Assembly: GCA_028864885.1 (NCBI GenBank)
Contig: JAGWLR010000010.1
Coordinates: forward strand, 1-55,645
Length of the DNA stretch: 55,645 nt
Direction of reading: 5' to 3'
DNA from: Burkholderiales bacterium
GTDB lineage: Bacteria; Pseudomonadota; Gammaproteobacteria; Burkholderiales; Burkholderiaceae_C
Position 1 is the first letter of the stretch. Each line of letters opens with the position of its first letter. The notes beneath the pieces are model-generated. The model searched no databases. It was not told the origin of the DNA and saw only the letters and a list, made by a program, of their open reading frames with translations. The position numbers and the translations under genes are program-made. Shown here piece after piece: positions 1 through 55,645 of the stretch.

Positions 1-36
1 CCCCTGGTCAAATTCTCTGTCGGCTATTCGTTCTGA
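1..36 (+). CDS. C-terminal end of an upstream gene, possibly an outer-membrane beta-barrel protein (partial)
   Basis: Only the last eleven codons and a TGA stop at 34-36 are in the window. The encoded end alternates hydrophobic and polar residues and finishes in Tyr-Ser-Phe. A terminal Phe in a short amphipathic strand is the usual signature of an outer-membrane barrel recognised by the Bam complex. This is an inference from very few residues, and the frame could also be non-coding. In many Burkholderiales the gene before grxD is prmC, which this tail does not resemble. Confidence 0.35.
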   Translation, partial: PLVKFSVGYSF

Positions 37-61
37 GGCGCCTGTTATTAGCCCCAGGCAA

Positions 62-79
62 GGTCGGAAATCGCCGACC
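62..79 (+). other. Short hairpin between the partial gene and grxD
   Basis: A perfect 6-bp stem (GGTCGG at 62-67, CCGACC at 74-79) encloses a 6-base loop. No U-tract follows, so it is not a classical intrinsic terminator. It might mark the 3' end of the upstream transcript or have no function. Confidence 0.25.
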
Positions 80-80
80 C

Positions 81-89
81 TGCTATAAA
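81..89 (+). promoter_or_regulatory. Putative extended -10 promoter for grxD
   Basis: TGCTATAAA at 81-89 fits an extended -10 element (TGn followed by TATAAA). It lies about 30 bases before the grxD start, leaving room for the AGGAT ribosome site at about 106-110. The -35 region is poor, as is common for extended -10 promoters. Seen by eye only. Confidence 0.35.
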
Positions 90-119
90 CGGGCTATTCC
101 AATTCAGGATCGAAACGCT

Positions 120-431
120 ATGAGCGACGTACAGAAAAAGATTGATGACCTCGTCAAAAACAACCGTGTGGTGCTGTTCATGAAGGGCACCGCACAGTTT
201 CCGCAATGTGGTTTTTCGGGCCGTGCCGTGCAAATCCTCAAAACCTGCGGCGTGTCGGATCTGGTGACGGTGAATGTGCTGGAAGACGAAGGCATCCGCC
301 AAGGCATCAAGGAATATGCCAACTGGCCTACCATCCCGCAGCTCTACATCAAGGGCGAATTCGTCGGTGGTTCCGACATCATGATGGAGATGTATCAGTC
401 CGGCGAACTGCAGTCGGCACTGACTGCCTGA
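120..431 (+). CDS. grxD: Monothiol glutaredoxin Grx4 family
   Basis: A 103-residue protein with the CGFS active site (Cys30) that defines monothiol glutaredoxins. These proteins bind a bridging 2Fe-2S cluster with glutathione and deliver iron-sulfur clusters in the cytoplasm. Length and the N-terminal segment, including the MKGT motif just ahead of the active site, match the single-domain Grx4/GrxD family. The ATG at 120 is preceded by AGGAT at good spacing. The ubiX-like gene follows 13 bases after the stop, so the two are probably cotranscribed. Nothing unusual was seen. Confidence 0.95.
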   Translation: MSDVQKKIDDLVKNNRVVLFMKGTAQFPQCGFSGRAVQILKTCGVSDLVTVNVLEDEGIRQGIKEYANWPTIPQLYIKGEFVGGSDIMMEMYQSGELQSALTA

Positions 432-444
432 AGGTTCATCACGG

Positions 445-1017
445 ATGTCTGATCGCCCTCGCCGCCTGATCGTCGGCATCACCGGAGCCAGCGGCGCGGT
501 GTACGGCGTTCGCATGCTTGAGCGTGCCCGCCAGTTGGGTGTACAGACGCACGTGGTGGTCACCCCGGCGGGCGTGCTCAATGTGCATCACGAATTGGGC
601 CTGGACCGCAGCCAGCTGGAAAAGCTGGCAGACCACGCTCATTCTCCCAATGACGTGGGGGCCTGCATTGCCAGCGGCAGCTTTCAGACGGATGCCATGG
701 TGATCGCACCGTGTTCGATGAAAACCTTGGCTTCGGTGGCGCATGCCATGGGTGACAACCTGCTCACCCGCGCGGCCGACGTCACGCTCAAAGAGCGGCG
801 GCGCCTGGTCTTGATGGTGCGAGAAACCCCCTTCAACCTGGCCCACCTGCGCAACATGACGTCGGTGACCGAAATGGGGGGCATCATCTTCCCTCCGCTA
901 CCGGCGTTCTACCATCGCCCCCAATCGATCGACGAACTGGTCCACGATACGGTGGAGCGGGCGTTGGCATTGGCCGGCATCGACACGGCACAACCCCAAG
1001 CTTGGTCAGGGCTCTGA
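445..1017 (+). CDS. ubiX: Flavin prenyltransferase UbiX
   Basis: A 190-residue UbiX/Pad1-type protein that joins a dimethylallyl group to FMN, making the prenylated FMN used by UbiD-type decarboxylases in ubiquinone synthesis. The N-terminal GITGASGAVYG is the FMN-binding loop, and the segment CSMKTLA, which follows VIAP, is typical of the family. The region reading RRRLVLMVRETP around residues 118-129 matches the phosphate/prenyl-binding part. The length is standard. It follows grxD closely. No ubiD lies in the window, so the partner must be elsewhere. Confidence 0.93.
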   Translation: MSDRPRRLIVGITGASGAVYGVRMLERARQLGVQTHVVVTPAGVLNVHHELGLDRSQLEKLADHAHSPNDVGACIASGSFQTDAMVIAPCSMKTLASVAHAMGDNLLTRAADVTLKERRRLVLMVRETPFNLAHLRNMTSVTEMGGIIFPPLPAFYHRPQSIDELVHDTVERALALAGIDTAQPQAWSGL

Positions 1018-1024
1018 GCGGCGC

Positions 1025-1702
1025 TCAGCGGCGATTCAGGTTGCCTTCCGACTGCGCCAGCTGGACAGGCGCCTCGGGCACTTTCCAGCGTCGCCAGGCG
1101 GCTGTCACCATGTCCGGATACTCGGCTCGGCCACGGCTGCCGTTGTAACGGCCCAGCGCCATGAACAGATTGCCCCGCTCCATGTCCAGATAGTGCCGAA
1201 GAATCACGCAGCCAAATCGCAGGTTGGTCTGCAGGTGAAACAAGGCGCTGGCGTCGCCATCCCCGATCTGACGCGTCCAGAACGGCATGACCTGCATGTA
1301 GCCCCGGGCTCCCACCGATGAAATGGCGTATTTGCGAAAACCACTTTCGACCTCGATCAGCCCCATCACCAAGCCGGGGTCGAGCCCCGCGCGTTTGGCC
1401 TCGTACCACACGGTCTGCAAGAACTCGCGCCGCACCAGTTCAACCGGACTTTTCTTGAGCAGGCGCGACTCGGCTGTACCTGCCCACAGATTGAACTGCT
1501 GACGCTGTGCCTCATCTGGAAACACCAGCGAGGGCGGGGCCGATTGACTGATCGCCGCCGACAAGGCGGTGCGCACGGCGTCCGCCAAGGCTTCTTCCTT
1601 CTGGGCGCCAGCCCAGGCGGGCGAGCACACCACGCCCGCCACCATGGCCAAAACGGTCACAGGACGAGCCAGAAAAAGCAAAGGCAAACGGCGGGCGCTC
1701 AT
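1025..1702 (-). CDS. Lytic transglycosylase, SLT domain, exported
   Basis: A 225-residue secreted murein lytic transglycosylase that cleaves the MurNAc-GlcNAc bond of peptidoglycan with formation of the 1,6-anhydro product. Residues 1-32 form a signal peptide with an alanine-rich cleavage region. The SLT domain occupies about 95-210. It contains the catalytic Glu in ESGF (Glu119) and the GxxGxMQVMP-type motif, seen as GARGYMQVMPFW. It lies upstream of and codirectional with nothing obvious, 33 bases after the end of proS on the same strand. Specificity beyond the SLT fold cannot be told. Confidence 0.9.
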   Translation of the reverse strand: MSARRLPLLFLARPVTVLAMVAGVVCSPAWAGAQKEEALADAVRTALSAAISQSAPPSLVFPDEAQRQQFNLWAGTAESRLLKKSPVELVRREFLQTVWYEAKRAGLDPGLVMGLIEVESGFRKYAISSVGARGYMQVMPFWTRQIGDGDASALFHLQTNLRFGCVILRHYLDMERGNLFMALGRYNGSRGRAEYPDMVTAAWRRWKVPEAPVQLAQSEGNLNRR

Positions 1703-1735
1703 ACGACTGACCTTAACCGAAGCAAAAAATCCCGG

Positions 1736-3496
1736 TCAAGAGAGATGCAGCACCTTTGCCAGGTGATTCATGACTTCGGCCACGGGTAGCTTGGTCGCTT
1801 CGGCATCCTGCCGACCTTGATACTCGGCCACGCCCTCTTTGAGGCCCTTGTCGCCAAACACCACGCGGTGAGGCACGCCGATCAGCTCCCAGTCGGCGAA
1901 CATGGCTCCGGGACGCTCACCGCGATCATCCAGGATCACATCGACTCCCTTGGCTAGCAACTCGGCGTGCAACTGATCTGCGGCCGCCTTCACAGCCTCG
2001 GATCGGTCATAGCCCACCGGGCAAATCACCACCGAGAACGGCGCAATCGCATCCGGCCAGATGATTCCGCGATCATCATGCTTCTGCTCGATCGCCGCGC
2101 CCAGAATACGGGTCACGCCAATGCCATAGCAGCCCATTTCAAAATGCTTGGGCTTGCCATCCACATCCAAGAAGGTGGCATTCATGGCCTTGGAGTATTT
2201 GGTGCCCAGGTAGAACACGTGTCCGACCTCGATGCCGCGCTGAATGGCCAGCACGCCCTTGCCATCGGGCGAGGGATCCCCCTCGACCACATTGCGGATG
2301 TCGGCCACCAGATCGGGTTCTGGCAAATCGCGCCCCCAATTCACACCCTTGATGTGGAAGCCCTCTTCATTGGCGCCACAAACGAAATCGCTCATGTGGG
2401 CCACCGTCCGGTCAGCAACCACCTTCACATTCTTGGCACCGATGGGGCCCAGGTAGCCCGGCTTGGTACCGAAATGGGTGACGATTTCCGATTCGGTTGC
2501 GAACCGGAAGCCGGCTTTGAGGCCCGAACCATCAGCCAATTGAATCTTGCCGGCTTTGACTTCATTGAGGTCATGGTCACCGCGCACGAGCAGCAGCCAG
2601 ATGGTGGACTTGACGATTTCACCTTGTTCGTTGGTCTCGTCGGTGGCCAGCACCAGTGACTTGACCGTTTGGCTCAGGGGCAGGCCCAGCAGGTCGGCCA
2701 CATCCGGGCAGGTGCTCTTGCCTGGCGTGGCTACTTTTTCCAAGGCCTGGGTGGCAGCGCCGCGCTGGGCGATCAAGGCCACCGCTTCGGCCAGCTCAAT
2801 GTTGGCGGCGTAATCGCTCGTGGGGCAGTACACGATGGCATCTTCACCGGTGTCGGCAATGACCTGGAACTCGTGCGAACGGTCGCCCCCAATCGCACCG
2901 GTATCAGCGGCCACGGCACGGAATTGCAGGCCCAGACGCTCGAAGATCTTCGTGTAGGCCGCGTACATGGCGTCGTAAGTCTTGCCGGCGCTTTCTACAT
3001 CGCGGTCGAAGGAATACGCATCCTTCATGGTGAACTCGCGGCCGCGCATCACACCAAAGCGAGGGCGTCGCTCGTCGCGGAACTTAGTCTGGATCTGGTA
3101 GAAGTTCTTGGGCAGTTGACGGTAGCTACGCAATTCTTGGCGAGCGATGTCGGTGATGACCTCTTCGGCGGTGGGCTGAATCACGAAATCGCGGCCGTGG
3201 CGATCCTTGAAGCGCAGCATTTCCTCGCCCATCTTGTCGAAGCGCCCGGTTTCGACCCACAACTCGGCTGGCTGAACCACGGGCATGGTCAGCTCGACCG
3301 CCCCGGCCTTGTTCAGCTCGTCGCGGATGATGTTCTCCACCTTGCGGATGGTGCGCAGCCCCATGGGCATGTAGTTGTACAAGCCCGCGCCCAGCCGTTT
3401 GATCAGGCCGGCACGCATCATGAGCTTGTGGCTGACGATCTCAGCGTCGGCGGGAGCTTCCTTGAGGGTGGAGATGAAGAACTGGGTGGCTTTCAT
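1736..3496 (-). CDS. proS: Prolyl-tRNA synthetase
   Basis: A 586-residue class II aminoacyl-tRNA synthetase that charges tRNA-Pro in the cytoplasm. It is the bacterial long form. The catalytic core begins with the typical N-terminus ([14 protein letters not shown]), motif 2 includes [12 protein letters not shown], and a large insertion between motifs 2 and 3 (about residues 230-400) is the cis-editing domain that clears Ala-tRNA-Pro. The C-terminal anticodon-binding domain contains [18 protein letters not shown]. Length is the usual one. It diverges from rppH across about 100 bases. Confidence 0.97.
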
Positions 3497-3599
3497 GGAT
3501 GTGAAAAATACACCGCTAGGGTTGGGCCCGATCCGGATGCACTAGGCGGGCGCAGCATGCGGTGCAATAATGAAATCAGTTAAAAATTTGGAGTTGATT

Positions 3600-4187
3600 A
3601 TGCTCGACCGAGAAGGCTTTCGGCCGAACGTCGGCATCATCCTGCTCAACCACCGGAACCAGGTTTTTTGGGGCAAGCGAATCCGCACCCATTCCTGGCA
3701 ATTCCCGCAAGGCGGCATCAAGTACGGAGAGTCGCCGGAGCAGGCGATGTTTCGCGAGCTGCACGAGGAAGTCGGCTTGTTGCCAGACCACGTTCGCATC
3801 GTGGCGCGTACGCGCGACTGGCTCAGGTACGAAGTCCCACAGCATTTCATCCGCAAGGATGCGCGAGGCCATTACAAGGGTCAAAAGCAGATCTGGTTTT
3901 TGTTGCAGCTCACTGGGCGAGACTGCGACATGAACCTGCGCGCGACCAACCACCCGGAGTTCGATGCCTGGCGGTGGCATGAGTATTGGGTGCCGCTGGA
4001 AAGCGTCATCGAGTTCAAACGCGATGTCTACCAGATGGCGCTGACCGAGTTGTCGCGCTTCTTACCTAAGCCGCAAGGGCACGCCAATCGGTTCCTGCGC
4101 GGCAACATGCGCGGATCGCGGCGGGAACACGAAGCCGTCGAGGCCGGCATCGTGCTGCCCCTGCCAGTGAACGAAGACGGCCTTTGA
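3600..4187 (+). CDS. rppH: RNA 5'-pyrophosphohydrolase RppH
   Basis: A 195-residue Nudix hydrolase that removes pyrophosphate from the 5' end of mRNA and so starts RNase E-dependent decay. The complete Nudix box is visible: GGIKYGES followed by the REL-HEEVGL segment. The N-terminus after the chosen start ([12 protein letters not shown]) matches the family start. An in-frame ATG at 3570 would add ten residues. I prefer 3600 because GGAG sits six bases upstream and because E. coli RppH starts at the equivalent place. The C-terminal extension is basic and low in complexity, as in many beta-proteobacterial copies. Confidence 0.94.
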
Positions 4188-4196
4188 GCCGGCCTC

Positions 4197-4224
4197 AAAA
4201 AAGGAGCCAACTGGCTCCTTTTTT
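4197..4224. terminator. Bidirectional intrinsic terminator
   Basis: A perfect 12-bp inverted repeat (AAAAAAGGAGCC at 4197-4208, GGCTCCTTTTTT at 4213-4224) with a 4-base loop. The A-tract and T-tract flank a GC-rich stem, so it can end transcription from rppH on the plus strand and from the convergent solute-binding gene on the minus strand. It lies exactly between the two stop codons. Confidence 0.92.
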
Positions 4225-4229
4225 ATTGA

Positions 4230-5276
4230 TCACTCGATCTCGTTGCGGGTCGCGCACTCGGCATCAGCCGGGTTGATGCTGCAGCGTGCCTTCTTGATGA
4301 TGTTCAGGCCCACCTTGTTGTAGAGCCCTTGCTTGGCGATGTCAGTTCGCGCTTCACGCAGCATCAGCACGTACTTTGGGATGCTCTCGGCAGGCAGGTC
4401 GTCCCAGGCAGATGCGGGAATGCCCTTTTCAGCGATCTGAATGATCTTCATGGCCCGATCAAACTGGCTCAGCCAATACTGGCGCGATTTCTCGCCCGTG
4501 CCTTCAGGGAACTTGCTGCGGTTGAGGATGACCTGCACCGTGGGGATCATGATGGGAAAGCGCCCAATGCCTCCGGTGGTGCCAATGCCCTTGTACAGCT
4601 CAAAAGGCTTGTAGGCCACAGCCGGCAAGGTCACCATGTCGACGAAGCCATTGTTGAACTTCGGCCCGATGTTGGTCACATCCACAGACACCGGCTGGGC
4701 ACCGATGCGCTGGATCATCACACTCTGGGCCTTGTCGTAATCAAAGGCAGCAATCTTTTTGCCTGAAAGGGCCTCAACCGAGTTGATCTTGCGATCCCGC
4801 ACGATGGGGTAGGCCGCCCCCAAGGGGAAGATGCCACCCACCTCATAGTTGCCCTCGACCATCAGCTTGTCGGCTTTGGGATCAGCAAAGATCTGGATCA
4901 CCTTGCGAACCACGTCGTAGCTCGCGTTGATGTCGATCTTGCCGTTCTTGACAATCGTCGTCGAGCCAATGCTGTCGATGGCCCCCGCCACGCCATTGAA
5001 CTGGCGGGTGCGGAACGCCGTCGCGATCACGCCATCGCACTGACCGGAGCGGAAGTCTTCGACAGCGACACGCTCGTCCACGTAGGTCTTGATGTCAAAG
5101 TCCACGCCTTGCTTTTGCATGGCCAGGGCATAGTCCGTCGCAGCGGCGTAGACATCCCCCGTTTTCCCCACCACATCCCACACGCACATGATCGATTTGG
5201 CTTGAGCCCAAGCTGGAACCGCGACCATCGCGGCCAAGGTGAGCGATTGAATCAGAGCTTGTTTTTGTCGCGACAT
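4230..5276 (-). CDS. Putative periplasmic solute-binding protein, AdeT/DUF6091-like
   Basis: A 348-residue exported protein. Residues 1-26 form a signal peptide ending in AWAQA. The mature part starts with an IMCVWDVVGKTGD segment and continues as a type II periplasmic-binding-like fold. I associate it with the AdeT1/2-like family of putative solute-binding proteins first noted next to efflux genes in Acinetobacter. The ligand is unknown and no permease is adjacent, so it may act alone or with a distant TRAP-like system. The start at 5276 is supported by AGGAGG immediately upstream; the longer frame reaching 5369 is unlikely. Confidence 0.6.
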   Translation of the reverse strand: MSRQKQALIQSLTLAAMVAVPAWAQAKSIMCVWDVVGKTGDVYAAATDYALAMQKQGVDFDIKTYVDERVAVEDFRSGQCDGVIATAFRTRQFNGVAGAIDSIGSTTIVKNGKIDINASYDVVRKVIQIFADPKADKLMVEGNYEVGGIFPLGAAYPIVRDRKINSVEALSGKKIAAFDYDKAQSVMIQRIGAQPVSVDVTNIGPKFNNGFVDMVTLPAVAYKPFELYKGIGTTGGIGRFPIMIPTVQVILNRSKFPEGTGEKSRQYWLSQFDRAMKIIQIAEKGIPASAWDDLPAESIPKYVLMLREARTDIAKQGLYNKVGLNIIKKARCSINPADAECATRNEIE

Positions 5277-5420
5277 CGGGCCTCCTAGAACTGCAGACAA
5301 ATGACGCACCGGCTGAAAGCGGTCGGTGCCGCCGCAGCATATTTCAAGACGCCCGTGCCACCGTAACAAGGCGCGTCATTTTTCGCACAAAGACCGCCCC
5401 AGGGGACAATAGACGACAGA

Positions 5421-6539
5421 TCAGGCCAGAACCAAGTTGTCGCGATGAATCATCTCGGGCTCGTTGGCAAACCCGAGGGCGCCTTCGATTTCAGATGAGG
5501 CCCTGCGCATGATGAGGCGGGCCTCGCTGCTGGCGTAATTGGCCAGACCGCGAGCGATGTCCTGCCCCAGTTGGTTGCGCACGGCAATGACGTCACCACG
5601 GTGGAAATCGCCCACCACATCGACCATGCCGATGGGCAGGAGGCTTTTGCCTTCGTCGCGCAGTTTGATCTCGGCCCCCTCGTCGATGACGACGGCACCA
5701 CGCAATTGCAGGTGATCGGCCATCCACTGTTTGCGGGCGGTGAGTTTGGCAGTGGCCGCCACGAACAGAGAGCCGATGGGCTCGCCCTGCGTCAATCGCA
5801 CCAGGACATCGGTTTCGCGCCCCCAAGCAATCACGGTGGAGGCCCCGCTACCCGCTGCACGCTTGGCAGCCAGCACCTTGGTGATCATGCCGCCCGTGCC
5901 GACGCGCGAACCCGCGCCACCGGCCATCTGCTCCAGAGCCGGATCACCTGCCGTGCACACGTCGATGAAGCGGGCGTTGGGGTCTTTGCGCGGATCGGCG
6001 CTATACAAGCCCTTCTGGTCAGTCAGGATGACCAGGGCATCGGCCTCAACCAGATTGGCCACCAGCGCCCCCAGGGTGTCGTTGTCACCGAACTTGATTT
6101 CGTCGGTGACAACGGTGTCGTTTTCGTTGATGACCGGCACGACCTTGTGCGACAACAGAGTCAGCAAGGTGGAACGAGCATTGAGATAGCGCTCACGATC
6201 GGCCAGATCGGCGTGCGTCAACAAGACCTGGGCACTGCCCATGCCATGTTCTCGCAGCTTGGTCTCATACATCTGCGCCACGCCCATCTGACCGACGGCG
6301 GCCGCAGCCTGCAATTCATGCAGCTCTTTGGGACGGGTGGTCCAACCCAAACGCTTCATGCCCTCGGCAATCGCGCCGCTGGACACCATGATGACCTCAC
6401 GCCCGTCCTGCGCCAAGGCGGCCATCTGCCGGCACCAGTTGCCAATCGCTTCAGCGTCGACACCGCGACCTTCGTTGGTCACCAGGCTGGATCCCACCTT
6501 GACAACAATGCGGCGGGCGTTCTTCAACACATCGTTCAT
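5421..6539 (-). CDS. proB: Glutamate 5-kinase
   Basis: A 372-residue enzyme for the first step of proline synthesis, ATP plus glutamate to glutamyl-5-phosphate. The amino-acid-kinase domain starts with [16 protein letters not shown]. Later motifs include [13 protein letters not shown] and [20 protein letters not shown]-terminal PUA domain (about 285-365) is present, as in E. coli ProB. The ATG at 6539 gives the family length; the longer frame (to 6605) would run into obgE. It follows obgE by 22 bases and is probably cotranscribed with it, an arrangement common in Burkholderiales. Confidence 0.96.
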
Positions 6540-6561
6540 GGACTGATCAGCCTGAGTGGGT

Positions 6562-7926
<1,365 letters not shown>

Positions 7927-7967
7927 CTAAAAGAGTGTGCCTGCAAGAGGCAAAAGCATAAATGCAA

Positions 7968-7989
7968 AAGCCCCGGCGAACCGGGGCTT
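7968..7989 (-). terminator. Hairpin after rpmA, likely terminator or attenuator
   Basis: A 9-bp perfect inverted repeat (7968-7976 and 7981-7989) with a TTCG tetraloop on the minus strand. It is followed there by only a short T-run. It lies between rpmA and obgE and probably reduces, rather than stops, read-through from the ribosomal protein genes into obgE-proB. Confidence 0.6.
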
Positions 7990-8009
7990 CGTGTGTGACA
8001 AGCGCCTGA

Positions 8010-8267
8010 TTAGACGGGAGTCACGATCACAGTCTTACGGTTTTGCGGACCCTTGACTGCGAACGAAATGGTGCCATCGACCAGGGCGAACAAAGTGTGA
8101 TCGCGGCCGGTGCCAACGTTAGAGCCAGCGTGGAAACGGGTGCCACGTTGACGAACGATGATCGAACCTGCGGAGACCACTTGGCCGCCGAAAGCCTTCA
8201 CACCCAGCATCTTTGGTTGAGAGTCACGGCCGTTCCGCGTGGAACCGCCGCCTTTTTTCTGTGCCAT
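8010..8267 (-). CDS. rpmA: 50S ribosomal protein L27
   Basis: An 85-residue ribosomal protein. It begins with the conserved [15 protein letters not shown] segment that reaches toward the peptidyl transferase centre, and contains [13 protein letters not shown]. The ATG is preceded by AGGAG at good distance. It follows rplU by about 43 bases in the standard rplU-rpmA-obgE order. Confidence 0.98.
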
Positions 8268-8310
8268 GGATCTACTCCTTGGGGGCTAGAGGTTAGACGA
8301 TTCGACGCAA

Positions 8311-8622
8311 TCAGACGTTCACAGAGCTGATTTGCAGCTCGGTGTAGTTCTGACGGTGACCTTGACGCTTTTGGTAGTGCTTACGACGGCGCATCTTGAA
8401 GATGCGAACCTTGTCGTGACGACCTTGCGACAAGACAGTTGCTTTGACAGTTGCGCCAGCCACCAAAGGCGTGCCAACCTTCAATTCTGCGCCGGAGCCG
8501 ACTGCCAGAACCTGGTCGATCACGATCTCTTGGCCAACGTCCGCAGCAATCTGTTCTACTTTAATTTTTTCGCCTGCAGCAACTTTGTATTGTTTGCCGC
8601 CGGTTTTTATGACCGCGTACAT
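8311..8622 (-). CDS. rplU: 50S ribosomal protein L21
   Basis: A 103-residue L21 protein starting [14 protein letters not shown] and ending with the conserved basic region ([16 protein letters not shown]) and a TELQI segment. The ATG at 8622 gives the family length; the open frame upstream to 8697 is non-coding leader. First gene of the rplU-rpmA-obgE-proB cluster. I did not find a convincing sigma-70 promoter in the 62 bases upstream. Confidence 0.98.
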
Positions 8623-8684
8623 GTTGAGACCTTTCAAGAATTCACTGCTCGCCCCTACCGTCCTTACGATAAGCAGCCCGCAGC

Positions 8685-8711
8685 AAAACTCAGCCAACTT
8701 AAATGGCTAAG
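8685..8711 (-). terminator. Hairpin plus T-run at the end of the patatin gene
   Basis: On the minus strand an 8-bp stem (with one G-T pair) formed by 8704-8711 and 8689-8696 is followed by TTTT (8685-8688). The stem spans the last codons and the stop of the patatin-like gene. A weak intrinsic terminator is plausible. It would insulate rplU from read-through. Confidence 0.45.
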
Positions 8712-9955
8712 CTCTCCACTGTAGCATGCGGCGATGATCCAGTCAAACCCTGATCTGGCCCTGGGGCATTTTGCCCCCACCCAAAAAACCGGATCACCTC
8801 GTCGCGCATGGCCAGCGCGTCGGTGAAACCGAGGTGGATGAGCTCTCGGGTGAAAGACGACTCGAACAAAAGATAGCTGGCCAGGGCCGTGCCACTGGCT
8901 TTCTTGCCTCGCCCTTGTACCCCCAGGGCACCCAGCATGGTCCGCACCGCCGGGGGCAAGGCCCACAGGTGACGTGAGGCGATGTCGTCAATCCGTTGGC
9001 TGGGAGCAATCACCAGCACATCCACCGGGCGCAAAATGGTCTGGCTGCGCACCTCAGGCGGCAGCAGCGACAGAGTCTTGTTGACGCGTTGCATGCGCTC
9101 GATGTCGACCGCCAGCGCATCCAGAAAGATGCTGGACATGGCGTGGCCGGCAATCTGGGCCAGTGTCGGGTAATCGGCGGGCCCCTGTCGAACCGACTGC
9201 GGCTCTTGCAAGCGCCCGGCCCCGATCACCAAAATGCGATCCGCCCCGAGATGGATGGCGGGCGACATCGGAGCCGCCTGCCGCATGGCGCCATCGCCAA
9301 AATAGTGTCGCTGCCCCTGAACGGACAGCGGCACCGCCGGAAAGACGAAGGGGATCGCCGACGACGCCATCAGGTGATCGATGCTGAGTTGGTCGCGCAC
9401 GCTGATGCGCTGGGATCTCGACCACGGTTCAATCGGCTGCGCGCTATCGTAGAAGGTCACGTGCTCGCCAGAGGTGTAGCTGGACGCCGAAATGGCCACG
9501 GCATCAAGGTGCCCGTCTTTCATCAGCCGGGGCAAGCGATCCAGACGAAACAGCCCCGGCAGCAGTTCGCGCAAGGGGTCGTTGTTGAGCAGCGACCGTG
9601 GGCGCGCCTTGCGCCAGCGCGCCACAGCCCACCCGAGCGAAAACAAGGTCAGCCATTTGGCCCCGCTGCGGATCACTCCCAGCGAATCGGCCTCATAGAC
9701 CTGCTCGCAGCGGAAGTCTCGCCAGACCTCGACCATGGCCCGCACCGCCACTTCAAAATGATCGTTGCGACAAGCCAGGGACAAGCCGTTGATGGCCCCG
9801 GCCGAGGTGCCGCAGATGATTTGAAAGGGGCTACGCCGGCGTGGCTCGTTGCAGTCCTGACGAATCATCATCAGAGCTTGCAGCACCCCCACCTGGTAGG
9901 CAGCTCGAGCGCCGCCGCCAGTGAGGACAAGAGCGGTTTTTCCGGGCGGGTTCAT
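8699..9955 (-). CDS. Patatin-like phospholipase
   Basis: A 418-residue cytoplasmic serine lipase or acyl hydrolase. The oxyanion-hole loop GGGARAAYQ begins at residue 13. The nucleophile is Ser51 in GTSAG, and the second member of the dyad is Asp221 in the FGDGAMRQ segment. No signal peptide or membrane segment is seen. The C-terminal 150 residues are family-specific and unassigned. Substrate is unknown. Neighbouring genes (arginase, rplU) do not inform function. Confidence 0.88.
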
Positions 9956-9997
9956 GGCAGGTTATCGACAGGCCACCCCAGGTGGTTTAGCCCTGAA

Positions 9998-10948
9998 TCA
10001 CGGACGCATCCGCATCAAGGTGGATTTTCCGAACAAGCTTTCGACCAGGTCGACCACCAACACGGCGGTGCGGTTCTGGACATCACGAGCGGGATTGAGT
10101 TCGACCACGTCCAGCGAGCCCAAGCGCCCCGAGTCGGCAATCATTTCCATGCACAGCTGGGCCTCGCGGTAAGTGGGGCCGCCACGCACGGGCGTCCCGA
10201 CCCCGGGCGCGATGTCCGGATCCAGAAAATCAACATCCAAACTGACGTGCAGGTGATCGTCGTCGTCCAATCCCATCAGGGCCTGCTGCACGGCCGCACG
10301 CATGCCGTGCTCGTCGAGATGTCGCATGTCAAAGACCTCCAGGCCAGCGGCGTGCACGAAGGCGCGTTCCTGCGGGTCGACGCTGCGGATGCCCAGCAAA
10401 CGGAAAACCGATGGTGACAGCGCTCCACCTGCCCCCTGCATCATTTGCACCAGCGATTGAGGGCCATGGCCGCACAGGATCGCAACGGGCATGCCATGCA
10501 GATTGCCGCTGGGGGTGATGGCACTGGTGTTGAAGTCGGCATGGGCATCCAGCCACAACACCCGAAGCCGGCGGCCTTGCGCCGCACAGTGACGGGCCAC
10601 GGCGCTGATCGAGCCGACCGCCAGAGAGTGGTCGCCACCAAGCAACAGCGGCATGTGGCCCTGGGTCAGACTCTGGTGAACGGCCTGATGCACCGCCGCG
10701 TTCCAGGCTACCGACTCTTGCAGGTGGCGATAGCCTTCGCGTGGAGGCTGCCAGGTGTTGACCGGACCCGCCAGGTTGCCCACATCCTCCACCGCCAGTC
10801 CCTGACGCATCAGGGCTTCAGGCAGACCGGCGACCCGAAGCGCCTCCGGCCCCAATGACGCCCCGCGCATGCTGGCACCGATGTCGGTCGGCGCCCCAAT
10901 CAGACGAACTTTGGCGGCTGTGACGGGCACGGAGCTGGAGGTGTTCAT
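9998..10948 (-). CDS. Arginase (ureohydrolase family)
   Basis: A 316-residue binuclear manganese enzyme expected to hydrolyse arginine to ornithine and urea. All metal ligands are visible: GGDHS (His107), DAHAD (Asp134, His136, Asp138) and SLDVD (Asp238, Asp240). The segment after it, FLDPDIAPGVGTPVRGG, is closer to arginases (RocF) than to agmatinases, but the substrate is inferred. The start is ambiguous between 10948 and 10963; both lie just after the upstream gene's stop. The longer frame would overlap that gene. Confidence 0.85.
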   Translation of the reverse strand: MNTSSSVPVTAAKVRLIGAPTDIGASMRGASLGPEALRVAGLPEALMRQGLAVEDVGNLAGPVNTWQPPREGYRHLQESVAWNAAVHQAVHQSLTQGHMPLLLGGDHSLAVGSISAVARHCAAQGRRLRVLWLDAHADFNTSAITPSGNLHGMPVAILCGHGPQSLVQMMQGAGGALSPSVFRLLGIRSVDPQERAFVHAAGLEVFDMRHLDEHGMRAAVQQALMGLDDDDHLHVSLDVDFLDPDIAPGVGTPVRGGPTYREAQLCMEMIADSGRLGSLDVVELNPARDVQNRTAVLVVDLVESLFGKSTLMRMRP

Positions 10949-10967
10949 GCCGCCATCTTCCATCAAA

Positions 10968-11873
10968 TCACCAGCCGCAGGCAGAATCCTCGTCGGGTTG
11001 CCCCAAACCATAGACCTTCTGCAACGTTGCCCAAGCCTCATCGGCCGTTTCAACGAAACGGAACAGATGCACATCCTGCGGGCTGATCATGCCCGTTTCG
11101 ACCAGGTGATCGAAGTTGATGAGCTTGGTCCAGAAGTCCTTACCGAACAGCAGCACCGGGCGCTGGCGGCATTTCCCGGTTTGCATGAGGGTCAGGGCCT
11201 CAAACAATTCGTCCAGCGTGCCAAAGCCCCCAGGGAAGCACACCAGCGCCACCGAGCGCATGAGGAAGTGCATCTTGCGCAGCGCAAAGTAATGGAACTG
11301 GAAGCACAGCTTCGGGGTGATGTAGGGGTTGGGCTCTTGCTCGTGAGGCAGCACGATGTTGAGCCCCAGGCTTTTGCCACCGACCTCGAAAGCGCCTCGA
11401 TTGCCCGCTTCCATGATGCCCGGGCCGCCGCCCGTCACCACGTAGATCGGCGTCTGCAGCTGGGCCGAATGGTTGGTCACCATGCTGGCAAACGCGCGCG
11501 CCTCTTCGTAATAGCGGGCCATGTCCACCCCGCGTTGGGCCAAACGGATGGCGTGATCGCGCGCCGTGCCGGGCGGCAGGGATTCGGCCTCCAGCAGCTT
11601 GGCTTTGGCCATGTCCTCCGGCAGGATGCGGGCGCTGCCGAACATCACGATGGTGGACTCGATGCCCTCTTCGCGCTGGATCAGCTCGGGCTTGAGCAAC
11701 TCCAACTGCATCCGCACCGAACGCAACTCAGGATGCAGCAGAAACTCGGGGTCGGCAAAAGCCAGGTCATAACTGCTGTCAGGCCCGGCATACAGAGAAG
11801 GTTTGACCGCGTTGCGTGCGTCTTGAACCGCGGTAGGAAAGTTGCGTTCGAGCAGCTCTTTCGGATTGTTCAT
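10968..11873 (-). CDS. LOG-family (TIGR00730-type) Rossmann-fold protein
   Basis: A 301-residue protein with the PGGFGTLDE motif of lysine-decarboxylase-like LOG proteins. Many of these are nucleoside 5'-monophosphate phosphoribohydrolases, releasing a base from AMP or cytokinin ribotides. The core lies at about 75-270, with VTGGGPGIMEAGNRGA for phosphate binding. It has an N-terminal extension of some 70 residues compared with the short forms, as in the longer bacterial subgroup. It overlaps no gene and precedes the arginase gene by about 20 bases. Confidence 0.85.
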   Translation of the reverse strand: MNNPKELLERNFPTAVQDARNAVKPSLYAGPDSSYDLAFADPEFLLHPELRSVRMQLELLKPELIQREEGIESTIVMFGSARILPEDMAKAKLLEAESLPPGTARDHAIRLAQRGVDMARYYEEARAFASMVTNHSAQLQTPIYVVTGGGPGIMEAGNRGAFEVGGKSLGLNIVLPHEQEPNPYITPKLCFQFHYFALRKMHFLMRSVALVCFPGGFGTLDELFEALTLMQTGKCRQRPVLLFGKDFWTKLINFDHLVETGMISPQDVHLFRFVETADEAWATLQKVYGLGQPDEDSACGW

Positions 11874-11965
11874 ATGACAAGGGTCCTGCAGCGAGTGACG
11901 CCAGACAGGCGTCTTGCCATCAGTATGCAGCGGGCATTTGGCCCACCACGGCCCGAATTAGCGGG

Positions 11966-12757
11966 TCAAGCACCCGGAGTTGTGAATTCACCGCACACCA
12001 GGCAGGCGGGATCGCGCCGCGCCTGCAAGGACGTCCAGGTCCAGGTGCGCCCATCGAGCATCAGCAAGCGGCCTGCCAGACTCGTATGCGCGACTCCGCC
12101 TCCTGGCGCCGAAGGCAGATCGGCCAGCAGCTTGATGGCCTCTCCGGCTTGCATGACGCCCATCATGCCCACCACCGGGGCAAAGACACCCAGCATCGCG
12201 CATCGGGTTTCCTCAGGTGGGGCATCCGGCGGAAACAGACACGCATAACAAGGCGAATGCGGCTGGCGCGGGTCAAAGACACTGATCTGCCCGTCAAATC
12301 GAACCGCAGAGGCCGATACCAGAGGTTTGGCAAATCGCCGCGACATGCGGTTGATCAACTGCCGAATGGCAAAGCGATCGGTGCAATCCAGAACGACATC
12401 GGCTTGCGGCACCCACTCGGCCAGCAGGGCTTCGTCAGCTGTCTGAGCCAGCGCATGAACACGAACATCGGGGTTGAGTTGCCCAATGGCCAGACGGGCG
12501 GACAAGACCTTGTGCTGACCGACCCGCTCCGTGGTGTGGATGATTTGCCGCTGCAGGTTGCTGACGTCGACCACATCGGGATCGACGACCGTGATCCGGC
12601 CCACCCCCGCGCTGGCGAGGTACATCAGGGCAGGCGCGCCCAGACCACCGGCCCCGATGACCAGGGCATGCGAAGCCAGGAGGCGATCCTGGGCTTCTTC
12701 CGACCATTCGTCGAGCAGAAGATGGCGGCTGTAGCGCAGCCGCTGATCGTCGTCCAA
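11966..12757 (-). CDS. moeB: MoeB/ThiF-type adenylyltransferase
   Basis: A 263-residue E1-like enzyme that adenylates the C-terminal Gly-Gly of a sulfur carrier (MoaD or ThiS) for molybdopterin or thiamine synthesis. The ATP-binding loop GAGGLGAPAL and the segment DVSNLQRQ are present. Two CxxC pairs, in CYACLF and CLVC, form the structural zinc site. A conserved Cys is seen in ETRCAMLGVFAPVVG. The start codon appears to be TTG (12757), with AGGAG seven bases upstream. MoeB and ThiF cannot be separated by sequence alone, but position after ctpA is the usual Burkholderiales moeB locus. Confidence 0.85.
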   Translation of the reverse strand: MDDDQRLRYSRHLLLDEWSEEAQDRLLASHALVIGAGGLGAPALMYLASAGVGRITVVDPDVVDVSNLQRQIIHTTERVGQHKVLSARLAIGQLNPDVRVHALAQTADEALLAEWVPQADVVLDCTDRFAIRQLINRMSRRFAKPLVSASAVRFDGQISVFDPRQPHSPCYACLFPPDAPPEETRCAMLGVFAPVVGMMGVMQAGEAIKLLADLPSAPGGGVAHTSLAGRLLMLDGRTWTWTSLQARRDPACLVCGEFTTPGA

Positions 12758-12793
12758 GGTCGCGCTCCTGACCCGCTAAGACAAAGCTGTGGG

Positions 12794-14230
12794 TTAATGA
12801 GACTTACTGTCTTCAGCCTTGCGCTCAGTCATGGTTTTGGAGACCACAACGGGCTTGCCTTGAAGCTGGTTCAAAGCCTGCTGCAAGGGGAAGTCGTCGG
12901 CACTGCCGTACTCGGGCAATGGCTTGGGTGGCTCTACCTTCTTGGACTCTTCGAGCTTCTTGATGGCCTCTTCACGCTCTTTTTCACGGGCGTCATCCTT
13001 GACCTCGGCGCCCTGGCCGCTGGTGATGTGCTTGTCCAGATCGGCCTCACGAACACGCAACGCCGAATACAGGTTGCCATCCGGGCTTTCATCCACCATC
13101 ACATCGGGCACGATGCCCTTGGCCTGGATAGAGCGACCACTCGGGGTGTAGTAGCGCGCCGTGGTGATCTTCAAGCCGGTGTCAGCAGTCAGCTGGCGCA
13201 CGGTCTGCACCGAGCCCTTGCCGAAGGTTTGCCCGCCCATGAGGATGGCACGCTTGTGATCCTGCAGCGCGCCCGACACGATCTCGGAGGCCGACGCCGA
13301 CCCTTCGTTGACCAACACCACCAGCGGCACGGTCTTCAAGGCGGCCGGCAAATGGGCCAGGGGATCAGAGCCGTAGCGGCGCGAGTAGTCTTCTGGGCGC
13401 GCCCGGAAGACCGCCTTCGATTCAGGCAGTTGTCCGTTGGTCGAGACGACCACCGAGTCCTTGGGCAGGAAGGCGGAGGAAATGCCAATGGCTCCTTCCA
13501 GCAAACCACCCGGATCATTGCGCAGGTCGAGCACCAGGCCCTTCAACTTGGGATCTTCCTTGTAGAGCTTTTCCACCTTGGCGGCGAAGTCTTCCACCGT
13601 GCGGTCCTGGAACTGGGTGATGCGAACCCAGCCGTAGCCAGGCGCGACCATCTTGGCCCGCACGCTTTGAACGTGGATTTCTTCGCGGGTGATGGTGACC
13701 GGGAAGCTGCGGTTTTCAGACTTGCGGAAGATGGTCAGGGTGACCTTGGTGTTGGGCTCGCCGCGCATGCGCTTGACGGCTTGATCCATGGTCAGGCCTT
13801 TGACGAAAGTTTCGTCAATTTTGGTGATCAGATCGCCGCTCTTGAGGCCAGCACGGAAAGCAGGCGAGCCTTCGATCGGTGAAATCACCTTGACCAGGCC
13901 ATCTTCCATCCCGATTTCGATGCCCACGCCGACGAACTTACCGGTGGTGCCTTCGCGGAATTCCTTGAACGCGGCCTTGTCGAAATACACCGAGTGCGGA
14001 TCGAGGCCGGACACCATGCCGCTGATGGCATCGCTGATGAGCTTCTTCTCATCGACCGGGTCCACGTAGTCGGTCTTGATCATCCCGAACGCGGCCGCCA
14101 GTTGCTGCATCTCTTCCAAAGGCAAGGGTGCAACGGCATTGCGTGCTGTAGCTTGGAATTGCAAGGTGGTCAAGCCACCGGCCAACGCGCCCAGCGCAAC
14201 CCAGCCGGCAATCTTCAATTTGGAAGTCAT
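12794..14230 (-). CDS. ctpA: Carboxy-terminal processing protease, S41 family
   Basis: A 478-residue periplasmic serine protease. An N-terminal membrane anchor or signal segment (about 7-25) is followed by a PDZ domain (about 85-170, with GVGIEIGMEDGLVKVISP) and the S41 catalytic domain. The Ser-Lys dyad is visible as NEGSASASEI and TFGKGSVQ. The C-terminal region is charged and lysine/glutamate rich. The ATG at 14230 gives a normal anchor; the frame is open further upstream but lacks a better start. It precedes moeB by 36 bases on the same strand. Confidence 0.93.
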   Translation of the reverse strand: MTSKLKIAGWVALGALAGGLTTLQFQATARNAVAPLPLEEMQQLAAAFGMIKTDYVDPVDEKKLISDAISGMVSGLDPHSVYFDKAAFKEFREGTTGKFVGVGIEIGMEDGLVKVISPIEGSPAFRAGLKSGDLITKIDETFVKGLTMDQAVKRMRGEPNTKVTLTIFRKSENRSFPVTITREEIHVQSVRAKMVAPGYGWVRITQFQDRTVEDFAAKVEKLYKEDPKLKGLVLDLRNDPGGLLEGAIGISSAFLPKDSVVVSTNGQLPESKAVFRARPEDYSRRYGSDPLAHLPAALKTVPLVVLVNEGSASASEIVSGALQDHKRAILMGGQTFGKGSVQTVRQLTADTGLKITTARYYTPSGRSIQAKGIVPDVMVDESPDGNLYSALRVREADLDKHITSGQGAEVKDDAREKEREEAIKKLEESKKVEPPKPLPEYGSADDFPLQQALNQLQGKPVVVSKTMTERKAEDSKSH

Positions 14231-14468
14231 GGCGTCAATGTGCCCTATCAGGAAACCTTCAGCAGTATAGGCTCTGACCAACCGGTAACCGGCGGAATAA
14301 GAGGCGAGAGACCGGTCTGTTGGATAAATCTGAGATCCCACCGCCGCGATTCAAGTTCCGCCCCCCTAAATTGTGGCGGCTTCGTCACGCTTGCCGTTCG
14401 GCGAACGCGCACGTCCGATGCTAAGGTACGCAAACTCTCCACTTTTCACCGCGAAAGACCGTTTTCCA

Positions 14469-17273
14469 ATGCGCCAACCCGCCGTGTCCGCCTCCCCCGT
14501 TTTTCAAGGGCTGATCACCTGGATGGCATATACCCTCACGGGCTTGGCATCGATGTGGCTGGCCACCACCGGTTCGCATGTGTCGCAGTTGTACTTGGCC
14601 GCTGGCATTGGCTTGGGTCTGACCCTGGGCTGGGGTTTGAGCATGCTATGGGCCGTCGGTGCTGGCTGCGCCAGTGTGGTGCTGATTGCGCAAGGGTGGT
14701 TGCACCCGGAACTCAAGCTGGAGGTGGTGGGATTGGAAGCCTTGCTGTCGGGCCTGGGGGCGGCCCTGCAGGCGTGGCTGGGTATCCGCCTGACTGTCGG
14801 GCGTGCCGGTCAGCCGCTGCACCTGGATCGCCCTGGCGCGATTTTGCGTTTCCTGGTGCTGGCCGGCCCGATCGCCTGTCTGACCAATGCCGTGGTTTCT
14901 GTTCAGACCATGGCGGCGCTTGGCCTGATTCCGGCGCATACCAGCACCGACTACATGGTGCGCTGGTGGGCCGGCGACACCATGGGTGTGGTGCTGACCA
15001 CCCCCCTGGTGTTGACACTGGTCGGGCAACCTGAAAGCCTGTGGCGCGCTCGCCGCTGGGTGGTCGGTGCACCGATGGTCGCGGCCACCTTGTTGCTGGG
15101 AGTCGCCATCCACCAGGTTCAAAACTGGGATCAGGAACGCGAAACGGCCGTGTTTGAACGCGATGTCACGGCCTTGGCAGACGAAGTCAAGTTGAAGCTC
15201 AACGGCTACGTCGACGCAATTGAAGCTCTGCATAGTGTTTACCAGGCTTCGGATGACGTCACCGCCGGCGAATTCGCGACGGCGAGCCGGTACTGGCTTC
15301 AAACTCTCGACGGCCTGCAGGCCCTGGGTTGGGCTGAGCACGTCACCCAGCCTCAGTTGAACCATTTCGAAGCGCAAGCGCGGGCGGAGGGACTCGTGGG
15401 CTACCGTGTGTTCAATCGCGACAGACTGACCGATGAACGCGTACCGGCCGTGGGCAACGAATTCATCGCTTTGCGCTACATCGAACCCAAATTGGGGAAT
15501 GAGCGGGCCTTGGGCCTGAACATCCTGGGTCTGGACCCAACCCGGCAGGCTTATGAGCAGGCCCTGGCGGCCAATCACCCGGTGGCCACGCGGGGCTTCC
15601 TGTTGACTCAGGAGATGGCACGTCAGCTCGGGGTGGTGATCTATCACCCAGTCTATCTGCCTGACCGAGGATCTCACACGAACGGCACCCATGCAGTCAT
15701 GGGCGCGGTGTTTCTGACCCTGCGCATGGACGACATGGTCCACGCCATGTTGCAAGGCCTGCCGCGCTACTTGAGGGCCTGTCTGTTGGAAAGCACGGAT
15801 GGGAACGAGGGCGTCAACCTGTTGGGAGGCCCGCCCAACTGTCATCAAAACGACTGGGGACGCCACGCGCGCCATCGAGATGTGCTGCCATTGACCTTTG
15901 CAGATCGGTCGTGGCAACTGGTCGTGTGGGCACATGATCCCGTTCCGCTGGTGGGCCGAGGCACCTCGTCGTCGTGGTTGTCGATCGGCGGGGTCATCGC
16001 CGCCACAGCCTTGTGTGCGATGCTGCTCGTGATCTCGGGACACACCCAAAAAATCGAACAAACCGTCAAAGAGGCGCGCGAGCAACGCCAGGCGGCAGAA
16101 GCGGCCAGCCAGGCTAAAAGTGAGTTTCTGTCTCGCATGAGCCATGAATTGAGAACACCGCTCAATGCGGTGCTGGGTTTTGCCCAGGTCATGGACATTG
16201 ACGCTCACTCGCCCTTGCCACCGGTTCAGCATCAGCGTCTGAAGCAAATCCAGCAAGCGGGCTGGCACTTGCTGGACATGATCGACGACGTCTTGGACAT
16301 CTCGCGGATCGAAACCGGCACCTTGCGACTGGCTGCCGAGCCGGTGCCGATGGGGTCGGCCATCAGCCAGGCCTGCGCCGAGCTGCAAGCCCAGGCCAGC
16401 AATTTGGGCATCCAGTTGATCTGGCCGCAAGACGTGCCACCCGATTGGGGTGCCCAGGCTGACCCGGCTCGTCTGCGTCAGATCCTGCATACCTTGCTCG
16501 ACAACGGGATCACATACAACCAGCGCCCCGGTTCGGTCACGGTGAGCGTGTCGCGGCAACAAACCGCAGACGGCCAGGCCAAGATGGTCATCACCGTGAA
16601 AGACACCGGGATGGGGATGTCGGAAGAGCAGGTGGCCCAGTTGTTCCAGCCTTTCAACCGGCTGGGACGTGAAAAGCAGGTGCCTGATGGCGCAGGCGTG
16701 GGCTTGGCGATCAGCCGCCATCTGGCCAGCCTGATGGGTGGCGAACTAGAGGCCAGCAGCCGCGAGGGTGAAGGAGCGGCATTCACCTTGTCATTGCCAG
16801 CCGCACGCATCCAGACCGCCGCCCCTGCCGCACCGGCCCCACGCGCCGAATCACCGGTTGCCCCCTCAGACACGCCCCGCCATGTGCTGTATGTCGAGGA
16901 CAACCTGGCTAACAGTGAGGTGGTTCGAGCCGCCTTGGCCAGCCGACCGTGGATTCAATTGAGCGTGGCGCCGACGATCGAGCAAGGGCTTGCGGTTCTG
17001 CACAATCGCCTGCAAGGACCCAGGCCTGGCTTGATCCTGTTGGATGTGCATTTGCCGGATGCCTCGGGATTGGAATTTCTGCGACTGGTCAAAGCCAACC
17101 CCGAAACGTCTGACACCCCCGTCATCATGGTGTCAGCCGATGCCATGCCGGAGCAGATCGAAGCAGCGCTGAAGGCTGGTGCCGCTTGCTACCTGACCAA
17201 GCCGGTTCAATTGACTGAACTGCTCAACCAGGTCGATGCCTTGCTGAAAGACACGCCACAGGCATCGGCCTGA
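14469..17273 (+). CDS. Hybrid sensor histidine kinase, MASE1-CHASE-HisKA-HATPase-REC
   Basis: A 934-residue inner-membrane sensor. Residues about 10-215 form a MASE1-like block of hydrophobic segments. Residues about 225-450 form a periplasmic CHASE domain (segments such as GLQALGWAEHV and GYRVFNRDR). A further membrane segment lies at about 503-522. The dimerisation/phosphoacceptor domain carries His559 (SHELRTPLNA). The ATPase domain has a DTGMGMS motif, and the attached receiver has Asp859 in LLDVHLPD. The signal is unknown; CHASE domains elsewhere bind small ligands. Starts at 14373 and 14418 are possible, but 14469 places the first membrane segment near the N-terminus. No output regulator is adjacent. 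Confidence 0.9.
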   Translation: MRQPAVSASPVFQGLITWMAYTLTGLASMWLATTGSHVSQLYLAAGIGLGLTLGWGLSMLWAVGAGCASVVLIAQGWLHPELKLEVVGLEALLSGLGAALQAWLGIRLTVGRAGQPLHLDRPGAILRFLVLAGPIACLTNAVVSVQTMAALGLIPAHTSTDYMVRWWAGDTMGVVLTTPLVLTLVGQPESLWRARRWVVGAPMVAATLLLGVAIHQVQNWDQERETAVFERDVTALADEVKLKLNGYVDAIEALHSVYQASDDVTAGEFATASRYWLQTLDGLQALGWAEHVTQPQLNHFEAQARAEGLVGYRVFNRDRLTDERVPAVGNEFIALRYIEPKLGNERALGLNILGLDPTRQAYEQALAANHPVATRGFLLTQEMARQLGVVIYHPVYLPDRGSHTNGTHAVMGAVFLTLRMDDMVHAMLQGLPRYLRACLLESTDGNEGVNLLGGPPNCHQNDWGRHARHRDVLPLTFADRSWQLVVWAHDPVPLVGRGTSSSWLSIGGVIAATALCAMLLVISGHTQKIEQTVKEAREQRQAAEAASQAKSEFLSRMSHELRTPLNAVLGFAQVMDIDAHSPLPPVQHQRLKQIQQAGWHLLDMIDDVLDISRIETGTLRLAAEPVPMGSAISQACAELQAQASNLGIQLIWPQDVPPDWGAQADPARLRQILHTLLDNGITYNQRPGSVTVSVSRQQTADGQAKMVITVKDTGMGMSEEQVAQLFQPFNRLGREKQVPDGAGVGLAISRHLASLMGGELEASSREGEGAAFTLSLPAARIQTAAPAAPAPRAESPVAPSDTPRHVLYVEDNLANSEVVRAALASRPWIQLSVAPTIEQGLAVLHNRLQGPRPGLILLDVHLPDASGLEFLRLVKANPETSDTPVIMVSADAMPEQIEAALKAGAACYLTKPVQLTELLNQVDALLKDTPQASA

Positions 17274-17288
17274 CCAGCGCCCAGCGGA

Positions 17289-19148
17289 TCACCGAGGGGC
17301 GTACTCGGGCACCAGTTCGTGCAAGCGCGCGCGCAGCACCGCGGGGGTCGCGGCCGCATCATCGTCGGCCAAAGCCATCAAGTGGTCGATCCAGCCCGCG
17401 GGCAATTCGCCACGCAACTGAGCCAAACGCAACCGGGGATGCGGGGTAGGCAATGTGGTGTCGGCGTCGGCCAGCAACTCTTCGTAGAGTTTTTCACCGG
17501 GGCGCAGGCCACTGAAGACGATGGGGATGTCGGCCTCGGTGTGACCGGCCAGGCGAATCAACTCGCGGGCCAGGTCGGCAATGCGTACCGCTTGCCCCAT
17601 GTCCATCACGAACACCTGCCCGGACTCGGCCAAGGCGGCCGCCTGCAGCACCAATTGCGAGGCCTCGGGGATGGTCATAAAGTAGCGGGTGATCTCCGGA
17701 TGGGTCACGGTGACTGGCCCGCCTTTGGCGATCTGTTCCTTGAACTTCGGGATGACGCTGCCACTGGAGCCCAACACATTGCCAAAACGCACGGCCATGA
17801 ACCGGGTCCCCGGGGCTTTGGCTGCCCAGTGCGACACCACCATTTCGGCGGCGCGCTTGGTGGCCCCCATCACATTGGTCGGGTTGACCGCCTTGTCGGT
17901 CGAGATCAACACGAAGCGCTGGACGCCATGTTCGGCGGCAGCCTGCGCCACCCTGTAGGTGCCCACGGTGTTGTTGCGCAACGCCATCCAAGCGTTCTCG
18001 TCCTCCATCAAGGGCACGTGCTTGTAGGCAGCCGCATGGAACACCAGATCAGGCTGGTACTGCGCAATCACACGGCGCAAGGCCGCCAGGTCTTTGACAT
18101 CGCCGACCAGGCGCACCAGTTGCACATGTGGAAAGCGCTCGCTGAGATCCTGCTCGACCTGATAGAGGGCGAACTCGCTCAATTCGAACAACACCAATCG
18201 GCTCGGGCCGAAGCGGGCAATCTGTCGGCACAACTCAGAACCGATCGAGCCGCCCGCGCCGGTGATCAGAACGGTCTGCCCGCTGATGAGGGTGGACACC
18301 GCACTTTCATCCAGCTTGACGGGTTCGCGCCCCAACACATCTTCGGGCTCGATGTCGCGCACGCGGTCAATGCGTGAACGACCATCGCGCAGTTCGTCTG
18401 AGGTCGGGACCGTGAGCACCGGCAAACCGGTAGCTGCAGCCAGATCCAGCGCACGCTTGCGCTGAGCCCCTGTGGCCGAGGGCATGGCCAGCACCAGATG
18501 GGTAACGTCTTCGAGCACATCGGGATCCGACAAGCGCGCCAGACTACCCAGAACGGTCACACCCGCGATGCGTGCCCCATGCTTTTTGACATCATCATCG
18601 AGCAAGCCGACCACGCTCCAGCCGCGGTGCTGGATGCCCGCAATCAGCAGCTTGGCAGCGGCCCCCGCCCCCAACACCAGCGCGCGCTGCCCGGTGACGT
18701 CGCCGCCCTCGCGTCGCTGTCGGGCGTGATCATGCAGCAGCCGAATCACCATGCGCGCCAGGGTCAGCGTGATCAGGGTGAACACGGGATGCAAGGCCAG
18801 CACTGCACGGGGGATTTCAACCAGTTGTGCCATCAAAACAAGAACGGCACTGGCCAAGCCCGATCCCAGGCAAACCCAGGCCAGGCGCACGATTTCGCTG
18901 AAACTGACATAGCGCCAACTGGCTCGCGGCACGCCCAAGGCCCAGGACACCGCGCTGTAAATGGCAATGACGCTCAGCAGCACGCCCGTGTCATAACTCG
19001 GTCGCTCGTGAAGCCAGCGCTCCACCCCCAGGCGAAACAGATAAGTGGCATGCCAGGCCACGGCAATCAAGCAGGCATCCACCAGCAAGACCACCCACTG
19101 GCGATGCGGGCGCAAGCTGTCGAGGTAACGATTGAAGGCTTTCCACAT
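17289..19148 (-). CDS. Membrane NDP-sugar dehydratase/epimerase, WbpM/CapD/FlaA1 type
   Basis: A 619-residue enzyme of the long SDR class with four N-terminal membrane segments (about 15-130), a linker Rossmann domain with GAGAAAKLL, and a catalytic Rossmann domain starting ITGAGGSIGSELCRQI. The active site reads STDKAVNPTN followed by MGATKR, so the usual catalytic Tyr is Met. In WbpM-like enzymes this marks C4,C6-dehydratases acting on UDP-GlcNAc rather than C4-epimerases. Last gene of the four-gene glycan operon, 21 bases after the ArnT-type gene. A TTG start at 19166 is possible; the ATG at 19148 is preferred. Confidence 0.85.
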   Translation of the reverse strand: MWKAFNRYLDSLRPHRQWVVLLVDACLIAVAWHATYLFRLGVERWLHERPSYDTGVLLSVIAIYSAVSWALGVPRASWRYVSFSEIVRLAWVCLGSGLASAVLVLMAQLVEIPRAVLALHPVFTLITLTLARMVIRLLHDHARQRREGGDVTGQRALVLGAGAAAKLLIAGIQHRGWSVVGLLDDDVKKHGARIAGVTVLGSLARLSDPDVLEDVTHLVLAMPSATGAQRKRALDLAAATGLPVLTVPTSDELRDGRSRIDRVRDIEPEDVLGREPVKLDESAVSTLISGQTVLITGAGGSIGSELCRQIARFGPSRLVLFELSEFALYQVEQDLSERFPHVQLVRLVGDVKDLAALRRVIAQYQPDLVFHAAAYKHVPLMEDENAWMALRNNTVGTYRVAQAAAEHGVQRFVLISTDKAVNPTNVMGATKRAAEMVVSHWAAKAPGTRFMAVRFGNVLGSSGSVIPKFKEQIAKGGPVTVTHPEITRYFMTIPEASQLVLQAAALAESGQVFVMDMGQAVRIADLARELIRLAGHTEADIPIVFSGLRPGEKLYEELLADADTTLPTPHPRLRLAQLRGELPAGWIDHLMALADDDAAATPAVLRARLHELVPEYAPR

Positions 19149-19169
19149 GATTGAGAACTCGGTCAACGA

Positions 19170-20714
19170 TCAGGGACAAACCAGCCCGTGCGAGATCAGT
19201 TGGGCACGGTCGAGTACCCACAAGCTCTTGCGCTTGACCACGACCTGCGGCGCTTGCCAACTCAGCTCGACGTGGTTGCGGGCCGCGTCATCGGGCGCCA
19301 CCACCATCAGCCGCGGGTATCGGCACAGCCAGGCATGCCATTGCCCAGGGCGCAACAGCAATGTCGATGCCAGTTCGGGATTGAATTCACCGGCATCGAA
19401 CAGTTCCTTCTGATCGTTGTCGTGCTTGGGAAGTTCCGGGTTGTCCCAGTCACTCACGATGGGAACCGGCGAGGGTAAACGCAGGTAGAACGGCAAGTCA
19501 TACGCGAACTCATCAAGATACAGCAAGGGCACGCCTTGCTTGAGCAGGGGTTGCACCACCGGCACCATGGGCCGTGTGGAATGTTGGTCGAACCGCACGA
19601 CGGCGCCGATGAGCCCGACACACAGCAGCGCCGACGCCACCAGGGTGACCACCATGGCCCTCCCAGCGCCGGCCCACTTGCCGCGCGAGCGATTCAGGCC
19701 GGCATCAGCCATCAAAAACGCCAAGGCCGGCAGCACCGGCAACACATAGCCCGGCAACTTGGACGCCGGGATCGAGAAGAAGCCCACGATGACAAACAGC
19801 CAGACCCACATCAGCGCGGTCAGGCCTTGCGGGCGAGCGGACGGAGCCTCAGGCTCAGGTCGCGACGCCCAGGACCAGATCCAGACTGGCCACCAGGGCA
19901 GCGTCAGGCCCACGATCACGGGCACGTAGAACCACACCGGGTGCATGTTGTTGAACCCGGTCTGCATGAAGCGCTGGAAGTGCTGGTAGATGAAGAAGTA
20001 ATGGAAAAAACCCGGGTACAAGCGCTGCATGGCGACGAACCACGGCGCCGATACCCCCAGAAAGACCACCAGACCTGGCGCCGACAACAGCCAGAGGATG
20101 CGACGCCAGCGCCCCGTCACCAGCAACCACAACACAAGCACGCCACCAGGAAGCACCAACCCTATCAAGCCCTTGGCCAGCAACCCCAGCCCGGCCAGGG
20201 CGTACGCTCCCCACAGAGCGGCCCGATAGGGCAGGCCGTGCTCGTCCAGCAAGACCGCATGCACCGCCATCAAAATGGTGGCCGTGATGCACCCGGCCAC
20301 GAGCGTGTCGAGGTTCGCATATTGGGCACCGCCATAGAAAAAGGGCTGGGTCAGCAAGACCAGCGAGGCCCAAAGTGCCCGTTGGGGCCCCACCCAGCGA
20401 CGCACAAACAGCCACAGAGCCACGGCCCCCATCCAGGCTCCCAGCAGAGACGCCATGCGTGCAGCCATCATGTTCTGCCCCAAGCCTTGGAGGCTGATCC
20501 CCGTGATCCAGTAGAACAAGGGCGGCTTGTGAAAAAAGGGCAAGCCATTAAGAGTGGGCGTGAGCCAGTCGCCCGAACGGATCATCTCCCAGGCCACGCC
20601 GGCGTATCGGCCTTCATCCGGCACGGCCAAAGGCCGCCAGCCCGCTGTCGCCAACAACCAGACAAACATCAAGAGTGGCCACAGCCAGGTGGAGCGCGAG
20701 CGAGTAGATGACAC
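19170..20714 (-). CDS. ArnT-type lipid-linked sugar transferase (GT83)
   Basis: A 514-residue polytopic inner-membrane glycosyltransferase. The first periplasmic loop contains DEGRYAGVAWEM and KPPLFYW, hallmarks of the ArnT/PMT family that moves a sugar from undecaprenyl phosphate to lipid A or glycans. About ten or more hydrophobic segments are seen to about residue 390, then a soluble C-terminal domain. The start is a GTG at 20714 with GGGG upstream; the longer frame to 20909 lies over the deacetylase gene. Position after a GT2 and a YdjC deacetylase suggests it uses a deacetylated hexosamine donor. Confidence 0.85.
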   Translation of the reverse strand: MSSTRSRSTWLWPLLMFVWLLATAGWRPLAVPDEGRYAGVAWEMIRSGDWLTPTLNGLPFFHKPPLFYWITGISLQGLGQNMMAARMASLLGAWMGAVALWLFVRRWVGPQRALWASLVLLTQPFFYGGAQYANLDTLVAGCITATILMAVHAVLLDEHGLPYRAALWGAYALAGLGLLAKGLIGLVLPGGVLVLWLLVTGRWRRILWLLSAPGLVVFLGVSAPWFVAMQRLYPGFFHYFFIYQHFQRFMQTGFNNMHPVWFYVPVIVGLTLPWWPVWIWSWASRPEPEAPSARPQGLTALMWVWLFVIVGFFSIPASKLPGYVLPVLPALAFLMADAGLNRSRGKWAGAGRAMVVTLVASALLCVGLIGAVVRFDQHSTRPMVPVVQPLLKQGVPLLYLDEFAYDLPFYLRLPSPVPIVSDWDNPELPKHDNDQKELFDAGEFNPELASTLLLRPGQWHAWLCRYPRLMVVAPDDAARNHVELSWQAPQVVVKRKSLWVLDRAQLISHGLVCP

Positions 20715-20761
20715 GTCAAAGACCCCAAAACGATCAAAGGGGCACAGTGTAACGAAGCGGA

Positions 20762-21637
20762 TCACGCCCAGCGACGAACCTGCACATTGGCCTGCTGCAG
20801 CCACGCGGCCCACGCCGCCGAGGTCAAGACCTGGTACTCCATGGCGCGTGAAGCGACAATGGGGTCGGATGCGGCCCTGTCCGACCCACCAGGCTTGGCG
20901 GGATGGCACATCAAGACATCTCCCGGGTCGGCCACTTGCTGCAACCAGCCTTGCCAGCGTCGAGCGTAGCCCGCTGCATCCGCATCAAAGGGGTAGACGC
21001 CCAGCAGATGCGAACTGCAGCGCCAACCCTGGCGTTGAACCAGCTGGGCCAGCCGGTTGGCGCCGAGGCGCTCAATGACCCAGGCCTTGAAGGCATCTTG
21101 CAATGTGCCATCAGCCCCCGGCTGCCAGGCTGGCGCCCGACAACATCGAACCCAAGGTCGCAAGTCGGTGTTGGCCAGTTTGCTACGCATCACCCGCATC
21201 AGGGCCTCACGAACCTGAGGCAATTGGTGCACATGCTGGTGGCCATCGACAAAGTCAGGCACCCGCCCCCAGGCCTCGACAAATCGATCCCACTGCCGGG
21301 CAATTTCGATTTGCAGCGCCTGAGGATCCAGACGCCGGCTGTAGGCCTGGCGAATCAGTCGCCCCAGGGGCTGAACGGGCCAGGCAGCTTGAGCAGGGGC
21401 CTGGAGGCTTTCGGTCAGGTTGAGATGCAAGCCCACATCGGCCACCCGCTCACCAGTTGGGCCATGGGCATAGGCCGCGGCTTTCAAAGCGGGCGCCGCC
21501 TCAGGCCAGGTCGGCCCATCGACCAGACAACTGGTGGCCGAAATTCGTCGCAGCGCGAGCAGATCGAGCACCGCGGCATTGACACCGGCGTGCAGACCAA
21601 AGTCGTCCACACACACCACCAGTGGGCGCACGCTCAT
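20762..21637 (-). CDS. YdjC/ChbG/HpnK-family carbohydrate deacetylase (NaxD-like)
   Basis: A 291-residue metal-dependent deacetylase. It starts VRPLVVCVDDFGLHAGVN, the metal-binding DDFG motif, and later has DGHQHVHQLP, the second ligand set. Family members remove acetyl groups from chitooligosaccharides, hopanoid precursors or undecaprenyl-P-GalNAc. The start at 21637 overlaps the GT2 stop by four bases (ATGA), implying translational coupling. Given its neighbours, the likely substrate is an undecaprenyl-phosphate-linked N-acetylhexosamine, as for NaxD in Francisella. That is inference from gene order. Confidence 0.82.
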   Translation of the reverse strand: MSVRPLVVCVDDFGLHAGVNAAVLDLLALRRISATSCLVDGPTWPEAAPALKAAAYAHGPTGERVADVGLHLNLTESLQAPAQAAWPVQPLGRLIRQAYSRRLDPQALQIEIARQWDRFVEAWGRVPDFVDGHQHVHQLPQVREALMRVMRSKLANTDLRPWVRCCRAPAWQPGADGTLQDAFKAWVIERLGANRLAQLVQRQGWRCSSHLLGVYPFDADAAGYARRWQGWLQQVADPGDVLMCHPAKPGGSDRAASDPIVASRAMEYQVLTSAAWAAWLQQANVQVRRWA

Positions 21638-22668
21638 GTTCCGGTGCGCTGCTGCGACTGCGAATGGGGCGAGTTGTCGGCCGACAAGCCTTGGCCCAGG
21701 GCACGCCGGACCACATACACCGGGCGGTTTTTGACCTCTTCGAAGATGCGCGCCACGTATTCGCCCAGGATGCCCAGCGAAATCAACTGGATGCCGACGA
21801 AGAACAGCAGGCAGACGATGATGGTCGTCCAGCCGGACACAGGGTTGCCGTGCACAAGGTAATCCTCTGTGATGAAGGCGCCATAGGCAAAAGCCAGTGC
21901 GGCCAGGATGAGGCCGACGATGCTGGCGAATCGCAGGGGCCAAGTGGTGAACGCCGTCAGACCATCAATCGAGAACGCCAGCAGCCGCAGGGCGTTGTAG
22001 TTGGTCACCCCGCTGGCGCGCTCGGCCGGCTCATAGGGGATCGCCACCGATTTGAAGCCCACCCAGGCATACAGGCCCTTCATGAAACGATTGCGCTCAG
22101 GCAGGGATTGCAAGGCGTCAACCACGGCACGGTCCATGAGGCGGAAATCACCGGCGTCCGGCGGCACCTGAAAGCGCGACTTGGCGTTGATCAGTTTGTA
22201 GAAGGTGCGGGTGCCCACTTGCTTGAACAGGGATTCGTCGTCGCGGTTGGCGCGCAAGGCGTAGACCACGTCGGCGCCTTTTTGCCAGTGCTGCACCATC
22301 TCGGCAATCAGCTTCGGGGGGTGCTGCATGTCGGCGTCCATCAAGACCACGGTTTCACCACAAGAGGCTTCTAGGCCGGCGGTCAGCGCCGCTTCTTTGC
22401 CAAAGTTGCGCGAGAACTCGATCGCACGGAATCCGGGGCGATGCGCCCATTGAGCCAGCACCTCGGACGTGTCGTCACGGCTGCCGTCGTTGACCAGAAT
22501 CACCTCCCAATCCCGGCTGCATTGCGACAGGTGCTCGACCAGCAAAGGCAGCAACAGGCGCAGGTTGGCCGCTTCGTTGTAGCAGGGAATCACGCAACTC
22601 AGGGTCGGCAGCTCATTGCGCGGAACCACGGCGAAATAAGGAGTGGAGGCTGGCATGGTAAATCGCAT
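21634..22668 (-). CDS. GT2 polyprenyl-phosphate glycosyltransferase (ArnC/DPM-like)
   Basis: A 344-residue glycosyltransferase that should load a sugar from a nucleotide donor onto undecaprenyl phosphate. The GT-A domain begins TLSCVIPCYNEAANL, with VLMDADMQHPP as the metal-binding DxD and NFGKEAALTAGL nearby. Two C-terminal membrane segments (about 238-262 and 274-298) are typical of ArnC/GtrB-like enzymes. First gene of the operon. Start is either 22668 or 22656; neither has a clear ribosome site. It diverges from the DUF1653 gene with only a few tens of bases between. Confidence 0.88.
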   Translation of the reverse strand: MRFTMPASTPYFAVVPRNELPTLSCVIPCYNEAANLRLLLPLLVEHLSQCSRDWEVILVNDGSRDDTSEVLAQWAHRPGFRAIEFSRNFGKEAALTAGLEASCGETVVLMDADMQHPPKLIAEMVQHWQKGADVVYALRANRDDESLFKQVGTRTFYKLINAKSRFQVPPDAGDFRLMDRAVVDALQSLPERNRFMKGLYAWVGFKSVAIPYEPAERASGVTNYNALRLLAFSIDGLTAFTTWPLRFASIVGLILAALAFAYGAFITEDYLVHGNPVSGWTTIIVCLLFFVGIQLISLGILGEYVARIFEEVKNRPVYVVRRALGQGLSADNSPHSQSQQRTGT

Positions 22669-22699
22669 TCAGGGAAGGCGCGCCGATTATCCTCTCAGG

Positions 22700-22942
22700 A
22701 TGAGCTCATCCCACCCTTTACCCGCCCTACCCCAACTGCCCCTGGGGCGATACCAGCACCACAAGGGCGGGCTGTACGACGTCCTTGGTGTGGTCCGCCA
22801 CAGCGAGACGCTGGCACCGCTGGTGCTGTATCGCCCGGTCGAGTCAGACGGCTCACTGTGGGTGCGCCCGTTCGACATGTTCACCGAGCAAGTGCAGATC
22901 GATGGCCGGTTGGTGGCTCGGTTTCGCTTTTTGGGCGGCTGA
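22700..22942 (+). CDS. DUF1653 domain protein
   Basis: An 80-residue small protein of the DUF1653 family. The characteristic order is visible: GRYQHHKGGLYDVLGVVRHS, then a LVLYRP segment, then WVRPFDMFTEQV. The function of the family is unknown; it is thought to be a compact beta-barrel. A longer reading from an ATG at 22655 has a good GGAGG but would share its CATG with the divergent GT2 start, so the ATG at 22700 is preferred. Confidence 0.85.
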   Translation: MSSSHPLPALPQLPLGRYQHHKGGLYDVLGVVRHSETLAPLVLYRPVESDGSLWVRPFDMFTEQVQIDGRLVARFRFLGG

Positions 22943-23017
22943 AACTCACCCAAAATCCCAAATGATGAGATAAATCAGGGGTTTTCGCGGGATTGTTCAC
23001 GCCCGGATCGAGGATAA

Positions 23018-23578
23018 ATGTCTCAGGTGGGGTCGGGCTTTGGTCTGATTCCTCGTGAGTCATTCCTGACGTTCGCAATGCCCTTGATTCCAGTCGAAAA
23101 CATCGCCAACCAACTCGAGCCAGCGTGGGCTTTCTTGAGTGGGCACCTACGTCATTTCGCGCCAGCTGGAGTGCAAATGCCCAGGGCCGGAGAAACAGAA
23201 CACCGAGTGGTCTTGCCCGTCAAGCTGATGGACGGACATGGCTTGGTCGCCGTCGGCGTCATGCTTGACGACGATCAGGCTGAAGCAGTGGCTCGCTACA
23301 TGTTTGGTCAGCCTGAGGGGGAAATTTGCCCGGCTGACCTGCAGGACGCTTGTCTGGAGACCTGCAACGTTCTGGCCAGCAGCGTCATCAAAGGGTATGA
23401 GCATCCTGATGTCATCGACATTGGTCTGCCTCAATCCGTGTCAGCACGAACTTACGCTGATTTGCAGAACCATGCCAACGTTCGGGTCACTCTCATGAGT
23501 GAAATCGACCATGAACACCGCATTGTCGTTACCGTATTCGATGTAAAAGATCAAAGCGTTCTGGAGTCCTACCTATGA
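23018..23578 (+). CDS. CheC/CheX-type phosphatase domain protein
   Basis: A 186-residue soluble protein that I assign to the CheC/CheX/FliY phosphatase fold. The helix at 107-120 carries Asp110, Glu114 and Asn117 in the D-x3-E-x2-N pattern of CheC-type active sites, with Pro138 twenty residues later. A second such motif is absent, as in CheX. The protein should dephosphorylate a receiver domain, and the next gene encodes one. GAGGA lies close before the ATG at 23018; an alternative ATG is at 23078. The stop overlaps the next start (ATGA at 23575), so the products are probably made in fixed ratio. No cheA or chemoreceptor gene is in the window. Confidence 0.65.
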   Translation: MSQVGSGFGLIPRESFLTFAMPLIPVENIANQLEPAWAFLSGHLRHFAPAGVQMPRAGETEHRVVLPVKLMDGHGLVAVGVMLDDDQAEAVARYMFGQPEGEICPADLQDACLETCNVLASSVIKGYEHPDVIDIGLPQSVSARTYADLQNHANVRVTLMSEIDHEHRIVVTVFDVKDQSVLESYL

Positions 23579-24648
23579 GTGCAACCCCCGAATCCCGGCC
23601 GGATGCATACCGCTTCCTGATTGTCGACGACAGCCGCGCCATCCAGGCCATTGTGCGTCGCGTCGTCGAGAGTTGCGGTTATCCCAACGCCGACATCCGC
23701 GGAGCCTCAAATGGTGAGGAAGCTCTGCAGATGCTCGAAACTTTCAAGCCTCAATTAGTCATCACTGACTGGCATATGCCGAAAGTATCCGGCCTGGAGT
23801 TGCTTCAGGCCATGCGGCAATCCAGCATGACGGACATCAAGGTGGGGTTCATCACCACAGAATCGTCGGAAAGCATGTTGAACCAGGCTCGCACCAATGG
23901 GGCCACCTTTGTGCTCAACAAGCCATTCAAAGACGACGTCTTGATTCAGTACGTCAATGAAGCTGTGCCTCTGCCGCAAGCTGCTGCCCCTGCCACTACG
24001 CCTAACGCCTCGCCATCCGAGCCAGAGTTTCCCGAACCCGTCGCACGGACGGCAGAGACACCGCAGGCCGCTGCCGATCAAGCTCCAGCGCCTCCCACGG
24101 CTCCCACGCCGACAGCACCGGCAAGTGCGATCGCAACGCCCCCCCCCAAGGCGACCCTAGCAAATGCAATGCCGCTGATGAGGACCGAGGATTGCCAACG
24201 GCTGGTGCATGCCACTTTGCAAGAGATCCCGTTCAGACTCATTCGCCACGAAGATCTGCACACTAAAGATTTGACGGCGAAAAACCTGATTGGACTGTAC
24301 GCCGGGCCGAACAAGCCGATTGCAGCGTTGTGTGTGCTCGACACTCATTCGATCTGCATTTTCGGCGGAGGTGCTGGAAAAATGCCACCCCATGTCGTGC
24401 GAGCAGCGATGGCCGCAGGCGCTCCAAGCGAGGCCATGGTGCAAAACGCTACCCGCTTCATGCAGACCGCTGGTGCTGTACTGCATCTCGAATCGGCGAC
24501 CGGGGCAATTCCTCTATCGCGAACCAGCCTGGTTCCGCAGAATTTCAAGAAACTGGAGGAGTTGCTGCAGAAAAATTCGGGCAGCGCCCACTTTCGCATT
24601 TCTGTACCGGGCTACGGCGAAGGTCGTTTCTCGTTCCTTGCCGTTTGA
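23575..24648 (+). CDS. CheY-like receiver with Pro/Ala linker and unknown C-terminal domain
   Basis: A 357-residue response regulator. The receiver (about 12-130) is complete: Asp18/Asp19, phospho-acceptor Asp65 (ITDWHMPK), Thr94 and Lys116 (LNKPF). A linker of about 65 residues (130-195) rich in Pro, Ala and Thr follows. The C-terminal domain (about 200-357) has no DNA-binding, GGDEF, EAL or methylesterase motif. Its order of elements, with LIGLYAG, PIAALCVLD, FGGGAGKMPP and SEAMVQNATRF, suggests a diverged CheC/CheX-like fold without the active Glu-Asn pair. This is a weak inference. It is translationally coupled to the upstream phosphatase gene. Confidence 0.8.
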   Translation: MSATPESRPDAYRFLIVDDSRAIQAIVRRVVESCGYPNADIRGASNGEEALQMLETFKPQLVITDWHMPKVSGLELLQAMRQSSMTDIKVGFITTESSESMLNQARTNGATFVLNKPFKDDVLIQYVNEAVPLPQAAAPATTPNASPSEPEFPEPVARTAETPQAAADQAPAPPTAPTPTAPASAIATPPPKATLANAMPLMRTEDCQRLVHATLQEIPFRLIRHEDLHTKDLTAKNLIGLYAGPNKPIAALCVLDTHSICIFGGGAGKMPPHVVRAAMAAGAPSEAMVQNATRFMQTAGAVLHLESATGAIPLSRTSLVPQNFKKLEELLQKNSGSAHFRISVPGYGEGRFSFLAV

Positions 24649-24657
24649 GAGACCCAG

Positions 24658-25584
24658 ATGCAGATCGAACAACTGGCAATCCTCTTTGTCTTTGTTGGCA
24701 ACGCCGCCTCCATCGTGATGCTGGCTTTCATGCTCTACAAGATTTCCAAGCAAACTGAAGCCACTCACACCCTACTGGCTGGAGGTACACAAGACCTCAT
24801 GGATGCCGGCAAGCGCTTGCGTGACGCCCTGAAATCAACTGATCGTTTGGTGGATCGGCTCACGGACATGAACAACCGGGCAGACACCTCAACACCCCCC
24901 CCCGCTCCGAGCGAAGTGGACGAACAGTTCCGCAAAATCGAGGCCATGATTCAGGACCTGTCGTCTGATCGCCGATACGAAGACCACGGCAAATTTCTTG
25001 AAGACATCAAGGGCTTGCTGGACTCCTTGACTGGAGTAAAGCCAGAGGGGTTATCTCAGTGGCGCGACGATCACCAGAATAAGCTCGAGACTGCTCAGGT
25101 TCAACGAAATCGCATGGCCACCGAGATGGAAGCGCTCAAGGGCCGACTAGACGACGCTAACCGAATCATTCAAGAGTTACGACGCTCGGTTCGCTTGGCC
25201 GAAGCTGCCAGCCAGTCGACGGATGCGCTCCGTGCCAGCCTGGATCAGCACCAACAATTGCTGGCTCGGGCCAAGGAAAAGGCACAACAAGCCGAAGCGC
25301 GGTGTGCGACTCTCAGTCGCGAAATTGAATTACTGGAGGCCGAAGCTGGCCGAGGCGATGGCAAGAGTGACCGCCCCTCGACATCGGCTCTGCGCCGTCA
25401 ACTGGACGAGGTCACGCGAGAGCGTGACGGCATGAAGAACCAGCTGGATCAGCTGCGCGACATGATGCAACGCACCCTGGTAGAAAAAGAATTCATCGAA
25501 GAAAAACTGTTGGATCTGGATGCCGCAGCGTACTCGTCTCGAGCATCAACCACCGCCCCCGATTCCCAACTCCCTCAGGGCTGA
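24658..25584 (+). CDS. Membrane-anchored coiled-coil protein
   Basis: A 308-residue protein of unknown function. One hydrophobic segment at about 7-28 anchors it in the membrane with a very short N-terminal side. Most of the rest is polar, with heptad-like stretches (about 38-75, 150-225 and 230-290) rich in Gln, Glu, Lys, Arg and Ala, so a long cytoplasmic coiled coil is expected. It starts nine bases after the receiver gene and completes the three-gene unit, perhaps as a scaffold. Its 3' end overlaps the convergent ferredoxin gene by 39 bases. Confidence 0.75.
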   Translation: MQIEQLAILFVFVGNAASIVMLAFMLYKISKQTEATHTLLAGGTQDLMDAGKRLRDALKSTDRLVDRLTDMNNRADTSTPPPAPSEVDEQFRKIEAMIQDLSSDRRYEDHGKFLEDIKGLLDSLTGVKPEGLSQWRDDHQNKLETAQVQRNRMATEMEALKGRLDDANRIIQELRRSVRLAEAASQSTDALRASLDQHQQLLARAKEKAQQAEARCATLSREIELLEAEAGRGDGKSDRPSTSALRRQLDEVTRERDGMKNQLDQLRDMMQRTLVEKEFIEEKLLDLDAAAYSSRASTTAPDSQLPQG

Positions 25585-25866
25585 AGGCGACTCAATCACC
25601 ACGTCGCTGATCGGACGCGCCACACACGGCAGGATCCAACCCGCCTCTCGCTCGTCGACACTCACCCCTGGCCACTCGATGCTGTAGACCACCTGCCCGC
25701 TGATCAGGCGGCACAGGCAGGTTCGGCAGGTCCCGTTGAGGCAGCTACTGGGCAAACGAATCCCAGCGCGCCGAGCCGCCTTCCAGATCGACACGCCAGC
25801 CGGCACCGGACAGACCCATCCCTGGGGTTCAATCCGCAACTGAAAAACCACTGGATTCGTGACCAT
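25546..25866 (-). CDS. 2Fe-2S ferredoxin, plant type
   Basis: A 106-residue single-domain ferredoxin. The cluster ligands are visible as SSCLNGTCRTCLC (C-x4-C-x2-C), with the fourth Cys in the segment ILPCVARP some 30 residues on. It probably serves as a soluble electron carrier; the partner is unknown. The start at 25866 (ATG) places the domain at normal length. The much longer frame to 26235 crosses the putative promoter region of the divergent gene and is unlikely. It converges with the coiled-coil gene. Confidence 0.85.
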   Translation of the reverse strand: MVTNPVVFQLRIEPQGWVCPVPAGVSIWKAARRAGIRLPSSCLNGTCRTCLCRLISGQVVYSIEWPGVSVDEREAGWILPCVARPISDVVIESPSALRELGIGGGG

Positions 25867-25940
25867 CCCGAGAGGATAGCGCCCCTCGTTGAATGCGTGT
25901 TTTCCCGACCCCAATTCGCGTGATCTACCGAAAACCCGAA

Positions 25941-25956
25941 GTGATACAAACATCAC
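25941..25956. promoter_or_regulatory. Inverted repeat GTGAT-N6-ATCAC, possible operator
   Basis: A perfect 5-bp dyad separated by six bases lies in the 280-base divergent region between the ferredoxin gene and the plus-strand membrane gene. It is the right size for a dimeric regulator but does not match CRP (TGTGA-N6-TCACA) or FNR (TTGAT-N4-ATCAA). The region otherwise holds a possible short ORF (26035-26127) and no clear promoter. Confidence 0.35.
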
Positions 25957-26034
25957 AATCCTGCACACTTCATGCTGTGTCGTAGCGACACCCCTTGTGC
26001 CGAGAAGTATTCCTGAATACCCGCTGGAGAAAAC

Positions 26035-26127
26035 ATGACATCGTATGTGCTGGCGGCAGCTTGCACGATGACCGTGATGGACTTCCATCGAAGAGGCTGG
26101 CCTGTCGCCCCCTACAGCAAGCTTTGA
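26035..26127 (+). CDS. Possible 30-codon leader ORF
   Basis: A short reading frame of 30 residues starts with ATG at 26035, seven bases after a good GGAGAA ribosome site. It ends 19 bases before the membrane-protein gene at 26147. No family resemblance and no run of a single amino acid that would suggest attenuation. The strong ribosome site is the only positive evidence. It may be a small protein, a translational leader or chance. Confidence 0.3.
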   Translation: MTSYVLAAACTMTVMDFHRRGWPVAPYSKL

Positions 26128-26146
26128 ACACCCGGAGCACCACCAC

Positions 26147-26806
26147 ATGGCCCAACCCCACTGGCATTCCTTGCGCTTGGCCGCATTGGCCTCCGGCCTG
26201 TGTTTGTTTGCCTTGATGGTGCTCTCGTTGAGCACGGGTGCGAATCAACAGCATTTCGAGCAGGTGATGGCGCCGCAGGTCTACGCACACGACCTGTTGG
26301 CACAAGCCGCAGGGCTGCGCTGGATCATCGCGCTCGACGACGTGTTCATCGCGTGTTACATGACGGTAGGAATTCTGTTTGCGCGGCAATTGGTGGGCCC
26401 AACCGCCCATGCCTTGCGGCCGTGGATCGTGGGCATGAGCGTGGCCGCTGGGGTGCTGGATTTTCTAGAGAATCATCACATTCTGGCCATGCTGCATCAA
26501 GCCCAAACCGGTGGGGTGCCCGATTACAGCTATCTGGTTTTGCGAGAGAACCTCAGCGCCATGAAGTGGTTGCTCGGCCACTCGGCGTTCTTCTTGGTGG
26601 GCTGGTGCTTGCCCACGCACTCCATTCCGCTCAGGTTGTTTCAGTGGGCCTTGTTGTTCGTCCAGTTACCGATCGGCGCGCTGACACTGACGGTGCAGGA
26701 CCCAGCATGGGCTCCTGCGCTGAATTTGATACGCCTGATCAATGTGATGATGGGATTCTTTCTGGTGGCATGGTTGTTTCCCAGCCCCCCAACTGAGCCA
26801 CAGTGA
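26147..26806 (+). CDS. Hypothetical integral membrane protein
   Basis: A 219-residue protein not recognised. It has about five to six hydrophobic segments (roughly 11-31, 57-80, 92-110, 140-156, 160-180 and 193-212). Polar motifs sit between them: ALDDVF near residue 62, FLENHHIL near 107 and LRENLSAMKW near 132, so clustered Glu, Asn and His could bind a metal or cofactor. GGAG lies nine bases before the ATG. The last 68 bases overlap the 3' end of the convergent alpha-hydroxyacid dehydrogenase gene. Confidence 0.7.
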   Translation: MAQPHWHSLRLAALASGLCLFALMVLSLSTGANQQHFEQVMAPQVYAHDLLAQAAGLRWIIALDDVFIACYMTVGILFARQLVGPTAHALRPWIVGMSVAAGVLDFLENHHILAMLHQAQTGGVPDYSYLVLRENLSAMKWLLGHSAFFLVGWCLPTHSIPLRLFQWALLFVQLPIGALTLTVQDPAWAPALNLIRLINVMMGFFLVAWLFPSPPTEPQ

Positions 26807-27887
26807 GCGACAACTCGTGCGCCAGAATGGCCAGCGCCCGCTCTACCCCTGCCTGCCCTGCGGCGGCCACGCCATACATCATCGGGCGGCCAGCAAACAC
26901 AAAGTCGGCACCCAGGCTCATGGCTTTCACGATGTCGCTGCCACGGCGCACACCACCATCCACCATGAGCTTGATGTCCGCGCCCACCGCTTGCCGAATC
27001 AAGGGCAGCTGAGTCAGCGCGGCTGGCGCGCTGTCGAGCACGCGCCCACCATGGTTGGACACCCAGATGCCATCGACCCCGGCTTCAGCAGCCAGCTTGG
27101 CATCGGCTTCATGCAAGATCCCTTTGACAATCAGCTTGCCGGGCCACAACTCACGGATGCGGGCCAGATCCTGCCATGTCTGCGTGAAGGGGATTTGCGA
27201 AGTGAACAGGTCCGCAATCTGTTTGGCCGACGCGCCTGCTGGCGCGTAAGGTGCCCAGTTCTCAAATCGAGGCAAGCCGTGCCGGACGAAGCGCGCCAGC
27301 CACAAGGGGTGGCACAAGGCATTGGCGATCGCCGACAAGGTGGGCTTGACCGGGGGCACGAAGCCATTGCGGGCATCGCGTTCTCGGTTGCTGTGCACGG
27401 GTACGTCGACCGTGAACACCAGGTTCTGCACCCCCACCTCGATCGCGCGGCGCAACAGGCTTTCGGTCACGCGTGCATCGCGTGAGACATAGAGCTGAAA
27501 CCAGGTGGACTGCGGAGCCACGCGCATGACCGCTTCGGTCGAAGCGGTGCCCGCCCCCGACAACACAAAGGGCACGCCGGCCTGTTGCGCCGCGCGCGCC
27601 AGCATCAGATCGGCGCCATGTCGTGCGAATCCGGCCAGGCCGGTCGGCGCAATGCCCACGGGCAGGGCGTACTCCTGCCCCCACAGGGTTCGCGTCAAAG
27701 ACACCTGCGACACGTCCACCAGATACCGGGGCACCAGCGTGATGGCATCCCATGCCTGCCGGTTGCGTGCCAAGCAGGTTTCGTCTTCAACCCCGCCCTC
27801 GATGTAATCCCACACCAATCGGGGCAAATACCGCTGCGCCGCCCGGCGAAGGTCTTCGATGCTGTGGCAACGTTTCAGGTTCGTCAT
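26739..27887 (-). CDS. FMN-dependent alpha-hydroxyacid dehydrogenase
   Basis: A 382-residue TIM-barrel flavoenzyme of the L-lactate dehydrogenase, glycolate oxidase and mandelate dehydrogenase family. The active site is seen in WVSNHGGRVLDSAPAAL (catalytic His and substrate-binding Arg), the FMN phosphate site in VDGGVRRGSDIVKAM, and GRPMMYG near the end. Membrane or soluble class and substrate cannot be told. It is the third gene of an operon behind the FAH-fold and DJ-1-like genes (six bases between), suggesting oxidation of a hydroxyacid in a small catabolic route. Confidence 0.87.
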   Translation of the reverse strand: MTNLKRCHSIEDLRRAAQRYLPRLVWDYIEGGVEDETCLARNRQAWDAITLVPRYLVDVSQVSLTRTLWGQEYALPVGIAPTGLAGFARHGADLMLARAAQQAGVPFVLSGAGTASTEAVMRVAPQSTWFQLYVSRDARVTESLLRRAIEVGVQNLVFTVDVPVHSNRERDARNGFVPPVKPTLSAIANALCHPLWLARFVRHGLPRFENWAPYAPAGASAKQIADLFTSQIPFTQTWQDLARIRELWPGKLIVKGILHEADAKLAAEAGVDGIWVSNHGGRVLDSAPAALTQLPLIRQAVGADIKLMVDGGVRRGSDIVKAMSLGADFVFAGRPMMYGVAAAGQAGVERALAILAHELSLTVAQLGGWETTMPPERIPSSH

Positions 27888-27893
27888 GAACGC

Positions 27894-28805
27894 TCACTGG
27901 ATGGGTGACGAATCCGCCTCGACCTGATCCAGCAGGGTGGCGAATTGTTGGGCCCAGGTGTGCACGTCACCGGGCCAACGTGCCGACAAGTATCGGCCAT
28001 CCTGTACCACCCAGGCTGGCCGACTGTCGCTTGCCCGGTCTCGGAACAAACCCGATGTCTTGCGCCAGTGATGGGGGGCGTGATCCGGCACATCGCAGAA
28101 ATCGGCGTCTCGGGCCAGGGACCGCTTGACCTCGGCTTCCACGCTCCAGTAGCCGGGTGGATCTGCTGGCCCTTCTTCGTAAGTGCGGTAGTAGGCGGGA
28201 TCCCAAAAGCGCGCGAACCAACGCGTGAGGTTCCAGGCTGAACGCTCCATGGCCCACGTCAGGGCAGTGGTGCGACGGCCATACAAGACCGACCGACCGG
28301 TGATGGCCGAGCGAGCGCGCGCGGCCAACAAGACGCCATGGCATACCGCCGCCACCGGGCGGTGCTGACCTTGTGGATCCCGATGATCGAAAAAGCTCGC
28401 CACCAGACTTTGCAGACAAGGGCTTTCCAGGTAAGTGCGCATGCCCTTGGCGTGTCCACCTGGCAAGACCAATGCGTCAAAAGGCTGTTGCGCGTGGCGA
28501 CTCGCCGCCTGGTCATAGCTGAAGGGCGACTGATAGCGCGCCGCTTGAATCATGGCGGCATGCGCTGCGCGCGCTGGCGCCTGCGCTCTCAGCATCCGGC
28601 CGATCAAGCGCACCCTTTTCAAGCCCGGCATCCAAGCCCAGGGATCGAGACCCTGGCCCGACAGCATCAGGGGATCAGCCTGCGCGGGCTGCCCATCCGG
28701 CGTGGCGAACCACACCGTGTGCCCGGCGTCGGTCAGGATCTGCCACGCCACCCCGGCTTCCGTGGGGTCGTAATCACGACCAGGCAAAGGCATCAAGATG
28801 TTCAT
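27894..28805 (-). CDS. DJ-1/PfpI-like glutamine-amidotransferase-fold protein
   Basis: A 303-residue protein of the DJ-1/PfpI superfamily. The nucleophile elbow is seen as AVCHGVLLAAR, and the preceding LVLPGGHAKGM carries the conserved glycine turn. It is longer than typical DJ-1 (about 190) and has extra C-terminal sequence with several Trp residues. Related proteins act as glyoxalases, chaperones, isocyanide hydratases or amidases; none can be chosen. The start overlaps the FAH-fold gene stop by four bases. Confidence 0.75.
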   Translation of the reverse strand: MNILMPLPGRDYDPTEAGVAWQILTDAGHTVWFATPDGQPAQADPLMLSGQGLDPWAWMPGLKRVRLIGRMLRAQAPARAAHAAMIQAARYQSPFSYDQAASRHAQQPFDALVLPGGHAKGMRTYLESPCLQSLVASFFDHRDPQGQHRPVAAVCHGVLLAARARSAITGRSVLYGRRTTALTWAMERSAWNLTRWFARFWDPAYYRTYEEGPADPPGYWSVEAEVKRSLARDADFCDVPDHAPHHWRKTSGLFRDRASDSRPAWVVQDGRYLSARWPGDVHTWAQQFATLLDQVEADSSPIQ

Positions 28806-29662
28806 GATGTGGCCTCCACCGTCAGCGTCAACTGCCCCAAGCCGGTGGCCTGCATCTGCACGGTGTCACGAGGATGCAAGAAGCGCGAAGTGCGTTGTTG
28901 CCCACGCCAAGCCGTCTGGATGGCTCGGGCGCGCGGCAACCATTGCCCGACCGCCTGTTTGAAACGCGACACCTGCAGGGCGATGCCGCCCGGGGTGCCA
29001 GTCAGGATGAGATCCCCTCGGCGCAAGAGGCCGTCTGGCGCGTGCTGTGCCACACACGCCAACAACTGCGCTGGCGATAAGCGCAGATCAGGCAGGCGCG
29101 CCCGCTGACGCAGTTGACCATTGACATGCGTCGTCAATTCAACATCAGGCCACATCTCTGCATGTGGCTGCGGCGGAACCCAAACGGCGTCCGCCACCGG
29201 CAGAAAGCCTGGAAAGCTCTTGGCTGCAGACCAGAATGGCAACGGCCGTGCGGCTTTCCAGCCAGCCATCTGGATGCTACGAACCGTCACGTCGTTCGCG
29301 AGAAAGTATCCCCAGCGAGGCAAGCGGCACCCGCCTCCGGCGCGCCAGTCCTCCAACATCAGCAGACCGATCTCGACTTCATAATCGAGCAGCAGGGGCA
29401 TGGGTACAGCAGCCAATCGGTCAGCCAGTGCAGGATCGAGCTGACGCAGGCAAGCACGAAGCGTGTCTTCATCCGGTGCCCTGATGACGGTGGCTCCCGG
29501 GCTGGGTTGGCATACCTTTTCGAACACCACTGGCGGGGTGCTCTGATGGGTCTCGCGGGCGTGCTCGGCATACGTCAAACCCATGGCCCAGACACGAGGC
29601 GCTGGGTTCAAGCCAGAGGGGAAAAGATCTTGCCAAGGTTGGGCGGGTCCTGGTGATGTCAT
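28802..29662 (-). CDS. Fumarylacetoacetate-hydrolase-fold enzyme
   Basis: A 286-residue member of the FAH superfamily (C-C bond hydrolases, decarboxylases, hydratases for keto acids). The metal ligands appear as LDYEVEIG and FLANDVTVR, and a C-terminal LILTGTPGGIAL segment is conserved. The N-terminal part is shorter and atypical compared with 2-keto-4-pentenoate hydratases. It is the first gene of a three-gene operon and diverges from a TetR regulator, with a palindrome between them. Confidence 0.82.
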   Translation of the reverse strand: MTSPGPAQPWQDLFPSGLNPAPRVWAMGLTYAEHARETHQSTPPVVFEKVCQPSPGATVIRAPDEDTLRACLRQLDPALADRLAAVPMPLLLDYEVEIGLLMLEDWRAGGGCRLPRWGYFLANDVTVRSIQMAGWKAARPLPFWSAAKSFPGFLPVADAVWVPPQPHAEMWPDVELTTHVNGQLRQRARLPDLRLSPAQLLACVAQHAPDGLLRRGDLILTGTPGGIALQVSRFKQAVGQWLPRARAIQTAWRGQQRTSRFLHPRDTVQMQATGLGQLTLTVEATS

Positions 29663-29699
29663 GCCAATCGCTTGCTGGGGAGATGGTGAACTGATATTG

Positions 29700-29713
29700 T
29701 GAGCAAAAGCTCA
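29700..29713. promoter_or_regulatory. Putative TetR operator, TGAGC-AAAA-GCTCA
   Basis: A perfect 14-base palindrome in the 75-base region between the divergent FAH-operon and TetR genes. Its position fits an operator for both directions. It also argues that the TetR protein starts at 29738 and not at the GTG at 29699, which would put the palindrome inside the coding region. Confidence 0.6.
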
Positions 29714-29737
29714 TTTTCAGCAACTCGCATTTTTCCC

Positions 29738-30361
29738 ATGCCTGCCGCTCGCTCCAACGTCCCTCGCAAACTGCCTCGGCAAGAGCGCTCACGCGCCACC
29801 GTGGACACCGTACTGGACGCCGCGGCTCACATTTTGGTGAACGATGGGTACGAGGGTTTCAACACCAACCGGGTGGCTGAGCGAGCGGGCGTCAGCATAG
29901 GCTCGCTCTACCAGTACTTCCCGAACAAGGCCGCTTTGCTCACTGCCTTGAGGCAACGCCATGCCCAAGAGATGAGTGAACTGGTCGGCGCGCGCACACA
30001 CGGTGCCGCCCAAGCCTCCTTGAAGCAGGCCATTGAACAAGTGGTGGCAGGCGTGATCGAGGCACATCGACTGCACCCGCGCCTGCACCAGGTGCTGGAG
30101 CAAGAAGTCCCCCGGCAAACACAACAAGCCAGCCCCACCGATTGGGAAGCTGGCTTGCGACTTCAATTGATGGGGCTATTGGCCCAGCACCGAGAGCAGC
30201 TCGCCGTGATCGATCTGTCGACCACCAGTCTGGTGTTGATTCGCCTGGTGGATGCGCTGGTTCACGCAGCCTTGATCCCCGATCCGCAAGGTGTGCCGGC
30301 CGCGGCCATCGAAGGCGAGATCAGTACAGTGGTGTGGCGCTACCTGACCGGGCGGCGCTGA
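29738..30361 (+). CDS. TetR-family regulator
   Basis: A 207-residue transcription regulator. The helix-turn-helix is at about 30-60 (TNRVAERAGVSIGSLYQYF), preceded by RQERSRATVDTVLDAA. The C-terminal ligand domain is diverged, as usual. It is divergent from the FAH/DJ-1/alpha-hydroxyacid dehydrogenase operon and is probably its local repressor, also acting on itself through the palindrome at 29700-29713. The effector is unknown. Confidence 0.88.
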   Translation: MPAARSNVPRKLPRQERSRATVDTVLDAAAHILVNDGYEGFNTNRVAERAGVSIGSLYQYFPNKAALLTALRQRHAQEMSELVGARTHGAAQASLKQAIEQVVAGVIEAHRLHPRLHQVLEQEVPRQTQQASPTDWEAGLRLQLMGLLAQHREQLAVIDLSTTSLVLIRLVDALVHAALIPDPQGVPAAAIEGEISTVVWRYLTGRR

Positions 30362-30363
30362 AC

Positions 30364-31635
30364 TCAGCGCAGATTACCGGTATGGCCCAGGGAGTAACGT
30401 CCTGGCAGAGGCCACACTGTCAAACCATGCGGCTCCATGCCGACTTTGATCTCACGCATTTGCCCGTTGGTGGTGTCAATCCGATAGACCACGTCATCGA
30501 AGCGACCAGATAACCACAACCAGCGGCCGTCGGCGCTGACGTTACCCATGTCGGGGCTGCCGCCGCCCGGCACCGGCCACTGCGCCACCACCTTTTCGGT
30601 GGCGAAGTCGATCACAGAGACACTGCCCTTGCCGTGTCTGGGCCCGTGAATCTTGTGCGAACCGCGGTTGGCCGCATACAAGCTCTTGCCGTCGCGGCTG
30701 GGATACAGGCCGTGGGTCGCGACCCCGGTGGGGATGAAACCCACCTCCTGGAAGGCATCGCCGTCGATCACGTGCACGCCATCGGCCTCCATGTCGGCCA
30801 CGAAAAAGCGCTTACCGTTGGGTGACACCCGCACATCCTGCGGCATGCCTTTGCGTGACGTGCAGATTTCACTGGCCACGGGGCCCGCCAGAGACGGCAC
30901 CTCTTTGAAGCGCGTCTTGGGCATCTTCAGCTTCAGATAGCCCACCACCGAGCGGTGCACCAGATCGATCTTGGCAATGCTGCCATCGAACTCGCAAGTG
31001 AAGATGGCATAGCGACCATCTATCGAAAAATCGGCGTGGTTGATCCCGCCACACTGGGGCACCTCGATGGCGTACTGCATGGCCATGGTCTTGGGATCAC
31101 GAAAATCCAGGCGATGACGCGCCTCGGCCACCACGATGGCCGACTTGCCGTCCGGCGTGAAGTACAGGTTGTAGGGGTCGTCCACCGGCACAGCTTGACC
31201 CGGTTTGCCAGTACGCGGATCAATGGGGGTCAGGCTGCCCGATTGGCGACGCTCGGCATTGTTAGCCACCCACAGCGTGCGCAGATCCCACGAGGGCACG
31301 ATGTGCTGGGGAGACTCGCCAACCTTGAAGCGATCGACCACCTTCATGGTTTCGGGATCAATGACCGAGACGTCGTCAGAGCGCAGATTGGGCACATACA
31401 CCCGCACCAGATCCCCTTTCAGGGCGGGGCTGACTTTGCCAGGCGCCGTTTCGCTGTAAAGGTTGCGCGGATCCAGCACCGGCGGCATGCCCGCCACCGT
31501 GGCCACGGGTGCCGTGGCACCCCCCGGTTGGGCTGCCGGCGCAGAAACTGCTGACCGAACGAAAGCGTGCGGCGCCAGCCACGCCGCAACGGCGGCCACG
31601 CCGCCCAGAATCAGCACTCGAACTGTTGTCTTCAT
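30364..31635 (-). CDS. Exported YVTN/YncE-type beta-propeller protein
   Basis: A 423-residue secreted protein. A signal peptide occupies about 1-35. The rest is a seven-bladed propeller of YncE/cytochrome-d1 type, with repeated blade strands such as RSDDVSVIDPETMKV, NGKRFFVADMEADGVHVID and GKGSVSVIDFATEKVV. No c-type haem motif (CxxCH) is seen, so it is not an electron carrier by itself. The start at 31635 is preferred over a GTG at 31662 because it gives a normal signal peptide. It directly follows the exported creatininase gene. Confidence 0.8.
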   Translation of the reverse strand: MKTTVRVLILGGVAAVAAWLAPHAFVRSAVSAPAAQPGGATAPVATVAGMPPVLDPRNLYSETAPGKVSPALKGDLVRVYVPNLRSDDVSVIDPETMKVVDRFKVGESPQHIVPSWDLRTLWVANNAERRQSGSLTPIDPRTGKPGQAVPVDDPYNLYFTPDGKSAIVVAEARHRLDFRDPKTMAMQYAIEVPQCGGINHADFSIDGRYAIFTCEFDGSIAKIDLVHRSVVGYLKLKMPKTRFKEVPSLAGPVASEICTSRKGMPQDVRVSPNGKRFFVADMEADGVHVIDGDAFQEVGFIPTGVATHGLYPSRDGKSLYAANRGSHKIHGPRHGKGSVSVIDFATEKVVAQWPVPGGGSPDMGNVSADGRWLWLSGRFDDVVYRIDTTNGQMREIKVGMEPHGLTVWPLPGRYSLGHTGNLR

Positions 31636-31662
31636 GAAAGTCTTGGTGTGTGGGGCCAGCAC

Positions 31663-32496
31663 TCAGTGGCTGCCAGCCAACTCCCTGATGGCTTCAACGG
31701 ATGAGGCCACGATTCGGTGGACACCCATTTGCCCCAGATCAGCCGTTGCGCGGCGCGGATCACCATAAACCCCCTCAGATGGGGTCCAGGGGCGGCTTGC
31801 ACGCAGGGCCTCCTGGCGCACCGACTGCGGATCAACGGCCAGGCTCAGCGAGGTGTCGGCCAGGCCGGCATGGGTGCCGATTTCGGCCTCGCTGTGGCCC
31901 TTGGTTTTGAGATCGGCCACATAGCCCTGCTGGGTGACGTCATAGTAGGTGCGCAATGCCACCACCCTGGCCGAGCCGAGCTTGGCCCCAGGCTGACTCA
32001 ATTTGGCCGCCACCCGCGCCTCGCTTTTTTGATAGCCACCGTGATCGCCGAGGAACACCACGGTACGAAACCCGTGTTGAATCAGGCTGCGCGCGGCCCC
32101 CTCCAACATGCCTTCAAAGGCGCTGTCGGGGATGGAAATGGTTCCGGTGAAGCGCATGTGGGCAGCTGGCGGCCGGATCGACCCTTCTGGCACGTAGCTG
32201 ATCACCGGGGCCACCACGGCGTCACCCAGTTGCCGGGCAATCATGCCGGCCAGCGCACGCGCCCGGGCATTGTGCTTGCCCAAGGTCATGACTGGCCCGT
32301 TCTGCTCGGTCCCACCAATCGGGATCAACGCAATCGTGGCCCCCTGTGCGATGCGATCGCGCAATTCTGGCGAGGTCATGTCTTCCAGGTAGACCGAGGC
32401 TGGCGCCGACGTCGCGGCCCAGGTGCAACTCGACACCGCCCACCCCAACAAGAGGCTGGCCATGCCACGCCGCCACATCACCTTGATTGTTGCCAC
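31663..32496 (-). CDS. Exported creatininase-family amidohydrolase
   Basis: A 277-residue protein of the creatininase superfamily, with a signal peptide at about 1-28. The metal and catalytic residues are visible: IGGTEQNGP, GKHNARA, FLGDHGG and GTHAGLADTS. Family members hydrolyse creatinine, formylated intermediates or act in redox-cofactor maturation such as mycofactocin (MftE). Most are cytoplasmic, so export is unusual. The start is a GTG at 32496 with GGAGG five bases upstream. It sits directly before the beta-propeller gene. Confidence 0.82.
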   Translation of the reverse strand: MATIKVMWRRGMASLLLGWAVSSCTWAATSAPASVYLEDMTSPELRDRIAQGATIALIPIGGTEQNGPVMTLGKHNARARALAGMIARQLGDAVVAPVISYVPEGSIRPPAAHMRFTGTISIPDSAFEGMLEGAARSLIQHGFRTVVFLGDHGGYQKSEARVAAKLSQPGAKLGSARVVALRTYYDVTQQGYVADLKTKGHSEAEIGTHAGLADTSLSLAVDPQSVRQEALRASRPWTPSEGVYGDPRRATADLGQMGVHRIVASSVEAIRELAGSH

Positions 32497-32534
32497 CTTC
32501 GCCTCCTAACGTTTGCGCAAGGTCGGCAGTGTAA

Positions 32535-32837
32535 TCAAGCCCGCATGTCGAGCAGGAATCCCGTCATCTGATCTTGCGTCTTGATGACTTTCAAGTTGGC
32601 GATGTACTCGTAACTCGCGGCCTTGTGTTGCACCAGGTCGTTGGCCAGTGCATCGCCCTCGGCAGCCGAAAAGCTCAGGGTGGTTTTGACCCCACCCAGG
32701 GCGGCCTCGGCGGCTTGAGACACTTGCTGACGCCGGAAATGGGCCGTCTGCACGTTGGCAACGTTGTGAGCCGCGACATCCATGCGAAGGGAGGCCGCGT
32801 TGACGCCCGTGAGGGCGATGGCAGAAGCTGAGCTCAT
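32535..32837 (-). CDS. Short flagellar rod/hook-like protein
   Basis: A 100-residue protein that joins the two conserved ends of flagellar rod and hook proteins. The N-terminal motif GVNAASLRMDVAAHNVAN matches the helical D0 start of FlgB/FlgC/FlgG-type proteins. The C-terminal part (ANDLVQHKAASYEYIANL, then VIKTQDQMTGFLLDM) matches the FlgC-like end. The usual central domains are missing. No other flagellar gene is in the window. It may be a minimal axial component or an orphan derivative. Confidence 0.75.
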   Translation of the reverse strand: MSSASAIALTGVNAASLRMDVAAHNVANVQTAHFRRQQVSQAAEAALGGVKTTLSFSAAEGDALANDLVQHKAASYEYIANLKVIKTQDQMTGFLLDMRA

Positions 32838-32839
32838 GA

Positions 32840-32851
32840 TGGATCACCTCC
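32840..32851 (-). promoter_or_regulatory. Unusually long Shine-Dalgarno sequence
   Basis: On the minus strand GGAGGTGATCCA precedes the rod-like gene's ATG at 32837. It is complementary over twelve bases to the standard 3' tail of 16S rRNA (TGGATCACCTCC). Most ribosome sites pair over four to six bases, so this gene may be translated very efficiently or be sensitive to mRNA structure. Confidence 0.6.
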
Positions 32852-33009
32852 ATACCGGTTTTCGTCCGCCCTAACCTGAGCTTGAGCGCCCACCGGGCCG
32901 CCACGCGTACAAACCGGTGCCAAATCACAACTCCTGCACAAGATGGGCCTGACACCTATCGCAACGGCAGCCTCAGACCTACAATTTCTTCAAACCTCAA
33001 GGCTTTGAC

Positions 33010-33279
33010 ATGGACACCCAAAAAATCAAACAGACCCTGCAACAGTTGCATGCCCAACTGGAGGCAGGTGATCGCCCCGATCCCGAACTGCGCGCGTTGC
33101 TGCAAACCCTGGCTCAAGACATCCACCAGGCGTTGGATACCGACCAGCCCGCAACCGACGAAGACGACACCCTGGAAGACCGGGCCCGCGAAATCTCGGC
33201 CAAGTTTGCCGCGCAGCACCCTTATCTGGAAGCCACGCTGCGTGATTTGATGGACGGTTTGGGCAAGATCGGTATCTGA
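33010..33279 (+). CDS. DUF4404 family protein
   Basis: An 89-residue acidic, mostly helical protein. It begins with KIKQTLQQLHAQLEAG and ends with the HPYLEATLRDLMDGLGKIGI-like segment that is typical of DUF4404. The function of the family is unknown. AAGG lies before the ATG. It stands alone between the divergent rod-like gene and the alkyl-DHAP-synthase-like operon. Confidence 0.8.
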   Translation: MDTQKIKQTLQQLHAQLEAGDRPDPELRALLQTLAQDIHQALDTDQPATDEDDTLEDRAREISAKFAAQHPYLEATLRDLMDGLGKIGI

Positions 33280-33377
33280 TTGCAGGGCTCTGGCACCCTG
33301 ACGTCATTTGTCAATCATCGGCCGTTTGAAATCGGCAAGATGCGCGCATTGACGATCAGACCAAGAGCACTGCCATC

Positions 33378-34979
33378 ATGCGACGCTGGAACGGCTGGGG
33401 CGACACCCACAACTCCGAACCCCTGAAACCCGAGGCCCTGGCCTTTCTGCGCGAGGCCATCGGCCCGGCCACGCCGCCTACCGATGCCAGTTGGGACCAG
33501 GCCCTGGCCCAAGTGGCGCAGCAACCCTCCCGACTGCCCCTCCACCCCCAGATCGACGCGAGTGCCGAAGCTCGCCTGCGTGCCAGCTTTGGTCAATCGG
33601 CCTGGGATTGGCTGCGCCTGCGCTTTGGTGTGCTGGGCCGCGTCACTGACGGTGTGGCTTTCCCTGAGACCACGCAGGATGTACGCGATCTGTTGAGCTG
33701 GGCCAAGCAACACGGCGTGCACGTATTGCCCTGCGGCGGCGCCACCAGTGTGGCGGGGCACCTCACCCCTGTGGGCGACAAGCCGGTGCTGACCCTGAAT
33801 CTGACGCGCATGATGCGTCTGGTCGCGCTCGATCCGGTTTCGCAAATTGCCACCTTCGAAGCCGGTGTGACCGGCCCCGATCTCGAATCCCAACTGCGAG
33901 CCCAGGGCTTCACCTTGGGCCACTTCCCGCAGAGCTTTGAGCTGTCCACCCTGGGCGGCTGGATCGTGACCCGCTCATCGGGCCAGCAATCGGCACGCTA
34001 TGGGCGCATCGAAGCGATGTTTGCTGGCGGCACCCTGGTCACTCCCGATGCCACCGTGATGTTGCCCACCTTCCCCGCCTCGGCAGCGGGCCCAGACCTG
34101 CGCGAGTGGATCATGGGATCAGAAGGTCGCTTTGGCGTGTTGACCGAGGCCAAGGTACGCGTGACCCGCCTGCCCGAACAGGAAGACTTCATCGGGGTGT
34201 TCTTCCCCTCCTGGGAACTGGCCCAGAAAGCGGTGCGAGAACTGGGCCAAGCGCGCCTGGGGCTGTCGATGCTGCGGCTATCCAACCCGGTGGAAACCTT
34301 CACCACTTTGAAGATGGCCGGGCACGCCAACGCCATCGGCTGGCTGGAACGTTATCTGGCCCTCCGCGGCGTGCGACAGAACAAGTGCCTGATGATGATG
34401 GGCCTGACCGGCAGCCGCGCGCACGTCAGCGCCATGAAACGGTTGGCCTTCGACATCATCCGTGCCAACCGCGGGGTGTCCACCGGCACGGTGCTGGGCC
34501 AGAAATGGGCCGCCAAGCGATTCCAGAACGTGTACCTGCGCAACAGCCTGTGGGAAGCGGGCTACGCGGTCGACACGATGGAAACCGCCTGCGACTGGCC
34601 CCGCGTGACCGCGATGATGAACGCCATGGAAGAGGCCGGCCGCCAAGCCATGGCTGCCCATGGCGAGAAAACCCATTGCTACACCCACCTCTCACACGTC
34701 TACCCGCAGGGGTCGAGCGTGTACTCCACCTTCGTCTACCGCATCGGGTCGGACTACGACAGTGCCCTGGCTCGCTGGCAAGCGTTGAAGACGTCCATCG
34801 GCGATGCGATTGCCGCACACGGCGGCACCATCACTCACCAACATGGCGTGGGCAAAGACCATGCACCGTGGTTCTTGCGTGAAAAGGGCCCCGCCAGCGT
34901 GGCTGCGATCGGGGCGGTCATGCACGAATGGGATGAGCAGGGTGTGATGGCGCCGGGCAATCTGCTGGGCGACGCCTGA
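33378..34979 (+). CDS. FAD-binding oxidase, alkyl-dihydroxyacetonephosphate-synthase-like
   Basis: A 533-residue flavoenzyme of the VAO/PCMH fold. The N-terminus RRWNGWGD is typical of the AGPS-like subgroup. The FAD pyrophosphate loop reads LPCGGATSVAGHL, followed by the ELSTLGGWIVTRSSGQQS region. AGPS swaps the acyl of acyl-DHAP for a fatty alcohol. Near the end the AGPS His-His-His tract reads THQHGVG (residues 486-492), with Gln in the middle place. So the enzyme may be a true AGPS or a related oxidase. It overlaps the next start by one base and heads an operon with GlpD-like and FGGY-kinase genes. Confidence 0.8.
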   Translation: MRRWNGWGDTHNSEPLKPEALAFLREAIGPATPPTDASWDQALAQVAQQPSRLPLHPQIDASAEARLRASFGQSAWDWLRLRFGVLGRVTDGVAFPETTQDVRDLLSWAKQHGVHVLPCGGATSVAGHLTPVGDKPVLTLNLTRMMRLVALDPVSQIATFEAGVTGPDLESQLRAQGFTLGHFPQSFELSTLGGWIVTRSSGQQSARYGRIEAMFAGGTLVTPDATVMLPTFPASAAGPDLREWIMGSEGRFGVLTEAKVRVTRLPEQEDFIGVFFPSWELAQKAVRELGQARLGLSMLRLSNPVETFTTLKMAGHANAIGWLERYLALRGVRQNKCLMMMGLTGSRAHVSAMKRLAFDIIRANRGVSTGTVLGQKWAAKRFQNVYLRNSLWEAGYAVDTMETACDWPRVTAMMNAMEEAGRQAMAAHGEKTHCYTHLSHVYPQGSSVYSTFVYRIGSDYDSALARWQALKTSIGDAIAAHGGTITHQHGVGKDHAPWFLREKGPASVAAIGAVMHEWDEQGVMAPGNLLGDA

Positions 34980-36529
34980 TGAGTGACTCGGTCGACATCC
35001 TGGTCATCGGCGGCGGCATCACTGGGGCGGGCATCGCGCTGGAAGCCGCTCGGCGCGGGGCTTCCGTGTTGCTGGTGGAGCAGAAGGACTTTGCCTGGGG
35101 CACTTCCTCGCGCTCATCCAAGCTGGTGCATGGCGGCCTGCGCTATCTGCGCGAAGGGGCCATCGGTTTGACGCGGGAATCGGTGCTGGAGCGCCGCCAA
35201 CTGCTGCACGACGCGCCCGGCCTGGTCGAGCCACAACGCTTTCTGATCGGCCATTACCGAGGGCGCTCACCGGGTCAAGCCCTGATGCGGCTCGGCCTGG
35301 CGGTGTACGACCTACTGGGTGGCGAGCGTCACCGTCACGCGGTCGATGCCGCCGGTTACGCGCAACTGGCCCCTCATACGCGACAGGACGGACTGCTTTC
35401 GGGATCGGGTTACCTGGATGCCAAAACCGACGATGCCCGTCTGGTTTGGCGTGTGTTGGAGGAAGCCCGGTCGCATGGAGCCCAGATTCGCAACTACACC
35501 CAGGTCGATCAACTGATCCTTGAGCAAGGCCGCGTCCGGGGGGCCCATCTGCGAGGCGAAGATGGGCAGACCGCAGACGTTCGCGCACGCTGCGTGATCA
35601 GTGCCACCGGCGTGTGGGCCGATCGCCTGCGCCAGAGTCTTGGGCAAGCGCCCAAGCTCAGGCCCCTGCGCGGCAGCCATCTGCTGATCCCCTTGTGGCG
35701 ATTGCCAGTGGCGCAGTCGATCAGCCTGTTTCATCCGCGAGATGGCCGCCCGGTGTTTGCCTACCCCTGGGAAGGCATGGCCCTGGTGGGCACCACCGAC
35801 ATCGACCACCCGCATGATCTGAATCAGGAACCAGGCATCACCTCGGACGAAATTCAATACCTGCTGGAGGCGGTACAACACACCTGCCCTCACCTTAACA
35901 TTGAGGTGAAGGATGTCGTATCGACCTATGCTGGCGTGCGACCCGTCGTGTCCAGCGGCGCGGCCGATCCATCCAAGGAGACGCGAGACCACATCGTGCT
36001 CAACGAACAAGGCCTGATCACCGTGACCGGGGGCAAGCTGACCACCTTCCGCGCCATTGCGCTGGATACTTTGAAACACGCCGCCAAGGCCCACCCTGAA
36101 TTGGGCCTGAAGTGGGATGAGCACCCCATCCTGTCTCCCAACCCAGCGGGCCCGACGCTGTTGAAGCTGGAACCCGTGGAGCAGGAACGGCTGCTGGGGC
36201 GCTACGGCGCCCGTGCCGAATCCTTCGTCGCCAGTGCCGACCCACGCGATTGCGTGGCCATGGCCGGCACCCGCATCTGGTGGTCCGAATTGGCCTGGAT
36301 TGCCCATCATGAATCGGTGCGCCATCTGGATGACTTGCTGCTGCGCCGCACCCGCCTGGGTCTGATCCTGCCAAGAGGGGCACAAGACCTGCTGCCTCAA
36401 ATCAAGCATCGCGTTCAACCCGCGCTGCAATGGGATGAGGCCCGATGGGAGCACGAATGCGCCCGTTACGCCGAACTGATCGCCCGCTGCTACAGCCTGC
36501 CCTCTTCCCTCAAGGAGCGTCGCGCATGA
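34979..36529 (+). CDS. Glycerol-3-phosphate dehydrogenase/oxidase, GlpD family
   Basis: A 516-residue FAD enzyme converting glycerol-3-phosphate to DHAP with electrons passing to quinone. It begins with the dinucleotide site VIGGGITGAGIALEAARRG, and GTSSRSSKLVHGGLRYL is the GlpD signature. The C-terminal part contains the GGKLTTFR motif. It sits between the AGPS-like gene and an FGGY kinase, with overlapping starts and stops (TGATG at 34977, ATGA at 36526). It could supply DHAP from a phosphorylated polyol for the upstream enzyme or simply serve catabolism. Confidence 0.88.
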   Translation: MSDSVDILVIGGGITGAGIALEAARRGASVLLVEQKDFAWGTSSRSSKLVHGGLRYLREGAIGLTRESVLERRQLLHDAPGLVEPQRFLIGHYRGRSPGQALMRLGLAVYDLLGGERHRHAVDAAGYAQLAPHTRQDGLLSGSGYLDAKTDDARLVWRVLEEARSHGAQIRNYTQVDQLILEQGRVRGAHLRGEDGQTADVRARCVISATGVWADRLRQSLGQAPKLRPLRGSHLLIPLWRLPVAQSISLFHPRDGRPVFAYPWEGMALVGTTDIDHPHDLNQEPGITSDEIQYLLEAVQHTCPHLNIEVKDVVSTYAGVRPVVSSGAADPSKETRDHIVLNEQGLITVTGGKLTTFRAIALDTLKHAAKAHPELGLKWDEHPILSPNPAGPTLLKLEPVEQERLLGRYGARAESFVASADPRDCVAMAGTRIWWSELAWIAHHESVRHLDDLLLRRTRLGLILPRGAQDLLPQIKHRVQPALQWDEARWEHECARYAELIARCYSLPSSLKERRA

Positions 36530-38094
36530 GCCGCCCTGATGATCTGCTGCTGTCGATCGACTGCGGCACGCAAAGTGTTCGCGCCATCCTGTTTGACCTC
36601 GCGGGCAACGTGGTGGGCAAATCCCAAGTCAAGTTCGACGACTACGTGGTGCCACAACCCGGCTGGCTGGAACACGATGTAGAAGGCTTCTGGCAGGCCA
36701 CGGCGCAGGCTTGTCAGAGTCTGTGGCAAGAGCACGGCGCGCTGAAGCCAGCCCTGCGCGGCGTGTCGGTCACCACCCAACGTGGCACCATCATGCCGGT
36801 GGACGCTCAAGGCCAGGCCCTGTATCCCGCCATCATCTGGCTTGATCAGCGCAACGCCACGCGCTTGCCGCCCATCGGGGCACACTGGCGTACAGCCTTC
36901 CGGGCGATCGGTGTGCGCGACACGATCCAGTACTTTCAGAAAGAGGCCGACGCCAACTGGCTGGCCGAATTCCAACCCGACATCTGGGCCAAGACCCACA
37001 AGTTCCTGCTGCTGTCAGGCTTGTTGAACCATCGCCTCACGGGTCGCTTTGTCGACTCGGTAGGCTCGCAGGTGGGCTACATCCCCTTCGATTTCAAACG
37101 ACAGCAATGGGCGCCTCGCTGGGATTGGAAATGGCAAGCCCTGGCGATGGAGCCACGGCATTTGCCCGAGCTGTACCCCGTCGGTAGCCAGCTCGGTCAG
37201 ATCACCCGCCAAGCCGCCGAGTTGACCGGCATCCCGAAAGGGCTGCCCGTGATCGCAGCGGCGGCCGACAAGGCCTGCGAGGTGCTGGGCTCAGGCTGCC
37301 TGGGCCCCAACATTGGCGGCCTGTCGTACGGCACCACCGCCACGATCAACATCAACTCGCAGAAGTACCTGGAGGCCCTGCCCCTGGTGCCGCCCTACCC
37401 TGCGGCCCTGCCCGGCTACTTCAGTTGCGAGGTGCAGATCTTCCGCGGGTACTGGATGGTGCGCTGGTTCAAAGAGCAGTTCGGGCACAACGAAATGCTG
37501 GCCGCCGAACAAACCGGGATCGTGCCCGAAGCCTTGTTCGATGAGATGGTGGCCACCGTGCCGCCCGGCTCAATGGGCTTGATGCTGCAACCGTACTGGT
37601 CTCCGGGCATCCGCCACCCCGGCCCCGATGCCAAAGGCGCCGTGGTCGGCTTCGGTGACATCCACACCCGCGCCCACTTGTATCGCGCCATTCTGGAAGG
37701 GCTGGCCTACGCCTTGCGTGATGGGCAAGAGCGACTGGAAAAGAAAACCCGCACCCCCATGACCGAGTTGCGTGTCTCGGGGGGCGGCTCCCAATCGGAC
37801 GCCGCCATGCAGTTGACCGCCGACATCTTCAACCTGCCGGCCTGTCGCCCTCACACCTATGAAACCTCGGGGCTGGGCGCCGCCATTGACACGGCGGTGG
37901 GGCTGAAGCTATACGGCGATTTCGACTCAGCGGTGCGCGCGATGACCCGGGTTCAGCGCGTGTTCGAACCGATCGCGGCCCATGCTGATCTGTACGACCA
38001 GCTATACAACCGGGTCTACAAACACATGTACGAACGACTGGCACCGCTATACAAAGAGATCCAATCGATCACGGGATACCCCAAGCTCGACTGA
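36526..38094 (+). CDS. FGGY-family carbohydrate kinase
   Basis: A 522-residue sugar or polyol kinase. The N-terminal phosphate loop reads LLLSIDCGTQSVRAILFD. The substrate region includes WLDQRNATRLP. In the ATPase C-terminal half, RVSGGGSQSDAAMQ is the adenosine motif and GLGAAIDTAVG follows. Glycerol kinase is possible from context, but the sequence is closer to undefined FGGY kinases than to GlpK, so the substrate is left open. AAGGAG lies nine bases upstream, and the ATG overlaps the upstream stop by four bases. Confidence 0.88.
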   Translation: MSRPDDLLLSIDCGTQSVRAILFDLAGNVVGKSQVKFDDYVVPQPGWLEHDVEGFWQATAQACQSLWQEHGALKPALRGVSVTTQRGTIMPVDAQGQALYPAIIWLDQRNATRLPPIGAHWRTAFRAIGVRDTIQYFQKEADANWLAEFQPDIWAKTHKFLLLSGLLNHRLTGRFVDSVGSQVGYIPFDFKRQQWAPRWDWKWQALAMEPRHLPELYPVGSQLGQITRQAAELTGIPKGLPVIAAAADKACEVLGSGCLGPNIGGLSYGTTATININSQKYLEALPLVPPYPAALPGYFSCEVQIFRGYWMVRWFKEQFGHNEMLAAEQTGIVPEALFDEMVATVPPGSMGLMLQPYWSPGIRHPGPDAKGAVVGFGDIHTRAHLYRAILEGLAYALRDGQERLEKKTRTPMTELRVSGGGSQSDAAMQLTADIFNLPACRPHTYETSGLGAAIDTAVGLKLYGDFDSAVRAMTRVQRVFEPIAAHADLYDQLYNRVYKHMYERLAPLYKEIQSITGYPKLD

Positions 38095-38130
38095 GATGAA
38101 GGTCGGGGGCAAGCCGACTAAGATCTCCGC

Positions 38131-39701
38131 ATGGCCCGCTCCCGCCGACATCCGCTGCATGCTTTTTTTGCGCGATTCATCCGCAGTCGCGCCATTCACC
38201 GTCACGACCATCGGCGGTCGATGCTCGAAACGCTGGGCGGCACGGCGCACGAACGTGCAGTCCCCGCTCACCAGGCACAGGATCTGCGTCAGGCCGCAGC
38301 ACAAGCGCCACAAGCCCTGTTCGAGCACCTGAACAGCAGTCCACAAGGGATGTCGGCGTCGCAGGCTGACACGATTCGCTCGCACACCGGCGGCAACGAC
38401 ATCGATCAGGAACAGCCCTTGGCCTGGTGGCAATTGCTGTGGCAGTGTTATCGCACCCCCTTTGATCTCTTGCTCAGCCTGTTGGGCGTGGTGAACTTTC
38501 TGACAGGCGATCTGCGGGGCACCCTGGTGATTGGCAGCATGGTGTGCCTGTCGGTTGATCCCGGCCGACTGCCGCATCTTGCAGGCCAAAGACCTGTTCG
38601 TGGCACAAGCGGCGATGACAGTTGAATCACTGCCTGTCGAGAAATTCGCGCACGAGGCCGACGCCCACCAGCGCAACCCGATGGAGCTCGACAACATCGC
38701 GTTCATGAGCACCAATGTGGTGTCGGGCACGGCCCTCGCCCCGGTGGTAGCCACTGGCCACCGAACCTACTTCGGCGCGCTGGCTCAGCGTCTGGCCAGC
38801 CTGAAGGTGGTGGTCAAGCGCCTGGATGCGATCCAGAACTTCGGCGCCATGAATATGCTGTGCACCGACAAGACGGGCACACTGACCCAGGACAAGATTG
38901 CCTTGGCCCGCCACACCGACGCGTGGGACCAGACCTCGCGCGAGGTACTCGAACTGGCCTACTTGAACAGCTACCACCAGACGGGCTTGAAGAACATGCT
39001 CGACGTGGCGGTGCTCGATCAAGCGCAACTGCACCACGAGCTGCAAGCCAGCACGGCTTACACCAAGGTCGACGAAGTGCCATTCGATTTCGAACGGCGC
39101 GCATGTCCGTGGTCGTGGCCCATGAAGGGCGCCACCTGCTGATTTGCAAGGGTGCTTTGGAAGAGGTGCTGAATGTCTGCAGCCAGGTGCGCCGCGATGC
39201 GCAAGACCTGAATCTCACGCCCAGTGTGCTGACAGGCGACAACGAGTGGGTGACTCGCAAGGTGTGTCTTGACGTCGGGCTGACATCACCAGCCTGCTCA
39301 GTGGCTCAGACCTACAGGACATGCGCCACATCGAGCTGGCAGCGGCCTTGTCCAGCCATAACGTGTTCGTCAAGCTCACCCCCGAGCACAAAGAGCGCAT
39401 CGTGCGTCAACTGCGAGAAATGGGCAACGTGGCTGGCTTCATAGGCGACGGCATCAACGATGCCCCGGCCTTGCGTGTGGCTGACATCGGCATTTCAGTG
39501 GACACCGCGGTCGACATCGCCAAAGAGGCCGCCGACATCATTCTGCTGGAAAAGAGCCTGAGGGTGCTGAGCACCGGGGTGGCTTTACCGATGGGGCCCT
39601 GGGCCGCTTACTTCCCCTTCCTCGCGGCCGTGCTGACGGGCTATGTGGTGTCGGCCCAGATGATGAAGCGTATCTACGTGCGGCGCTTCGGCTGGCAGTG
39701 A
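38131..39701 (+). pseudogene. Degraded P-type Mg2+-transporting ATPase (mgtA/mgtB type)
   Basis: Remains of a magnesium P-type ATPase, about 1570 bases where an intact gene needs about 2700. Recognisable blocks are in order: the N-terminus with the first membrane segments (38131-38560), actuator remnants with PADCRILQAKDLFVAQA (TGES reads TVES), the phosphorylation site CTDKTGTLTQDK, the FDFERR segment, LTGDN, GDGINDAPALRVADIGIS, and the C-terminal RRFGWQ. Frameshifts fall near 38560, 39100 and 39290. Roughly four stretches, including membrane segments 3-4 and most of the C-terminal membrane domain, are missing. It cannot make a working pump. Confidence 0.9.
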
Positions 39702-39705
39702 GCAG

Positions 39706-40272
39706 TCAAGCACGCGGCTGGCTGGCCAACAATCCTGCCAGGAACACATCCAGGCCCACATCCACCGCAGCCTCAGGCTTGCGGCCTTCCAGCAAGTCAG
39801 CCTTGTCCAGTTCGACCAGGCCGTGCAGATAGGCCCAGAACGTCATGGCCAGATCTTCCGCCTTCCAGGGGCCTTGAATCCCCTCGACCAACGCGAGCAT
39901 GGCCGCCCACAACTGCTTGTGGCTGTCGGGCTCGTCTTCCTCGTCTTTGCAGTAGCGCATCTTCAGCGCATACAGCGCGGGCTGCTGCCGCGCAAACTTC
40001 AGGTAGGTCTTGGCCACGGCCCGAAAGGCCTCTGACCCCGCTTTGTGGCCCACCGCTTTTTGCATGGCCACCAACAGCAGGCGCCCGGCCTCCTCGGCCA
40101 TGGCCACCTCCAGATCGGCCTTGCTGGCGAAATACCGGTACAGGGCATTGGGGGTGACTCCCAATTGAGCCGCCAGCGTGCGCATGGATAGTTGCTCCAG
40201 TCCATGCGCCTCGATGAGGCCAATGGCGGCCTCGAGAATCGTTTCTCGGCTCGTTTTTTTGGGGTAGGACAT
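39706..40272 (-). CDS. TetR/AcrR-family regulator
   Basis: A 188-residue regulator with an N-terminal helix-turn-helix at about 27-47 (TLAAQLGVTPNALYRYF) and a C-terminal domain of the WHG type (FWAYLHGLVEL near 142). It diverges from the molybdenum hydroxylase operon across 54 bases that contain a palindrome (40312-40324). It is likely the local repressor of that operon. The stop is four bases from the end of the ATPase pseudogene, with the two convergent. Confidence 0.87.
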   Translation of the reverse strand: MSYPKKTSRETILEAAIGLIEAHGLEQLSMRTLAAQLGVTPNALYRYFASKADLEVAMAEEAGRLLLVAMQKAVGHKAGSEAFRAVAKTYLKFARQQPALYALKMRYCKDEEDEPDSHKQLWAAMLALVEGIQGPWKAEDLAMTFWAYLHGLVELDKADLLEGRKPEAAVDVGLDVFLAGLLASQPRA

Positions 40273-40289
40273 CCGCTCATGTTACCCGC

Positions 40290-40324
40290 TTGACGAGCAT
40301 CCAACAAAAGATGTACGCTGTACA
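40290..40324 (+). promoter_or_regulatory. Putative iorA promoter with embedded operator
   Basis: TTGACG at 40290-40295 (-35), 18 bases, then TACGCT at 40314-40319 (weak -10). The -10 lies inside a perfect 13-base palindrome, TGTAC-GCT-GTACA (40312-40324). The palindrome ends two bases before the iorA ATG (40327), and no ribosome site is present. A repressor bound here would block the promoter. If the -10 is right, transcription starts within a base or so of the ATG. Confidence 0.5.
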
Positions 40325-40326
40325 CC

Positions 40327-40788
40327 ATGCACACCTTTACCCTGAACGGCAAGGCCGTCAACCTCAATGTCGAAGACGACATGCCCCTGCTGTGGGCCCT
40401 GCGTGACGAACTCGGCATGACTGGAACCAAATTCGGCTGCGGCATTGCGGCCTGTGGCGCCTGCACCGTTCACATCGACGGAGTGGCAACGCGCTCGTGC
40501 GTGATGCCGGTGGCCGCGGTGGCCGGGCGCAGCGTCCAGACGATCGAGTCGAAAGACGACCCCATCCTGGCGCGCCTGCAAGCCGCGTGGATCGAACACC
40601 AGGTTCCCCAATGTGGCTATTGCCAGTCCGGCATGTTGATGGCGGCGACCAGCCTGCTGCGACAAAAGCCACACCCCACCGATGCCGACATTGATGAAGC
40701 CATGACCAACATTTGCCGCTGCGGCACCTACCAACGGGTTCGCGCGGCCATCCACAGCGCCGCCCAGGCCGAAGGGGGTCAGGCATGA
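40327..40788 (+). CDS. 2Fe-2S subunit of a molybdenum hydroxylase (IorA-like)
   Basis: A 153-residue small subunit of xanthine-dehydrogenase-family enzymes. The first cluster is plant-ferredoxin type (KFGCGIAACGACTVH, then a fourth Cys in TRSCVMP). The second is the helical 2Fe-2S domain with CGYCQSGM and CRCGTYQRVR. It resembles the isoquinoline 1-oxidoreductase alpha subunit. It passes electrons from the molybdenum subunit encoded next; there is no FAD subunit, as in Ior-type enzymes. The stop overlaps the next start (ATGA at 40785). Confidence 0.9.
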   Translation: MHTFTLNGKAVNLNVEDDMPLLWALRDELGMTGTKFGCGIAACGACTVHIDGVATRSCVMPVAAVAGRSVQTIESKDDPILARLQAAWIEHQVPQCGYCQSGMLMAATSLLRQKPHPTDADIDEAMTNICRCGTYQRVRAAIHSAAQAEGGQA

Positions 40789-43049
40789 CGCGCCGTGCTG
40801 CTTTGCCGGGCGTGTCCCGCCGCCAGTTTTTGATCGCCGGGACCGCCTTAGGCGGCGGCTTGTTGGTCGGCTGTTCGTCCCCCTCGGCCGCCAATCGGCT
40901 GGGGTCGAAGGCTGACTTTCCGCCCGTCAACGGGGAAGTGGCCCTGAATGGCTGGGTCAAGATTGCCCCCGATGGCAAGGTCACCGTGGCCGTGCCCCGA
41001 TCCGAAATGGGCCAGGGGGTGATGACCTCGCTGCCCATGCTGCTGGTGGAAGAACTCGACGCCCGCTGGGAAGACGTGACCGTCGAGCAAGCGCCCGTCG
41101 CCAAGATCTATGCCAACACCGCGCTGCTGATCAACGTCATCCCCTTTGGGATAGACGACGACAGTTGGATGGCCCGCGTGGCGCGCTCCACGGTGCAGCG
41201 CGTGGGCTATGCCCTGTCGCTGCAGGTGACCGGCGGCTCCAGCAGCATCCGCGATGCCTGGGAGCCTCTGCGTCTGGCCGGGGCCACGGCACGTGCCATG
41301 CTGATTCAAGCTGCCGCGCAAAAGTGGCAGGTGCAGGCCACCGAATGCACCGCCGACAACGGATGGGTGGTGCATGGCGCCACCGGCCGCAAATTGGCCT
41401 TTGCCGATCTGGCCCAGGCGGCTTCCGAACTCGACGTGCCTCACGATGTGCCGTTCAAAGATCCAGCCCAATACAAATTGATCGGCAAGCCGGTCAAACG
41501 GCTGGACATCCCGTCCAAGACCAACGGCAGCGCGCAGTTTGGCATCGACACCCGCCGCGAAGGCATGCTGTACGCCACCATTGCCCAACCACCCGTGTTC
41601 GGCGCCACCGTGAAGTCGTTTGACGCCACGGCGGCCAGCAAGCTGCGCGGCGTCGTCAAGGTCATGCAGATCCGCGACGGCGTGGTGGTGGTGGCCAACA
41701 GTTGGTGGCGGGCGAAACAGGCCTTGGCGCAGGTTCAGATCAGCTACAACCCCACCGACCACGATCACCTGAGCAGTGCCGACATCCGCAAGCAGTTCGA
41801 AAGCGAGCTGAAAGATCGTTCCGGCTTTGGCTTTGTGAACAAGGGCGATGCCAAAGAAGCGCTGGAACATGCCGACAAGGTGATCGAGTCGACCTATTGG
41901 GCGCCTTACCTGGCGCACGCCGCGATGGAGCCCATCAACTGCGTGGCTCAGGTCCAGGGCAAGAAGGTCGAGGTGTGGGCATCCACACAGTCGCCTTCGC
42001 TGGCGAAATGGAAGGCGGCTCAGATGGCCGACACCGACATGGACCAGGTGACACTGCACGTGCCCTTGCTGGGTGGTGGGTTTGGCCGCCGGCTTGAAAT
42101 TGACATGGTGGAGCAGGCGGTTGAAGTGGCCACGGGGCTGGATGGCAAGCCCGTCAAACTGCTGTGGACCCGCGAGGAAGACATGCAGCACGACATGTAT
42201 CGCCCCGCAGCCCTGTCCCATTTCAAAGCGGCCGTGAATGCCGAAGGCCGTGTGACGGCTTGGTCCAACAAGCTGGTCGCCCAATCGATCGGCTACGACT
42301 CGCTCAAACGCTTGCTGCCCTGGGCCGCGGCTGACACGCCGGACAAGAACCAGATCGAAGGGGCTTTTGACATCCCCTACGATTTCGAGAGCATTTCGGT
42401 GCGTCAGGTGCGCCCCAAGGTGCCGATCCCGGTGGGCTCCTGGCGCAGTGTCGGCCACTCGTACAACGCTTTCTTCACCGAAAGCTTTGTGGACGAGCTC
42501 GCCCATGCCACCAAGCAGGATCCCTATCAGTACCGGCGCAGCCTGCTTGATAAGCATTCACGCCATCGCATCGTGCTGGACACCGCCGCTGAAAAAGCTG
42601 GCTGGGGTCAGCCTTTGCCTGCAGGAGTGGCGCGTGGCATCGCCCTGCACGAATCGTTCGGATCCATCTGCTGTGAAGTGGCCGAAGTGTCGATCGTCGA
42701 AGGCGCCATCAAGGTGCACCGCGTGGTATGTGCCATTGATTGCGGCATCGTCGTCAACCCTGACACGGTCGAAGCCCAGATGCAAAGTTCGATTGTGTTT
42801 GGTTTGAGTGCCGCGCTGTTTGGCGAAATCACCCTTGCCGAGGGTCGGGTCGAGCAGACCAGCTTCCCCAGCTATGACGTGCTGCATCTGGCACAAATGC
42901 CGAAGATCGAAACCCACATCGTTCGCAACACGCACGCGCCGGGTGGCGTGGGCGAGCCCGGCACCCCGCCGATTGCCCCGGCCGTGGCCAATGCGATCTT
43001 TGCCCTGAGCGGCAAGCGCATTCGCTCGCTGCCGATCAAGCTGGCTTGA
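40785..43049 (+). CDS. Molybdopterin-binding subunit of a molybdenum hydroxylase (IorB-like), Tat exported
   Basis: A 754-residue catalytic subunit that binds the molybdopterin cytosine dinucleotide cofactor. The N-terminus carries a twin-arginine signal ([14 protein letters not shown]) with a lipobox-like LVGC, so the complex is probably periplasmic or membrane anchored. Substrate-channel and cofactor motifs include GGGFGRRLE and, near the C-terminus, [12 protein letters not shown] with the catalytic Glu. The length and lack of an FAD subunit match IorB-type aldehyde or N-heterocycle dehydrogenases. The substrate is not known. The electron acceptor would be a cytochrome encoded elsewhere. 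Confidence 0.9.
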
Positions 43050-43059
43050 GGCCATCGCC

Positions 43060-44085
43060 ATGCGCAGCAACGATCAGGAAGTCTTTGAACAAGCTTTGCG
43101 CTGGCATGCTCAGGGCTTGCGCAGTGTGCTCGTCACAGTGTTGAGTACCTATGGCGCCAGCCCTCGGCCGCCAGGTGCGATGGCGGTGATCAACGAAGCC
43201 GGCCTGATCGTCGGCTCCGTCTCTGGCGGCTGTGTCGAAGACGACCTGGTGCAAGAGGTGCTGGCTGGCCATTTCTGGGGCGCAGCTACACCCGTGCATC
43301 ACCGCACTTATGGGCGTGATGCCGCCGAGCGCGAGCGCTATCGCCTGCCTTGTGGCAATGCCCTGCGGCTGGTCGTCGAAAGCCAATGGGATGTCGCGAC
43401 CCTGGCGCAGGCACTGGATCGCACGTCTCAGGGCGAATCCCTGCACAAGCTACTGGACTACGGCTCTGGTCAGGTCAGGATTGAAGGGCTCTCCCGCTCT
43501 TCTTCGGCGCCCATCGAATTTGCCGAAGACGAGATGGGGATGCGCGTCTTGCTGGGGCCACGCCACCGCCTGCTGCTGATTGGGGCCACCGAAGTCAGCC
43601 GCTACCTGGCCCCCATTGCGCAATCCTTGGGATACGCGGTGACGGTGTGCGATCCTCGCGAAGAATACACGGGCGCCTGGACGGACCGCAGTGTGGCCCT
43701 GGTCCACGAGATGCCGGATGACGCGGTGGTGGCGTTCGGGTGTGACGATCGCACGGCGGTGATCACCGTGACGCATGACCCCAAGCTGGACGACCTGGCC
43801 CTGATGGAGGCGTTGAAGTCGGCCGCCTTTTACGTGGGTGCTCTGGGCTCGTCGATCACCACCAGCAAACGCAAGGCGCGCTTGTTGCAGTTCGATGTCA
43901 CGCCCGAGCAAGTCAACCGCCTCAAAGGTCCGGTGGGCTTGCCGATTGGCTCACGTACGCCCGCCGAAATTGCCGTGTCGATCGCCGCTGAGCTGATTCA
44001 AATCCGCAGCCTGATCGGGTCACCGGATTGGCGCTCAGAGAAGCCGAGCTGGGCCCCTCAATCGGCGCCATGCTTGCTGGGCTGA
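43060..44085 (+). CDS. XdhC/CoxI-family molybdenum cofactor maturation protein
   Basis: A 341-residue protein that binds molybdenum cofactor and helps add the sulfido ligand to xanthine-dehydrogenase-family enzymes. The N-terminal XdhC domain has [15 protein letters not shown] and [12 protein letters not shown]. The C-terminal Rossmann domain contains [16 protein letters not shown] and [15 protein letters not shown]. It follows the catalytic subunit by about ten bases and overlaps the MocA-like gene by 16 bases. Confidence 0.9.
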
Positions 44086-44684
44086 TCCTCGCGGCGGGCC
44101 AGGCTCGGCGCTTCGGCAGCGACAAACGGCAGGCCAGTCTGCCCGACGGACGCAGCCTGCTGGCGCACACGCTGTCAACCTACCGAACTGTGTGCGACAC
44201 GCTTTACGTCGTGATCGGGCCAGACGATGCGTTTGCCCAAGCGCTGTGCAAAGAGTGGGAATGCCGTGCCGTCGTCAATCCTCAGCCTGAACAGGGCATG
44301 GGCTCATCGCTGGCCTGCGGCATCCAAGCCATCAAACACGACGACCCGACTGACGCCATTCGAGGGGTGATCGTCGGGTTGGCCGACATGCCGGGGGTGT
44401 CGCCGCAGGTGATCCAGCTCGTGCAACAAACCTTACAAGACCGGGCAAGCTCTTACCCTGATCAACCCGTGGTGCCTCGTCATCAAGGTCGTCTCGGACA
44501 CCCACGCGGCATCCCGCGGGCCTGGTTCGACACCCTGCTTCACCTCACGGGTGACCAAGGTGCGCGCTCCGCCATCCCATGGGATCAGGCCCACGTTCTC
44601 GACGTCAACGAGCCGGGCATCCTGATCGACATCGACACCCCGGCCGATCTCGATCAATGGGTCAACGAAAAATCGACGCGCTGA
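44070..44684 (+). CDS. MocA-like molybdopterin cytidylyltransferase (MobA superfamily)
   Basis: A 204-residue nucleotidyltransferase starting [19 protein letters not shown], the NTP-binding signature. VIVGLADMPGVSP carries the metal-binding Asp. MocA-like members make the cytosine dinucleotide form of molybdenum cofactor used by XDH-family enzymes, which fits the operon. The ATG at 44070 lies inside the end of xdhC. The 3' end overlaps the convergent DUF748 gene by 31 bases. Confidence 0.85.
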   Translation: MLAGLILAAGQARRFGSDKRQASLPDGRSLLAHTLSTYRTVCDTLYVVIGPDDAFAQALCKEWECRAVVNPQPEQGMGSSLACGIQAIKHDDPTDAIRGVIVGLADMPGVSPQVIQLVQQTLQDRASSYPDQPVVPRHQGRLGHPRGIPRAWFDTLLHLTGDQGARSAIPWDQAHVLDVNEPGILIDIDTPADLDQWVNEKSTR

Positions 44685-47644
44685 GGGGCCCCGCCATCGG
44701 TGATGCCAGCGGGCGTCAACTTCGATTCGACCAGGAAAAGGCGATCCACCGGCACATGCCCCTGTTCATCCAGGTACTTCTTGACGGCCAGCGCCCGGGC
44801 ATCGGCAATGGACTTGAACCACATCTCATCCACCAAGGCGTGCTGCAGCATGAGCTTTTCCATTTCCGGCACAGGCAGGCTCTTGGTCATACCCAGCACA
44901 TTGCGGGGTTTGTCAAAGGGTTCGGCCAAGTAAGCGCGCTCCAGATACTTGGGATACTCGGCCGCACTCACCGTGACCTGCTCGCTGTTGGCCGCCTGCC
45001 CTTGCTTGACCAGGTCAGCCACCTTCTGCGCCTTGACGCGGCTGGCCACGTAGGCGCGCTTGGCCCCGTCCTGCTCGGTGGCGGGGTCAACCCGGCCCGC
45101 GATCTCAAGTTTCAGTGCCGGACGATCCAAAAGAATCTTCGCCAATGAATCGAGTTTGGTCTTGCTGGCGTCACTCAACTCGTCGCTGCCCGGCGCAAAG
45201 GTCACATAGCCCAACTCAGACGCATCCCCGCCCAGCGCAGACGCCAGCACGCTGAATGGTGCCGTGACGGCCTTCTCAATCAAATTGACCACCACCCGCC
45301 ACACCAGGCCCCCAATGCTGAAATCCGGATCTGAGAGGGTGCCCGAGATCGGCAGGTTGACATCCATTTCACCCTTGCTGTTGGTCAGCAGGCTGATGGC
45401 AAACAGCACCGGCAATTTGGTTGCATCCGGGCTGTCCACATGCCCACCGAAGGTGAGCTGATTCACATACACCTGGTTCTGGGCATCGAGCTTGCCGTTC
45501 TCAATCAGGTATTTCAAATCAACCGACAGCTTGCCCTTGGTGATGGGATAGCCCGCGTACTTGGCCGAATAGGGCGTCAGGCGCGTTAATTCGATATCGG
45601 TGGCATGCGCCGCCAGTTGCAGATACAACTGAGGGGCCAACGGATTGACTTGGCCGCTGATGGACAGGGGGCTGTCGTGGTCGATGCGACCGCGCAGAGT
45701 CAGGTCAGCCGGCTGGCTCTTGGCCGAATCCAAGGCCGACACCGTGCCGTTCAAATCGGTCAGGTTGGCTGCATAGTTCGGCTTGATGTAGTTGTCAGCA
45801 AAGTCCATCCGCCCCCCATTCATCACGATGCGGCCGATCGCGATGTGGGGCGAGTACGCCTTCGGTTTGACGGGTCCCTTCGTCGCTTCGACAGGCACGG
45901 GCGCGGCAGAAGCCGCTGCAGCCGATGAACTCGGCTCTGTCGCGGTCTTGAGGATCTCTTGCAAATTCAGTTTGCCCGTGGGCTTGATGATGACGCGGGC
46001 GTAGAAATCATCGAGCGCGATCTCGCCCACGCCCAGATCCAATGGGTTGGCCTGAGGTCGATCCTGGTAGGACACCTGCAAGGTCTTGAACGCCAGATTC
46101 TTCCAGCGCAGGAAATCATCACCGCCCGACTTGTCGACACTGCGTAGACCCTTGACAGCGGCATCGCCATTGAAGCGAATCTGCGGCGTCTGACCCTGCG
46201 GCAACACCATCTCCAGCCGTCCGTCACAGAACAGCTCGCCCCGCGTCAGCGCCACATTGAGCTGATCGGCCACATAAGGCTGGGCAGCTGTCAATTCGAG
46301 ACCATGCAGCCCCACGGCCAGCTGCGCGGCAAACGGCTGCTGCGGGCGGGGCAAGCTCAACTGCCCACTCACATTCACCTCGCCATGGTCGTTGTGGCGG
46401 GCCGTCAGCTGCACCGGAATCGGATGATCCACAAACTGCCCCTTGGCCATGCCCAGATCCGACACCGTCAATTCAATGTTGGAAAAATCCTGGGCGCGCG
46501 GCGGTTCGCGATCAGGCACCGCCGCATCCACCCAATGCACGCTGCCATCGTGAACCTGGAACTGGGCCAGCTTGAACTGCAAGGGCGTGCCCGCGGGGGC
46601 ACTCTGGGCTGGCGCAGGCTTCTGGCCTTGGGGCTGCAAAGCTTCGATCAAGGACAGCTGCCCGTTGCGCTGTCGCTCCAGCCAGGCCACAGGCGCATCC
46701 CACACCACTTGCTGCACATTCCAACGGTTGTTCAGTGGTTCGCTGTCAGCCAACTTCACCGACAAGGCCCGCCACTGAAGCAGCTCATCGCCCTCTTCGT
46801 CCAGCAAGGCCACGTCGTTCAGCGCGGCCTGTCCTTTCAGGTGCAGGCTGGGCCCTTTGGCAGGATCTTGTCGAAAGGTCAGGGTCAGGCGCGCGTTCAA
46901 AGCCGCCTTGTCGAGCTTGCCCCCCCATTGGATGGGCAACAGCGGCACATAGGACGTCAGCGGTAAATCATTCAAGACGATGTTCAGATCGGCATCGCGC
47001 GTCGGGGCAAAGGGGCGCGATTGCCCAGACACTTGCAACTGCGATCCATCCACGCGCGCCCGGATGACAGGCTTGGTGAACTGCTCGGCCACATAGGGCA
47101 AGTTGGAAATGAAGGGCAAGGTGATCAACAGATCACGAATGTCGTGGCGGGTGCCACTGACCCGGTCGTCCCAGGTCACCTGCCCCTGACGAAGCGCAAT
47201 GTTGTTGACCGAAAAGCGCGCCGGCTCGGAAGACGGCGGTGGGGCGGGACGAGCGGCCAGCTTGGCCACGATGTCGCTGTAGTTCCAGTGCGTGGCGTCT
47301 AACCGGGCCAAATGAACCTCGGGTGAGGTCACCTCCAGCGAATCCAGCACCGGTGCCAGGTGCCGCAAGCTGGCCAGGGACAACTGGGTCTGCACGCGTC
47401 CCACCCGCACGAAAGGCCTTTGTCCATCGGCTTCGTAGATCGTCAGCCCATTCAGACCAGCTTTCAGATGCAGCCATTGCACCTCCACCCGGTCCAGGGT
47501 CACGCGTCGGCCCAAGGTCTGCCCCAGTTGCTCGGCCACCGTCTGGCGAATCCAATCCGGCCCCCAGACGGTGACGCTCACCGCGGCCGAAACCACCACG
47601 CCGAGTGCGGCCGCAGCGGCCACGCGTCCCTTGGTCCAGTTCAC
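44654..47644 (-). CDS. DUF748/AsmA-like envelope protein with OmpA-like C-terminal segment
   Basis: A 996-residue protein with one N-terminal membrane segment (about 7-28) and a very long periplasmic part. The N-terminal region (DRVEVQWLHLKAGLNGLTIYE) and repeated beta-rich units such as LDLGVGEIALDDFYARVIIKP are DUF748/AsmA features. These form long grooves proposed to shuttle phospholipids between membranes. Near the C-terminus, VTFAPGSDELSDASKTKLD resembles the start of an OmpA-like peptidoglycan-binding domain. Start is a GTG at 47644 with GGGG upstream. Its cargo is unknown. Confidence 0.85.
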   Translation of the reverse strand: MNWTKGRVAAAAALGVVVSAAVSVTVWGPDWIRQTVAEQLGQTLGRRVTLDRVEVQWLHLKAGLNGLTIYEADGQRPFVRVGRVQTQLSLASLRHLAPVLDSLEVTSPEVHLARLDATHWNYSDIVAKLAARPAPPPSSEPARFSVNNIALRQGQVTWDDRVSGTRHDIRDLLITLPFISNLPYVAEQFTKPVIRARVDGSQLQVSGQSRPFAPTRDADLNIVLNDLPLTSYVPLLPIQWGGKLDKAALNARLTLTFRQDPAKGPSLHLKGQAALNDVALLDEEGDELLQWRALSVKLADSEPLNNRWNVQQVVWDAPVAWLERQRNGQLSLIEALQPQGQKPAPAQSAPAGTPLQFKLAQFQVHDGSVHWVDAAVPDREPPRAQDFSNIELTVSDLGMAKGQFVDHPIPVQLTARHNDHGEVNVSGQLSLPRPQQPFAAQLAVGLHGLELTAAQPYVADQLNVALTRGELFCDGRLEMVLPQGQTPQIRFNGDAAVKGLRSVDKSGGDDFLRWKNLAFKTLQVSYQDRPQANPLDLGVGEIALDDFYARVIIKPTGKLNLQEILKTATEPSSSAAAASAAPVPVEATKGPVKPKAYSPHIAIGRIVMNGGRMDFADNYIKPNYAANLTDLNGTVSALDSAKSQPADLTLRGRIDHDSPLSISGQVNPLAPQLYLQLAAHATDIELTRLTPYSAKYAGYPITKGKLSVDLKYLIENGKLDAQNQVYVNQLTFGGHVDSPDATKLPVLFAISLLTNSKGEMDVNLPISGTLSDPDFSIGGLVWRVVVNLIEKAVTAPFSVLASALGGDASELGYVTFAPGSDELSDASKTKLDSLAKILLDRPALKLEIAGRVDPATEQDGAKRAYVASRVKAQKVADLVKQGQAANSEQVTVSAAEYPKYLERAYLAEPFDKPRNVLGMTKSLPVPEMEKLMLQHALVDEMWFKSIADARALAVKKYLDEQGHVPVDRLFLVESKLTPAGITDGGAPQRVDFSLTH

Positions 47645-47662
47645 GTTTTACCCCGCTTCCCG

Positions 47663-50600
47663 TCATCCAGCCGAAGGCCGGCGCATGCACTGCGTCATCG
47701 TCGACACGAGCTTGCGCAAATCGTAAGGCTTGCTGACGTGCGCCACCATGCCGGCTGCATCACAAGCCGCCAGCGCGTCACCGAAAGCATGTGCCGTCAG
47801 ACCGATCACCGGCAAGGTGGGGTCGATCACCAGAATACGCCGCGCCGCTTCATAGCCATCCATGACCGGCATTTGCACATCCATCAAGACCACATCAAAC
47901 GCACCCGCGCCACGCGATTCGACCAAGTCGACCGCTTCCCGCCCATCTCGCACCATGGTGAACTCGGCCCCTTCCATGGTGAGCAATTCGCGCAGCACGA
48001 TTTGATTCACGTCGCTGTCTTCGGCCGCCAACACCTTGACCCCATGCAGGCTGGGCTCGGTCCGTTCCCGGCGCACCACGGGTTTGAGTTCGGCGGACTG
48101 CCGCTGCAGGGAATGGGTGGGCGCACCGCCCTCAATGGGCAGATACACCACGAAGCGACTGCCTCGTCCGGGAGTGCTTTCAACTTCAATGCGACCGCCC
48201 ATCAACTCGACCAGGCGCTTGCTGATGCTCAAGCCCAAACCGGTGCCGCCATAGCGGCGCGTGGTGGACGAATCAGCCTGTTTGAATGGCTCGAACACCG
48301 CCTCCAGCTCCTCGGCAGTCATCCCTATACCCGTGTCGACAACGGCCAGCCCCACCGAGGGACCCGATCGGAAGGCCACCAACCGAACCGATCCTTGTTC
48401 CGTGAACTTGACAGCATTGGACAGCAAGTTCAGCAGCACCTGCTCGATCCGCAGGGCATCGCCATCAATGGTCTGGGGCAGATCACGCTCGATCGTCACC
48501 TCCAGGCTCAGGCCTTTGGCCTGTGCCCGATTGAGCATCATGTCAGCCGTTTCGCGCAACAGGTGTTGCAACTCAATGGGCCGCGACTCAATCACCACCT
48601 GCCCCGCTTCGAGCTTGGAGATGTCCAGGATGTCATTGAGCACACCCAACAACAGCCGCCCGGAATCGAGAATGGTTTCGAAGGTCTTTTGCGCTGGCTG
48701 GCCCGAGCTTTCCAGATAGCCCAATTGCGCCAGCCCCAAGACACCGTTCAAGGGCGTGCGGATTTCATGGCTCATGTTGGCCAGGAACTCGCTCTTCACC
48801 CGGGCCAGGCGCTCAGCCTCTTCCCGAGCGGCTTCGCGCTCGCGATCCAGGGCACGCTGCTCGGTCACATCGCGGATCACAGCAATCGCCTCCCGATCGC
48901 CCAGTGGCAACAGGCGTGCTTCGTAGATCTTGGCCGATTCGCCCTCTTCGCTGGCAGGCAGTTCGTAGTCGATCACCTTCTGGCCCTGGGCTTTTAGCAA
49001 CGACAACGCATCGGTCAAACGTTGCGCGCCTGAAGCCGGCAAGCCTTGCTGCAAGCGCATCCCTCGCTGTAGTTGATACAAGGTCACGCGCTCACCGACG
49101 CCGGCGCGGTGGTCGATGATGGTGCCATCCAGCGCCAGGCGGAAGTACTGGTCGGGCAAGGCCTGAAACAGGCTGTCGAGCTCGGCAGTGCGCAGCGACA
49201 CGGCCGACTCCAGCCGTTCATTGTGATAGGTCAGGTTCTTCGTGGCCTGCTTCTGCAGGGTGATGTCGACGAAAGATTCGAGCTGGAACGCGTCATCGGC
49301 CAGGTTGATGCGAGTAGCCGACCACACGACGTCCCGCCGATCTCCCTGGCGGGTCAGCAGGGTGCTTTCGACACGGTCAATGTCTTCGCCCCAGCGCAGG
49401 CGCTGGATGGCCTCCAGCCGGTCATGGACGGTATCAGCCGGCCAGATCTGCAGCTCATCGACGTGTCGCCCGACGATGTCACCACGCTCCAACCCCGCCA
49501 GGCGTTGCCATGATTCGTTCACATCGACCACGACCTGGTCGTTCAAGCGGCACAGCAACATCCCCACCGGACTGGTGAGGAACATCTGCGAAAACCGGGC
49601 CTCGCTTTGCGCCAACCGGGTTTGCGCCTGGGCTTGGGCCAGGGCGGCCTCACGCGCCTCCAAGGCCATGCCCACGGTTTCGGCCAGGCGCAGCACCAGT
49701 TGCCGGATGGCGTCGTCAAAGAACGCCGGCGCATCCATATAGAGATTGCAGATGGCCCGAACCTGGCCCTCGGCTTTCAGCGGCAGGCTGACCATCGAGC
49801 GGAAACCCGCCGCCAAGGCCTTGTCCCGCCAGGAGATGACGCTCGGATCCTGGGCCACGTCATCGCAATATTGGGGCACACCCAGATGGAAGGTACGGGC
49901 GGTCGGGCCCCATTGCTTCGCGTCGCCGTTCAAGGGCAGCACCAGCTTGCTGGCATAGTCAGTGGGCTCGCCGGACCAGCATTGGGGCACGATCCGGTGT
50001 TGCTCTTCATCAGGCTCGCCGACGAAAGCCAGCTTGACGCCTCCGTATTGCACCACCACATCGCACACAGCCTGGTACAGGGCTCGCGCCTCCAGCTTCT
50101 GCGCCGCCACTTCATTGATGCGCAACAAAACCTGGTAGACCCGGTTCAGACGCTCCACTCGTTGCTCGTTGGCGCGGTGCTGCGTGATGTCGCGCGACAA
50201 GCCCAGCACACCAATCACCTGCCCCTTGGCGTCGAGCATGGGGGTTTTGACGGTTTCGACACGCTCGGTGTGACCATCGCTGGCATAGGTCAAGTCGCGT
50301 TCGTCAATCACCACCCCACCGCTGGCGATGGCTTGCTCGTCGCTGCGACGAAACGCCTCGGCCACATCGAACGACACCAGATCGGCATCACGCTTGCCAA
50401 CGATCTGGCCTTCGGGTGCGCCGACGAATTGTTCGAACCGGGCATTGCACAGCCGATAAAAGCCCTTGACGTCCTTGAGCCAAACCAAGTCCGGCAAGGT
50501 ATTGATCAGGGTTCGCAAGAATTGGCGCTCATCCTGCAAGGCCGCCGTGCGCTGACGCACCATGCGCCGCAGGAAAAATCCCCACAAGGCAAAGCCCGAC

Positions 50601-51403
50601 ACCAGGATGGCCCCGCCCGCTAAGCCGTAAATCGCATAGCGCCGCCAAGGTCGCCAGGAAATGGGGGAACCCAGCCACTTGTCGCGCAGGCCTTGCATCT
50701 CGCTTTCGGAGATTTCGGAAAATCCCGATTCGATTTGATCGGCGAGCACCTGATCTTGCGGGCGATAGGCACGATGAAATTGGCCGGTGTAGAGCACAAA
50801 GGCCTTGCGGAATCGGTGATCGATGCCAGCCCGGTACATGAGGTAGTTGGCCGGCGGCTCGTCCATGCAGAACACCCTGAGGCGATTGGCCTTGGCCTCA
50901 TCGATCATGGTCTCGTAACTGTCAAACCGGGCGTCAACCAGCACATCCTGCTTGCGAAGCATCTCTACGCAGGCATCACCCGCTTTGGCCCCCACCAGAA
51001 AGCCCTTCAGGCCGCCCAAGCTGGTGATGCCGCCGATTTCCCGGTCCGTGTAAATCGGCACCGGAATGTCGGCGTAGGGTGCCGAGAAATGATAGAGCTG
51101 GTCTCGCTCCTTGGTGCGGAACATCGTGTCGATGACGTCCCCGGTGCCGCTTTCGAACAGGCGCTGGGTCTGCGCCCAATCCCGGGCGATCAGATGCACA
51201 TGGCGTCCGGTTTTCTGTTCCCACAAGTGCCAGAGATCAACCGTCAAACCGGTCAACTCTCCCTTTTCATCACGGAAGATGAAAGGCGGGTAATGCTCAT
51301 CAGCCAGGACCGTGATGTCCTTGGCAGGGGCGGCGGCGTGAACCTGTGCCCAGAACAGGCAGGCCAGGAGCCACCACCAGCGGGGTCGGGCTAGGTACGT
51401 CAA
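47663..51403 (-). CDS. Large hybrid histidine kinase: SBP-PAS-GAF-PAS-PAS-HisKA-HATPase-REC
   Basis: A 1246-residue membrane sensor. A signal peptide (1-26) is followed by a periplasmic solute-binding domain of SBP_bac_3 type (about 28-245, beginning [16 protein letters not shown]). A membrane segment lies at about 255-280. PAS domains lie at about 290-410, 600-720 and 740-850, with a GAF-like domain at about 425-590. The phosphoacceptor is His879 ([10 protein letters not shown]). The ATPase domain has DTGIGMT, and the receiver has Asp1175 ([11 protein letters not shown]) and Lys1225. The ligand is probably an amino acid or similar small solute. The start is a TTG at 51403. Confidence 0.9.
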
Positions 51404-51528
51404 GACGATGGATTCCAGCTAGGTATCAATCTAACCTTCTACCCTAGCACGGGATCCTTGCAAAAGAGGGAAAGCCGCTAGGCCCCACCTGTGACATCGC
51501 ACCGGTGAGGCCAATTGGCATCATGGCA

Positions 51529-52629
51529 TCAGGCTGACAAAGTGGGGTAATCGATGTAGCCGTGCGGGCCCACTCCGCCGTAGAGCGGCGCGTCCGCAAA
51601 CAACTCATTGAGGGGCGCGTTTTCCTTGAAACGACGCGGCAGGTCCGGATTCGAGATCATCAAGCGACCGAAGGAAACCAGTTGGCCCTTGCCTTCGCGC
51701 AGTGCCGCCTCGGCCATGTCCTTGCTGTAACCGTTGTTCAGCATCCACACGCCGTCGTACAGGCCGCGCAGCGCCTCGTAATCGAACGGGGCGTTGTCAC
51801 GCGGGCCACCGGTGGCGCCTTCGACCACGTGGATGTAGACGGGGTGGAGCTTGTTGAGCTCACGCACCACGTACTCGAACAAAGGCTGGGGCTGGCTTTC
51901 GTTGGAGTCATTGACGGGCGACACCGGCGAAATCCGGATGCCGGTGCGGTCGGCGCCGATCTCTTGGGTCACTGCGGCCATCACCTCCAGCAAGAAGCGG
52001 GCGCGGTTTTCGATGCTGCCACCGTACTGGTCGGTGCGCTTGTTGGAACCATCGCGCAGGAAGGCGTCGATCAGGTAGCCGTGGGCACCGTGGATTTCGA
52101 CACCATCGAAACCGGCTTCAATGGCGTTGCGAGCGGCGGTGCGGAAATCATTGACGATGCCTGCGATTTCGGCGGTTTCCAGGGCACGCGGGGTGGACGT
52201 GTCGGTGTAGCCCACGCCGGGGATGTAGGTCTTGGCCTTGGCTGCGATGGCCGACGGTGCCACGGGGGCCTGCTCATTGGGCTGGAAGGCCGTGTGCGAC
52301 ATGCGGCCGGTGTGCCACAACTGCACAAAGATCTTGCCGCCACGCTCGTGCACGGCATCGGTCACCTTGCGCCAGCCAGCGATCTGTTCGGGTGTGTGCA
52401 CCCCCGGGGTCGACACATAACCCTGGGCCTGGGCCGACACCTGGGTGGCTTCGGCCACGATCAGGCCGACCGATGCGCGCTGGGCGTAGTACTCCACCGT
52501 CATGGCGCCAGGCACATTTCCAGCTTCGGCACGGTTGCGGGTCAAGGGGGCCATCACCATGCGGTTGGCCAATTCGATGCGGCCCAACTTCAGGGGTTGG
52601 AACAGAACAGAGGTCTCGTTGTTTGCCAT
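51529..52629 (-). CDS. Old Yellow Enzyme alkene reductase (NemA-like)
   Basis: A 366-residue FMN TIM-barrel enzyme that reduces alpha,beta-unsaturated carbonyls, maleimides or nitro compounds with NAD(P)H. LFQPLKLGRIELANRMVMAPLTRNRA is abridged by its N-terminal half here: KLGRIELANRMVMAPLTRNR is the OYE start. EIHGAHGYLIDAFLRDGSN carries the substrate-binding His region, and the C-terminal FGRLMISNPDLP is conserved. GGAG precedes the ATG at 52629. It follows a NemR-like regulator gene by 13 bases, the layout of the nemRA electrophile response. Confidence 0.9.
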   Translation of the reverse strand: MANNETSVLFQPLKLGRIELANRMVMAPLTRNRAEAGNVPGAMTVEYYAQRASVGLIVAEATQVSAQAQGYVSTPGVHTPEQIAGWRKVTDAVHERGGKIFVQLWHTGRMSHTAFQPNEQAPVAPSAIAAKAKTYIPGVGYTDTSTPRALETAEIAGIVNDFRTAARNAIEAGFDGVEIHGAHGYLIDAFLRDGSNKRTDQYGGSIENRARFLLEVMAAVTQEIGADRTGIRISPVSPVNDSNESQPQPLFEYVVRELNKLHPVYIHVVEGATGGPRDNAPFDYEALRGLYDGVWMLNNGYSKDMAEAALREGKGQLVSFGRLMISNPDLPRRFKENAPLNELFADAPLYGGVGPHGYIDYPTLSA

Positions 52630-52642
52630 GGACAGACTCCAG

Positions 52643-53269
52643 TCAATTGGCGTGGGAAGAAGAATCAGGGACAAAGAATTGATCCAGCATCAGCTGCACC
52701 GTGTCCTTGAGGGGTTGAGAGGTGTGTTCGATCTTCATGCGCAGCAGCGCCCCCTCCCAGGCATCCCAGAAGAAGGCGGCCAGGGCTGCGGGGTCGGCGT
52801 CTCGACGCACTTGCCCTTTTTGCTGCGCTTGCTGCAACAGGCCGCCCAGCAAGGCGCGCCATTCCTGCATGGCGGTGGCCAACACTGCCCGACACATGGG
52901 GCTGGAGTCGGCCACTTCGGCCGCGAAATTGCCCACCAGGCAGCCCGGGGTCGCCGCCTGCTCGTGATGACGGATGAAACGGGCAAAGATGTGGCGCATC
53001 ACCCCCAGGGGATCGTCTTGCGGACGCACGGGCGATTCTTCGACGCAAGTGGCCCAAGCCTGGTGAACCCAATCCACATAGTTGCGGATGATCACGGCGG
53101 CAAAGGCTTCCTTGCTGTCGAAGTGGTTGTAGAACGAGCCCTTGGGCACCCCTGCCTGATCGGTGATCTGCTGGATGCCCGTGGCGTTGTAGCCCAGCTT
53201 GGTGAAGAGGGTGTACCCCGCTTCAGTCAGGCGATGGGGGATGTCGGTTTTGTCTGCGGTGCGAGCCAT
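52643..53269 (-). CDS. TetR-family regulator, NemR-like
   Basis: A 208-residue regulator with helix-turn-helix at about 30-52 (ITDQAGVPKGSFYNHFDSKE). The segment ATPGCLVGNFAAE contains a Cys in the position of the redox-sensing Cys of E. coli NemR, which reacts with electrophiles and hypochlorite. It precedes a NemA-like OYE gene and probably controls both. The ATG at 53269 is only six bases from a good -10 element, so the mRNA may be leaderless. The TTG at 53275 would lie even closer. Confidence 0.87.
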   Translation of the reverse strand: MARTADKTDIPHRLTEAGYTLFTKLGYNATGIQQITDQAGVPKGSFYNHFDSKEAFAAVIIRNYVDWVHQAWATCVEESPVRPQDDPLGVMRHIFARFIRHHEQAATPGCLVGNFAAEVADSSPMCRAVLATAMQEWRALLGGLLQQAQQKGQVRRDADPAALAAFFWDAWEGALLRMKIEHTSQPLKDTVQLMLDQFFVPDSSSHAN

Positions 53270-53275
53270 GGCCAA

Positions 53276-53304
53276 ATAATATGACCAGTCGTCTTAAAAT
53301 GCAA
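53276..53304 (-). promoter_or_regulatory. Promoter with operator for the nemR-nemA-like pair
   Basis: On the minus strand TTGCAT (53299-53304) and TATTAT (53276-53281) are separated by exactly 17 bases. The spacer contains an imperfect dyad, TAAGAC-N5-GTCATA (53280-53296), which resembles the NemR-type GACC/GGTC sites. Repressor binding would cover the core promoter. Confidence 0.6.
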
Positions 53305-53384
53305 GCGGGCTGAAAATGCCCCCGGCCCGCGCAGCTGCCATCGGCTAAGCTTCGCGCTGTTTTCACCACCGAGAGCCCCCTGTC

Positions 53385-54275
53385 ATGTCCAACTCGTCTT
53401 CCTCCTCTGTTCGCTTTGATGGCCGCGTGGCAATCGTTACGGGGGCTGGCGCCGGCCTGGGTCGCAGCCATGCCTTGCAGCTGGCAGCTCGAGGCGCCAA
53501 GGTGGTGGTCAACGACCTGGGCGATCCCTCTGCGGTGGTCCAGGAGATCAAGGCGGCCGGCGGCGAGGCCATCGGCTTCTCAGGCTCGGTGACCGATGCC
53601 GAGGCCATGGCGCGCATGGCTCAGGAAACAATGGCTCAATGGGGTCGCATCGACATCCTGGTCAACAACGCCGGGATCCTGCGCGACAAAAGCTTCACCA
53701 AGATGAGCCTGGACGACTTCCGCCTGGTGGTCGATGTTCACCTGATGGGCGCGGTCAACTGCACCAAGGCGGTGTGGGACACCATGCGGGCCCAGCAATA
53801 TGGCCGCATCGTGTTCACGACCTCCTCATCCGGCTTGTTCGGCAACTTTGGTCAGTCCAACTATGGCGCCGCCAAGATGGCCTTGGTGGGCTTGATGCAG
53901 ACCCTGTCACTGGAAGGCGAAAAAGCCAATGTGCGCGTGAACTGCCTGGCACCGACAGCCGCCACCCAAATGACCGAAGGCATCCTGACGCCCGAAGTGC
54001 TGGCCCAGTTCCAGCCTGAGCGGGTCACCCCGGGTCTGCTGGTACTCGCCAGCGAAGACGCGCCCACTCGCGCCATTCTGTGCGCCGGTGCCGGCACGTT
54101 TGCCGCCGCTCATGTCACGTTGACTGAGGGCTTGTACGTGGGGGATCGCTCTGACGCCGCTGAAATCGTGGCGACCCAGTTCGATCAGATCACCGACCGT
54201 CACGGCGAAGTGGTACCGGCCTTCGGGATGCTGCAGTCGCAACGCGAACTGGCCAACGCCAGCGGTCGCCGGTGA
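53385..54275 (+). CDS. SDR oxidoreductase, hydroxyacyl-CoA-dehydrogenase-like
   Basis: A 296-residue short-chain dehydrogenase. The cofactor loop VTGAGAGLGRSHALQLAARG, the NNAG motif and the catalytic Ser/Tyr/Lys set in TTSSSGLFGNFGQSNYGAAK are all present. Sequence and length resemble the N-terminal dehydrogenase part of peroxisomal-type multifunctional enzyme (HSD17B4-like), often found in fatty-acid or steroid catabolism. The substrate is inferred only. It stands alone, with the divergent NemR-like gene upstream and the convergent cyclase gene four bases downstream. Confidence 0.85.
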   Translation: MSNSSSSSVRFDGRVAIVTGAGAGLGRSHALQLAARGAKVVVNDLGDPSAVVQEIKAAGGEAIGFSGSVTDAEAMARMAQETMAQWGRIDILVNNAGILRDKSFTKMSLDDFRLVVDVHLMGAVNCTKAVWDTMRAQQYGRIVFTTSSSGLFGNFGQSNYGAAKMALVGLMQTLSLEGEKANVRVNCLAPTAATQMTEGILTPEVLAQFQPERVTPGLLVLASEDAPTRAILCAGAGTFAAAHVTLTEGLYVGDRSDAAEIVATQFDQITDRHGEVVPAFGMLQSQRELANASGRR

Positions 54276-54279
54276 CGGC

Positions 54280-55645
54280 TCAGACCGATTTGACCACCAC
54301 GCGATTGCGCCCTTCGTGCTTGGCCTGGTAAAGCAGACTGTCGGCCTCGGCGTACACATCTTCGGCGCGCACCAGCGGTGACTCGGGTGTCACCCACACC
54401 AGACCGAAGCTGGCGGTGATGACCTGGTGACCCGAAAGCTCGTGAGGGATACCCATCCCCTCGATGTCGGCCCGGATGCGCTCGATGAAGGCCAGCGCAC
54501 GTTCGACGGGCTCATTGACATTGAGCAGCATGCCAAACTCCTCGCCCCCCAGGCGGAAGAACTGATCGCCTGCCCGCTGCAAATGTTTGTCAATGACCGA
54601 GGCCACTTTCTGCAACACGTTGTCGCCCGCCAGGTGCCCGTAACGATCGTTGTAGAGCTTGAACTGGTCGATGTCGAGCATGCAAAACGCCAAGGGGTGA
54701 CGGTTGCGCAGATGGCGAGCCATCTCTGCCGGGAAGGCCGAGTTGAAGTGCCGCCGATTGAAGGCCCCCGTCAGCTCGTCGGTGATGGCCATCTCGGCCA
54801 GCCGCTGATTGGCTGATTCGAGCGCCCGAGTACGCCGCTGCACCAGGTTTTCGAGCTCGCTGTTGAGTGCCGCCTGGGCACTGAGCGCCTGCTGCTCAGC
54901 CCGCAACTTCTCGGCCTTCAAGGTGTTCATCTGATCGGCCAGACCAAAGGCCAGCAATAGCACTTCGAGGGCCGAGCCGATCTGCAAAAAATTCTCGGTG
55001 ATCAGGTTCGAGGGCAACAGCCCCAACACCCGCAGGTAATACAGCACGACCCCCACGGCCAGGAGCAAAAAGGCCACGCTGAAGTAGCGGGCTGGCCGAT
55101 GACCACGCCACGCCAGCACGCCCCCTATCGCCAGGGCCGTCACGATCTGAGTGGTCCCCACCGGAATGCTCAGCGCAAACGACAAGGCGTAATAGTTGTA
55201 CAAGGCTGGCGACACCGCCAGAAGGTTGCCGATCAACGAGCCCCACAACAGCCGATGCATCCAGCGCGGGGCATTTCTGGCCGTGTCCAGATACGAGACG
55301 GTGAACACACCAAAGGTGGCGTAAGCCAAGGCCGCCGCAATGGGCAACATCTGGTTGTTGAAGGTCGGGGCATCAGGCCACCAGTACTGGAAAGCGTAGC
55401 CTCTGAAAGCAAAGCTCCAGACAAAAAAGGCCGTCACATAGGCGGAGTACAAACCAAACGCGCGCTCCCGAGTGGACAGGAACAGAAACAGGTTGTAGAG
55501 CAGCACGGTCCCCAAGGCGCCGTAGTACAAGCCAAAGGTGAGTGTGTCGGTCTGCACCATTTCAGCGTAGGCCTGGGGTGACCACGCCCGCAGCGTGACA
55601 GCTTCTTGCAAGCCGTCATGGGTAGCCAGCCTGAGATACAGATCC
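54280..55645 (-). CDS. 7TMR-DISM diguanylate cyclase (5' end outside the window)
   Basis: The 3' part of a membrane diguanylate cyclase. The frame is open to the window edge; upstream of the first in-window start it still encodes a plausible sensor-domain end (LYLRLATHDGLQEAVTLRAW), so the true start lies beyond 55645. Seven hydrophobic segments of 7TMR-DISM type are followed by a coiled coil and a GGDEF domain. The active-site loop reads RLGGEEFGMLL (GGEEF), consistent with activity. FRLGG context and DELTGAFNRRHF are conserved. It makes cyclic di-GMP; the signal is unknown. Confidence 0.9.
   Translation of the reverse strand, partial: DLYLRLATHDGLQEAVTLRAWSPQAYAEMVQTDTLTFGLYYGALGTVLLYNLFLFLSTRERAFGLYSAYVTAFFVWSFAFRGYAFQYWWPDAPTFNNQMLPIAAALAYATFGVFTVSYLDTARNAPRWMHRLLWGSLIGNLLAVSPALYNYYALSFALSIPVGTTQIVTALAIGGVLAWRGHRPARYFSVAFLLLAVGVVLYYLRVLGLLPSNLITENFLQIGSALEVLLLAFGLADQMNTLKAEKLRAEQQALSAQAALNSELENLVQRRTRALESANQRLAEMAITDELTGAFNRRHFNSAFPAEMARHLRNRHPLAFCMLDIDQFKLYNDRYGHLAGDNVLQKVASVIDKHLQRAGDQFFRLGGEEFGMLLNVNEPVERALAFIERIRADIEGMGIPHELSGHQVITASFGLVWVTPESPLVRAEDVYAEADSLLYQAKHEGRNRVVVKSV

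Follow-up and report, generated by a model that had tools for sequence, protein, structure and literature searches.

The closest described counterparts of the locus analysed here are the CheX/CheY pairs of Borrelia burgdorferi and Thermotoga maritima, which likewise comprise a stand-alone CheX with an ExxN motif and a CheY-like target, and which share the fold of the first protein of the locus (PDB entries 3hzh, 1squ and 1xko). CheY-CheZ pairs also combine a receiver with a dedicated phosphatase, CheZ being a helical protein that is unrelated to CheX. PMC3510030 attributes to CheZ a DxxxQ motif, unlike the ExxN of CheX, and, together with PMC3035606, identifies E and N as the CheX catalytic pair acting on phospho-CheY. 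The window, i.e. the whole 55,645-nt stretch of DNA analysed here (it is contig 137 in a genome of 3.5 Mb), contains three consecutive genes on the forward strand (23018-23578, 23575-24648 and 24658-25584), whose order and coupling agree with the original prediction: genes 1 and 2 overlap by the four bases ATGA, and gene 3 begins nine bases past the stop codon of gene 2. Although the association of CheX with a CheY-like protein is already known, the presumed target in this trio differs from that of the CheX/CheY pairs in being a regulator of 357 aa that carries an additional output domain and is coupled to a membrane coiled coil, and gene 1, unlike the Borrelia and Thermotoga proteins, is only weakly similar to the Pfam CheX model. 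A search of the open-access literature, outside which most subscription papers lie, retrieved no description of the trio, nor of the added output domain, its relationship to a CheY-adjacent protein or the membrane coil. The trio would represent a conserved, testable module by which flagellated, CheZ-bearing bacteria link a CheX and a CheY-like protein to the membrane.

Each of the three proteins shares 42-78% identity with its counterparts in the aligned relatives, so that the reading frames are not due to chance. A profile of the output domain identified at least 24 places in at least 19 of 399 family genomes, and we compared 30 regulator loci in all: that of the window, those of six genus relatives taken by name (assemblies of Aquabacterium sp. 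or Burkholderiales bacterium) and 23 other places with the output domain. The gene for the coiled coil lies directly downstream of the regulator in 25 of the 30 loci; upstream DNA is available for 29, and in 14 of these a CheX gene immediately precedes the regulator. The co-occurrence of the three genes, on which the original prediction had been staked, is therefore conserved, with the qualification that CheX is not obligatory, as it is missing from 15 of those 29 loci. Four-base overlaps occur in several loci, that between CheX and the regulator being found in the window and in L014; in L044, L053 and L061, the called frame of the coil extends back across the regulator, making its start position uncertain. 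Third-position GC in the window trio (0.59-0.64) is mostly below that of its neighbours in the window (0.67-0.80 for most) and below that of the listed trio genes in the relatives (0.67-0.88). A consensus scan, which carries little weight, found no sigma-70-like site in 22600-25900.

Gene 1 (23018-23578, 186 aa) is predicted to encode a CheX-type phosphatase, as indicated by Pfam, an AF2 model, Foldseek and profile comparison. Its similarity to the Pfam CheX model (E 1.9e-4, 21.9 bits) is below the gathering score of 27, and four of its relatives scored from 13.2 to 26.9 bits. Nevertheless, a model built by AF2 from seven rows (pLDDT 67.7) had as its best PDB match 3hzh_B, a chain of the Borrelia CheX-CheY complex (Foldseek E 2.1e-7, TM 0.62/0.73), and all 31 PDB matches with E<=0.001 were CheC/CheX-type or flagellar-switch entries (FliM, FliY, C-ring), upholding the CheC-like fold that the original prediction expected for this protein. 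Additionally, a profile of 11 homologues of gene 1 aligned with 28 CheX proteins from the phylum with a probability of 88.7 (E 2.5e-6); these came from 28 of 30 CheX loci, and since their ORFs were chosen by the motif, this comparison cannot test the motif itself. The proposed phosphatase motif is in place as D110-x3-E114-x2-N117 (23345-23368), with P138 downstream (23429-23431), and all 14 homologues compared retain its D, E and N together with the proline. The start at 23018 is preceded by a GAGGA-like site, but L016, L017 and L019 have no ATG in this frame before the codon equivalent to 23078, and the true start may be there instead. A search with the protein found relatives in seven of 61 genomes, including that of the window.

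Gene 2 (23575-24648, 357 aa) codes for a response regulator whose CheY-like receiver domain (residues 13-127, 23611-23955) is intact, as had been proposed (Pfam Response_reg, 1.2e-23): its active site is complete, comprising D18 and D19, the putative phospho-acceptor D65 (23767-23769), T94 and K116. These residues are invariant across five aligned rows, and the corresponding phosphorylation residues (DD, D, T, K) occur in 30 of 30 regulators. The top NCBIfam model was CheY, at 59.3 bits against a cut-off of 189, and 25 of the 28 PDB sequences matching the receiver at E<=1e-12 were CheY, a protein over-represented among PDB entries. A proline- and alanine-rich linker separates the receiver from an output domain of approximately 158 residues (residues 200-357, 24172-24645) that, in agreement with the output originally described as being of no recognised type, has no Pfam family: a Pfam scan of 23 output domains yielded nothing meaningful (nine families, each matched by a single domain, lowest E 0.0057), and the best PDB sequence match was a de novo design (E 0.009). 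The model of the domain (pLDDT 48.5) is unusable, and Foldseek gave no match for it at E<=0.001.

Sequence comparison identifies the output domain as a homologue of a stand-alone protein that other gammaproteobacteria encode directly behind CheY-like genes. A wider profile of the domain had matches in at least three of 369 genomes sampled from the class; one was the genome of the window, and the other two matches were stand-alone proteins encoded directly behind a receiver-only gene. A profile of these two proteins then detected the family in nine of 147 genomes of one source order, counting the source genome, and in one of three of the other, this being the source itself. When the output domains of 23 regulators were compared with ten stand-alone proteins, hhalign returned a probability of 97.4% (E 1e-11) over 146 columns, consistent with descent of both from a common ancestor. 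By visual inspection, the stand-alone gene starts 19-43 bases behind a receiver-only CheY-like gene in all ten loci. E-x2-N is kept in 10 of 10 stand-alone proteins; in the aligned columns of the 30 regulators, E was present in one, N in none, and both residues in none. The gammaproteobacterial gene pair and gene 2 have the same two kinds of domain adjoining, but the former are separate genes with ExxN retained, whereas the latter is a single protein lacking ExxN to which CheX and the coil are added.

The stand-alone proteins gave no Pfam family (ten members scanned) and no NCBIfam family (three scanned), and constitute a protein family new to these scans from chemotaxis loci L064-L077 and L081-L083. 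Their neighbourhoods were read further in five stretches, by eye except where noted: L066 has CheR, CheD and CheB types and an MCP gene (by Pfam), L067 has CheA, CheW and CheR types, and L083 has CheA, CheW and CheD types, while L081 (CheB, CheD and CheR types) and L082 (CheB type) also contain an FlrB/FlrC-like kinase-regulator pair. All 22 family genomes tested have CheZ, as against none of the ten that carry the stand-alone protein; among 66 FliM-bearing genomes of one order, CheZ occurred in 18 and the stand-alone protein in nine, the two were never found together, and 39 genomes had neither of them. As an indication that the stand-alone protein replaces CheZ this is weak (P approximately 0.045, with kinship ignored).

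We also considered the output domain as a degenerate CheX, prompted by the motif that the stand-alone proteins carry and by the succession of secondary structure elements. Neither hhalign nor Foldseek supported this: the output domain and the stand-alone protein matched CheX with an hhalign probability of only 0-4% (alignments A3 vs A4, A6 vs A7 and A9 vs A7; A6 excludes the regulator loci L078-L080), as did alignments A3, A6, A9 and A10 against the 28 CheX proteins, and the low-confidence model of the domain resembles that of CheX solely in the order of helices and strands. A more elaborate scenario, which we regard as doubtful, is that the domain comes from an undescribed family of CheY partners whose stand-alone members would be CheY-P phosphatases with a CheX-like ExxN where CheZ is absent; the copy in Burkholderiaceae would have been fused to a receiver and lost catalysis, serving now as a sensing or docking surface, with a true CheX recruited as eraser and the membrane coil as anchor. 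If so, the regulator would be a CheY carrying its own dead phosphatase.

Gene 3 (24658-25584, 308 aa) encodes a putative membrane-anchored protein with a single N-terminal hydrophobic segment (residues 8-26, 24679-24735, hydropathy 2.42), confirming the one-segment topology originally assigned to it. The rest of the protein is probably a coiled coil, judging from its composition and from Pfam and NCBIfam matches that were to coiled-coil families alone, all of them below cut-offs. Lysine or arginine occurs within the 12 residues past the membrane segment in 23 of 23 homologues, and ahead of it in only two of 23; since positive residues sit after the segment and rarely before it, the coil should face the cytosol, and we consider it probably cytosolic. 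The protein does not appear to be a chemoreceptor, because MCPsignal was absent from its Pfam matches up to E 1, nor could it be assigned to any named scaffold, as no family exceeded its cut-off.

Taken together, these features suggest that the trio could be a signalling branch derived from chemotaxis, with a kinase encoded elsewhere, a reset by CheX and a membrane-tethered output, a reading to which we give about an even chance of being correct. A kinase encoded elsewhere, most likely CheA and otherwise the hybrid kinase at 14373-17273, would phosphorylate D65 of the receiver; phosphorylation would then alter the binding of a partner by the output domain, most likely the membrane coiled coil encoded directly downstream, and the active regulator would thereby work at the membrane, possibly on a receptor array or the flagellar motor. 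The output domain, devoid of E-x2-N, should act through binding and not catalysis, and CheX would reset the switch by removing the phosphate via E114 and N117. The CheX fold and residues, the CheY-like receiver, the conserved gene order, the homology of the output domain and the orientation of the coil argue for this model, as do the occurrence of FliM in all 32 genomes tested, a single CheA-family match in the trio-bearing genome G239, a pair of MCP genes at L045 and the chemotaxis genes near the stand-alone proteins. Conversely, FliM is common in the family, MCP genes are scarce near the loci, CheX is often missing, all the family genomes tested have CheZ, the window trio lies beside envelope-type genes and the model of the output domain cannot be used.

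The first alternative concerns these neighbours. The absence of kinase, methyl-accepting and flagellar genes from the vicinity, claimed in the original prediction, does not hold for the kinase: a MASE1-CHASE-HisKA-HATPase-receiver hybrid histidine kinase (14373-17273, forward strand) lies 5.7 kb upstream of the trio and is a candidate phosphodonor, and a second hybrid kinase (47663-51403) lies 22 kb downstream. The trio adjoins genes of envelope type (one glycosyltransferase by Pfam, the others by eye) and not chemotaxis genes, and one phmmer search found no MCP gene in the window; across the 30 loci, phmmer detected MCP genes in three, two of them without CheX, and at L045 two such genes are directly upstream of the trio. 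The MASE1-CHASE kinase could drive the trio as a two-component branch controlling the envelope genes between them, and not motility; four of the six genus relatives taken by name (L015, L016, L017 and L019) indeed have the C-terminal part of a related kinase on this side of the trio. However, a phmmer search with the kinase core found no kinase in any of the 23 stretches at family level (L044-L063 and L078-L080, each of 9-16 kb), the kinase has a receiver of its own, and the receiver of the trio is closer to CheY than to other models, all of which leaves this alternative improbable.

A kinase elsewhere, as the chemotaxis-derived branch requires, also bears on the original view of the trio as a self-contained signalling device, which is not supported: none of the three genes codes for a kinase, and the genome of the window has three CheA-family (PF02895) matches, all on other contigs. 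Likewise, a connection to flagella is suggested by FliM, present in 32 of 32 tested genomes carrying either the output domain or a stand-alone homologue, although FliM is frequent in the family as a whole (235 of 299 genomes). Given this base rate, finding it in each of the 22 tested family genomes that have the output domain is weak evidence for a flagellar link; 19 of these 22 are from the set drawn for the profile search of the family, and the chance of finding FliM in all 19 at the base rate is 0.01 (0.786 to the 19th power), or 0.06 when counted by genera (12th power). Genomes G020, G027 and G030, which belong to the genus, bear the regulator and are of lower completeness, were omitted from the CheZ and FliM counts.

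A second alternative is that CheX acts mainly on the flagellar CheY, with the regulator serving as a decoy or sink for phosphate while the coil merely holds it at the membrane. Known CheX enzymes do act on CheY (PMC3510030), and PMC8789113 reports a motility suppressor of Vibrio cholerae with a secondary mutation in vc0377, a gene of the CheX family that has only a candidate role there. We nonetheless judge this alternative to be rather unlikely: CheX is coupled to the regulator by the four-base overlap in the window and in L014, its presence tracks the regulator tree, the genome also has CheZ, on another contig, and a sink would leave the conservation of the output domain unexplained.

The regulator tree bears on the composition of the module as well. 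It contains a well-supported clade of 12 members in which CheX is absent and a group of 17 members, with moderate support (91/82), that holds all 14 CheX loci together with L048 and L051, which lack CheX, and L047, which is cut; L063, also without CheX, sits apart on a long branch. Five genomes (G088, G213, G239, G295 and G355) have one regulator of each kind. From these topologies and the locus counts, we conclude that, at the level of sequence, regulator and coil are the core of the module and that CheX belongs to one of its branches. The 12-member clade and loci L048, L051 and L063 would also fit a device made of regulator and coil alone, with CheX an occasional passenger lacking a dedicated role, but there is little likelihood of this given that CheX, where present, keeps its catalytic residues in 14 of 14 cases and stays directly upstream.

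Two further genes flank the trio in the window, and we make no claim that either is part of the module. A DUF1653 gene (22700-22942, forward strand; PF07866, 2.2e-24) is also found upstream of the trio in all six genus relatives. Downstream, on the reverse strand and convergent with gene 3, there is a 2Fe-2S ferredoxin gene (25546-26235; Fer2, 4.4e-14) whose true start is uncertain. A ferredoxin gene is near 10 of the 14 CheX-bearing loci (window, L015, L016, L018, L019, L044, L046, L049, L050 and L053) and none of the 16 others, in compared stretches that differ in length. It occurs in more than one arrangement, since it converges on the coil gene in members of the genus and at L046 but is located ahead of CheX in L050 and L053, and it may provide a redox link to the module. 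Farther downstream, a creatininase-type gene lies beside a YncE-like beta-propeller gene (30364-32496), and lookalikes of these, identified by eye, flank the regulator-coil pair of L060. Finally, a small orphan ORF whose N-terminus resembles a flagellar rod protein (32535-32837, reverse strand) matched Flg_bb_rod with E 7.6e-4 and 19.8 bits, against a cut-off of 20.7, and similar rod-like ORFs were seen by eye near the trios of genus relatives L009 (12984-13283), L011 (5670-6005), L012 (13871-14170) and L013 (1036-1374).
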